Below are positions 1-37,428 of a stretch of 37,428 nucleotides of DNA, piece by piece. The stretch is from Vicinamibacteria bacterium (lineage in GTDB: Bacteria; Acidobacteriota; Vicinamibacteria; Fen-336). The notes beneath the pieces are model-generated. The model did not search any database. It worked only from the letters and a program-made list of their open reading frames with translations, and was not told the DNA's origin. The first letter of the stretch is position 1, and each line of letters begins with the position of its first letter. The position numbers and the translations under genes were made by a program. The stretch is from positions 1 through 37,428 of the forward strand of contig JAMPXO010000040.1 in NCBI GenBank assembly GCA_023701125.1. Direction: 5' to 3'.

Positions 1-6
1 GGGGTT

Positions 7-82
7 TGGTGGACCGCGCGAGGATCGAACTCGCGACCTCCTGATTGCGAACCAGGCGCTCTCCCAGCTGAGCTAGCGGCCC
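7..82 (-). tRNA. tRNA-Ala (anticodon CGC)
   Basis: The reverse complement folds into a complete cloverleaf. The acceptor stem GGGCCGC pairs with GCGGTCC, the D arm is GCTC/GAGC, the anticodon stem is CCTGG/TCAGG, and the T arm is GCGAG-TTCGATC-CTCGC. The anticodon loop TTCGCAA gives anticodon CGC, which reads the alanine codon GCG. The G3:U70 pair, the known alanine identity element, is present (third acceptor pair). The 3' CCA is encoded (positions 7-9). GCG is a plausible heavily used codon in this G+C-rich genome. Confidence 0.96.
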
Positions 83-99
83 ACAGCGGCGGGAAGGGA

Positions 100-128
100 A
101 ATGTAGCAAAGCCCCGGACGCCGCGCAA
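100..128 (-). promoter_or_regulatory. Candidate sigma70-type promoter of the tRNA-Ala gene
   Basis: On the minus strand, TTGCGC (128-123) and TACATT (105-100) are separated by exactly 17 bp, about 18 bp upstream of the mature tRNA 5' end. Each box matches the consensus at four of six positions. The -35 box falls inside the serC terminator hairpin. This is pattern evidence only. Confidence 0.35.
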
Positions 129-148
129 GAGCGCGGCGCCTGGGGCTT
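109..148 (-). terminator. Hairpin terminator after serC
   Basis: A near-continuous stem (AAGCCCC-GG ... CC-GGGGCTT outside, CGCCGCGC/GCGCGGCG inside) closes an AAGA loop, with one bulged base on each side. It lies about 40 bp past the serC stop codon in the direction of serC transcription. The following T-tract is short (CTTTGC), so rho-independent termination is likely but not certain. It also separates serC from the tRNA gene on the same strand. Confidence 0.6.
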
Positions 149-186
149 GCAGCGAGAAAGCCGGGGGCCTGAGGGCCCGGGACCGG

Positions 187-1296
187 CTACCCGTTCTTGG
201 CCTGGAACTCCTTCATGAACGACACCAGCGCCTCGGCCGAGGCCAGCGGCAGCGCGTTGTAGACCGACGCGCGCAGGCCGCCCACCGAGCGGTGGCCCTT
301 GAGGCCGTCGAGGCCCGCCGCCGTCGACTCCTTGGCGAACTTCTTCTCGAGGTCCTCGGACGGCAGGCGGAAGGTGATGTTCATCTTCGAGCGGCTGTCC
401 TTCGCCGCGTGGCCGCGGTAGAAGCCGCCCGAGCCGTCGATCACGTCGTAGATCAGCCCGGCCTTGCGCTCGTTGTGCTTCTGCATCTCCGCCAGGCCGC
501 CTTCGGCCAGCAGGTGCTCCAGCACCAGGCCCACCGCCCAGATCGCGAAGCACGGCGGCGTGTTGTACATCGACCCGTTCTTCGCATAGAGCGCGTAGTC
601 GAGGCTGGCGGGCAGGTTCGCCGGCGTGCGCTCGAGCAGGTCCTTGCGAATGATCGTCACCACCACGCCGGCCGGGCCGACGTTCTTCTGCGCGCCCGCG
701 TAGATCAGGCCGTACTTCGAGACGTCGATCGGCCGCGACAGGAAGTCCGACGAGGCGTCGCAGACCAGCGGCACGCCCGCGGGCGGCACCGGCTCATCGC
801 TCCACTCGGTGCCGTAGATCGTGTTGTTCGAGGTGTAGTGCAGGTAGGCCGCGTCGGCCGCGGCGTCGATCTCCGAGGCCTTCGGAATGCGCGCGAACTG
901 CTCGCCCTCGGTGCTGCCGGCCACGCGGGCCGCCCCGCCCTTCTGGGCCTCCTTGAGCGCCGCCTTCGACCAGTGGCCCGTCAGCACGTAGTCCGCTGAC
1001 TTGCCCGCCGCGCGCAGGTTGGCCGGCACCATCGTGAACTGGTGGGTGGCGCCGCCCTGCAGGAACAGCACCGCGTGGGTATCGGCGATGCCCAGCAGCG
1101 TGCGCAGGTCCGCTTCGGCCTTCTGGATGATGGCCTCGAAGTGGGTCGAGCGGTGGCTCATCTCCAGGATCGACATGCCGGCGCCCGCGGTGTCGACGAT
1201 CTGCTCGCGGATGCGCTCGAGCACGGGCAGCGGCAGCACGGCCGGGCCGGCCGAGAAGTTGTGGACGCGGGGGCGCGCCGTGGGAGTCGTGGACAA
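187..1296 (-). CDS. serC: Phosphoserine aminotransferase SerC
   Basis: Cytosolic PLP enzyme that converts 3-phosphohydroxypyruvate and glutamate to phosphoserine in serine biosynthesis; in many bacteria it also acts in PLP synthesis. The 369-residue length fits the family (about 360). The N-terminal HNFSAGPA motif, the MSILEMSHRS segment, the GGATHQF substrate/PLP region and YTSNNTIYGTEW are typical. The PLP-binding lysine is K204 in AGAQKNVGPAG. The start is a TTG at 1296-1294, chosen because the protein begins right at the conserved N-terminus and a good ribosome site (TGGAGGT, about 1301-1307) lies at the right distance upstream. It is last on its strand before the tRNA and is followed by a hairpin terminator. 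Confidence 0.96.
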   Translation of the reverse strand: MSTTPTARPRVHNFSAGPAVLPLPVLERIREQIVDTAGAGMSILEMSHRSTHFEAIIQKAEADLRTLLGIADTHAVLFLQGGATHQFTMVPANLRAAGKSADYVLTGHWSKAALKEAQKGGAARVAGSTEGEQFARIPKASEIDAAADAAYLHYTSNNTIYGTEWSDEPVPPAGVPLVCDASSDFLSRPIDVSKYGLIYAGAQKNVGPAGVVVTIIRKDLLERTPANLPASLDYALYAKNGSMYNTPPCFAIWAVGLVLEHLLAEGGLAEMQKHNERKAGLIYDVIDGSGGFYRGHAAKDSRSKMNITFRLPSEDLEKKFAKESTAAGLDGLKGHRSVGGLRASVYNALPLASAEALVSFMKEFQAKNG

Positions 1297-1374
1297 GGGA
1301 ACCTCCAGGTGACGGCCGCGGCGCGGGGCGCCTGGGGGCGCCCGACAGGCTGTCCGCGGCCTGCAGCCCGGATT

Positions 1375-1935
1375 CTACGCGTCTCTGGCGAGCAGGCGGC
1401 GGACGGCGACCAGCGCCCGCTCGTGGCGGCGCTCCCAGTCGCCCGCGATCTCCTCGAACGGCCGCGTGCAGCGGCGCAACTCGTCGCGGAAGCGCTCGAA
1501 CAGCAGGCCGCGGGCCGCGGGCTGATCGCGCTGGGCATCCCCGACCCAGGGCACGTCGACGTCGAGCAGCAGGCTCAGCGCGTAGCGCCGCTTGCCGACG
1601 AGCGTGGCGAGCCACTCGGGCCGCTCGCCGAAGTAGTGCTCGTGGTAGACGAGGGTGGTCAGCGGATCGGTGTCGCAGACGACGAGGGGCGAGCCGCGCC
1701 GGGCCGCCTCCGCAGCGGCGGCCTCCTCCGCGGCGACCTGGGCGCGCACGATCTCCCGCGAGTGCTCGGGCTCGACCAGCGCCTCGCCCGGCCGCAAGGC
1801 CGGCAGGCGCGCGTCCACGAACGCGCGGAGCTGCTCCGGCACGCTGGGCGAATCGAACGCGGCCGCCAGCCGGGCGACGAGCGTGGTCTTCCCCGTCGAC
1901 TCCGGCCCCGTGACGACGACGCGGAGCGGAGCCAG
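1375..1935 (-). CDS. NadR-type nicotinamide riboside kinase (AAA_28 P-loop protein)
   Basis: Predicted to phosphorylate nicotinamide riboside brought in by PnuC, yielding NMN for NAD synthesis. The C-terminal part matches the kinase domain of NadR: CDTDPLTTLVYHEHYFGE, YALSLLLDVDVPWVGDAQRD, and a final GDWERRHERAL segment. The Walker A motif GPESTGKT lies upstream of the first GTG (1842), so that GTG cannot be the true start. Reading back in frame there is no ATG, GTG or TTG before the stop codon of the preceding gene; the only plausible start is a CTG at 1935-1933, one codon after that stop (protein LAPLRVVVTGPESTGKTT, about 186 residues). No NMN adenylyltransferase or DNA-binding domain is present, unlike full-length E. 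coli NadR. The family call is secure; the start is uncertain. Read-through of the intervening TGA into a PnuC-kinase fusion is the alternative. Confidence 0.85.
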   Translation of the reverse strand: MAPLRVVVTGPESTGKTTLVARLAAAFDSPSVPEQLRAFVDARLPALRPGEALVEPEHSREIVRAQVAAEEAAAAEAARRGSPLVVCDTDPLTTLVYHEHYFGERPEWLATLVGKRRYALSLLLDVDVPWVGDAQRDQPAARGLLFERFRDELRRCTRPFEEIAGDWERRHERALVAVRRLLARDA

Positions 1936-1938
1936 GGG

Positions 1939-2589
1939 TCACACCAGCGCGGGCCGAGGTTCGTCGGCCGGCGGGTCGTCGGCCGCGGGGGTCGCGGCCA
2001 GCAGCTCCTTGCGCCACTCGAACAGGCCGGAGATCGCGAGCAGCGTGTAGATCGCGTACAGCACGACCGTCGGCTGCAGGCCCTTGACCCAGTAGATGCC
2101 GACCATGATCACGTCGGCCGCGATCCACAGGTGCCAGTTCTCGAGCACCTTGCGGGTCAGCAGCCACTGCGCCACCAGGCTCATCGCCACGGTCAGCGAG
2201 TCGACGACCGGCAGCGCCGCGTCCGTGTAGATCGAGAAGTAGCTCGCCATCACGACCCAGCCGACCAACCCGATCGCGAACAGCGTCCAGCCGTCGCGTC
2301 GGGTCAGCCGCGTCACCGGCAGTCGCGGGCGGTTCTCGCCCGGGAACAGCCAGTGCCACCAGCCCACCGCGCACAAGATGAAGTAGAGCGCGTTGAGCCA
2401 CATGTCGGCGTACAGCTTGGCTTCGAAGAAGATGTAGACGTAGAGGCCGACGTTGACCATGCCGATCGGCCAGCCCCAGATGTTCTGCCGCACCTGCAGC
2501 GCCACGCACAGCACGCCCGTGAAGAGCCCGACCAGCTCGATCGAGCTCTGGGCGCGGAACCAGTCGACGACGGCGAGCAGCAGCGGCAG
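1939..2589 (-). CDS. pnuC: PnuC-family nicotinamide riboside transporter
   Basis: Inner-membrane facilitator for nicotinamide riboside, usually driven by intracellular phosphorylation by a NadR-type kinase, which is the next gene. The diagnostic segment VRQNIWGWPIGMVNVGLY, the IFFEAKLYADM stretch, several hydrophobic spans and the terminal KGLQPTVVLYAIYTLLAISGLFEW are PnuC hallmarks. The first GTG (2514) would cut off the conserved first helix (SSIELVGLFTGVLCVALQ). That helix continues in frame up to a stop, with no ATG/GTG/TTG available. The best start is a CTG at 2589, 7 bp after the previous gene's stop, giving 216 residues. An SD-like AAGAAGGGG lies somewhat far upstream. The gene ends with GTG-TGA, in the same reading frame as the kinase that follows. 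Confidence 0.9.
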   Translation of the reverse strand: MPLLLAVVDWFRAQSSIELVGLFTGVLCVALQVRQNIWGWPIGMVNVGLYVYIFFEAKLYADMWLNALYFILCAVGWWHWLFPGENRPRLPVTRLTRRDGWTLFAIGLVGWVVMASYFSIYTDAALPVVDSLTVAMSLVAQWLLTRKVLENWHLWIAADVIMVGIYWVKGLQPTVVLYAIYTLLAISGLFEWRKELLAATPAADDPPADEPRPALV

Positions 2590-2596
2590 GGCGGGT

Positions 2597-3292
2597 CTAC
2601 GACCCCTTCTTCGCGTTCTTGATCATGCCCACGAACGTGTCGCGGGCCGCGTCCACCGTGGCCGCGGGGCCGACGAACTTGAAGAACCAGTTGGCGTCCG
2701 GGCCCTCGACGATCGCGCCGAGCAGGGCGCTGTTCTTCTGCGGCTCCGGCGAAGCGCTGCCGATGCCGCCCATGTACGTGCCCTTGACCTCGACCAGCAA
2801 GGTCGCCAGCGCCGCGCCCTCCAGCTTCGAGGTCTTCAGCGCAGAGATGGCGGAGGCTCCGCCTTCGAGCGTGAACTGGGCCGCCCAGCGCTCCGCGTTC
2901 GCCTTCGCGTCGCCGCCTTCACCGGGGCCGAAGTAGAAGACGACGCACTCGCCGTCGCCGCCGGGGCCGGGGACCTTGTACTGCGCGCGGCGCATGCCGG
3001 AGGACGGCGGCTCGCTCTTCCAGCCGGACGGCACCGCCCAGGTCAGGGTTCCGCCGGTCGCCGCGGGGGCGCCACCGTGCGGCGCGCCGGCCGGCGGCAT
3101 GGCGCCTGCGGCCGCGCCGGTCGGCGGGTGGCCCTCGGGCAACTCGCCGGCGGGAGCTCCCGCGGGCGCACCGGCGGGGGCGGGCGTGCCCGTCGTCGCG
3201 AAGGCGTTGGCCGGCTTGGGAGCGTCGTCACGGCAGGCCAGGCCGGCGAGCGCCAGGCCGGAAACGGAAAGGATCAGGGCGTATCGGTTCAT
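2597..3292 (-). CDS. Exported Ala/Pro/Gly-rich protein, probable lipoprotein
   Basis: Function not recognised. The 231-residue protein starts with a signal sequence (MNRYALILSVSGLALAGLAC). The Cys could be lipidated, although the residue at -3 is Gly rather than the usual Leu. A low-complexity linker with repeated APAGAPAG units follows (about residues 37-75). The C-terminal domain (about 80-231) begins LTWAVPSGWKSEPPSSGMRRAQYKVPG and contains GECVVFYFGPGEGGDAKANAERW and a closing FVGMIKNAK. This pattern is seen in small exported proteins of unknown function found in Planctomycetes and Acidobacteria-like genomes; I offer that only as an impression. Start ATG at 3292 with SD GAGGAG. It is the first gene of the run with pnuC and the kinase (7 bp gap), but no functional link is evident. 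Confidence 0.8.
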   Translation of the reverse strand: MNRYALILSVSGLALAGLACRDDAPKPANAFATTGTPAPAGAPAGAPAGELPEGHPPTGAAAGAMPPAGAPHGGAPAATGGTLTWAVPSGWKSEPPSSGMRRAQYKVPGPGGDGECVVFYFGPGEGGDAKANAERWAAQFTLEGGASAISALKTSKLEGAALATLLVEVKGTYMGGIGSASPEPQKNSALLGAIVEGPDANWFFKFVGPAATVDAARDTFVGMIKNAKKGS

Positions 3293-3445
3293 CGGTCTCC
3301 TCGAAAACTCGATGCTATCAGGTCGTCCGTTGTCGGGGCCATGGTGTCCGCCAGCGGTCACCTCGCGGCCGTACGTCCGGCCGCAAGTCCCGCAACCACA
3401 ACGCGGAGGGGATGGCACGGGGATTTCAATAGGAGGAGCCCGAAG

Positions 3446-4615
3446 ATGAGCGCCGCCTTCGCCCTGGAACCCGTCCGACCCTTCCGCGTGCTGGTCGCCG
3501 ACGACCAGCTCGACGTCCAGATCGCGCTGCGACTGTTGCTCAAGTCCCACGGCTGCGAGCTGGCGACCGCCTCCGACCCGGCCGAGATCCTCGCCCGCCT
3601 CCGGCACGAAGAGTTCGACGTCGTGCTGATGGACCTGAATTACACGCGCGACACGACCTCGGGCCGCGAGGGGCTGGAGACGCTGGCCCGCGTGCGCGAG
3701 CTGGTCCCCGGGCTGCCGGTGGTCGTGATGACGGCCTGGGGCACGCTCGAGATCGCGGTCGAGGCGATGCGGCGCGGCGCCGACGACTTCGTGCTGAAGC
3801 CGTGGGACAACGCGCTGCTGGTCGATCGCGTCACCCAGCACGCGCGGCGCCGGCTGCAGAGCGAGGCCGAGGCCCGCCGCCGCGAGGCCGACCGGCGCGA
3901 CCTGGAGCTCGCGCGCCGGGTGCAGGCCAGCCTGTTCCCCGGCGCCCGGCCCGTCAGCGCCAGCCTCGACTACGCGGGCGAGTGCCTCGAAGCCGGTGCG
4001 GTCGGCGGCGACTTCTACGACTTCCTCGACCTCGGCCCCGAGCGCATGGGCCTGGTCCTGGCGGACGTCGCGGGCAAGGGCGTCTCGGCCGCGCTGCTGA
4101 TGGCCTCGCTCCAGGCCTTCGTGCGCAGCCGCTGCTCGTCGGTCGCGGGACCCGACCTGGGCCTGCGCCTGCAGGAGGTCAACCGCCTCTTCTTCACCTC
4201 GACGCCGGCCGAGCGATACGCGACGCTGTTCATCGCGGTGTGGGACGGCTCCACGCGCGCCCTGTGGTACGCCAACTGTGGCCACACGCCGCCGCTGCTG
4301 CGACGGCGGAGCGGTCACTACGAGACGCTGTCCCCCACCTCCACGGTGCTCGGCCTGTTCGAGGAGTGGGAGCCGGACGTGCGCCACGTGGCGCTCGAGC
4401 CGGGCGACCTGCTGGTGGCGGTCTCCGACGGGGTCACGGAGGCGGCGCGGCCCGACGGCGAGGAGTTCGGCCTGGCCGGGCTGCGGGCCGTGATGGAGGG
4501 GCTGGCGACGATGCCCGCGACGGCCGTGCCCTCCGCCGTCGTCGCGGCGACGCTCGGGCACGTCGGCTCCGCGGCCCAGGACGACCTGACGACGCTGGTG
4601 GCGCGGGTGCGCTGA
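3446..4615 (+). CDS. Response regulator with SpoIIE/RsbU-type PP2C phosphatase output
   Basis: Cytoplasmic two-domain signalling protein of 389 residues. The receiver domain (about 13-130) has the acidic pair in VLVADDQ, phospho-acceptor D63 (LMDLNY), the T of VVMTAWG and the conserved Lys of VLKPWD. After a short helical linker (EARRREADRRDLELARRVQASLFPG) comes a PP2C/SpoIIE phosphatase domain (about 170-389) with the metal-site motifs GGDFYDF, ADVAGKGVSAAL, SDGVTEA and AQDDLTTLV. Such proteins dephosphorylate an STAS anti-anti-sigma factor in response to receiver phosphorylation. Start ATG at 3446 has a strong SD AGGAGGAG (3431-3438). No sensor kinase or cognate STAS protein is adjacent. 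The STAS/RsbW pair at 28.0-28.8 kb has its own phosphatase. Confidence 0.92.
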   Translation: MSAAFALEPVRPFRVLVADDQLDVQIALRLLLKSHGCELATASDPAEILARLRHEEFDVVLMDLNYTRDTTSGREGLETLARVRELVPGLPVVVMTAWGTLEIAVEAMRRGADDFVLKPWDNALLVDRVTQHARRRLQSEAEARRREADRRDLELARRVQASLFPGARPVSASLDYAGECLEAGAVGGDFYDFLDLGPERMGLVLADVAGKGVSAALLMASLQAFVRSRCSSVAGPDLGLRLQEVNRLFFTSTPAERYATLFIAVWDGSTRALWYANCGHTPPLLRRRSGHYETLSPTSTVLGLFEEWEPDVRHVALEPGDLLVAVSDGVTEAARPDGEEFGLAGLRAVMEGLATMPATAVPSAVVAATLGHVGSAAQDDLTTLVARVR

Positions 4616-4631
4616 CGCCCCCGGGCGCGCT

Positions 4632-5612
4632 TCAGTCCAGCGCGAACAGCAGCAGCAGCGTGCGCTGGAGCGGGTTGAAGTTGTCGTCGGAGAGCAGCAG
4701 CAGCAGCGTCTCGCCGCCCGGCCCGCGCAGCGCCTCGATCGCCTCGAAGTTGTCGACCGTGAGCGGCCTCTTCAACTCGGCCAGCAGCTCGCCCTCGAGC
4801 AACGCGCCGGGAGCGATCTGGGCGGCGCGGATGCGGCGCAGGCGCGCCGTGACGCCGGTCAGCGGCGAGTACGAGCGCTCGATCACCACCACGTCCCCGT
4901 CCGGCAGCAGCGCCGCCCCGGCGGGCCGCGGGTCGCCCTCGGCGCGGTAGCGCAGGGGCGCCCAGCCGTCCTTGTCCCACAGCCACGCGGCGAGCTGTCC
5001 CGAGGCCTCGAGCTCTTCCGTCAGCGCGAGCACGCGGCCGTCGGCCAGCGCCGTCATCGCCTCCAGCCCGCCGTTGCGCGGCGCGCCCTCGAGGCCGGGC
5101 GGCGTGGGCCACGCCTGCGCCGGCCCAGCGAGGCTCTCGTAACGCAGCACGCGATGGCGCTGCTCGAAGCCGACCAGCAGCGACCCGTCGGGCAGGCGCG
5201 CCATCGACTCGGCGTCCTGGTTGGCCTTGCCATCGAGCTCGTTGCCCACGGTGTCGAGCAGCATCCCCGAGGTCGCCTGCGCCCCGACGCCGACGAGGCG
5301 GCCGGACTCGATCCGCACACCGAACTCGAAGTGGGCGCCTTCGTCGCTCACCGCGCGCGCGGTGCTGCCGGTCAGTCGCACGTCCGAGAGCCCGCCGAAG
5401 CCCGGCTGCGGCGACGACAGGGCCAGGCCTCCGCGATACTCGAGGCGGCCGACGCGCACCTGCGCGGCATCGTCGGCGTTGAGCGGCACGGACACGGCCT
5501 CCAGCCGCGGCGCAGCGCCCGAAGCCGACCCCGCCCAGGCAGCGAGCGCGCCAGCGGCCAGCAGCGCCACGCTCCGTCGTCGGGTTCCGACGCCTCCCCC
5601 CCGTCCGTTCAT
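4632..5612 (-). CDS. Secreted esterase-like phytase-family protein (PF13449-like)
   Basis: A 326-residue exported protein. An Arg-rich N-terminus followed by a hydrophobic stretch ([23 protein letters not shown]) acts as signal peptide; the RRR could support Tat export, but the motif is not canonical. The mature part has the pattern of the esterase-like phytase family, a beta-propeller: [58 protein letters not shown], and a terminal [25 protein letters not shown] (split here from longer matches). Enzymatic activity is not established for most members. Its ATG (5612-5610) overlaps the stop codon of the upstream HEAT-repeat gene in an ATGA arrangement, so the two are probably translationally coupled. 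It converges on the phosphatase gene with a 16 bp gap. Confidence 0.8.
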
Positions 5613-7771
5613 CGGCCCCCGATCCTCTCCAATGCCACGGCGACGGCCGCGCGCACGGTGGCGTCGGCGTCCTTCTCCAGCTTGCGCACGTCTCCGGCCG
5701 CGGGCTGCGCTGCCGCTCCCGCCTCGCCCAGCGCCTCCACGGCCCGCCGTCGGGCGGCCACGTCGGCCTCCTTCAGCGCGGAGCGCAGCGGCCCGAGCCA
5801 CTGCGCCGGGGCCGCCCCGAGGCGGTTCAGCGTCGCCGCGGCCTCGACCCGGGCCAGCGCATCGCCGGGCAGGCGCGTCGCCTCGATCAGCTCGGGGAGC
5901 GCGCTGGCGGCCGACGGCCCGATCGCGCCGATCGCACGCGCGGCGACCGCGCGCAGCAACCCGTCGGCATCGTGCAACGCGGCGATCAGTTCAGGCAGGG
6001 CAGGACGGGCTGCGGCTCCGAGGCGCGCCAGTTGCGAGGCCGACTGGCGCCGCAAGGTAGCGGAACTCGATTGAAGGCCCATGCGCAGGGGCGTCAGGTC
6101 CAGCTCGGGCGACGCAGCCGCGGCCGGTGCGGGGGCCGACGCTGCCGGCACCACGGCCGGTGTCGGCGCGGGCGCGGCCGGCGTCGGCGTGGCTCGTGGC
6201 GTCGGCACAGGTGTCGGGGCGGGCGTCGGCGCGGGCGTGGGGGTCGAAACCGGGGTCGGAGCAGGCGTGGGCGTCGCGGTCGGGCGCGGCGTCGGAGTCG
6301 GTGTGGGCGCAGGAGTCGGAGTCGCCGTCGGCCGCGGAGTCGGCGTGGGCGCAGGAGTCGGTGTCGGTGTCGGCGTCGGTGCCGGCCGCGGAGTCGGCGT
6401 GGGCGTCGGCACCGGTGTGGGCGTGACCGTCGGCGTGGGCGTCGGCACCGGTGTCGGTGCAGGCGTCGGAGTGGGCGCGATCGGACGCGGCGAGGGCGTC
6501 GGCGCGACGGTCGGGCTCGGGCGCGGCGTGGGCGCGGACGTCGCCGCCGCCACCTGTGCCGACCGGGCGGGCTCGGCGGTCGTCGGCGCGCCCACCCGTT
6601 CGGCGGCCCAGGCCGCCACGATCCGCAGCCGGCTGTCGCCGCCTTCGATCAGCGGCGCCAGGCTGGGCGCGGCGCTCCGCGCCAGCGGCCCCGCCTCGCC
6701 GATCGCGCGCGCCGCTTCCAGCCGCGCCTGCGGGTCGGGGTCGGACAGCGCCGTCTCCAGCACCCGCACCGCGTCGGCCACGCTGAGCCCGCTGCGCAGC
6801 AGGGCGCGCGCCGCGATCCGCCGCACGGCGCGGTCCCCGTCGCGCAACGCGGCCCGCAGGTCCGGCTCCGCCTCGTGCACGGCCTCCGCCGGCAGCTCGA
6901 GGAAGGCCTGCGCCGCGCGGCGCCGGACCGTGCCGTCCGCGTCCGAGAGCGCCCGGCGCAGCACCGCCTCCGCGTCGACGTCCCCCAGCGAGACCAGCGC
7001 CGCGGCCGCTTCCACCTGCAGCAGGCCTTCGTCCTGACGCAGCGCCTCGCCCAGCACCCGCCGCGCACCGGACTCGGTCGGCGCCGCGGTGGGAACGGCC
7101 GCCCCGCCGGCAATCGCCTCGGGCGCGATCTCGCGCAGCGCCGCTTCGGCCCAGCCGCGCACGCTGAGATCCGGGTCGCCGAGCGCCTTGACGAGTGCCG
7201 GCACCGCGGCCGCGCTGGCCGGGCCGCCGCGCCCGAGGGCATTGGCCGCGTGGCCGCGCACGCTGGGGTCCGGGTCGGCCAGGGCGACGACGAGGTCGGC
7301 CGCGGGCGGCAGCGAGGCTGGCGGAACGCGGCCGAGCGAATACGCGGTGCGCCGCCGCACCTGGAGATCGGGGTCCTTGAGCCCGCCGACGAGCGCCGGG
7401 ACGATGCCCGCGGCGCCAGGCTGGATCCAGGCCAGGGCCAGCGCCGCCTCGACCCGCAGGAAGGAGTCGCGGCTGGCGAGCGCCTCGGCCAGGGCCCGCG
7501 CCGCGGGAGCCGCGGCAGGTCCGATCGCTCCCAGCGACCGGGCCGCGGCCAGGCGCACCATCGGATCGCGGTCGGACAACGCCTGACCGAGCGCGGTCAC
7601 CGCCCCCGCCGCATCCGCGCCCATCTCGCCCAACGCCTGGGCCGCCGCCGCGCGCTCGAACGGCTCGCGCGAGCGCAGGCGCTCCAGCTCCACGGCAAGG
7701 CGATCCTGGCCCTGGGCCCCCAGACCGAGGAGCCCAAGCGCGACGGCAGCGGCGCAGATGCGCAGTTTCAC
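5609..7771 (-). CDS. Exported HEAT-repeat protein with long Pro-Thr linker
   Basis: A 720-residue protein without a recognised enzymatic domain. The GTG at 7771 gives a clean signal peptide ([22 protein letters not shown]); the longer ATG-initiated form would bury it. Residues about 25-390 are many HEAT/PBS-lyase-like repeats (recurring units such as [28 protein letters not shown]). Residues about 410-540 form a Pro/Thr/Ala linker of repeated PTPTPAPT units. Residues about 548-720 return to HEAT repeats. HEAT solenoids bind other proteins or ligands, so a periplasmic scaffold is plausible but unproven. It overlaps the phytase-like gene downstream by 4 bp and is divergent from the GHKL-transglutaminase gene (62 bp between starts). 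Confidence 0.88.
6140..6540 (-). repeat. Degenerate 6-bp-unit repeat encoding the Pro-Thr linker
   Basis: In-frame repetition of ACGCCC/CCGACC-type hexamers on the coding (minus) strand, encoding about 130 residues dominated by [11 protein letters not shown]. Units are imperfect, with synonymous variation, which suggests an old or selected linker rather than a recent slippage expansion. Length variation between strains is likely. Confidence 0.85.
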
Positions 7772-7833
7772 GGGCGCGGGACCGTAGCACGCCCTCCCCG
7801 GCCCATTCAAGGAAGCCCGTAGACTCGGAGGCG

Positions 7834-10572
7834 ATGCTCGCGGCGGACCACGCCCGCTTCGTCGCCCGCGCCCGGCGCGAGGCCGCGCGTTACGGCAGCC
7901 GCCCGCTCGTCTTCCTGCGCGAGTTGGTGCAGAACGCCCGCGACGCCGGCGCCAGCCGTGTCGAGTTCGTGGTCGAGGAGCGTGGCGACGGCTGCCGCAT
8001 CCGCTGCCACGACGACGGCTGCGGGATGACGGCCGAGCACGCCCGCCAGTTCCTGTTCCGCCTCTACGCCTCGAGCAAGGGGCACGTCGGCGAAGCGGGG
8101 CGCTTCGGCGTCGGCTTCTGGTCGGTGCTGCGCTTCGAGCCCGAGCGGCTGGTGGTGCGCTCGCGACAGGCCGGTGCGGCGGCCTGGGGCGTCGACTTCG
8201 ACGGCGGCCTGACCTCGGTCACCACCTCTCCCCCGCCGGCCGACTTCGCGCCGGGCACCGAGGTGATGCTCGAGCGCGCGGCGCCGTGGCCCGATCTCGC
8301 GGCCGCGGTGCGCGCGGCGTTGCGCGAGCAGGTCCGCGACGTGCGCCGACGGGACCGGCCCGGCGAGCGGCTGTCGATACGGCTGGCGGGCGAGGAGCTC
8401 AACGCCCCGCTCGCGCTGGCGAACCCGAGCGCCTCGTTCGAGGCCGGAGCGGAACGCGGCGTCGTGGGGCTGGCCCCCGCGCCGCGGGTCGAGGTGTTCT
8501 CGCTCGGGCTCCGCGTGCGCGACGCGCAGACTCTCGACGAGTTGCTCGGCGGGCCCGCGGCTCGCGCCTGGTGCGCCGTGCCCGGCCTGGCTCCGGCGAT
8601 GGTGCTGGAGAGCGCGCGGGTCGCTCCGCTGCTGAGCCGTGCCGACCTGCGCGCGGACGCGGCGCTCCGGCGCCTCGAGCGCCGCGCGCGGGCAGCACTG
8701 CGCCGGCTGATGGACGCCGAGCTCGCGCGCCTCCACCCGCCCACGCTCGGCGAGCGCTTCTCGGGCGTCTTTCGCGCCTGGCCCGGGGTGACCGCGTTCC
8801 TGGCGACGCTGGTCCTCGGCCTCGGCGTGCTCGCCGCCGTGGTTGGCCCGCGGCGCGTCGCGTCGGAGGCGGCCACGAACTTCGGCCCGGCCGCGAGCGC
8901 AGCTCCTGCTCCGCCGCTGCGCGCGCCCGCGACTGCGGTCGGAGAGGTCCCGCTTTCGTCCGCGTTGGGTCTGACGCGAGAGCCCGGGGTCGGCGTGGTC
9001 CACGGCGACGAGCCCGCCATCGCCCTCCGCTTCACGCCGGTGGAGCGGTCGACGCTGCTGGCGCTGCGGCGCACGCCCGCCGCGGAGCTGAGGTCGGCCC
9101 CGGCGGCCACTCACGCCGACGCCGCTGCGCCGCGCGACGACCCCGGCCAGGTCGTCGAATGGCGGGTACGGGTCCGCGTCCGCGATGGCGGTGGCGCTGT
9201 GCCGCTGCCGACCGCGATCGGCACCGATGTCGCGCGCATCCGGCCGCAGCCCACGCGCTGGCTCGTGCGCGCCGGTGAACCTCCACACGCCGAGTTCGCT
9301 CCGGGCTTCGCGGGCTGGGTCGAGTACGAGCTGGTCGCAGGGGCCACCGACCCGCCGCCCGCAGCCGTGTCGCCGCGGCCACTGCCGCTGCCCGCGCGGC
9401 TGGCCGAGGCGGCCCGCGTCCTGCGCACGTTGCCCGTCGCCCGGCGCCCGGAGGCGGCGCTCGCGTTCGTGCAGGGAGCGCTGCGCGAGGCCCGCGATGC
9501 CGAGGCGATGCGCCGCTTCGCGAGCGCGCCCGGCGCCGACTTCGCGAGCCGGGCCCTCGCGGCCGGGGTCGGCGACTGCGACGTGCTCAACGGCGTGCTG
9601 GTGCTGCTGCTCGACGGCGCAGGGCTGCCGTCCCGACTGGCCGTGGGTGTGGTGGCCCGCGACGGACGCGCCGAGCCCGGCCTCCACGCGTGGGCCGAGA
9701 CCCACGACGGCGAGCGGTGGATCGCCCTGGACGCGACGCGGCCGGGTGCCGCGCCGGCAGCGGCGCCGGGCCTTCAGGCCGCCCCGCTCATCGCGGCACC
9801 TGCTCCAGTCGAGGTGGCTGTGGCCCGTCAGCCGCTCCCTCCCGGGGAAAGCGCCGGCGCGGATCGCGGCGGGTGGTTCGCGGCGATCGCCGGCGTGGCC
9901 GTTCTCGCGGCCGTCGTGCTCTGGCGGCGCCGCGAGCGCCGGGCGGCGGTCAGCCCCGGCGCGACATCGGTCGACGACCTGCTGCGCGGCGCCCTGCGCC
10001 ATCCGGAGGCCTTCAGCGGCGCGCCGGCCGTGTTCGATCGGCCGCTGCTCGCGCGCGCGGGCGGCGGCCACGTGTCGCTCGGCGAGGCCTGGCGGGAGGC
10101 GGCGACGGGGCGCTTGTACCGGGCCGGAGACGGCTCGCGAGCGCTGGTCCGCGAGGCCCGAGCCCGCCGCGGCGTCGTGCTCGACGACCGCTCCGCCACC
10201 GCGGCGACGGTCGCCGACGCGCTCGGCGCGCTCGACCTCGAGGCGTGGGACGAACGCTGGCGGGCGGCCGAAGCCCATCCCGTCCTGAAGCAGTTGGAGC
10301 AGGCCTGCGCTCGCCACGGCCTGCGCTTCGAGGCGCGGCTCGGCCCGGGGGCGCGAATCGAGGCGCTGCCGCTGGCGGCACGCGGCCCACGCCCGCGGCT
10401 GCTGATCGGTCGCGACAGCGGCCCGTGGCGCGCCTTCGCGTCGCTGCCGCCGGCGCGCGCGACGTTCGAGCTGGCGCGGGATGCCGTGCGTCCGCTCGTG
10501 GTGCCCGCGGCCCAGGCCGTGCCGGTGCTGCGCGTGCTGGCCCGGGCCGCATTGGCCGAGGGCGCGCGTTGA
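7834..10572 (+). CDS. Membrane protein with Hsp90-like GHKL ATPase and transglutaminase-like domains
   Basis: A 912-residue multidomain protein with no family I recognise as a whole. Residues 1-about 290 form a GHKL ATPase of the Hsp90/sacsin type: N-box [13 protein letters not shown] (general base E30, Mg-binding N34, D37), nucleotide box HDDGCGM (D60/D61, G62) and glycine box [13 protein letters not shown] (G89-G94). A first membrane span covers about 316-338. The region up to about 675 should be extracytoplasmic. It holds a transglutaminase-like core with an intact triad: C582 (GVGDCDVLN), H618 (GLHAWAE) and D633 (IALDAT). A second span covers about 680-702 ([18 protein letters not shown]), followed by Arg-rich RRRERR and a cytoplasmic tail of about 210 residues of unknown fold. 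The inferred role is ATP-dependent transmembrane control of a cysteine protease/transglutaminase-like activity. Its stop overlaps the start of the next gene. Confidence 0.88.
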
Positions 10573-11924
10573 ACGCCCCGCTCTTCGGCGTCGACGATGC
10601 CGCGGAGCTCCGCGCGCTGGCGGCGGCAGACGTGTCCGAGCCCGAGCAGGTGCCGGTCGAGTGCGTGCGGGCGCTCGCGGCGCTCGGCGCGACCCGGGTC
10701 GAGGTTCGCCTGGGCCGCCGCGGATTCCAGGTGGTCGCCCCGGGCGCTTCCCTGCCCGAGCCGCTGCGAGCCGCACTCGACACCGCGCTGGCGACGGCGG
10801 CCCCCGCGAGCGAACGAGCGCACGCGGTCGAGGAGATCGCCGCGGGGCCGGCCGCGTCGCTCGCGGTGCTGCTGCACCCCTCGGTGCAGGCCGTGCGCTG
10901 GACGCTCGCGCCGCCCGGTCTCGACGTGAGGCTCGCCACGCTGACACGCGAGTCCGCCCGCGAGCGGCTGCGGGCGGCCTGCCGCCACTCCCCGCGCCCG
11001 ATCCTCGTCGACGGCGCCTTGCAGACTCCGCGCCGGCCGCTGGACGAGTTCCCGTCGAGGGCATTGCCGGCGCCGGAGCGCGGGCGGCTGACCCTGCTCC
11101 CCGAGTCCGAGGCCGCGCGCGCGACCTTGCTCGTCCACGGCATCGTGCGCGCGGTCCGGCCGCTCCCCGCGCGGCTGCCGTTCGAAGTGGTGCTGGAGGT
11201 CGCCGGCACCGGCGGCGAAGCCCCGGACCCCGCGGCACTGCGCGATCACGCCGATGCGCGATCCGCCGCCTGGGACCAGCTCGCCGCGTCGCTGCTGATC
11301 GACGAGCTGCACCGGCCGCCAACGGACCCCGCCCGCGACGCCCTGCTGGCGGCCCTGTTCCTGCGCGGCGTCGAGGGCGGCCTGGCACCGCACGACTGGC
11401 GCCGCGTGCCGGCGCTGGTCGTGAACCACGACGGCCGGCGCGTGCGGGCCTCCGCGGACGAAGTCGAAGCCCTGGGCGCGGAGGCGGCGATTGCCGTGCT
11501 CGAACCCGGCGGGCGGCCGCGCGGCACGGTGCTGGAGGCGAGCGTGCCGGTGCGAGCCGCGCTGTCGCGGTTGCTCGGCCTGCGCTTCGAAGATGTCGCG
11601 CGACACGCGGAGCGCGCGCCGTGGCGCAGCCGGCTGCGCGCGGCCGTCGACGCGCTCTGGGCCCTCGCGGGGCGCGTGGCAGCGCGCACCCCGCTGCCCG
11701 CCCGCGCGCTGCTGCCGCAGGAGCGGGCGCTGCTCGCGGCGCTCCAGAAGGAGTGGCCGGCCTACCTGGTCGCCGGCCGCGGGCGCCCGCAGCGCACGCG
11801 GCGCGGCGTGGCGTTGCCCCGCGCCGCGGCCGACGTCGCGCTGGCGGCTCGCGGAGTTCAGCGCGATCCCGGGCTGCTCGCCGCCGCCGTGGCCCTGCTG
11901 CGGCCGCCGGCTCAGCGCGAGTAG
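10569..11924 (+). CDS. Degenerate GHKL-domain partner protein
   Basis: A 451-residue cytoplasmic protein without a recognised family. It starts at a TTG (10569) that overlaps the TGA of the previous gene, with GAGGG upstream, so coupled translation is likely. Its N-terminus aligns by eye with the preceding protein: ECVRALAALGATRVEV against [16 protein letters not shown], at nearly the same residue number (31 versus 30). The Glu is kept, but the Mg-binding Asn is Ala35, the following Asp is Ala38, and the DDG nucleotide box is replaced (VVAPGAS). It therefore looks like a pseudo-ATPase paralogue. Downstream segments such as WRRVPALVVNHDGRRVRASADEVEALG resemble the middle region of sacsin/Hsp90-like proteins, but only weakly. 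There are no membrane spans. The 3' end overlaps the convergent next gene by 13 bp. Confidence 0.78.
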   Translation: MNAPLFGVDDAAELRALAAADVSEPEQVPVECVRALAALGATRVEVRLGRRGFQVVAPGASLPEPLRAALDTALATAAPASERAHAVEEIAAGPAASLAVLLHPSVQAVRWTLAPPGLDVRLATLTRESARERLRAACRHSPRPILVDGALQTPRRPLDEFPSRALPAPERGRLTLLPESEAARATLLVHGIVRAVRPLPARLPFEVVLEVAGTGGEAPDPAALRDHADARSAAWDQLAASLLIDELHRPPTDPARDALLAALFLRGVEGGLAPHDWRRVPALVVNHDGRRVRASADEVEALGAEAAIAVLEPGGRPRGTVLEASVPVRAALSRLLGLRFEDVARHAERAPWRSRLRAAVDALWALAGRVAARTPLPARALLPQERALLAALQKEWPAYLVAGRGRPQRTRRGVALPRAAADVALAARGVQRDPGLLAAAVALLRPPAQRE

Positions 11925-12568
11925 TCGACCAACTCGCGGGGCAGACCGATGCCCGGCCGCAGGTCCGGTGCAGGGATCGGCGCGCCCGCCCGCAACGCGA
12001 GCGGGACGACGCCGGCCCAGCAATCGAGCGCGAGATCCTCCGGGTCGTCGCCCGGCGGGCCGCTGCGGACCTTGGCCGAGCCCTCGACGATCGGCAGCTC
12101 CAGCACCCGGGTGCCGAGCAGCTCCTTGGCGTTCGGCGGCCGCACCTGGGCGTAACGGCCGGGCGCGACGTGCTCGGTGATCGCCCGCAGCGCTTCCAGC
12201 TTGCGGTCGGCGTCGTCGACCGCGCGCAGCGTGCCGAGCAGCACGACCGAGCGGTAGTTCATGGAGTGGTGGAACGCCGAGCGCGCCATCACCAGGCCGT
12301 CGACCAGGGTCACGGTCACGCACGCCGGCACGCCGCCCTCGAGCGCGCGCAGCATGCGGCTGGCCGCCGAGCCGTGCACGTAGAGCGTCTCGCCGACCCG
12401 GGCGTGGATGGTCGGGATCACGAACGGCTGGCCCTCGTGGACGAAGCCCAGGTGGCACACCAGCGCCTCGTCGAGGATGGCCTCGATCGCCGCGCGATCG
12501 TGACTGCCGCGCGCCGGCAGGCGCTGCGCGGTGGTGCGCGGGGTGGGGACGAGGCCGGGGCTTGCCAT
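11912..12568 (-). CDS. Pyridoxamine 5'-phosphate oxidase-like flavin-binding protein
   Basis: A 218-residue cytosolic split-barrel protein of the Pyridox_ox_2 type. The segments HLGFVHEGQPFVIPTIHAR, ETLYVHGSAASRMLRAL, CVTVTLVDGLVMARSAFHHSMNYRS and VVLLGTLRAV are characteristic of the FMN-binding fold. The C-terminal AKVRSGPPGDDPEDLALDCWAGVVPL is a further signature of this subgroup. Its substrate is unknown; true PNP oxidase activity should not be assumed. Start ATG 12568 with SD AAGGAG. It is divergent from a MocR regulator with only 29 bp between start codons, a common arrangement that suggests control by that regulator. Confidence 0.9.
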   Translation of the reverse strand: MASPGLVPTPRTTAQRLPARGSHDRAAIEAILDEALVCHLGFVHEGQPFVIPTIHARVGETLYVHGSAASRMLRALEGGVPACVTVTLVDGLVMARSAFHHSMNYRSVVLLGTLRAVDDADRKLEALRAITEHVAPGRYAQVRPPNAKELLGTRVLELPIVEGSAKVRSGPPGDDPEDLALDCWAGVVPLALRAGAPIPAPDLRPGIGLPRELVDYSR

Positions 12569-12585
12569 CGGGGCTCCTTTTGTTA

Positions 12586-12615
12586 TAGAACGTACGTGTG
12601 TACGAACTAGAACGT
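12586..12615. promoter_or_regulatory. Direct-repeat operator candidate between mocR-like gene and PNPOx-like gene
   Basis: The octamer TAGAACGT occurs at 12586-12593 and again at 12608-12615, 22 bp apart (two helical turns). Between them lies a short inverted repeat CGTAC-GTGT-GTACG (12591-12604). The second copy is inside the regulator's first codons. On the minus strand TATAAC (12587-12582) could be the -10 box of the PNPOx-like gene. MocR proteins typically bind direct repeats in such divergent regions. That this regulator binds here is an inference. Confidence 0.5.
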
Positions 12616-13947
12616 TATCTGAAGGGCCAGGAGAGCGCAAGCGGCATCGCCGCCGCGGTCGAGGACCTGCTGCGGCGCGGGCGGCTGGCGCCCGGCGATC
12701 CGCTGCCGACCGTGCGGGCGCTGGCCGCCGCCCTGGAGCTGGCGCCGGCCACGGTCGCGGCCGCGTATCGCGAGCTGGGCCGGCGCGGGCTCGTCGCCGC
12801 GGCCGGCCGGCGCGGAACGCGGGTCGCGCCCCGCCCACCCGTCGCCACCGCGACCACGGGTGCTCTGCGCACGAACGACGTCGTGCCCGCCGGCCTGCTC
12901 GACCTCGCCTCCGGCAGCCCCGACGTCGCGCTGCTCCCCGACCTGGGGCCGTTCCTGCGCCGGCTGTCCGGCCGCGCCCGTTTGTACGGCGCGCCCACCG
13001 TGCTGCCCGCGCTGGGCGAGCTGGCCGCGGCCAGCCTGGCCCGCGACGGCGTGCCGGCCGCTGCGCTGACCGTCGTCGGCGGCGCCATGGACGGCGTCGA
13101 GCGCGCGCTGCTGGCCCACGCGCGGCCCGGCGACCGCGTCGCCGTCGAGGACCCCGGCTACCCCGGCGTACTCGACCTCGTCGGCGCGCTCGGCCTGGTC
13201 GCCGAGCCTTTCGAAGTGGACGACGAGGGCCCGCGGCCCGCCTCCCTCGCCGCCGCGCTCGACCGCCGCCCCGCCGCCTGCGTGCTGACGCCGCGCGCGC
13301 AGAACCCCACCGGCGCCGCGCTGACGGCGGCCCGCGCGCGCGAGCTGCGCCGGCTGTTCGCCGACCACGCCCAGGCCGAGTGCCTGGTGATCGAGGACGA
13401 TCACGCGGGCCCCGTCTGCGGGCGCGCCCTCCACCCCGTGGCGCCGGCCGCCGAGCGCTGGGCCCACGTGCGCTCGTTGTCGAAGTCGCTGGGTCCCGAC
13501 CTGCGGGTGGCGTTGATGGCCGGCGATGCGGCGACCATCGCGCGGGTGGAGGGTCGTCGCGACCTCGGCGCCGGCTGGGTCAGCCTGCTGCTCCAGGAGC
13601 TGGCCGCGCTGCTGCTCGCCGACGCCTCCGTGTCGCGGCGCCTGGACCGCGCGACGTCCGAGTACGCGGAGCGGCGGGCGGCGCTGGTCGCCGCCCTGGC
13701 CCGCCACGGCGTGGCGGCCCAGGCCGAGTCCGGCCTCAACGTCTGGGTGCCGACCGCCGAAGAAGCCGGCCCCGTGGCGACACTCGCCGCGCGCGGCTTC
13801 GCGGTGCGCGCGGGCGAGCGCTACCGCCTCCGCTCGCGGCCGGGGCTGCGGGTCACCGTCAGCCGCCTGCCGCTCGCGCAGGTCGCGCGCTTCGCAGGCG
13901 AGCTCGCCGCCGCGTTGCAGCCCGGCCGCGGACCGCGCGTGCCTTGA
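12598..13947 (+). CDS. MocR-family regulator (GntR winged helix fused to class I aminotransferase)
   Basis: A 449-residue transcription factor. Residues about 8-78 are a GntR winged helix (LLRRGRLAPGDPLPTVRALAAAL, TVAAAYRELGRRGLV). Residues about 100-440 are an aminotransferase fold used as PLP or amino-compound sensor. PLP-site features are kept: QNPTGAAL, the EDDHAG aspartate region and the Schiff-base lysine K296 in SLSKSLGPDLRVALM. Start GTG 12598, because the winged helix begins shortly after and the only room upstream is 29 bp; there is no clear SD, so the message may be leaderless. It probably controls the divergent PNPOx-like flavoprotein and itself. Confidence 0.92.
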   Translation: MYELERYLKGQESASGIAAAVEDLLRRGRLAPGDPLPTVRALAAALELAPATVAAAYRELGRRGLVAAAGRRGTRVAPRPPVATATTGALRTNDVVPAGLLDLASGSPDVALLPDLGPFLRRLSGRARLYGAPTVLPALGELAAASLARDGVPAAALTVVGGAMDGVERALLAHARPGDRVAVEDPGYPGVLDLVGALGLVAEPFEVDDEGPRPASLAAALDRRPAACVLTPRAQNPTGAALTAARARELRRLFADHAQAECLVIEDDHAGPVCGRALHPVAPAAERWAHVRSLSKSLGPDLRVALMAGDAATIARVEGRRDLGAGWVSLLLQELAALLLADASVSRRLDRATSEYAERRAALVAALARHGVAAQAESGLNVWVPTAEEAGPVATLAARGFAVRAGERYRLRSRPGLRVTVSRLPLAQVARFAGELAAALQPGRGPRVP

Positions 13948-14034
13948 CCCCCTCCGACGGGCCGGCGTATCCTCGCCAGAAATCGACGTAAAGCCCCGCA
14001 GTTCTTCAACCTTCGAAGAGGAGGCCCCGCACCC

Positions 14035-16350
14035 ATGGCCACGCGCAGCGTCGCAGACGGCTCGTCGAAGGAGCTGTCCTACCGCAAGCGGCTGATCGAG
14101 ATCGCGAACCAGCTGAACTCGGCCGCGAGCATCCAGGACATCCTGGTCGACATCAAGGACAAGATCCTCGACCTGGTCGAAGCCGACCGCGTCACGATCT
14201 TCGCCCTCGACACCAAGAACCAGGAACTGTTCTCGCTGTTCAAGGCGGGCCAGGAGGTCAAGGAGATCCGCGTCGCCAAGACCTTCGGCTCGATCGCGGG
14301 CTTCACGGCGCTGTCGCGCAAGACGGTCAACATCCGCAACGCGTACGACCCGTCCGAGCTGACCCGGCTGCACCCGAACCTCAAGTTCGACTCGCGCTGG
14401 GACAAGTCCTCGGGCTTCCGCACCACCCAGGTGCTGGCGACCCCGATCCTGTTCGAGAAGTACCTGCTGGGCGTGCTGCAGCTGATCAACAAGCGCGGCG
14501 GCCAGGGCTTCACGCCGAAGGACGAGGAGGCCGCGGAAGAGCTGGCCAAGATCCTCGGCATCGCCTTCTACAACCAGCACCGCGCGGCGCGCTCGAACAA
14601 GCCGTCGAAGTACGGCTACCTCGTCGACAAGGGCATGGTCTCGGAGAAGGACGTCGAGGCCGCGATCACCAACGCCCGCGTCAACCAGGTCGACCCGGCC
14701 AAGATCCTGATGGAGGACCCGTTCAAGGTCCCCAAGGAGGAGATCGGCAAGGCGCTGTCGCAGTTCTACAACTGCGGCTTCTGGGACGGCACCGGCAAGG
14801 TGATCCCCGAGGAGCTCAAGGCGCGGCTGACCCCGGAGTTCCTGAAGAAGAACTCGTGCGTGCCGATCGAGAAGCGCGAGGGCACGCTGTTCGTCGCGGT
14901 CGAGGACCCGTACGACCTGACCCGCCTCGACGCCATCAAGGCGATGAACCTGGCGCCACGGCACGACTTCCTGGTCGCGCTGCGGATGGACATCGTGGAG
15001 TGCATCCAGGGCACGTACAACGCCGGCGGCTCGGCCCCGATCGCGGAAGAGGCGGACCTCGGCCGCATCATCATGGAGCTCGGCTCCGGCGACGAAGACG
15101 ACATGGAGGGCGGCGAGGAGAAGAGCGCCGAGCCCGAGATCGACGAGACCGACTCCGGCATCGTCAAGCTCGCCAACCAGATCATCATCGACGCGTACAA
15201 CAAGAACGCGTCGGATATCCACATCGAGCCCTACGGCAAGCAGTCCCCCACCATCGTCCGGCTGCGCGTGGACGGCGACTGCCAGAAGTACCTGGAAGTG
15301 CCGGCGCCCCACCGCAACGCGCTGGTGCAGCGCTTCAAGATCATGTCGAAGCTCGACATCGCCGAGAAGCGCAAGCCGCAGGACGGCAAGATCCGCTTCA
15401 AGGGCCCGATGGGCGTGATCGAGCTCCGCGTCGCCACCATCCCGACGTCCGGCAACAACGAAGACATCGTGATGCGCATCCTGGCGGCGTCGAAGCCGCT
15501 GCCGCTGGACAAGATGGGCTTCTCCGAGCGCAACCTGACGGAGTTCAAGAAGATCCTCGAGAAGCCGTACGGCGTCTGTCTCGTCGTGGGCCCGACCGGT
15601 TCCGGCAAGACCACCACGCTGCACTCGGGGGTCGGCTTCATCAACACCGTCGACATGAAGATCTGGACCGCCGAGGACCCGGTCGAAATCACGCAGGCCG
15701 GCCTGCGCCAGGTCCAGGTGCACCCCAAGATCGGGTTCACCTTCGCCGTGGCCATGAAGGCCTTCCTGCGCGCCGACCCCGACGTCATCCTGGTCGGCGA
15801 AATGCGCGACCACGAAACGGCCGCGACGGGCATCGAGGCGTCGCTGACCGGCCACATGGTGCTGTCGACGCTGCACACGAACTCGGCGCCGGAGACGATC
15901 ACCCGCCTGCTGGACATGGACATCGACCCGCTGAACTTCGCCGACGCGCTGCTCGGGATCATGGCCCAGCGCCTGGTCCGCACCCTCTGCAAGGACTGCA
16001 AGGAAGCCTACAACCCGACCCAGGAAGAGATCACCGAGATGCGCGACGCCTACGGCCACGAGCTGTGGGACGAGCGGGTCAAGGTGCAGTGGACGCCCGA
16101 CATGCAGATGTACCGGGCCAAGGGCTGTCCGAAGTGCAGCAACAGCGGCTTCAAGGGCCGGATGGGCATCCACGAGCTGCTGATCGCGACCGACGAGATG
16201 AAGCGGATGATCCAGCGCCGCGAGACGGTCGAGAAGATGCGCGTCCAGGCGATCAAGGACGGCATGACCACGCTGCTGCAGGACGGCCTCGAGAAGGTTC
16301 TGCTGGGCAAGTCGGACTTCAAGTCGGTGCGGGCGGTCTGCATCAAGTAG
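14035..16350 (+). CDS. GspE/PilB-type secretion ATPase with N-terminal GAF domain
   Basis: A 771-residue cytoplasmic hexameric ATPase for type IV pilus or type II secretion assembly. Residues about 20-180 form a GAF domain (GSIAGFTALSRKTVNI, FRTTQVLATPILFEKYLLGVLQLINK). About 195-330 is an MshEN/T2SSE_N-like domain, and a Glu/Asp-rich linker follows. The motor domain has Walker A GPTGSGKT (519-526), Walker B DPDVILVGE (E589), the His box HMVLSTLHTNSA and a zinc tetracysteine (C652, C655, C698, C701). Start ATG 14035 follows GAAGAGGAGG. Codon choice is unusually uniform (AAG, GAG, CTG), suggesting strong expression. It stands alone: no pilin, GspF or GspL genes adjoin it, though a secretin lies 9 kb away. 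The GAF domain suggests control by a small ligand. Confidence 0.93.
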   Translation: MATRSVADGSSKELSYRKRLIEIANQLNSAASIQDILVDIKDKILDLVEADRVTIFALDTKNQELFSLFKAGQEVKEIRVAKTFGSIAGFTALSRKTVNIRNAYDPSELTRLHPNLKFDSRWDKSSGFRTTQVLATPILFEKYLLGVLQLINKRGGQGFTPKDEEAAEELAKILGIAFYNQHRAARSNKPSKYGYLVDKGMVSEKDVEAAITNARVNQVDPAKILMEDPFKVPKEEIGKALSQFYNCGFWDGTGKVIPEELKARLTPEFLKKNSCVPIEKREGTLFVAVEDPYDLTRLDAIKAMNLAPRHDFLVALRMDIVECIQGTYNAGGSAPIAEEADLGRIIMELGSGDEDDMEGGEEKSAEPEIDETDSGIVKLANQIIIDAYNKNASDIHIEPYGKQSPTIVRLRVDGDCQKYLEVPAPHRNALVQRFKIMSKLDIAEKRKPQDGKIRFKGPMGVIELRVATIPTSGNNEDIVMRILAASKPLPLDKMGFSERNLTEFKKILEKPYGVCLVVGPTGSGKTTTLHSGVGFINTVDMKIWTAEDPVEITQAGLRQVQVHPKIGFTFAVAMKAFLRADPDVILVGEMRDHETAATGIEASLTGHMVLSTLHTNSAPETITRLLDMDIDPLNFADALLGIMAQRLVRTLCKDCKEAYNPTQEEITEMRDAYGHELWDERVKVQWTPDMQMYRAKGCPKCSNSGFKGRMGIHELLIATDEMKRMIQRRETVEKMRVQAIKDGMTTLLQDGLEKVLLGKSDFKSVRAVCIK

Positions 16351-16373
16351 GGCGTAGCGGCTCGACGCGTCCC

Positions 16374-16406
16374 GGGGGCGGCCTCACGGCCGCCCCCTTC
16401 GTCTTT
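16374..16406 (+). terminator. Rho-independent terminator after the GspE/PilB-type gene
   Basis: A perfect 10-bp stem GGGGGCGGCC / GGCCGCCCCC (16374-16383, 16388-16397) closes a TCAC loop and is followed by TTCGTCTTT. It starts 23 bp after the stop codon and separates this gene from the symporter downstream. Confidence 0.8.
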
Positions 16407-16429
16407 GCCCGTGGCATCATCCGCGGACC

Positions 16430-17881
16430 TTGAAGCTCCCGATCGAAGCCGTGCTCGTGCTGGTCGCCTACGTCGTGGCGATCACGGCCTTCGGCACCTG
16501 GATGGGCCGCCGCGGGCGCTCGGTCCAGCAGTACTTCCTGGCCGGCCGGACGGTGCCGTGGTGGGCGATCACCGCCTGCATCGTCGCCACCGAGACCTCG
16601 ACGCTGACCTTCATCGGCGCGCCGGGCATGGCCTACATGGGCAACTGGACGTTCCTCCAGCTCGTGTTCGGCTACGTCGTCGGCCGCCTGCTCGTCTCGC
16701 TGCTGCTGATCCCCGCCTACTTCAAGGGCGAGCTGTTCACGTCCTACGAGCTGCTGCAGCGCCGCTTCGGCACGCCGGTGCGGACGACGTCCGCGAGCAT
16801 CTTCCTCGCCTACCGCACGCTGGGCGACGGCATCCGGCTCCACGCGGCCGCGCTGGTGCTGTCCGTGGCCGCCGGCATCCCCGAGTGGTGGTGCATCCTC
16901 GGCCTCGGCGCCGCGATGATCCTCTACACGGAGGAAGGCGGCGTCGCGGCCACGATCTGGACCGACACCGTGCAGATGTTCGTCTACATCGCCGGCGCCC
17001 TGGTCTGCGTGGTCGCGGTGATCGCCGCCTTGCCCGACGGCGTCGGTGGCGCGATGCAGGCCGCCTCCGCGGCCGGCAAGCTCCAGGTCTTCGACTTCGC
17101 CTTCGACATGAGCAAGCCGTTCACGTTCTGGGCCGGCCTGCTGGGCGGCGTGTTCCTGACCCTCGCCACCCACGGCACCGACCACTACCTCGTGCAGCGC
17201 CTGCTGGTCGCGCGCTCCCAGCGCGAGGCGTCGCTGGCGCTGTCCCTCTCCGGCTTCATCGTCTTCGCCCAGTTCGTGCTCTTCCTGTTCCTCGGCACGC
17301 TGTTCTGGAGCTTCTACGGCGGGCGGCCGTTCGGGCGCGGCGACGAGGTGCTGCCGACGTTCGTGTCGACCGAGCTGCCCGGGGTGTGGATGGGGTTCAT
17401 CCTGGCCGCGATCGTCGCGGCCGCGCTGTCGCCCTCGCTCAACTCGATGGCCTCGACGACCGTCAAGGACTTCTACGTGCCGCTCTTCAACCCGCGCGCG
17501 TCGGAGGCCCAGCAGTTGCGCGTCGGCCGCGTCTCGACCGTGTTCTGGGGACTGCTCCAGATCGGCGTCGCGGTCCTCGCCCAGAACGTCGACTCGGCGC
17601 TCAGCGAGGGCCTGGCCGCGCTCGGCTACGCCTCCGGCCCGGTGGTCGGCGCCTTCCTGCTCGGCATCCTGACGACGAGCGCCAGCAGCCGCGGCACCAT
17701 GCTGGGGATGATCGCGGGGCTGGTCGCCAGCCTGTTCTTCGCCAAGCTGGCGCCGCTGATGCTGGGCTGGACGGCCGTCGCCTGGACCTGGAACGTGGCG
17801 ATCGGTACCGTCGCCACGCTGGCCGTGGGGATCACGGCCAGCGCATTGATGAAGGACCCACCGGCCCCGCAGCCGGCCTGA
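16430..17881 (+). CDS. Sodium:solute symporter (SSS family)
   Basis: Inner-membrane Na+-coupled transporter of 483 residues with about 13 predicted membrane spans. Typical SSS features are FLAGRTVPWWAITACIVATETSTLTFIGAPG near the N-terminus (here split by eye into FLAGRTVPWW and ETSTLTFIG), YEGG-like YTEEGGVAATIWTDTVQ, and AAALSPSLNSMASTTVKDFY, which contains the sodium-site Ser/Thr residues. The substrate cannot be read from sequence. The start is a TTG at 16430, in place for the first helix; no good SD is visible. The gene converges with the peptidoglycan-breakdown operon (9 bp between stops), so uptake of a released sugar or peptide is an attractive but unproven role. Confidence 0.92.
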   Translation: MKLPIEAVLVLVAYVVAITAFGTWMGRRGRSVQQYFLAGRTVPWWAITACIVATETSTLTFIGAPGMAYMGNWTFLQLVFGYVVGRLLVSLLLIPAYFKGELFTSYELLQRRFGTPVRTTSASIFLAYRTLGDGIRLHAAALVLSVAAGIPEWWCILGLGAAMILYTEEGGVAATIWTDTVQMFVYIAGALVCVVAVIAALPDGVGGAMQAASAAGKLQVFDFAFDMSKPFTFWAGLLGGVFLTLATHGTDHYLVQRLLVARSQREASLALSLSGFIVFAQFVLFLFLGTLFWSFYGGRPFGRGDEVLPTFVSTELPGVWMGFILAAIVAAALSPSLNSMASTTVKDFYVPLFNPRASEAQQLRVGRVSTVFWGLLQIGVAVLAQNVDSALSEGLAALGYASGPVVGAFLLGILTTSASSRGTMLGMIAGLVASLFFAKLAPLMLGWTAVAWTWNVAIGTVATLAVGITASALMKDPPAPQPA

Positions 17882-17890
17882 GGCGACGCC

Positions 17891-19114
17891 CTACTGGTAG
17901 AGCAGGAACTTCTCGCGTTCCTTGCGCCAGCCGGCCTGGGCGGCCTTGTCGGCGTCCAGGATCTCGCGCAGGGACCAGTCGAGGCGCAGCATCTCGCGCA
18001 CGCGGCGGGTGCCGAGCAGCGCGTCGATCCCGCGGCCCTGGCGGCTCCACTCGAACTCGGGCTGGCGGCGCAGCGCCTGCAGCAGCGAGATGCCCAGCTC
18101 CCACGGTTGCGCGGCCGGCGGGTCGACCACGCGGATCGTGATCCCCGCGCTTTCCTGGTCCTTGAACTTCGGCGACGGGCTGGCGGGCGAGGCCTTGGCC
18201 GTGAACCGCGTCGGCCCCAGCGCGTAGCCGGGCACGGCGACCCCGGCCAGCACGTGGGCCGTGCGCAGCCACGGGGCGCCGATCGTCAGGAACGGCGCGT
18301 CCGTGCCGCGGCCCTCTGCGACGTTCGTGGCCTCGAGCAGGCAGGTGCCGGGATAGGCCATCGCCGCATCAGAGGTGCGCAGGTTGGGCGACGGCGCGAC
18401 CCACGCCCGGCCCGTGTCGTGCCAGGTCATCGACCGCTTCCAGCCCTTCATCGTGACCACTTCGACCCGCGCCTTCTTCGGCAGCGTCTCGTTGTGCAGC
18501 CGCACCATCTCGCCCAGGGTCAGGCCGTGGACCAGCGGACCCGGCGTGTAGTTGACCAGCGTCCGCGGCATCACGCTCGCGGGCTCGGACAGCGGTCCTT
18601 CGACCCGCTCGCCGCCGAGCGGGTTGGGCCGGTCGAGGACGACGACCCGCACCCCGGCCTGCGCCGCCGCCTCCACCGCCATCAGCGCCGTCGACGCGTA
18701 CGTGTAGAAACGCACGCCTGCGTCCTGCAGATCGATGACCAGGGTGTCGACGCCCTCGAAGTCGCCCGCCTCGGGCTGCGTCTTCTGGCCGTAGAGGCTG
18801 ACCACCGGCAGGCCCCAGCCCTCGTCGCGGCCGCTCTCGATCTTCGCCCCCGCCGCCACCGCGCCGCGCGCGCCGTGCTCGGGTGCGAACAGGCGCACGA
18901 TCTCGAGCCCCTCGACGCCGCGCAGCACCTCCACCGCATGGCGGCCGGCCGCCGTCACCGAGGCCCCGTGGGCGAGCAGCGCGATCTTGCGGCCCTTGAG
19001 CGGACCACCGCTTTCGGCCTCGATCCGTTCCAGGCCGACCTGCACGGCCGCGGGCGGCTCGGCATCCTGGACAGGCGCGGCCGCGAGCAGCAGGCCGAGC
19101 AGCAGGGCGTTCAT
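17891..19114 (-). CDS. namZ: Exo-beta-N-acetylmuramidase NamZ (DUF1343 family)
   Basis: A 407-residue exported protein that matches the DUF1343 family, whose characterised member in B. subtilis (YbbC/NamZ) removes MurNAc from the non-reducing end of peptidoglycan glycans. Recognisable blocks are the Rossmann-like KIALLAHGASVT, LFAPEHGARG, LYGQKTQPEAG, DTLVIDLQDAGVRFYTY, VVVLDRPNPLGG, MSWH-like SMTWHDTGRAWVAPSPNL, YPGTCLLEATNVAEGRGTDAPF, and a C-terminal helix. A short signal peptide (MNALLLGLLLAAAPVQ) puts it outside the cytoplasm. Start ATG 19114 has a strong SD AAGGAGGT and overlaps the upstream gene's TGA (ATGA). It acts logically with the NagZ-AmiE-like fusion encoded just before it. Confidence 0.92.
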   Translation of the reverse strand: MNALLLGLLLAAAPVQDAEPPAAVQVGLERIEAESGGPLKGRKIALLAHGASVTAAGRHAVEVLRGVEGLEIVRLFAPEHGARGAVAAGAKIESGRDEGWGLPVVSLYGQKTQPEAGDFEGVDTLVIDLQDAGVRFYTYASTALMAVEAAAQAGVRVVVLDRPNPLGGERVEGPLSEPASVMPRTLVNYTPGPLVHGLTLGEMVRLHNETLPKKARVEVVTMKGWKRSMTWHDTGRAWVAPSPNLRTSDAAMAYPGTCLLEATNVAEGRGTDAPFLTIGAPWLRTAHVLAGVAVPGYALGPTRFTAKASPASPSPKFKDQESAGITIRVVDPPAAQPWELGISLLQALRRQPEFEWSRQGRGIDALLGTRRVREMLRLDWSLREILDADKAAQAGWRKEREKFLLYQ

Positions 19115-21981
19115 CGGGGGACCTCCTTGGCGTCGGGTTCCAGGGCGCGGACCACGGCATCGGCCGCGGCCTGCCGCACCTGGCGGATCTTGTTGTTCTC
19201 GCGGGTCGGGTGGACCCGGTTGCTGAGCAGGATCAGGAACAGCCGCCGCTCCGGGTCGATCCAGAGCGACGTGCCGGTGAAACCGGTGTGGCCGAACGAG
19301 CGAGCCGAGAACAGCACGCCCGCCGACGAGTTCTCGGACGGCGTGTCCCAGCCCAGCGCACGGCTGGAGCCGGGCACGGTCGCCCGCTTCGTGAACATCT
19401 CGACGACTCGCGGCGAGACGATCCGGCGGTGCTCGAGCACGCCGCCGTTGATCAACATCTGGGCGAAGCGGGCCAGGTCGCGGGCCGTGCCGAACAGGCC
19501 GGCGTGGGGCGCGATGCCGCCGAGCGCATGGGCGTTCTCGTCGTGGACCTCGCCGCGCACCACCCGCCCGCGCCAGGGGTCGTCTTCGGTCGGCGCGATC
19601 CGCGGCAGCAGCGACGGCGCCGGCAGGTAGCGGGTGTCGGCCATCTTCAACGGCTCGAACACACGGCGCCGCACGAACGGCTCCAACGGCTCGCCGGCCA
19701 CCCGCTCCAGCACCTCGCCCAGCAGCAGCACCCCGAGGTCGCTGTAGACCGACTTCGAGCCCGGCTCGTAGACCAGCTCGGAGGCGATGACGCGGTCGAG
19801 GTAGGCGTCCTTCGTCTTCAGCTCGCGGTACAGCGGCGCCCACCAGTCGATACCCGAGGAGTGGGTCAGCAGGTGGCGCACCGTGACCCTCTCGCGGCCG
19901 CCGCCCGTGAAGCGCGGCACGAACGCCGACACGGGCTTGTCGAGGTCGAGCTTGCCCTCGTCGACCAGGATCATGGCCATCGTCGTGGTCGCGATCACCT
20001 TGGTCAGGCTGGCCAGGTCGTAGATCGTGTCGACACCGGCGGGCGCGGATTCCGGCCCGTAGTCCAGCCGACCGTAGCCCTTCAGGTGGACCAGGGCGCC
20101 GTCCTTCCCCACCGCGGTGACCGCGCCGGGGAACGCCTTGTCGGCCACGGCCTGCTCGACGACGGAGTCGAGGCCGGCCAACCCCGTCGCGAAACCGACT
20201 TCTTCCGGGCGCGCGTCGCGCAGCGTCATCTCGTGCCTCGAAAGCTCCAGGCCATGGCCGTAAGGATAGAGCTCCGGCAGCGTCACCGGCAGCTTGCCGC
20301 GGCTCGGCACCTCGCCGAACAGCACCCGCATGGCCGCCCGCTGGCTCGACTCGGCGCCACCGTAGGCGATCACGTACGCCTTCGCCTCGGGCACCTGGCG
20401 CAGCAGGTAGGGGCTGCCGTAGGAGACGAGGGTCAGCGGCGCGCCGCCCGCCGCCAGCGCGCGCAGCAGCCGCGCGTGGCTCTCGGCCATGTCCGCGGTG
20501 CCCTTCGAGCCGGTGACGCGCACGAAGCAGGAGGCGACCACGTGGGTCCACTCGCCCGCTCGCGCCGCGAGCCGCGCGATCGTCGCGTCCGAGACCTCGG
20601 GGCCGAGGTGGACGTTCTCGACCGCCACGTCCCGGGACGCGAATTCCGCCTCCGGGAGGCCCTGGATGAAGTCGTTGCGGGCGTCGCTCGACATCACCAG
20701 GTGCAGCACCTTGAGCGGCGTCTCCGCGCGCAGCGGGAGCAGTCCCCCGTCGTTCTTCGCCACGGTGATCGAGCGCTCGGCGAGTTGCGCCGTGCGCGCC
20801 ACGTCCTCGGGCCGCATCACGTCGCGCGGCAGCAGCGCGGAATCGACCTTGCGGTCGCGGTGCAGGCCGAGCCGCTCCTTGACCGCGAGGATGCGGCGCA
20901 CCGAGGCGTCGATCCGGGCCTCGTCGAGCTGCCCCTCGCGCACCGCGCGGACCAGCGCCTGGACCGCGATCTCCGGCTCGGGCGGCAGCAGGATGAAGTC
21001 GGCCCCGGCGCGCACGGCCTTGACCGCGGCCTCGCCCGTCCACGCCGCGCGCACCCCGTGCATCTCCATCGCGTCGGTGACGATCAGGCCCTGGAAGCCG
21101 AGGTCCCTGCGCAGCAGGTCGTGGGCGATCTGCGGCGACAGCGTGGCGGGGCTGCCCGACGGATCGAGCGCCGGCACCGCGATGTGGCCCAGCATCACCG
21201 AGTCGGCGCCGGCCGCGAGTGCCGCCCGGAACGGCTTCAGCTCGACCGCGTCCAGGCGGGTGCGGTCGGCGTCGATCGACGCCAGCGCGAGGTGGCTGTC
21301 GACCGCGGTGTCGCCGTGGCCCGGGAAGTGCTTGGCCGTGGTCAGCAGGCCGCCGTCGTGGGCCCCGCGCAGGAACGCGCCGACCATCTCCGCGACCAGG
21401 TCCGGGTCCTCGCCGAAGGAGCGGATGTTGATCACCGGGTTGGCGGGGTTGTTGTTGACGTCGGCCACCGGCGCGAAGCCCCAGTGGATGCCGACGGCGC
21501 GCGCCTCGCGGGCGGTGACCTCGCCGGCGAAGCGGGCCGCCTCGGGGTCGCGGGTGGCGCCGATCGCCATCGCGTACGGCAGCGGCACGGCCCCGCGGCG
21601 GACGCGGAAGGCGAGCCCGCGTTCCAGATCGGCCGACACCAGCAGCGGCACGGCGGCCGCCTCCTGCAGGCGGTCGAGCAGTCGCGGCAGCGTCTCCAGC
21701 TCGGACTCGAACACGACGACGCTGCCGACGCCGAGGTCGCGCACCTGCGCCATCAGCCGAAGGGCCTCGGTGGAGCGCGGGTGGCGGTACAGGCCGTAGG
21801 CGCGCACGCCGATCATCTGCGCGGCCTTGCGCTCGAGGCTCATCCCGCGCAGCGTGCGCTCGGCCCAGCCACCCGCCTGGGCGGGGGCCGTGGTCGGCGC
21901 CTGTGGAGAGGTCGGGGCCCCGGGGTGGCGGCACGAGGCCACGAACGCGCCCAGCAGCAGGAGGAGACCGGCTCGCCTCAC
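19111..21981 (-). CDS. NagZ-like GH3 glucosaminidase fused to AmiE/beta-lactamase-type serine hydrolase, lipoprotein
   Basis: A 956-residue lipoprotein: the GTG start (21981) gives a signal peptide ending in lipobox VAS-C17. Residues about 30-390 are a GH3 N-acetylglucosaminidase with the NagZ signature KHFPGHGDT (217-225), the Asp-x-His dyad D228/H230 and nucleophile D303 (VTDAMEMHG). About 400-590 is a GH3 C-terminal-like domain. About 600-950 is a serine beta-lactamase-fold hydrolase with S658-x-x-K661 (SLTK), Y746-S-D and HTGFTG in place of KTG. In B. subtilis the equivalents are separate genes, ybbD (NagZ) and ybbE (AmiE, MurNAc-L-Ala amidase), beside ybbC (NamZ), which is also the next gene here. 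Such fusions are known in Bacteroidota. The start overlaps the DigH-like stop (GTGA). Confidence 0.9.
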   Translation of the reverse strand: MRRAGLLLLLGAFVASCRHPGAPTSPQAPTTAPAQAGGWAERTLRGMSLERKAAQMIGVRAYGLYRHPRSTEALRLMAQVRDLGVGSVVVFESELETLPRLLDRLQEAAAVPLLVSADLERGLAFRVRRGAVPLPYAMAIGATRDPEAARFAGEVTAREARAVGIHWGFAPVADVNNNPANPVINIRSFGEDPDLVAEMVGAFLRGAHDGGLLTTAKHFPGHGDTAVDSHLALASIDADRTRLDAVELKPFRAALAAGADSVMLGHIAVPALDPSGSPATLSPQIAHDLLRRDLGFQGLIVTDAMEMHGVRAAWTGEAAVKAVRAGADFILLPPEPEIAVQALVRAVREGQLDEARIDASVRRILAVKERLGLHRDRKVDSALLPRDVMRPEDVARTAQLAERSITVAKNDGGLLPLRAETPLKVLHLVMSSDARNDFIQGLPEAEFASRDVAVENVHLGPEVSDATIARLAARAGEWTHVVASCFVRVTGSKGTADMAESHARLLRALAAGGAPLTLVSYGSPYLLRQVPEAKAYVIAYGGAESSQRAAMRVLFGEVPSRGKLPVTLPELYPYGHGLELSRHEMTLRDARPEEVGFATGLAGLDSVVEQAVADKAFPGAVTAVGKDGALVHLKGYGRLDYGPESAPAGVDTIYDLASLTKVIATTTMAMILVDEGKLDLDKPVSAFVPRFTGGGRERVTVRHLLTHSSGIDWWAPLYRELKTKDAYLDRVIASELVYEPGSKSVYSDLGVLLLGEVLERVAGEPLEPFVRRRVFEPLKMADTRYLPAPSLLPRIAPTEDDPWRGRVVRGEVHDENAHALGGIAPHAGLFGTARDLARFAQMLINGGVLEHRRIVSPRVVEMFTKRATVPGSSRALGWDTPSENSSAGVLFSARSFGHTGFTGTSLWIDPERRLFLILLSNRVHPTRENNKIRQVRQAAADAVVRALEPDAKEVPR

Positions 21982-23156
21982 CGTGCCGCGTGGCCGGCGG
22001 CGCTGGAGCCGGCCGCCCAGGCGCCGAACGAGGCCGCCCGCAGCGCCCGCGCCTCGCCAGCGCCGATCGACTCGTGGGAGAAGAGCACCACGCCGTGCGC
22101 GCCCGAGGCGCGGGCCGCGGCGATCTTCTCGATCGTGCTCTCGACCGGGATGCGCCAGGCGCCGACCCCCGCCCACACCCGGCCGCCGGTGCGGGCGACG
22201 GCGTGGCGGACCTGGCTCTCGAACAGCCGCGTCTCCGGTGCGTAGGCCATCGGGCACACGGCGTCGAGCACGCCCGAGCGGGCCCACGCCGGCCAGTCCT
22301 GGAACTTCTGGGTGCGCGCCATCGCCTCGTCGGCGATCACCGCGGCCGACACCGGCAGGCCCGGCACGACCGCGCGCGCGCTAACGGCGAGGCGCTCGAC
22401 GAGCCGGGTCAGCAGGCCGCGGCGGTGCTCGGCGAAGGCCCCGGGCGAAGCCGCGGGGCCGGCGAACAGGTCGCGCTCGCCGCGCGCGCGGCGGAAGCTC
22501 TCGAGCATCTCCGGCGACCAGTCGTAGTGGGCGTCCGGGTAGCGGATGAAGTCGAGGTGCAGGCCGGAGAGCGCGTAACGCGACAGCAGCTCGCGCACGA
22601 CCGCGTCGAGGTGCTCGTGAACACCGGCGGCCGCGGGCGTCAGGAACAGCCCCTCGCTCTCGGTCTGCTCGCGGGCCTGGCGCACCAGCGTGAGGCGTTC
22701 GGCGCCGCGCGTCCGCAACGCGCGCTCGGCGAGCGGCCGCGGCACCATCGCCCAGTCCGGGTGGCGCGCCAGCACGTGGCCTGCGGGCAACGGCCCGGGG
22801 TAGTTCGACGCCAGCAGCGCGTTGACCCAGGCGTGGACCGCGAGGCCCCGCTGCGAAGCCGCTTCGATCAGGTGGGCCAGCGGGTCGAAGTTCTTCGGCG
22901 CTCGCTCCAGCAGCGGCGAACGCGGCACGAGATCGGAGGCGTAGAACGCGTCGCCCCGGCCCCGCACCTGGGCGAAAACCGCGTTCAACCCGGCGGCTGC
23001 GGCGTGCTCGACGGCGGAGTCGATCGCCTCTCGCGACGTGAGCCCGGTCCGCACGAGCCAGACCCCCCGCAGCTCCGCGACGGGCCGGGCCCGCGCGGAC
23101 AGCGCCGGGAGCGCGCACGAGGCTCCGGCCAGAGACAGGAAGGTCCTGCGCTTCAT
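21978..23156 (-). CDS. DigH-like glycoside hydrolase (GHL10/DUF187), Tat-exported
   Basis: A 392-residue exported protein. MKRRTFLSLAGASCALPALSARA is read as a Tat signal peptide (RRTFLS). The TIM-barrel pattern of the GHL10 family follows: ELRGVWLVRTGL, AGLNAVFAQVRGRGDAFYAS, GLAVHAWVNALLAS, HPDWAMVPRP, LDAVVRELLSRYALSGLHLD-FIRYP, and DAVCPMAYAPE. E. coli DigH of this family cleaves glycan strands already stripped of stem peptides. As first gene of the operon it could produce chain ends for NagZ and NamZ. ATG 23156 is the only start that keeps the signal peptide. It ends with TGA overlapping the next GTG. Confidence 0.88.
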   Translation of the reverse strand: MKRRTFLSLAGASCALPALSARARPVAELRGVWLVRTGLTSREAIDSAVEHAAAAGLNAVFAQVRGRGDAFYASDLVPRSPLLERAPKNFDPLAHLIEAASQRGLAVHAWVNALLASNYPGPLPAGHVLARHPDWAMVPRPLAERALRTRGAERLTLVRQAREQTESEGLFLTPAAAGVHEHLDAVVRELLSRYALSGLHLDFIRYPDAHYDWSPEMLESFRRARGERDLFAGPAASPGAFAEHRRGLLTRLVERLAVSARAVVPGLPVSAAVIADEAMARTQKFQDWPAWARSGVLDAVCPMAYAPETRLFESQVRHAVARTGGRVWAGVGAWRIPVESTIEKIAAARASGAHGVVLFSHESIGAGEARALRAASFGAWAAGSSAAGHAAR

Positions 23157-23166
23157 TGACTTGGCG

Positions 23167-23195
23167 ATGCTAGCCGGGGACGCTCCGGGCTACAA
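23167..23195 (-). promoter_or_regulatory. Candidate promoter of the DigH-NagZ/AmiE-NamZ operon
   Basis: On the minus strand TTGTAG (23195-23190) and TAGCAT (23172-23167) are 17 bp apart, and the -10 box ends 10 bp before the start codon, so the transcript would have almost no leader. The promoter lies just outside the 86-bp repeat array. Confidence 0.45.
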
Positions 23196-23197
23196 CT

Positions 23198-23462
23198 GGG
23201 TTCCGGTGCCGGGCGGAGCCCGTCACCGGTCCCATGGGGGCTACGTCGCGAACGGCCGCTCCTCCGCCCCCAAGCCCCCGGTCGGGTTCCGCTGCCGGGC
23301 GGAGCCCGTCACCGGTCCCATGGGGGCTACGTCGCGAACGGCCGCTCCTCCGCCCCCAAACCCCCGGTCGGGTTCCGCTGCCGGGCGGAGCCCGTCACCG
23401 GTCCCATGGGGGCTACGTCGCGAACCGACGCTCCTCCGCCCCCAAGCCCCCAGGCGGGTTCA
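23198..23462. repeat. 86-bp two-hairpin repeat, three tandem copies
   Basis: Copies begin at 23198, 23284 and 23370 with an exact 86 bp period; the third degenerates at its right end. Each unit has a first hairpin (copy 1: CCGGTG-c-CGGGC, loop GGA, GCCCG-t-CACCGG at 23203-23229). Then comes the core CCCATGGGGGCTACGTCGC, and a second stem TGGGGGC/GCCCCCA enclosing about 23 bases. The array fills the 318 bp between the DigH-like start and the DUF4388 stop; I see no gene in that stretch. A fourth copy is at 26742. The period is not a multiple of three, so this is not a coding repeat. Confidence 0.93.
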
Positions 23463-23474
23463 GGCGCGAACGAA

Positions 23475-24272
23475 TCAGGCCACGGGGCGCGCGGTGACGT
23501 CGTCGCCTTCGCGGACGCCGAGTTCGCCCAGGCCCCCGCGCGGCACGTGGACGTCGCGGAACAGGCCCGGCTTGAAGCCCGCCGGCAGCTCCAGCGTGCG
23601 CCCCGCCGGCGTGCGCAGTTCCACCCGGTGCACGCCCTGCGAGAAGCGCGGCACCCGCATCCACTCCTGCTCGAGCCGCTCGTCGAAGACCAGCAGGTCC
23701 TTGCCCTCGAGCTTGACCCGCACCGACTTGGCGAGTTCCACGCGCTCGATCCAGCCGCCGTCCGCCAGCTCGAACAGCGCGCGCTGCACGTCGGCGCGCG
23801 GGATCTTGCCCTGCTCGATCAGGTCGCGCACGTCGCGGGTGCCGTCGAGCAGCCGCACCAGCCGCCACTGCACGGGCCCGAGCGTGACCTGCGCCGAGTC
23901 CGTGGTCGGCCCGGTCGACAGCGCGAACACCACGCGGTCGTTGGGCAGCAGTTCCTTCATCCGCAGCAGCGTCTCGCCGCTGCGCAGCCCTTCTTCGATC
24001 AGCGCCTCGAGCGGGCGCGTGACGTTGGGCGGCACGGTCCGCTCCTCGGGCACGAAGGCGAGCTGGCCCTCCTTCCACCCGAACAGCCCGACCATCGCCT
24101 CGTCGCCGACCAGCTTGCCGTTGACGGCGTGGACGACCCCGCCCTTGTTGAAGCGGACGAGAGCCTGGCGCCCGGAGGCGCTGACGGTCAGCAGCCCGCT
24201 CTTGCGGCCGGCCGCGAAAAGACGCAACACGTCAGCCAGCTTGACGTCCTGCAGGGTACCGATCTGGGACAT
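23475..24272 (-). CDS. DUF4388 (PATAN-like) domain protein
   Basis: A 265-residue cytoplasmic protein. The N-terminal 100 residues match DUF4388/PATAN: MSQIGTLQDVKLADVLRLFAAGRKSGLLTV (written here as GTLQDVKLADVLRLFAAGRK) then GRQALVRFNKGGVVHAVNG and GWKEGQLAFVPEE. This domain is common in Myxococcota and Acidobacteriota signalling and gliding-related proteins. The middle (about 130-185) resembles a winged-helix-like DUF4388 companion (QWRLVRLLDGTRDVRDLIEQG). The C-terminal part contains a small beta domain (RTPAGRTLELPAGFKPGLFRDV). Exact role unknown. Start ATG 24272. It is divergent from lolA, sharing a 70 bp region with a palindrome. Its 3' side runs into the 86-bp repeat array, which may end its transcript. 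Confidence 0.85.
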   Translation of the reverse strand: MSQIGTLQDVKLADVLRLFAAGRKSGLLTVSASGRQALVRFNKGGVVHAVNGKLVGDEAMVGLFGWKEGQLAFVPEERTVPPNVTRPLEALIEEGLRSGETLLRMKELLPNDRVVFALSTGPTTDSAQVTLGPVQWRLVRLLDGTRDVRDLIEQGKIPRADVQRALFELADGGWIERVELAKSVRVKLEGKDLLVFDERLEQEWMRVPRFSQGVHRVELRTPAGRTLELPAGFKPGLFRDVHVPRGGLGELGVREGDDVTARPVA

Positions 24273-24315
24273 GGCCTGCGGCTTCCTCGAGATGGATGGT
24301 GAGCGCGAAAGAGGA

Positions 24316-24336
24316 TAGCACCCGCGGTGCTAGCAT
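24316..24336. promoter_or_regulatory. Palindrome carrying back-to-back -10-like boxes (DUF4388 gene / lolA)
   Basis: A perfect inverted repeat TAGCACC-CGC-GGTGCTA (24316-24332) lies between the divergent starts. Rightward, GTGCTAGCAT gives a TAGCAT box (24331-24336) six bases before the lolA ATG, so that message would be leaderless or nearly so. Leftward, GTGCTATCCT gives a TATCCT-like box for the DUF4388 gene. It may be an operator or two mirrored promoters. Confidence 0.45.
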
Positions 24337-24342
24337 CACTCC

Positions 24343-24963
24343 ATGCTGCGTGCCTTCGCCGCCGCCTTGTTGCTCGTCGCGCCGCTGTTCGCCACCGCGG
24401 ACGCGGCAGACGAGTTGCTCGCCCGCGTCGAGAAGCGCAACGCGCAGGTCCGCGACCTGGAAGCGCGCTTCACCCAGAGCTACCGCTCGGGCGCGCTCGG
24501 CCGCGAGCTGGTCGAGACCGGCGTCCTGAAACTGAAGCGGCCCGGCCGCATGCGCTGGGAGTACCAGAAGCCCGAGCAGAAGCTGTTCGTCAGCGACGGC
24601 AAGACCTGGTACTTCTACGTGCCCGCCGAGCGCCAGGTGGTGGTCAGGGAGCAGGCCGGCGACCGCCGCGCCCCGGCCCTGCTGCTGGCCGGCGGCTCGA
24701 TCGCGGAGCAGTTCGCGCCGGCGCTGGAGGTGGACGCCGCGGGCCGGCCACGGCTGCGGCTGCGGCCGCGTGCGGCGGACCCCGACCTCGACCGCGTGTA
24801 CGTCGACCTCGACGCCAGCGACCGCATCATCGGCCTCGAGGTCCACGACGCACAGGGCAACATCTCGCGCTTCCGCTTCGAGGAACTGCGCGAGAACCGC
24901 GGGCTGGCCGACGAGCTGTTCCGTTTCCGTGTGCCGCAGGGCGTGGAGGTCATCGCAGGATGA
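24343..24963 (+). CDS. lolA: Outer-membrane lipoprotein carrier LolA
   Basis: A 206-residue periplasmic chaperone that shuttles lipoproteins from the LolCDE complex to the outer membrane. The signal peptide is MLRAFAAALLLVAPLFATADA. The mature protein has the LolA pattern: VRDLEARFTQSYRSG, LETGVLKLKRPGRMRWEYQKPEQKLFVSDGKTWYFYVP (broken here as VLKLKRPGRMRWEY and KLFVSDGKTWYFYVP), and the C-terminal ISRFRFEELRENRGLADELFRFRVP. Start ATG 24343. Its stop overlaps the start of the secretin gene (ATGA), coupling a lipoprotein chaperone to a lipoprotein that needs outer-membrane delivery. Confidence 0.93.
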   Translation: MLRAFAAALLLVAPLFATADAADELLARVEKRNAQVRDLEARFTQSYRSGALGRELVETGVLKLKRPGRMRWEYQKPEQKLFVSDGKTWYFYVPAERQVVVREQAGDRRAPALLLAGGSIAEQFAPALEVDAAGRPRLRLRPRAADPDLDRVYVDLDASDRIIGLEVHDAQGNISRFRFEELRENRGLADELFRFRVPQGVEVIAG

Positions 24964-26735
24964 GTCGACGGACGACGTTCCTGCTCGCGGTCCTGCTCGC
25001 ACCGCTGCTGGCGGCCGGCTGCGCGACCTCCTCCGCCTTCCGCGCCGGCGAGCGGGCTGCCCGCAACCAGGACTGGGATCGCGCCGTGCTGGAGTTCTCG
25101 CGCGCCCTCAAGGAGAAGCCCGAGGACGCGAAGGCCCGCCAGCGGCTGGGCTCGGCCCGCGTCCGCGCGGCCGAAGAGCACGCCCGCGCGGCTCGCGCCC
25201 TGGCGGCGCGCGGCCGCACCCGGGAGGCCCTGGAGGAGTACCGCCTGGCCAGCGACCTCAACCCCGACTCCCCCGGCCTGGCCGACGAAGCCCGCGCCCT
25301 GGAACGCCGCGGCAAGGACGTGACCCAGCCGGCGGCCTACGCCGAGGCCCGCGAGGGGGCGCGCGAGCGCAGCCTGCCTGGCCTGGCGCTGCCGGCCGAC
25401 CTGGGCCCGCTCGGCCTCGACTTCCGCAACGCCAGCCTGCGCGAGGCGTACCAGGCGCTGGCTCGCGCCGCAGGCGTCAACATCGTCTTCGACCCCGCCT
25501 TCCAGGACCAGACGATCAGCCTCGACCTGCGCGACGTGCCGTTCGAGCAGGCGCTGCAGGCGCTGTCCCGGGTCGGCCGCACCTTCCACCGCGTCGTCGA
25601 CTCGAAGGTCGTGCTGGTGCTGCCCGACACGCCGGCCAAGCAGCGCGAGCACGAGCAGCAGTTCGTCAAGACCTTCTTCCTCTCCAACGCGGAGCTGAAG
25701 GAGGCCGTCGACCTGCTGCGGATCGTGCTCGGCGCACGGCGAGTGGCGCCGCTGCCCGGCCAGAACGCGCTGACGATGAACGACACGCCGGACAAGATCG
25801 CGGCGGCCGAGCGCATCCTCGCGGCCATCGACAAGCCGCGCTCGGAGGTCGTGATCGAGGTCGAGATCCTCGAGGTCAATCGCACCAAGCTGCTCGACTA
25901 CGGGATCGAGATCACCTCCGTCGACGTCGAGGGCAACCCGATCGGCATCGCGGGTGCGATCTTCCCCGACCCGACCAACACCAGCATCGAGCAGAACCCG
26001 TACCGCAAGGACAACCTGGTCGTCACCGCGCTGCCCGGCGTCATCTATCGGCTGCTCAAGCAGGACGCCGACACGCGGGTGCTGGCCAACCCGCAACTGC
26101 GCGCGAGCGAGGGCCAGACGGCACAGGCCCGCTTCGGCGAGCAGGTGCCGATCCCGGTCACCACCTTCGCGCCGATCGCCACGGGCGGCGTCTCGCAGCA
26201 GGCGATCACGTCCTTCGAGTACAAGAACGTCGGCGTCAACATCGACATCACGCCCCGCGTCCACCACGAGGGCGACGTCACGCTGGGGCTCAAGCTGGAC
26301 ATCTCGTCGGTCGGTTCGTCGGCGGGCTACCAGGGCCTGCCCACGTTCAACTCGCGCACGGTCAACAGCGTGCTGCGCTTGAAGGAGGGCGAGACCAACA
26401 TCCTGGCCGGCCTGATCTCGGAGACCGAGCGCACGTCGTTCCGCGGCACCCCGGGCCTGTCCGACCTGCCCCTGATCGGCCGCCTGTTCGGGCGCAACTA
26501 CCAGGAGGCGAGCCAGACGGACATCGTGATGACGCTGACGCCGCACGTCATCTCGCGGCCGCCGCTGACTGCCGAGGACCTGAAGAGCTTCGAGGTCGGC
26601 GGCGAGGCGTCGCCCACGCTGTTCGAGGTGCCGTCGCTGCCCTCGCCGCCGGTCACGCCGCGAGCCCCGGAGCCGTTCAAGATCGAGCCGATCCGGCCGC
26701 CCGTCCCGCAGCCGTCGCCGACGCCCCAGCCGTAG
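24960..26735 (+). CDS. TPR-containing secretin lipoprotein (type II/III secretion or type IV pilus family)
   Basis: A 591-residue outer-membrane protein. The signal peptide ends in a lipobox (LLAAGC) near residue 21. TPR-like helices (about 25-130, NQDWDRAVLEFSRALKEKPEDAKA, abbreviated DWDRAVLEFSRALKEKPED) precede an STN/N0-like domain (LDFRNASLREAYQALARAAGVNIVF, shortened) and an N1-type domain (QQFVKTFFLSNAELKEAVDLL). The secretin core (about 300-540) carries VPIPVT, VGVNIDITPRVH, TFNSRTVNSVLRLKEGET and LPLIGRLFG, with a TLTPHVI ending. The tail is Pro-rich. Its partner machinery is not adjacent; the lone GspE/PilB-type ATPase at 14-16.4 kb is the only related gene here. It overlaps lolA by 4 bp. 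Confidence 0.92.
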   Translation: MSRRTTFLLAVLLAPLLAAGCATSSAFRAGERAARNQDWDRAVLEFSRALKEKPEDAKARQRLGSARVRAAEEHARAARALAARGRTREALEEYRLASDLNPDSPGLADEARALERRGKDVTQPAAYAEAREGARERSLPGLALPADLGPLGLDFRNASLREAYQALARAAGVNIVFDPAFQDQTISLDLRDVPFEQALQALSRVGRTFHRVVDSKVVLVLPDTPAKQREHEQQFVKTFFLSNAELKEAVDLLRIVLGARRVAPLPGQNALTMNDTPDKIAAAERILAAIDKPRSEVVIEVEILEVNRTKLLDYGIEITSVDVEGNPIGIAGAIFPDPTNTSIEQNPYRKDNLVVTALPGVIYRLLKQDADTRVLANPQLRASEGQTAQARFGEQVPIPVTTFAPIATGGVSQQAITSFEYKNVGVNIDITPRVHHEGDVTLGLKLDISSVGSSAGYQGLPTFNSRTVNSVLRLKEGETNILAGLISETERTSFRGTPGLSDLPLIGRLFGRNYQEASQTDIVMTLTPHVISRPPLTAEDLKSFEVGGEASPTLFEVPSLPSPPVTPRAPEPFKIEPIRPPVPQPSPTPQP

Positions 26736-26741
26736 TCCATC

Positions 26742-26829
26742 GGGTTTCAGCGCCGGGATGAACCCGGCGCTGGTCCCATGGGGGCTACGTCGCAAACGGA
26801 GCTCCTCCGCCCCCAAACCCCCGTCGGGG
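26742..26829. repeat. Fourth copy of the two-hairpin repeat, between convergent genes
   Basis: A perfect first hairpin CAGCGCCGGG-ATGAA-CCCGGCGCTG (26748-26772) is followed by the same core CCCATGGGGGCTACGTCGC (26775-26793) and the stem TGGGGGC/GCCCCCA (26779-26785, 26809-26815). It fills the gap between the secretin stop and the stop of the minus-strand NHLM/Rsb operon, so it may end transcripts from both sides. The sequence of hairpin 1 differs from the tandem copies while pairing is kept. Confidence 0.9.
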
Positions 26830-28005
26830 TCAGTCGAAGCAGAGGGTCAGCAGCGAGAAGTCGTCGTCCAGGCCCTCGCCGTGAGCCTCCCGCACCTGGT
26901 CGTAGATCTTGCGGGTCGAGCCCGGGGCCGGCGGCGTCGCGAGCAGCAGGGCCTCCAGGGCGGCCTCGTCCATCTCCGAGCCGTCCGTCCGCCGCACCTC
27001 GAAGGCGCCGTCCGAGAACACGTGCAGCACGCCGCCCGGCGGGACCCGGCAGGTCGCCTCCCGGAAGCGGGCGTCGACGTCGAAGCCGATCACCATGCCC
27101 GGCGTGCGCAGCTCCTGGCGCCCGCCCTCGCCGAACAACAGCGCCGCGGGATGGCCGGCCGTGCTGTAGCGCAACTCGCGGGTGGAGGGCGTGTAGACCC
27201 CGTACCAGGCCGTGAAGTACATCTGGTTGTGGCGCTCCATCGGGTAGTCCTCGTTGAGCGCCTTCAGCACGGCCGCCGGCGCCAGCGGGTCGACCTCGCC
27301 GAGGCTGCCCGAGTTCAGCGTGTTCATCAGCGACGTCGCCAGCAACGCCGCGCCGACACCGTGGCCGGACACGTCGAACAGGTAGATCACCAGCCGGTCG
27401 GGCTCCAGGTACACGGTGCCGAAACCGTCGCCGCCGATGCGGGTCGAGGACACGAACGTCCAGTCGCTGCGGATGGCCCCCGTCATCGGCCGTGGCAGCA
27501 CGGAGGACACGTAGTTGGCGGCCTCGGCCAGCTCGGCGGCCAGTTCGGCCTGGCTCTCGCGCAGCGCCACGAAAGCCGCGCGCTCGCGATCGCGCAGCGC
27601 CTTCTTCTCGAGGCAGGCGCCGACCCGGGCCCGCAGCAGCACCGGGTTGAACGGCTTGTTCAGGAAGTCGGTCGCCCCGGCGGTGACCGCCTTGACGACC
27701 AGCTCGATGTCGGTGGCGGCGGAGATCATGATGACGGGGATGTCCCGCCACAGCTCGTGGGCCTTCATCGCCTCGAGCACGCCGAAGCCGTCGAGCCTCG
27801 GCATCATCAGGTCGAGCAGGACGAGGTCGATCGGCTCGGCGGCCAGCCGCTCGAGCGCCTCGACCCCGTCGACGGCGGAACAGGTCGTGTGCCCCTGCCG
27901 GGCGAGCCGTCGCTCCAGCAGGTCGCGGTTCATCTCCTGGTCGTCGACGACCAGGATGTGTCCGCGCGGACCCGCCTGCGCCGCGCCCGCCGCCTCCGGC
28001 GCCAT
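26830..28005 (-). CDS. Receiver-domain SpoIIE/RsbU-type serine phosphatase
   Basis: A 391-residue cytoplasmic protein and last gene of the operon. The receiver domain (15-135) has D21/D22, phospho-acceptor D65 (LLDLMMP) and K117 (LNKPF). After a coiled linker (about 135-170) comes a PP2C/SpoIIE domain with GGDGFGTVYL (D193), FDVSGHGVGAALLA (D211), a FSDGAFEV segment and the final GLDDDFSLLTL. The expected function is dephosphorylation of the STAS protein encoded 5 bp upstream, releasing it to bind the RsbW-like kinase. Start ATG 28005; no sensor kinase is adjacent. The 3' end abuts the two-hairpin repeat. Confidence 0.92.
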   Translation of the reverse strand: MAPEAAGAAQAGPRGHILVVDDQEMNRDLLERRLARQGHTTCSAVDGVEALERLAAEPIDLVLLDLMMPRLDGFGVLEAMKAHELWRDIPVIMISAATDIELVVKAVTAGATDFLNKPFNPVLLRARVGACLEKKALRDRERAAFVALRESQAELAAELAEAANYVSSVLPRPMTGAIRSDWTFVSSTRIGGDGFGTVYLEPDRLVIYLFDVSGHGVGAALLATSLMNTLNSGSLGEVDPLAPAAVLKALNEDYPMERHNQMYFTAWYGVYTPSTRELRYSTAGHPAALLFGEGGRQELRTPGMVIGFDVDARFREATCRVPPGGVLHVFSDGAFEVRRTDGSEMDEAALEALLLATPPAPGSTRKIYDQVREAHGEGLDDDFSLLTLCFD

Positions 28006-28010
28006 CGGGC

Positions 28011-28349
28011 TCAGGCCGAGAGTTCCTGGACGCCTTCGGCGCGGGTGGCGACGATGTGCAGCACCGTGTCGAAGCCGGCGATGTCGAACACCTTGCGGAT
28101 CGCCGGGCGCAGCGCGGACACGGCCAGCTTCCCGTCGACCGCCTTCATCCGCTTGGCGGCCAGCATCAGCACCCGCAGCCCGATGCTGCTGATGTACTCG
28201 AGCCCGGCGAGGTCGAGCAACAGCCGACGCGCCCCACCGTCGATCAGGGCCAGGATCCGCTCCTCGACGCCCTTGGAGGTGACGCCGTCGAGGCGCCCCG
28301 CGAGCGAGAGCGTCAGCACCTCGCCGTCCTTCTGCTCGACCATCTGCAT
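28011..28349 (-). CDS. STAS-domain anti-anti-sigma factor (RsbV-like)
   Basis: A 112-residue single-domain protein spanning a whole STAS fold: VLTLSLAGRLDGVTSKGVEE, ARRLLLDLAGLEYISSIGLRVL (shown as LLLDLAGLEYISSIGLRVL), KLAVSALRPAIRKVFDIAGF. The phosphorylatable serine is in EYISSIG (Ser54/Ser55; Ser55 aligns best with the known site in SpoIIAA/RsbV). It sits between the RsbW-like kinase (12 bp away) and the RsbU-like phosphatase (5 bp away), the classic partner-switching trio. ATG 28349 is used. No sigma factor is encoded nearby, so the final target could be a non-sigma protein. Confidence 0.93.
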   Translation of the reverse strand: MQMVEQKDGEVLTLSLAGRLDGVTSKGVEERILALIDGGARRLLLDLAGLEYISSIGLRVLMLAAKRMKAVDGKLAVSALRPAIRKVFDIAGFDTVLHIVATRAEGVQELSA

Positions 28350-28361
28350 GTCCTTGATCCC

Positions 28362-28790
28362 TCAGATCCTGCGGCGCAAAGAAAGCACGTTGCGACCGCC
28401 TTCGTGGCGGTACTCGATTCCATCCAGCAGGGTGCGCACGAGCTTCAGGCCCAGCCCACCGACGGAGCGCTGCTCGATCGGGCCGGTGGTGACCGCGTCC
28501 CGGACCTGCAGCGGGTCGAACGGGCGCCCGTTGTCCGCGACCTCCCCGCGAACCTCGCCGTCCACCACGCCGAGGTCGATCCACGTCCGCAGCGACGCCC
28601 GGTCGCGGCCGTCGCCCGCGCCGTAGTCGTTGACGTTGGTGACGATCTCCTCGAGCACCAGGTTCAGTTCGCCCACCAGGTCGAGCGAGAGGTGGTGCCG
28701 CTCGCCGAAGGCCTCGAGCGCGACGGCCAGGCGGTCCAACTCTTCGACGTCGTTGCCGAGTTCCAGCCGGAGCGAGGCCATCTCGTTCAT
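28362..28790 (-). CDS. RsbW/SpoIIAB-like serine kinase (HATPase_c_2)
   Basis: A 142-residue GHKL kinase. The N-box is LVLEEIVTNVNDYG (E48, N52), the nucleotide box is VADNGRPFDP (D86-G88) and the glycine box is GGLGLKLVRTL (111-121). It would phosphorylate the STAS protein and hold a target protein in the unphosphorylated state. Start ATG 28790 lies 4 bp after the stop of the NHLM ATP-binding transporter gene, so it is clearly part of the same transcript. A second ATG four codons later is possible. Confidence 0.93.
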   Translation of the reverse strand: MNEMASLRLELGNDVEELDRLAVALEAFGERHHLSLDLVGELNLVLEEIVTNVNDYGAGDGRDRASLRTWIDLGVVDGEVRGEVADNGRPFDPLQVRDAVTTGPIEQRSVGGLGLKLVRTLLDGIEYRHEGGRNVLSLRRRI

Positions 28791-28794
28791 CCTC

Positions 28795-31752
28795 TCAGGC
28801 CACCTGGCGCTTGACCAGGTCCTGGAACATGCCGGGCACGGCCACCAGCTCCTGGTAGCTGCCCTGCTGCACGATGCGCCCGCCCGCCAGCACGTAGATG
28901 CGGTGGGCGCCGATGATGGTACTCAAACGGTGGGCCACCGCGATGCGGGTCGCCTGCAGCTCCATCAGGCTCTGCGACACGATCGCCTGGGTGCGGTTGT
29001 CGAGCGCGCTGGTCGCCTCGTCGAAGAACAGGATGCGCGGCCGCGACACGATCGCGCGGGCGATGATCAGGCGCTGACGCTGGCCGCCGGAGAGCGTGCC
29101 GCCGCCCTGCTGCAGCACGGTGTTCATGCCCATCGGCATGCCCTTGACGTCCTCGTCGAGGCCGGCCATGCGCGCCGCCTCCCAGGCGTCGTCGAGGGTC
29201 AGCGGCAGCGAGCCGATGATGTTCGAGAACACCGACCCGGAGCGAATCGTCGCGTTCTGCGAAACGACACCGATCTTGCGGCGCAGCTTCTGGACGTCGA
29301 GCAACTGCAGGTCGCGGCCGTCGTAGTACACGGAACCGGTCTCCGGCACGTCGAGGCCGAGCAGCATGCGCAGCAGCGTCGACTTGCCCGAGCCCGACGG
29401 CCCGACCAGCGCCACGAACTCGCCCGGCTCGATCCGCAGGCTGACGTCGTTGAGGATCGTGGGGCCGTCCTGCTGGTAGCGGAAGGTGACGTGGCTGACC
29501 TCGATCAGGCCGCTGACCTCACCCGGGTCCGCCTTGCTCAGGTCGACCTCGGGCTTCGTCTCCAGGATCGGCCGCGCCCGCTCCCACAGCGGCACCACGT
29601 TCAGCGCCGACATCGCGGTCATGCCGGTGGCCAGCGACTGCAGCAGGAAGCTGGCGAAGGCGGAGTTGAAGGCGACGAACTCGCCCGGAGTGATCGGCGC
29701 CGGCTGGCCGGCCTCGAGCGCCTCCTTCTGCAGCCACAACACGGCATAGAAGATCGCCAGCGAGCTGAGGATCGGAAACGCCGAGTTGAAGACCTCGAGG
29801 AAGTTCTCGATCGAGCCGGTGCGGTACGCGAGCCGCTTCTGGTGGGTGAACTGGGAGGCCCAGCGCGAGAACGCCCGGCTCTCCGCGCCCGTCACCCGCA
29901 GCTTGGCGATGCCCGCCAGCAGTTGCAGCACGAGGCCCGAGATGCGGCCCTCGACCTCGACGACCTGGCGCTGGATGCGAACCTTGAAGTAGCCGAGGGT
30001 CAGCGTCATGGTCAGCGCCACCAGCACCAGTCCCACCCCGAACAGCGCCAGCTTCCACGAGTAGTAGAACAGCAGCGCGAAGGTGAACGACGAGAACACG
30101 CTGGTCATCAGCGTGGTGATCGTCACCCCCGACAGCAGCCGCCGCATCTGGTCGATGCCCAGCGCGCGCATGGCGAGGTCGCCGGAGGAGAACTGGCGGA
30201 AGAAGCCGGACGGCAGCGTCAGCAGCCGGTCCCACACCGCGGGCTGCAGCGCGGTCGTCATCTTGGCCTCGATCCGCAGCAGCGCCAGCGCCTTGACCAC
30301 CTCGAACAACGCGGTGACCACCGCGACCGTGGCCAGGATCAGCGCCATCTGCACCAGCCGCGACTGGGCGGCCTCGGGGATCACGTCCTGCACCACGACG
30401 CCCATGAAGTACGGCGTCAGCATGCCGAGCACGCCCGCCCCGGCGCCGACCAGCAGCGGCAGCTTGAGGTCCTGGCGGCAGGTGGAGACCGCGAAGGCCA
30501 TCAGGTCGCGCGGCCCCAGCTGGTGGTCGGGCAGCGAGCGGTAGAAGGTCACGGCCTGGCCCTCGAGCGTGGCCGCGACCGCCTCGGTGACCGGGACCCG
30601 GGTGCCCGTGGCCGGGTCCTGGATCTCGTACGCGAACGGCGAGATCGGCAGGATCGCCACCGGCCGCTGGCCTTCCTCCAGCTTGCCGAGGAACGGGCCG
30701 CCGTCCGTCTTCCACCACTCGCCCTTGAGCGTGACGACGCGGCTGCGGATCCGCGAGGTGCGCACGATCTCGTCGAGCGGCTGACGACTGGAGGCGCCGG
30801 CCTCGTCGCCACGCGGCTTGGGCGGGGCCTTGATCTCGATCCCCATCGCCTGCCCGACCAGCGTCGCCGCCGCCAGCAGCGCGTCGTCCTTGTCGAGCGC
30901 GGGCGGCAGCCGCGGGCTGTCGGTCAGCACCGACTGGATCTCGGCCAGGCTCTTCTCGCGGCCCGCCCGGTCGCGCGCCGCCTTCTCCCGCAGCCGGTTC
31001 AGCTCGTCGACCGTCTGCAGCCGCGAGTTGAAGAACTCGCAGCGGAACACGGCGTCGGTCAACGCCCGCAGGCCAGCGACCACCCGGCCGCCGGAGAGCG
31101 CCGCCGCCGTGTCGATCGCGAGCAGCCTGACGTCCTGCACCGGCTGCAGCCAGGCCTCGTGGGCGAGCGGGAAGACGAAACCGCCGCGGCTCGCCTCCGG
31201 GATCTCCTCCATGCCGATGAACAGCGACGGCGACGCCGCACCACCTTCGTGATCGACCCAGAGCACGCCGCGGCGCGGCTTGACGCGCTGGCCCGCTTTC
31301 GCGGACGCGGCGGCCTCGCCCGCCTGCAGCTGCACGTCGGCGCGCGGCTTCGGCACCACGGTGCGAGCGGCGCCGACCGACAGGCCGCCGACCCAGCGAT
31401 CGAGCGCGGGGGCCAGCACGGCCGCCAGCGCCTCGTCGGTCCGCGCGCGCTCGGCCAGCAGCGCAAGAGGCGCGCGGCGGAGGCGAGTGCCCGTGACGCC
31501 GACGGCCAGCAGGCCGAGGCCCTGGCCCTGCTCCACGGGGTCGAGCCCGAGCAGCACGTCGCCCTCGGGGGCCGAGAAGAAGTGGCGGCGGCTACCGGCC
31601 GGCGCGCCGTTCAGGACGCCGATGGAGAACACCTCGACGTGCCCGCGACTGACGTGCCACACGGCCTCCGGGTCTGCGAGCAGCAGCGGATGGTTGCCGC
31701 TGACCTCGATCTCCTCGCCGTGGGCCTCCAGCAGGGTACGGAGCGGATCCAT
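28795..31752 (-). CDS. NHLM-type peptide export ABC transporter, ATP-binding/permease (ABC2)
   Basis: A 985-residue inner-membrane transporter that lacks a peptidase domain. A long soluble N-terminal region (about 1-410) precedes six membrane spans (about 420-720) and an ABC ATPase with Walker A GPSGSGKS (784-791), signature LSGGQ (887-891), Walker B RILFFDEATSALD and the H-loop AHRLS. This length and layout match the NHLM bacteriocin-system second transporter family described with nitrile-hydratase- and Nif11-leader peptides. It is encoded 4 bp after its peptidase partner, with SD GAGGA inside the upstream gene end. The N-terminal region shows no catalytic motif I recognise. Together the two transporters, HlyD and TolC form a complete trans-envelope path. 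Confidence 0.93.
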   Translation of the reverse strand: MDPLRTLLEAHGEEIEVSGNHPLLLADPEAVWHVSRGHVEVFSIGVLNGAPAGSRRHFFSAPEGDVLLGLDPVEQGQGLGLLAVGVTGTRLRRAPLALLAERARTDEALAAVLAPALDRWVGGLSVGAARTVVPKPRADVQLQAGEAAASAKAGQRVKPRRGVLWVDHEGGAASPSLFIGMEEIPEASRGGFVFPLAHEAWLQPVQDVRLLAIDTAAALSGGRVVAGLRALTDAVFRCEFFNSRLQTVDELNRLREKAARDRAGREKSLAEIQSVLTDSPRLPPALDKDDALLAAATLVGQAMGIEIKAPPKPRGDEAGASSRQPLDEIVRTSRIRSRVVTLKGEWWKTDGGPFLGKLEEGQRPVAILPISPFAYEIQDPATGTRVPVTEAVAATLEGQAVTFYRSLPDHQLGPRDLMAFAVSTCRQDLKLPLLVGAGAGVLGMLTPYFMGVVVQDVIPEAAQSRLVQMALILATVAVVTALFEVVKALALLRIEAKMTTALQPAVWDRLLTLPSGFFRQFSSGDLAMRALGIDQMRRLLSGVTITTLMTSVFSSFTFALLFYYSWKLALFGVGLVLVALTMTLTLGYFKVRIQRQVVEVEGRISGLVLQLLAGIAKLRVTGAESRAFSRWASQFTHQKRLAYRTGSIENFLEVFNSAFPILSSLAIFYAVLWLQKEALEAGQPAPITPGEFVAFNSAFASFLLQSLATGMTAMSALNVVPLWERARPILETKPEVDLSKADPGEVSGLIEVSHVTFRYQQDGPTILNDVSLRIEPGEFVALVGPSGSGKSTLLRMLLGLDVPETGSVYYDGRDLQLLDVQKLRRKIGVVSQNATIRSGSVFSNIIGSLPLTLDDAWEAARMAGLDEDVKGMPMGMNTVLQQGGGTLSGGQRQRLIIARAIVSRPRILFFDEATSALDNRTQAIVSQSLMELQATRIAVAHRLSTIIGAHRIYVLAGGRIVQQGSYQELVAVPGMFQDLVKRQVA

Positions 31753-31756
31753 TTCG

Positions 31757-33931
31757 CTATTCCTCGATCAGCTTGGCGTAGGCTCCGGCTTCCGCCTTCA
31801 GGCTCTCGTGGGTGCCGCGTTCGACCACCCGCCCGCGGTACATGACGACGATCTCGTCGGCGTCGCGGATCGTGCTCAGCCGGTGGGCCACGATCAGGCA
31901 CGTGCAGCCACGCCGGCGCAGGTTGTCGTCGATCACCTTCTCGGTCGCGGCGTCGAGCGCCGAGGTGGCCTCGTCGAGCACCATCACGCTCGGGTTCCAG
32001 ACCAGCGCCCGGGCGATCTCCATGCGCTGCCGCTGGCCGCCCGAGAAGTTGGCCCCGCCCTCGGCGACCGGGCTCTTGTAGCCGTCGGTGCGCTGCACCA
32101 GGTCGTCGTGGATGGCGGCGTCGCGCGCCGCCTGCACGGCGTCGATGTCCGACACGGTCTCGTCCCACAGCGACAGGTTGTCGCGGATCGAGCCGCCGAA
32201 CATCGTGATGTCCTGGTCGACCAGGCCGATCGAGTTGGTGAGCACGGCGCGCGGGGTCTGGGCCCGGGTCTTGCCGTCGAACAGGATCTCGCCCGACCAC
32301 GGCTCGTAGAGCCCCGACACCAGCTTGGCGACGGTCGACTTGCCGCTGCCGGATCCGCCGACCAGCGCCACCCGCTGGCCCGGCTTGATGGTCAGCGAGA
32401 AGTCCTCGATCAGCGGCTTCTCCAGCCGGCTGTAGCCGAAGGTCACACCGCGCAACTCGACGTGGCCCTCGAGCTTGACGATCTCGTCGGCCGCCTGGTC
32501 CTCGCGGTCGGTGGCCTCCACCTGCGGGTCGCGCTTGTACATCAGCACGTCGTCGAGGCGGTTGACGTCGCCCTGCATCTCCTGCAACTGGCTGCCGAGG
32601 TTGACCAGCCGGGTGATCGGCTCCATGAAGCTCGCCATCAGCGTCTGGAACGCGACCAGCTGGCCGACGCTGAGGTGGCCCTCCATCACCCGCAGGCCGC
32701 CGACCGCGATCAGCGCCACGTTGTTGAGGCCGACCAGGAACGGCGGCACGGCGTTCAGCCACGACGTGTAGACGCCCAGCTTCTGCTCGGCGTTCATCGC
32801 CTTGGCGTAGACGCCCGACCACTCGGAGAAGAACTCCGACTCGGTGCCGGTCGACTTCAGCGTCTCCATCATCTGGATGCCGCCCATCGCCACGCCCATC
32901 ACCTGCCCGCGCGCGCGCAGCAGCTTCTGGTTCTCGTCGATGCGCTTGCGCGACACGTAGCGCAAGGCCACGATGTTGAACGCCGCGAAGGCGATCCCCA
33001 GCGTGGTCAGCACCACGTCGTAGGCGAACATCACCGCGGCGTAGAACACCAGCGTGCAGACGCTGATGGCGTTCATCGCCAACTGCCCCGACAGCAGGTC
33101 GGCGACCTTGTCGTTGATCTGGACGCGGGTGGCCAGCTCGCCCGGGAAGCGCTGGTTGAAGAAGTCGATCGGCAACTGCAGCACGTGCCAGAAGAAGCGC
33201 GCCGAGGAGGTCAGCGCCAGCTTGGTCTGCAGTCGCAACAGGTAGCGCTGCTGCAGGAACGTCAGCACGCCGCGCACCAGCGCCGTGGCGACCATCGCCA
33301 GCAGCAGCGGCCCGCGCCAGTCGACGCGGCCCGCCAGCAGCACGTCGTCGACGAAGATCTGGCTGAAGGTCGGGATCAGCAGGCCCGGGATGACCAGGAA
33401 CAGCCCGCACAGCACGGCGAACGTGAGCGCCGCCTCGGAGCCGCGCAGGCGCGGCAGCAGCGCCGGCAGCAGCGAGGTCTTGCGCCCGCCCTTGGCGAAG
33501 TCCGGCCCCTTCTCGAACGTCAGCACCACGCCCGTGTAGGACTGGTCCAGCTCCTCGACGGTGATCTCGCGCGGCCCCATCGCCGGGTCGTTGATGTAGA
33601 CCTTGCCGTCCTTGAACCCTTCCAGCACCAGGAAGTGGTTGAAGTTCCAGAACAGGATCATCGGCGTGCCGAGCGCCGGCAGCTCCTCGAGCTCCTTCTT
33701 GAAGCCCTTGGCGACCAGCCCGAACTTGCGGGCGGCCTTCAGCACGTTGTTGGCCTTGCTGCCGTCGCGCGACACGCCGCACTCGATGCGCAGTTCCTCG
33801 AGCGGCACGATCCGGCCGTAGTGGCTGAGGATGATCGACAGCGCCGCGGCACCACACTCGACCGCCTCCATCTGGAGCACGGTCGGGCACTTGACGCGGT
33901 TGTTGGGGAGCTTCGTCGGGTCGAGCGCCAT
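31757..33931 (-). CDS. NHLM-type peptidase-containing ABC transporter (C39 peptidase, ABC1)
   Basis: A 724-residue inner-membrane transporter that should cut the leader after a double-glycine-type site and export the core peptide. The N-terminal C39 peptidase (about 10-135) is intact: Q20 and C26 in LQMEAVECGAAAL, the catalytic His in FNHFLVLEGF and Asp in YINDPAMG. Six membrane spans occupy about 165-450. The ATPase has Walker A GGSGSGKS (525-532), FSGGQRQRMEIARAL, VMVLDEATSALD and AHRLS. The pattern matches the NHLM peptidase/ATP-binding family. ATG 33931 is 10 bp after the HlyD stop. No substrate peptide with a GG leader was found in the window. Confidence 0.95.
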   Translation of the reverse strand: MALDPTKLPNNRVKCPTVLQMEAVECGAAALSIILSHYGRIVPLEELRIECGVSRDGSKANNVLKAARKFGLVAKGFKKELEELPALGTPMILFWNFNHFLVLEGFKDGKVYINDPAMGPREITVEELDQSYTGVVLTFEKGPDFAKGGRKTSLLPALLPRLRGSEAALTFAVLCGLFLVIPGLLIPTFSQIFVDDVLLAGRVDWRGPLLLAMVATALVRGVLTFLQQRYLLRLQTKLALTSSARFFWHVLQLPIDFFNQRFPGELATRVQINDKVADLLSGQLAMNAISVCTLVFYAAVMFAYDVVLTTLGIAFAAFNIVALRYVSRKRIDENQKLLRARGQVMGVAMGGIQMMETLKSTGTESEFFSEWSGVYAKAMNAEQKLGVYTSWLNAVPPFLVGLNNVALIAVGGLRVMEGHLSVGQLVAFQTLMASFMEPITRLVNLGSQLQEMQGDVNRLDDVLMYKRDPQVEATDREDQAADEIVKLEGHVELRGVTFGYSRLEKPLIEDFSLTIKPGQRVALVGGSGSGKSTVAKLVSGLYEPWSGEILFDGKTRAQTPRAVLTNSIGLVDQDITMFGGSIRDNLSLWDETVSDIDAVQAARDAAIHDDLVQRTDGYKSPVAEGGANFSGGQRQRMEIARALVWNPSVMVLDEATSALDAATEKVIDDNLRRRGCTCLIVAHRLSTIRDADEIVVMYRGRVVERGTHESLKAEAGAYAKLIEE

Positions 33932-33941
33932 CAGCCGCCCG

Positions 33942-35213
33942 TCAGATTCCCGTGTACTCGCGCAGCAGCGGGATCACCATCCCGATCGGGCGGCGCTCGC
34001 GGACGACGATCGTCGCCGTCAACATCGTGCCGCTGCCGATCCGCAGCGCGTTGCCCTTGCGAGAGGACCACTGGTAGCCGCTGGTCGAGTTGGGGTCCGG
34101 CACCAGGTCGGCGTAGACGGCGAACGGCGGCCCGTCCTGGGCCATCGTCTGCACCAGGCCGGGGTTGGGCAGCACCCGCATCATGCCCTCGCGGGTGGCC
34201 GGGAATTCCGCCACGTGGCGCACCTTGCCGATCAGGAAGCCGAACTCCTCGCGCTTGGCGGTCGAAGGCGAGACCTGGGCCTGCATCCCGACCCGCACGT
34301 TCTTGCCGGCCGTCGGCGGCACGTAGATCAGCGCCTCGAGCACTTCGTTGTCGCCAGCGCCGCCCGTCTGCTGCAGGCTGACCAGCGCCATCGCCGGGCC
34401 CACCATCGTGCCCGGGTTGACCTTCAGCTCCAGCACCCGGCCCGCCTTCGGCGCGAAGACGTTGGTCTGGAAGCGGACCTGGTCGCGCAGCCGCTCCAGC
34501 GCGCGCCGCGTCTCGTCCAGGCGCAGCCGGCTCTTCTCCAGGGTGTCGGCCTTCTCGGTCTGCAGCGACAGGCTGCGGACCTCCAGTTGCTGCAGCTCCG
34601 CGCGAGCGGCGCGCAGGTTGTCCTGGGCGCCGAAGTAGGCCTGCCGCGCCTGCAGCACGGACGAACGAGTGACCAGGCCACGCGCCTGCAGCTCCTCGGC
34701 GCTCTTCATCTGCTCGGCGAGCGAGACGAGGCGCTCGTCGAGGAAGCGCACGGTGTCCTGCAGCTTCTCGCGCTGCAGCCGCAGCGACTCGAGGCGCAGC
34801 ACCCCGTCGCGCTCCGCGAGGTTCGTGATGTCGCGGTGCTGGCGCTCGGCCGCCGCAGCCGCCGCCTCGGCATCGCGGAGCTGGGTGACCAGGGCGGGCA
34901 TCGCGATCCGCACCAGCAGGTCGCCCTCCGCGACTTCCTGGCCCTCGACCACGGCGATCTCGGCCACCTGGCCGCCCGCCGGGGCGGGCACGTCGGTGAT
35001 GCCACCGCGGCGCAGCAGGATGCCCTGGGCGGTGACCTTCTCCGGGATCGTGCCGAAGATGCCCCACAGCGTGACCACGGTCAGCAGGGCACCGACGGCC
35101 CCGAGCGCGATCCACGCCCGGGGCGGGGTCACTTCCATCACCATGTCGAGCTGCTCGGGCGACGACAGGCGCTCGAGTGAGACCTTGCGGAAGAGCTTGG
35201 TGGGGTCGCTCAA
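33942..35213 (-). CDS. HlyD-type membrane fusion protein of the NHLM exporter
   Basis: A 423-residue periplasmic adaptor that links the ABC transporters to TolC. A short cytoplasmic N-terminus is followed by one membrane span (about 33-54, AWIALGAVGALLTVVTLWGIFG), a lipoyl half (GGQVAEIAVVEGQEVAEGDLLVRI), a long coiled-coil hairpin (about 110-250), the second lipoyl half (FAPKAGRVLELKVNPGTMV) and a beta-barrel. The start is a TTG (35213) with SD GGGAGG overlapping the TolC stop; no earlier ATG fits. The closing IGMVIPLLREYTGI is typical of the NHLM secretion protein family. Confidence 0.92.
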   Translation of the reverse strand: MSDPTKLFRKVSLERLSSPEQLDMVMEVTPPRAWIALGAVGALLTVVTLWGIFGTIPEKVTAQGILLRRGGITDVPAPAGGQVAEIAVVEGQEVAEGDLLVRIAMPALVTQLRDAEAAAAAAERQHRDITNLAERDGVLRLESLRLQREKLQDTVRFLDERLVSLAEQMKSAEELQARGLVTRSSVLQARQAYFGAQDNLRAARAELQQLEVRSLSLQTEKADTLEKSRLRLDETRRALERLRDQVRFQTNVFAPKAGRVLELKVNPGTMVGPAMALVSLQQTGGAGDNEVLEALIYVPPTAGKNVRVGMQAQVSPSTAKREEFGFLIGKVRHVAEFPATREGMMRVLPNPGLVQTMAQDGPPFAVYADLVPDPNSTSGYQWSSRKGNALRIGSGTMLTATIVVRERRPIGMVIPLLREYTGI

Positions 35214-35227
35214 AGTGCGGTTCCTCC

Positions 35228-36784
35228 CTAGCGGGGCACGGCCGGCGCCGTCGTCAGCGCCGCGGGGTCGAGTTGCGGCCGGTCGCTTTCGCCGGCCAGC
35301 AGGGTGCCGGTCTCGTAGCGCAGACGGGCCAGGGCGAGGGCGTAGCCGAACCGGGCCTGGACCTCGTCGATCAGCGCAGACGTCAGGCTGTCCTGGGTGA
35401 AGATCAGGTCGACGACGGTGCCGAGTCCGAGCCGGACCTTCTGCTGCTCGTCGTCGACCGCCTCGCGGAACAGGGCCGCCGTCTCGGCGGCGATCGCCAC
35501 CCGGCGGCCGGCCGTGGCCAGATCCGCCAGCGCGACGGTCACTCCCGAGCGCACCTGCCGCTCGCGGTCGAAGGCCGCCGTGCGGGCCTGGTCCATCACG
35601 GCCGTCGAGCGAGCGAGCTGGCCCTCGGCGGCCCGGTTGCTGGGCGGGAACTGGAAGGTCACGGCCGCGGCGACGTCGGGGCCGGCGAGGCCTTCGCCGA
35701 AGGCGGCGAAATAACGACCGGTGCCGGAGCCTTCGGCCAGGCCCTTGTAGCCGACCCGCAGTTGCAGGTCGAGCTTGGGCTGAATGCCGTTGCGGGCCGA
35801 CTCGAGCAGCGCACCCGCGGCCTCGATCCGCCGGGTGGCGGCCTGCAGGTCACCGCGGCGGGCCAGCGCCGCGGGCACGAAGAGGTCCGCCTGCGCGGGC
35901 TGCGGCAGGTCCGCCGCCACGGCGGGAAAGTCGTCGGCCGGCACCGGCAGCGCGTCGAACTGCTCGACCGGCAGGCCCATCGCCAGCCCCAGCGCGTGAC
36001 GGGCCTCGAGCACCTGCTGCTCCGCCTGCAGCCGCGAGCCCGTGCGGCTGGCCAGGTTGGCCTTGAGTTGCTTGATGTCGGCGGCCGGCATCTGGTCGGC
36101 CTGGATCAGCGCCTCGGCCTCGTCGCGCATGTTGCCGAAGCGGTCCTCGGCGTCGCTGACGATCGCCAGCGCGCGCACGGTGGCGACGTAGTTCCAGTAG
36201 GCCTGCACCGTGCGCAGCACCGACTGCGCGACGCCGTGGCCCAGCTCGGCGCGGACCGCCAGCAGCTCGTGGCCCTGGGCGATCTCCCCCACCGCCGCCG
36301 CCTTGCGCCCGCGGCCCCGCAGCAGCGGCTGGGTTGCGGTCAGCCCGAGGCCGTAGCGGTTCTCGACCAGTGCGTCGGGCAGGTTGGTGGTGGTCTTGTC
36401 GAAGCTGACCGACGGCGTCAGGGTCAGGCCGAAGCGGAAGAGCTGGGAGGCGGACACGCCGAGGCGGGTGGTGTCGTTGCGCAGCGCCTCGAACAGGTCG
36501 GGCACCGCCTGCGTCGAGTTGAGCGGCGTCTCGTCGCGCTGGCGCAGAAACTGGCTGCCGAGCGTCGTGTCGAAGATCCCGCGCTGGGCCTCGAGGTCGC
36601 CCGCGGCGATGTCCACCTGGCGGTTCAGCAGCCGGATGTCGGGCTGTTCCGAGAGCGTCGTCGTCACGGCGTCCAGCAGCGACAGGCCCGGCGCCGGCGA
36701 CTGGCCCGCGGCCGGCACTGCGAGCAGGAGGGCCGTCGCCAGCCCGAGGCGGGCCCGGCGGGGCGTGCTGCGGTAGGGCTTCAT
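35228..36784 (-). CDS. TolC-family outer-membrane efflux protein
   Basis: A 518-residue outer-membrane channel. The signal peptide is ARLGLATALLLAVPAAGQ. Two repeated OEP halves follow, with long helical hairpins (for example AQSVLRTVQAYWNYVATVRAL, shortened VLRTVQAYWNYVATVRAL, and AFDRERQVRSGVTVALADL) and the conserved GLGTVVDLIFTQDSLTSAL near the end. It supplies the outer-membrane exit for the two ABC transporters and HlyD encoded next. ATG 36784 is 8 bp after the stop of the HExxH gene. A family-typical EYATG-like ending is replaced by LARLRYETGTLL. Confidence 0.93.
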   Translation of the reverse strand: MKPYRSTPRRARLGLATALLLAVPAAGQSPAPGLSLLDAVTTTLSEQPDIRLLNRQVDIAAGDLEAQRGIFDTTLGSQFLRQRDETPLNSTQAVPDLFEALRNDTTRLGVSASQLFRFGLTLTPSVSFDKTTTNLPDALVENRYGLGLTATQPLLRGRGRKAAAVGEIAQGHELLAVRAELGHGVAQSVLRTVQAYWNYVATVRALAIVSDAEDRFGNMRDEAEALIQADQMPAADIKQLKANLASRTGSRLQAEQQVLEARHALGLAMGLPVEQFDALPVPADDFPAVAADLPQPAQADLFVPAALARRGDLQAATRRIEAAGALLESARNGIQPKLDLQLRVGYKGLAEGSGTGRYFAAFGEGLAGPDVAAAVTFQFPPSNRAAEGQLARSTAVMDQARTAAFDRERQVRSGVTVALADLATAGRRVAIAAETAALFREAVDDEQQKVRLGLGTVVDLIFTQDSLTSALIDEVQARFGYALALARLRYETGTLLAGESDRPQLDPAALTTAPAVPR

Positions 36785-36792
36785 CTCGGCTC

Positions 36793-37428
36793 TCACCTCG
36801 ATCCTGCGACGTCCACCGACGTCGGCTGCAACAGTCTCCCGGCGTGCTCCCAGCTCTGCGCGAAAGCCGCTTCGCCTTCTTCTTCTTCGGACGCCAGCAG
36901 CTCCAGCGACAGCGGCGCCAGTGCCAGCAGCATCCGCACCCGCTCCGCGGCCCCGCCATGGCGTTGCCACAACGCCTCCAGCCGCCGCGCGGCCTGCACC
37001 GTCACCGCCGCCACGAGCTGACGCGCGGCAGCGGACAACTCGCTCGTGTAGGTGGAGAGCCGGCCGTCCTCGCGCACCTGCGGAAACGCCTCGAGCCCCA
37101 TGAAGCGCAGGAAGGCGGCCGCCTCGAAGCGACCGAGCGCATGGGTCATGCCCATGAAATCGCACAGCGTCTCGTCGAGCAGGTTCAGGCTCATCGAGCC
37201 GAACACGCGGCGCGTCGCGTAGTGGGTGAACTCGTGTTCCGTGCGCAGCCGGTCGGACACCTCGACCCAGCGCGCCTCGTCCATGTCGAGGCCCAGGTCC
37301 GCGGCGGAGACCGCGCTGTAGGGCCGCGCGCAGGTCAGCATCAGCCGGTCGTGGAAGCGCCACGGCTCCGCTTTCGCCACCCGCTTCATCTCGTCCGGCC
37401 AGGCCTGCGGCCCCTGCTCCGCCTCGAA
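36793..37428 (-). CDS. HExxH-containing protein, 5' end cut by the window edge
   Basis: At least 212 residues; the frame runs open to the window end (FEAEQGPQAWPDEMKRVAKA...), so the start is outside and the internal ATG at 37389 is probably not the real start. Function not recognised. The most telling segment is TEHEFTHYATRRVFG: HEFTH is a zinc-metallopeptidase-type HExxH motif, and about 20 residues on lies LNLLDETLCDFMGMTHALGRF, whose Glu/Asp could supply a third metal ligand. The rest is helical, with a Glu-rich stretch (ASEEEEGEAAF). There is no signal peptide in the visible part. It is first in the visible NHLM operon (8 bp before tolC), so a role in maturing or modifying the exported peptide is possible. 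Metal binding is an inference from the motif. Confidence 0.75.
   Translation of the reverse strand, partial: FEAEQGPQAWPDEMKRVAKAEPWRFHDRLMLTCARPYSAVSAADLGLDMDEARWVEVSDRLRTEHEFTHYATRRVFGSMSLNLLDETLCDFMGMTHALGRFEAAAFLRFMGLEAFPQVREDGRLSTYTSELSAAARQLVAAVTVQAARRLEALWQRHGGAAERVRMLLALAPLSLELLASEEEEGEAAFAQSWEHAGRLLQPTSVDVAGSR

Follow-up and report, generated by a model that had tools for sequence, protein, structure and literature searches.

A candidate two-subunit membrane machine that joins a predicted Hsp90-type ATPase to a periplasmic transglutaminase-like domain in Acidobacteriota

Why should one polypeptide carry an Hsp90-like ATPase and a transglutaminase-like domain with the membrane between them? 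The question is raised by a gene located at positions 7834–10572 (+) of the 37,428-nucleotide stretch of DNA analysed here over its whole length (the window), which encodes a protein of 912 residues and begins at an ATG codon that is common to its relatives. The earlier note on this DNA had recognized the reading frame in exactly this form and proposed that the two domains are coupled across the membrane. From its N-terminus, the protein, which we term subunit A, comprises an Hsp90-type ATPase, a transmembrane span, the transglutaminase-like domain, a second span and a C-terminal domain, and its gene is paired with that of a second protein, subunit B. The features of both subunits described below lie on the (+) strand.

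The architecture of subunit A is present in 51 genomes, all of which belong to the Acidobacteriota, the phylum of the host and the one that was surveyed. Two other members of the genus encode full-length relatives with 65% identity, and a genome from another genus of the family encodes one with 42%; a profile search adds 16 genomes of the phylum distributed over four other families, and a follow-up yields 20 more carriers from one of those four families plus 11 from the class to which another belongs. The loci range from 0.30 to 0.76 in GC content and the distinct proteins diverge down to ~21% identity. Within the window's own class subunit A is rare (4/193 genomes), with a fifth match there being a short GHKL match that was not counted as a carrier. 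In one family, f43, the operon is core (29/34 genomes, including 9/9 of good quality), and outside f43 its distribution is sporadic. A scan of genome contigs that used the window's own peptides as its only queries pointed to a locus from the Myxococcales (L003), which proved to be a plain transglutaminase-like gene with no fusion.

Conservation was assessed on an alignment of 53 full-length rows, representing 43 distinct proteins, with 10 genomes appearing twice. Fourteen positions are identical in 53/53 rows, namely E30, N34, D60, G62, G64, K82, G89, G92, G94, R269, C582, H618, W620 and D633, and the agreement of domains, residues and membrane spans across the rows is far beyond chance. This disposes of the explanation that the frame is a chance ORF, or an assembly fusion of two unrelated genes: although the high GC content (0.73) does yield long spurious ORFs, the same architecture with invariant catalytic residues recurs in 51 genomes over the whole GC range, so that an artefact is refuted by conservation and its probability is negligible. 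Both HATPase_c_3 and Transglut_core are matched by 18/18 members of the family alignment, and the retention of the ATPase residues together with those of the catalytic triad in every row suggests that both activities are under selection together.

The first 150 residues of subunit A (7834–8283) correspond by profile to an Hsp90/sacsin-type GHKL nucleotide-binding domain. With the protein alone as query, the Pfam model HATPase_c_3 matches residues 28–101 (E 1.2e-8; 35.5 bits against a curated cut-off of 25). The N-box extends from E30 to N34 (7921–7935), which provide the catalytic Glu and the Mg-binding Asn, respectively, and is followed by the G1 motif, DDGCGM from D60 to M65 (8011–8028), and by the G2 motif, GRFGVG from G89 to G94 (8098–8115), which resembles the GxFGVGF motif of Hsp90. 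The earlier note had described these GHKL motifs as complete, and the alignment bears this out.

While the best single-sequence match of subunit A in the PDB is MutL, the profile of the family favours HtpG and Hsp90, with the HtpG N-domain 2ior matched at E 1.8e-10. Comparison of the N-terminal module using hhalign with a reference alignment of 21 HtpGs from the same phylum plus that of E. coli gives a probability of 99.0%, E 2.5e-18 and a score of 141.2, where shuffled columns reach 23.3; the alignment spans profile columns 24 to 300 and extends through HtpG profile position 359. The corresponding comparison with MutL is weaker (97.6%, E 3.1e-12) and ends at the nucleotide domain, and a MutL-like reading was therefore dropped in favour of an Hsp90-type one. 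Residues 151–305 (8284–8748) align with HtpG as a segment resembling the Hsp90 middle domain, and this middle part finds the same place in HtpG when used alone, although with modest similarity (a score of 29.3, where shuffled columns reach at most 20.1). Within this segment the invariant R269 (codon 8638–8640) falls on HtpG R336, equivalent to R380 of yeast Hsp90, the Arg with which the middle domain completes the ATPase and which also has equivalents in the Hsp90-like domains of sacsin (PMC9880540). The placement of R269, a point that the earlier note had missed, makes it likely that subunit A is a hydrolysing ATPase of the Hsp90 type, and on profile evidence the module is Hsp90/sacsin-type, lacking the rest of the middle domain as well as the C-terminal dimerization domain.

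The second catalytic unit, spanning residues 565–634 (9526–9735), is a Transglut_core domain that is matched in Pfam by the protein alone at E 5.4e-9 (36.7 bits, curated cut-off 23). The full Cys-His-Asp triad that the earlier note had assigned is present, with C582 (9577–9579) lying within the motif GDCDxxNG, H618 (9685–9687) within LHAWxE, and D633 (9730–9732) completing the site. The Transglut_core (PF01841) superfamily is mixed, including enzymes of transamidation, deamidation and proteolysis, and sequence does not decide among these. A single-sequence AlphaFold model reached a pLDDT of 37 for the whole of subunit A and 50 for the transglutaminase region, too poor for a fold search.

The two domains are separated by membrane. 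Span 1 comprises residues 319–337 (8788–8844; hydropathy peak 2.52) and span 2 residues 679–697 (9868–9924), in close agreement with the segments at about 316–338 and 680–702 predicted earlier, and both are conserved, with the hydropathy of the corresponding alignment positions in every row having medians of 2.21 and 2.53 and a lowest 19-residue mean of 1.47, as compared with about 1.0–1.2 for the remaining sequence. Since ATP is cytoplasmic and span 2 is directly followed by the strongly basic, positive-inside stretch WRRRERR, the ATPase and the C-terminal domain are placed inside and the transglutaminase-like domain outside, on opposite sides of the membrane as the earlier note had proposed. 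The window moreover encodes LolA, a secretin and an export set of the HlyD/TolC type; the presence of LolA, a secretin and a TolC-like protein indicates a diderm cell, such that the outside compartment would be the periplasm. This topology, with the ATPase and C-terminal domain in the cytoplasm and the transglutaminase-like domain in the periplasm, is well supported.

The earlier note overlooked two further elements, the first of which is this third, cytoplasmic domain at the C-terminus (residues 705–912, ~210 residues; 9946–10569). It matches no known family, and contains a nearly invariant serine, S748. When compared with the C-terminal half of subunit B, it scores 19.2 against a shuffled maximum of 15.1, with a probability of 1–4%, which is only suggestive of a possible homology between the two.

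The second element is subunit B itself. Its gene (10569–11924; 451 residues, TTG start) overlaps that of subunit A by the four bases TTGA (10569–10572), which contain both the start codon of B and the stop codon of A. Pair conservation and profile homology identify the product as a degenerate GHKL paralogue, although subunit B of the window has no clear family match in Pfam. The B profile aligns with the GHKL module of A (hhalign 98.5%, E 2.5e-15, score 114.5, shuffled maximum 18.6), and 5/19 partners still match HATPase_c_3, the best at 3.8e-9. In the window the degenerate N-box runs from E31 to A35 (10659–10673), and across all 19 aligned partners the position equivalent to N34 is occupied by A, H, D, T, R or L but never by N; the G1 motif has decayed in most of them. 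Loss of the catalytic Asn in all 19 points to subunit B being a pseudo-ATPase, and its sequence predicts a soluble, cytoplasmic protein. In the genus of the window subunit B is strongly decayed and forms a long branch in the tree.

The earlier note had also called for a survey of genomes for the same fusion and its neighbours, and subunit B is the one conserved neighbour that emerged. It lies directly behind subunit A in 20/20 of the loci first examined, with the genes overlapping by 4–10 bases in 17 of these, and in the newly found loci it is adjacent wherever the contig reaches. The sole exception is locus L124, in whose genome the partner is encoded close to the end of a different contig (G548:C175); at L124 a toxin-antitoxin-like pair (451–1091, (-) strand of that locus) stands behind the fusion gene in the place of the partner, possibly through an insertion or misassembly. 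When A and B were searched independently in 396 genomes across the phylum, the identical 17 genomes were found to carry each, and their trees have 12/15 splits in common with a distance correlation of 0.86. Thus, A and B are an obligate, co-inherited pair, and subunit A is one half of it.

GHKL ATPases such as Hsp90, MutL and GyrB work by ATP-gated closing and pairing of their N-domains. With an active module on a two-span chain and an obligatory dead copy on a soluble chain, the simplest reading is that of a pair of one active and one inactive ATPase. We suggest, giving this an even chance, that A and B form a two-subunit inner-membrane machine in which the cytoplasmic Hsp90-type ATPase and the pseudo-ATPase control the periplasmic transglutaminase-like cysteine enzyme. 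Here we infer the contact between A and B, the coupling across the membrane, the direction of the signal, the reaction and the substrate. The ATPase of A would be tethered via its two spans to the periplasmic Cys-His-Asp enzyme, with the C-terminal domain returning to the inside, and B most likely would pair with the ATPase domain of A where otherwise a second active protomer would sit. Binding and hydrolysis of ATP by A would then change the A–B clamp, and the two spans may relay this movement to the periplasmic enzyme, opening, closing or positioning it; the enzyme in turn would modify or cleave envelope proteins. A clamp is not assured, since A lacks the Hsp90 C-terminal dimerization domain and the Hsp90-like domains of sacsin may not dimerize (PMC9880540). 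More tentatively, and with somewhat less than even confidence, we propose that control of the enzyme by the ATPase/pseudo-ATPase pair is mechanical and acts across the inner membrane, which would make the pair a new class of transmembrane machine.

The same anatomy could operate in the opposite direction, as an outside-in sensor in which binding or cutting of an envelope substrate by the periplasmic enzyme would switch the ATPase and its partner, and these would in turn act on cytoplasmic clients. More than half of subunit A, comprising the ATPase module and the C-terminal domain, is cytoplasmic, as is, judging by sequence, the soluble partner, and several f43 loci have, immediately ahead of the operon, a gene for a metallo-hydrolase or for a LiaF-like envelope-stress protein. 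The upstream genes vary between families, however, and the intact triad in every copy suggests an enzyme over a mere receptor, and we regard a sensor as unlikely, though as one of the two main alternatives.

A further possibility is that no signal crosses the membrane at all, and that the Hsp90-like pair is a tethered chaperone, helping membrane or envelope proteins to fold or assemble at the inner face, with the transglutaminase-like domain processing these clients in a separate step; this is the other main alternative. The Hsp90/sacsin-type character of the module would suit this role, and HtpG is absent from the host and from most of its relatives in the class: PF00183 (HSP90) has no match in the host genome, nor on subunit A itself, and is found in 1/21 genomes searched from the class. 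Absence of HtpG is, however, also common in genomes that lack the operon, and several f43 genomes hold both, arguing against a simple substitute for HtpG; a replacement of HtpG by the operon is accordingly unsupported, and we consider the tethered chaperone rather improbable. Control of the periplasmic enzyme by the ATPase pair remains our preferred reading.

Beyond the partner, no neighbour is conserved between families. The surrounding genes vary by lineage and include those for LiaF-like proteins, a metallo-hydrolase, a zinc peptidase, a C69 peptidase, LysR, L9 and DXR, among others; at the loci of a further family, f34, the zinc peptidase precedes the operon and the C69 peptidase follows it. 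The neighbours in f43 and f34 are at best envelope-flavoured and prove nothing. A last proposal is a defence or conflict system, in which the sacsin-like ATPase would sense invasion and trigger a toxic periplasmic transglutaminase-like effector. The ATPase domain does resemble the PADLOC proteins TmtA (E 3e-11) and MzaB (1.1e-4), within the nucleotide domain only, and the operon is sporadic outside f43, but it is core in f43, and the neighbouring genes are of the housekeeping kind. In addition, there is no full-length PADLOC match for A and no PADLOC match of any kind for the partner; the plasmid scan found no copies, and neither did the first viral scan, while the second gave six contigs that match the ATPase domain only and are not members of the family. 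A role in defence is therefore highly improbable.

Several other loci of the window are of interest in their own right. Upstream of the operon lies a divergent gene (5612–7810, (-)) for a HEAT-repeat protein whose start resembles a signal sequence and whose two HEAT blocks are joined by a long linker rich in Pro and Thr; its synteny is kept only in the genus. A PilB-like secretion ATPase (14035–16347, (+)) carries a GAF domain at its N-terminus ahead of MshEN, and a NamZ exo-beta-N-acetylmuramidase stands beside a GH3/beta-lactamase-type fusion (17894–21843, (-)) in what has the appearance of a peptidoglycan-recycling pair. A partner-switch module (26833–28790, (-)) consists of a response regulator-PP2C, a STAS protein and an anti-sigma-type HATPase_c_2 kinase in a row, with a second response regulator-PP2C at 3446–4612. 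The segment 28798–36784 (-) comprises two ABC exporters, one with a C39 peptidase, together with HlyD-type and TolC-type genes, forming a type I/C39 export set, and a tRNA gene (10–82, (-)) is present at the edge of the window.

The known roles of Hsp90-type ATPases are those of chaperones, either soluble or in organelles. If the proposed control is correct, a relative of Hsp90 would use cytoplasmic ATP in a new way, namely to govern chemistry in the ATP-free periplasm. Its strict association with a dead copy offers a natural system in which to study the influence of an inactive protomer on an ATPase of the Hsp90 type. The core status of the operon in one family of bacteria makes a basic role in envelope physiology probable, in a phylum that has received little study.

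The system appears to be new while its folds are known: in the host phylum surveyed and the open PMC literature it has no counterpart, and no protein with this domain order is found in Pfam, NCBIfam, PADLOC or that literature, in line with the impression of the earlier note that no characterized system has it. MoxR AAA+/vWA conflict systems combine an NTPase with, rarely, a transglutaminase-like peptidase (PMC7159879), but the NTPase is AAA+ rather than Hsp90-type, and no vWA or MoxR gene was found beside the operon. MutL and MORC ATPases share the GHKL nucleotide domain, to which their profile match is confined, whereas A has no endonuclease or DNA-binding part. Sacsin-like ATPases (NF047352, PF25794) are closer, with NF047352 matching 18/18 family members (best 4.1e-15), although the window protein itself scores 44.8, below the cut-off of 50. 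Sacsin also has Hsp90-like domains that carry the Arg equivalent to Hsp90 R380 (PMC9880540), but as described contains neither membrane spans nor a transglutaminase domain; conversely, the window protein does not reach the cut-off of the SACS model, and Pfam detects no other sacsin domain (repeats, UBL, J or HEPN) there. HtpG and Hsp90 present the nucleotide domain, N-box, GxFGVGF motif and middle-domain catalytic Arg in the same line as A. In contrast to them, A is without a PF00183 match, the remainder of the middle domain and the C-terminal dimerization domain, and is anchored in the membrane and partnered with a pseudo-ATPase. On the other side of the membrane, the only PDB match of the transglutaminase profile is TgpA (6g49, E 2.7e-4), the DUF3488 plus Transglut_core protein PA2873 of Pseudomonas aeruginosa, the periplasmic part of which has transglutaminase activity in vitro (PMC3507681). 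Like A, TgpA is an inner-membrane protein whose transglutaminase-like domain lies in the periplasm, flanked by membrane segments, but it has six spans and no ATPase domain, whereas A has two spans and the Hsp90-type ATPase on the same chain, with no Pfam match to the multi-span DUF3488 N-terminus that characterizes the TgpA family. TgpA is thus the nearest relative on the periplasmic side, and Hsp90 and sacsin are the nearest on the cytoplasmic side, with subunit A standing between them as a member of neither.

Follow-up and report, generated by a model that had tools for sequence, protein, structure and literature searches.

To our knowledge, ATP is not available in the periplasm, so how enzymes of the cell envelope are powered or gated from inside the cell is a general question. 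It is raised by two overlapping genes of a Vicinamibacteria bacterium (assembly GCA_023701125.1, contig JAMPXO010000040.1, forward strand), which lie in a stretch of 37,428 nt, hereafter the window. We lean slightly towards the reading that their products, ORF1 and ORF2, form one membrane-bound Hsp90-like heteromer, where a pseudo-ATPase subunit shapes the ATPase cycle in the cytoplasm and this cycle controls a transglutaminase in the periplasm.

Organization of the gene pair

Both genes, and all features described below, are on the forward strand. ORF1 (7834–10572) encodes 912 aa in the predicted order GHKL ATPase, transducer, transmembrane (TM) helix, periplasmic transglutaminase, TM helix and C-terminal cytoplasmic part. 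ORF2 (10569–11924) encodes 451 aa, beginning with a TTG codon at 10569 and closing with a stop codon that ends at 11924. As the initial annotation of this locus proposed, the genes overlap: the TTGA at 10569–10572 is common to both, supplying the start codon of ORF2 and the stop codon of ORF1. An NTGA overlap recurs in 30 of 39 ORF1/ORF2 pairs.

The catalytic parts of ORF1

The N-terminal GHKL (Hsp90-like N) domain of ORF1 (residues 1–166; 7834–8331) matches Pfam HATPase_c_3 (1.2e-8) and the HtpG profile (E 1.9e-18). It carries a conserved N-box (7921–7953), DDGxGM (8011–8028) and GRFGVG (8098–8115). The Mg-binding Asn34 and the N-box Asp37 are both present in 38/38 aligned rows that cover the motif, one truncated row of the 39 falling outside it. 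By sequence, the GHKL ATPase of ORF1 is intact. The transducer that follows (residues 175–302; 8356–8739) was assigned by aligning the AF2 model with TRAP1/Hsp90, where it corresponds to the large part of the middle domain. An arginine in a loop of the Hsp90 middle domain is catalytic; Arg269 of ORF1 (8638–8640), invariant in 39/39 rows, aligns with the SRE of HtpG, albeit weakly (E 0.022, a score equalled by 1 of 20 shuffles).

Two TM helices were predicted from hydropathy and the count of positive residues inside. The first spans residues 319–337 (8788–8844), and the second, residues 679–697 (9868–9924), leads into an Arg-rich cytoplasmic side. Both helices were found in 32 of 39 rows, and the positive-inside pattern holds for 31 of these 32. 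Between them lies a TgpA-like periplasmic beta and transglutaminase region (residues 370–640; 8941–9753). All 39 rows match Pfam Transglut_core and retain the intact triad formed by Cys582 (9577–9579), His618 (9685–9687) and Asp633 (9730–9732). Beyond the second helix, the C-terminal cytoplasmic part (residues 713–912; 9970–10569) aligns, in the AF2 model, with the small part of the Hsp90 middle domain.

The closest known counterpart of the periplasmic region is TgpA of Pseudomonas aeruginosa (PA2873), with which ORF1 shares the whole beta and transglutaminase region and the catalytic Cys-His-Asp triad; positions 373–660 of the ORF1 profile match residues 28–319 of PDB 6g49 (E 8.8e-11). The periplasmic part of TgpA is reported to have transglutaminase activity, and the tgpA gene appears essential (PMC3507681). 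Outside this region the two proteins differ. ORF1 has only two TM helices and lacks the multi-TM domain DUF3488 (PF11992), which was not detected in ORF1 at E 1 and is not among the families listed for the 39 rows, and its cytoplasmic part is Hsp90-like. The operon of tgpA also encodes a MoxR AAA+ ATPase and a DUF58 protein, whose place would here be taken by the Hsp90-like pair.

ORF2 as a paralogue with a predicted Hsp90-like fold

Searched alone, ORF2 gave no significant match among Pfam, NCBIfam, PADLOC and PDB sequences; its kinship is visible only with profiles and structure. The two profiles align with an E of 3.4e-12 across 192 columns. The N-terminal halves match at E 1.6e-14 (best of 20 column shuffles, 0.049) and the C-terminal halves at E 8.7e-7 (best of 20, 0.41), whereas non-matching pairs of parts gave 0.16–0.5. 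The shuffled controls rule out a chance resemblance. ORF2 also matches the MutL profile (E 9.4e-4). The paralogy that had been suggested from the N-box is thus borne out, and profile homology indicates that ORF2 is paralogous throughout to those parts of ORF1 that are Hsp90-like. It comprises a degenerate GHKL domain (residues 10–125; 10596–10943), a transducer-like domain recognized by AF2 pLDDT and fold match (residues 127–250; 10947–11318) and a C-terminal part related to that of ORF1 by hhalign and to Hsp90 by fold (residues 254–451; 11328–11921). The C-terminal paralogy, the closeness of the fold to Hsp90 and the TgpA-like domain between two TM helices were absent from the initial annotation.

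Structure comparison led to the same relatives for both proteins, Hsp90/TRAP1 being the best match of each model. The AF2 model of ORF1 (pLDDT 83.0) aligns with TRAP1 over 357 residues (model 3–807, chain 89–555; VIA Z 20.2, 6.0 Å), and MORC2 follows close behind Hsp90 (VIA Z 17.7, 275 aligned). For the ORF2 model (pLDDT 88.3), the best Foldseek matches are TRAP1/Hsp90 (E 1.2e-9), and VIA aligns 320 residues (Z 14.1, 6.0 Å). Full-length alignments of ORF2 to Hsp90 reach an rmsd near 19 Å, and the placement of its C-terminal domain is uncertain for this reason. The models support an Hsp90 N plus middle arrangement in both proteins. It would be uninterrupted in ORF2; in ORF1, a TM hairpin that takes the TgpA-like domain into the periplasm would split it where the first part of the middle domain ends. 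With the C-terminal dimerization domain of Hsp90, the C-terminal parts gave a collinear but weak profile match (E 0.007 and 0.017, below 20/20 shuffles) and a poor superposition.

ORF1 resembles the Hsp90 family (HtpG, TRAP1 and Hsp90) in its predicted fold, shared with ORF2, and in the presence of all GHKL motifs; by the weak alignment noted above, its invariant Arg may also occupy the catalytic-loop position. ORF1 differs in its membrane hairpin with an inserted transglutaminase and in having a dedicated, co-encoded partner that is probably a pseudo-ATPase, and none of the 39 ORF1 or 39 ORF2 rows matches Pfam HSP90 (PF00183) at E 0.1. A GHKL domain followed by a transducer is also found in sacsin-type and MORC/MutL proteins, and the sacsin domain PF25794 is matched by 38 of the 39 ORF1 sequences at an E of no more than 0.1. 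Unlike these proteins, the pair shows no DNA-related or DnaJ/HEPN domains, and ORF1 carries a membrane-anchored transglutaminase.

Conservation of the pair

ORF2 lies directly downstream of ORF1 in 39/39 named loci where the end of ORF1 is present, drawn from Acidobacteriota and Myxococcota. There are 48 loci in all; nine leave the contig before the end of ORF1 and are not in the adjacency count (L034, L038, L040, L054, L055, L057, L060, L063 and L068). These nine were also excluded from the alignments, as was L066 of Nannocystis pusilla Na p29, the latter owing to a broken ORF1 frame and an unclear ORF2 start. Among 347 sampled Acidobacteriota genomes, ORF1 occurs in 13 and ORF2 in the same 13, so the co-occurrence anticipated for a coupled pair was found at both levels. 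A survey of neighbouring ORFs of at least 90 codons in the available sequence revealed no conserved third gene across loci beyond lineage-specific synteny, mainly in Nannocystis, and generic families.

This association bears on the strongest alternative, in which ORF1 would form its clamp as a homodimer, while ORF2, as a separate adaptor, co-chaperone or inhibitor, would associate with ORF1 or its substrate only at times. Such a division of labour is unlikely, yet it deserves serious weight: every catalytic residue is present in ORF1 alone, Hsp90 and GHKL proteins are mostly homodimers, and ORF2 appears soluble, with a weak TM candidate in just 2/39 rows. Against it, ORF2 is never absent from a complete locus or a carrier genome, and it retains the whole N- and C-terminal paralogous scaffold, for which an adaptor that binds only at times would have no use.

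The distribution of the pair also invites comparison with anti-phage or conflict systems, in which the GHKL-like part would sense damage and the transglutaminase would act as an envelope effector. The pair is patchy in Acidobacteriota, and in the family to which the window belongs 4 of 14 genomes carry full-length ORF1; GHKL domains are known from defence proteins; and the N-box region of ORF1 matches the PADLOC models of the defence ATPases TmtA (3e-11) and MzaB (1e-4). This likeness to the GHKL N-terminal motif is, however, limited to about 95 residues of large models (about 95 of 1486 positions in TmtA), and ORF2 is without a PADLOC match. No defence gene was recognized among six scanned neighbours. 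As for a plasmid or phage origin, one ORF1 was tried against each at E 1e-10, that of the window against plasmids and that of Plesiocystis against phages, and neither gave a match. A role in defence is accordingly improbable.

The degenerate ATP site of ORF2

The initial annotation had placed the N-terminus of ORF2 against the N-box of ORF1, and the alignment agrees: in the remnant ECVRALAALGA (10659–10691), Glu31 stands opposite Glu30 of ORF1, and Ala35 and Ala38 replace Asn34 and Asp37. The Mg-binding Asn and the N-box Asp are found in 0/39 ORF2 rows, and in 0/52 after adding 13 loci, the positions being occupied by varied residues without a substitute motif. The reported loss of the DDG box is true of ORF2 in the window, where D60-D61-G62 of ORF1 corresponds to A57-P58-G59 in the remnant APGASL (10737–10754), but not as a general trait, as a DDG- or DNG-like remnant persists in some relatives (e.g., L025, L130 and L131). 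Some relatives keep DNGxGM, and the glycine of this box (G1) is retained by 48 of 52 sequences; these vestiges could indicate that ORF2 binds nucleotide in another way, as an active or signalling ATPase. The uniform absence of both N-box residues, with no replacement motif, makes this very improbable. As far as its residues reveal, ORF2 is a soluble pseudo-ATPase that lacks the Mg/ATP-binding residues and the TM-transglutaminase-TM segment.

Most ORF2 relatives share just 17–30% identity with the window protein, a divergence that might suggest a decaying duplicate without function; a pseudogene is nonetheless refuted by the dN/dS of ORF2 (0.15–0.47 in nine pairs), which equals that of ORF1 (0.15–0.50) and shows purifying selection, and the frame is open in the window and 38 other rows from two phyla, leaving decay with next to no credibility.

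A proposed membrane-spanning clamp

For the heteromer favoured here, we infer heterodimerization as well as the substrate and function of the two proteins, the dimerization because GHKL and Hsp90 proteins act as dimers. The Hsp90-like cytoplasmic halves of ORF1 and ORF2 would dimerize, with one ATP per heterodimer bound on ORF1. As this asymmetric clamp closes and opens, it would shift the two TM helices, and their movement may switch or load the periplasmic transglutaminase, which would crosslink, deamidate or cleave a cell-envelope substrate. ORF2 would be an obligate allosteric partner and a cytoplasmic sensor or client-binding arm. The full proposal, an obligate Hsp90-type heterodimer of an ATPase and a pseudo-ATPase subunit that spans the inner membrane and whose clamp cycle drives or gates the TgpA-like enzyme, is somewhat less likely than not.

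No description of such a pair was found in the open-licence PMC literature, including passages of PMC3710099, and its maintenance across two phyla points to an undescribed molecular machine. A periplasmic transglutaminase appears to have had an Hsp90-like clamp assembled around it, with a natural pseudo-ATPase subunit as the clamp's partner. The cultured carriers Nannocystis, Plesiocystis and Enhygromyxa make the proposed machine testable. If the proposal is true, the pair would constitute a previously undescribed kind of machine, one that spans the membrane and modifies proteins with the power of ATP. It would also be a bacterial example in which evolution has made Hsp90-type asymmetry permanent, and would show that the TgpA operon is not the sole route by which an envelope transglutaminase comes under ATP-linked control.

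An intact and a degenerate ATP site in overlapping genes

The reading frames of ORF1 (7834-10572, + strand, 912 aa), the GHKL-transglutaminase gene, and ORF2 (10569-11924, + strand, 451 aa, TTG start), its soluble paralogue, overlap at TTGA. Pfam assigns Transglut_core (5.4e-9) and HATPase_c_3 (1.2e-8) to ORF1 and gives no significant match for window ORF2. The initial annotation placed ORF2 residue 31 opposite ORF1 residue 30 at the N-box, and this alignment is correct: E31-C-V-R-A-L-A-A-L-G-A41 of ORF2 lies against the ORF1 stretch from E30 to residue 40. The Ala substitutions and the loss of the DDG box that it described are also present, with ORF1 Asn34 and Asp37 corresponding to Ala35 and Ala38, and A-P-G occupying the place of the box.

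Among aligned ORF1 proteins, Glu30, Gln33, Asn34, Asp37, Asp60, Gly62 and Gly64 are found in all 38 rows covering them, and Gly89, Gly92, Gly94 and the transglutaminase triad Cys582, His618 and Asp633 are invariant (39/39). ORF2 has Asn at the Asn position in 0/52 rows and Asp at the Asp position in 0/52, while Glu31 is retained in 38/52 and the G1 Gly in 48/52. ORF2 has conserved residues of its own, namely Asp9 (39/39), Arg83 (38/39), and Ala86 and the Glu91 position (36/39; Ala in the window at the latter), so it is under constraint for a role other than that of an ATPase. Nei-Gojobori dN/dS values from nine pairs are 0.15-0.47 for ORF2 and 0.15-0.50 for ORF1. ORF1 retains intact ATPase and transglutaminase residues, ORF2 is a degenerate paralogue, and the pair is under purifying selection.

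The most conserved stretch of the ORF2 family is the N-terminal motif around LLxIDVxAE, which contains Asp9, lies directly ahead of the pseudo-GHKL helix and could be a cross-subunit strap. Some ORF2 relatives (L025 11805-13379, L126, L130, L131 and L135) keep a DDG/DNGxG-like G1 box and lack the N-box Asn; they may show in which order the elements of the ATP site disappeared.

Paralogy and the Hsp90-like fold

In profile-profile comparison, the N-terminal parts of ORF2 and ORF1 match at E 1.6e-14, and the C-terminal part of ORF2 matches that of ORF1 beyond the transglutaminase at E 8.7e-7. Mismatched parts gave E 0.16-0.5, and the lowest values from twenty column shuffles were 0.049 (N-terminal) and 0.41 (C-terminal). 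Because both halves match, ORF2 corresponds to ORF1 without the TM-transglutaminase-TM segment.

The structural likeness expected from the initial annotation is borne out by the predicted models, both of which match Hsp90/TRAP1. The ORF2 model (pLDDT 88.3) has its best Foldseek matches there (E 1.2e-9; VIA: Z 14.1, 320 residues aligned, 6.0 A). The ORF1 model (pLDDT 83.0) aligns with TRAP1 at Z 20.2 (357 aligned, 6.0 A; residues 3-807 against chain 89-555), followed by MORC2 (Z 17.7, 275 aligned). The aligned residues extend across the membrane and transglutaminase segment, so the Hsp90 middle domain probably resumes in ORF1 after TM2. At the sequence level, the relationship to Hsp90 is strongly supported for the N-domain (E 1.9e-18) and weakly for the C-half (E 0.007 and 0.017, under every shuffle), and PF00183 matches neither ORF1 nor ORF2; both proteins are therefore termed Hsp90-like rather than Hsp90 members, a fold that these comparisons support. 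Canonical HtpG (PF00183) was found in 12 of the 60 genomes of the class sample, and in neither the window's genome nor 13 other genomes of the family.

Membrane topology and the transglutaminase

Profile positions 373-660 of ORF1 match residues 28-319 of PDB 6g49 (E 8.8e-11), a bacterial protein-glutamine gamma-glutamyltransferase that is the periplasmic domain of P. aeruginosa TgpA; the region between the TM helices resembles TgpA over its beta and transglutaminase stretch. One study describes TgpA as an apparently essential inner-membrane protein with six TM segments and with Ca-independent transglutaminase activity in its periplasmic part, 180-544 (PMC3507681). Of the 39 ORF1 rows, 32 show both flanking TM helices and 7 a single one. 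In 31 of the 32 rows with both, the numbers of lysines and arginines favour an ends-in orientation, although at L022, L023 and L061 the segment taken for TM2 falls within the transglutaminase domain. A periplasmic transglutaminase is supported. The TM search of ORF2 returned none in 37/39 rows and weak candidates in 2/39, at a hydrophobic helix of the pseudo-GHKL domain.

Co-occurrence of the two genes

By sequence alone, ORF2 was found among 60 relatives only in the window's genus (3/60, including its own genome), and full-length ORF1 is additionally present in a second genus of the family. There, the gene downstream of ORF1 is a diverged ORF2 (26% identity) with VDDGHGM present and the N-box Asn absent. 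Scanning the genomes of 84,980 species, with the alignment of ORF1 proteins as query, yielded 48 loci from Acidobacteriota (Vicinamibacteria, Thermoanaerobaculales, Holophagae) and Myxococcota (Nannocystis, Enhygromyxa, Plesiocystis, Polyangia); the label of some is just Deltaproteobacteria, proteobacterium or bacterium.

ORF1 runs off the contig at nine loci; at the other 39, with a complete ORF1 end, ORF2 lies directly 3' in every case, recognised at 38 by the ORF2 profile (E < 1e-3) and at L035 by position and alignment. The final alignments hold 39 pairs (the window and 38 loci, L066 excluded), 30 of which overlap at NTGA. At L066 (Nannocystis pusilla Na p29), the ORF1 frame is broken near the N-terminus, which could be a sequencing error; it is intact in five other Nannocystis records.

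Among 347 evenly drawn Acidobacteriota genomes, each profile (E 1e-20 or better) identified the same 13, which are related and so do not represent 13 independent events. In all 13 (12 others and G407), the DNA places ORF1 next to ORF2. Weaker ORF2-profile matches (E > 1e-5) in 11 further genomes align mostly at the GHKL part and are taken to be putative other GHKL proteins. The co-occurrence in relatives on which the initial annotation depended therefore holds, and the pairing is obligate.

Genomic neighbourhood

Directly upstream of ORF1, on the opposite strand, lies a gene for a HEAT-repeat protein (5612-7810, -) with eight HEAT_2 stretches and a long Pro/Thr-rich linker separating two repeat blocks. 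The 3' end of a pyridoxamine-oxidase-like gene (11915-12838, -) converges on that of ORF2 with an overlap of about 10 bases, and a GntR-aminotransferase regulator (12598-13944, +) adjoins it. Farther on, a type IV pilus/type II secretion ATPase (14035-16347, +) carries GAF, MshEN and T2SSE in that order; the N-terminal GAF suggests a ligand-sensing pilus motor.

Proposed mechanism

The main rival reading is an ORF1 homodimer to which ORF2 serves as adaptor; a defence role for the pair has little support. In the preferred reading, ORF1 and ORF2 would form a heteromer containing a single ATP site, and motion of its clamp would reach the transglutaminase via the two TM helices. In this heteromer, ORF2 would be the obligate regulatory half and a cytoplasmic sensor or client arm. 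No description of the combination was found in open-licence PMC papers. Its constituents are of known kinds, as is the linking of an envelope transglutaminase to an ATPase, which here takes the form of an Hsp90-like pair; there is a substantial chance that the pair is a new kind of machine.
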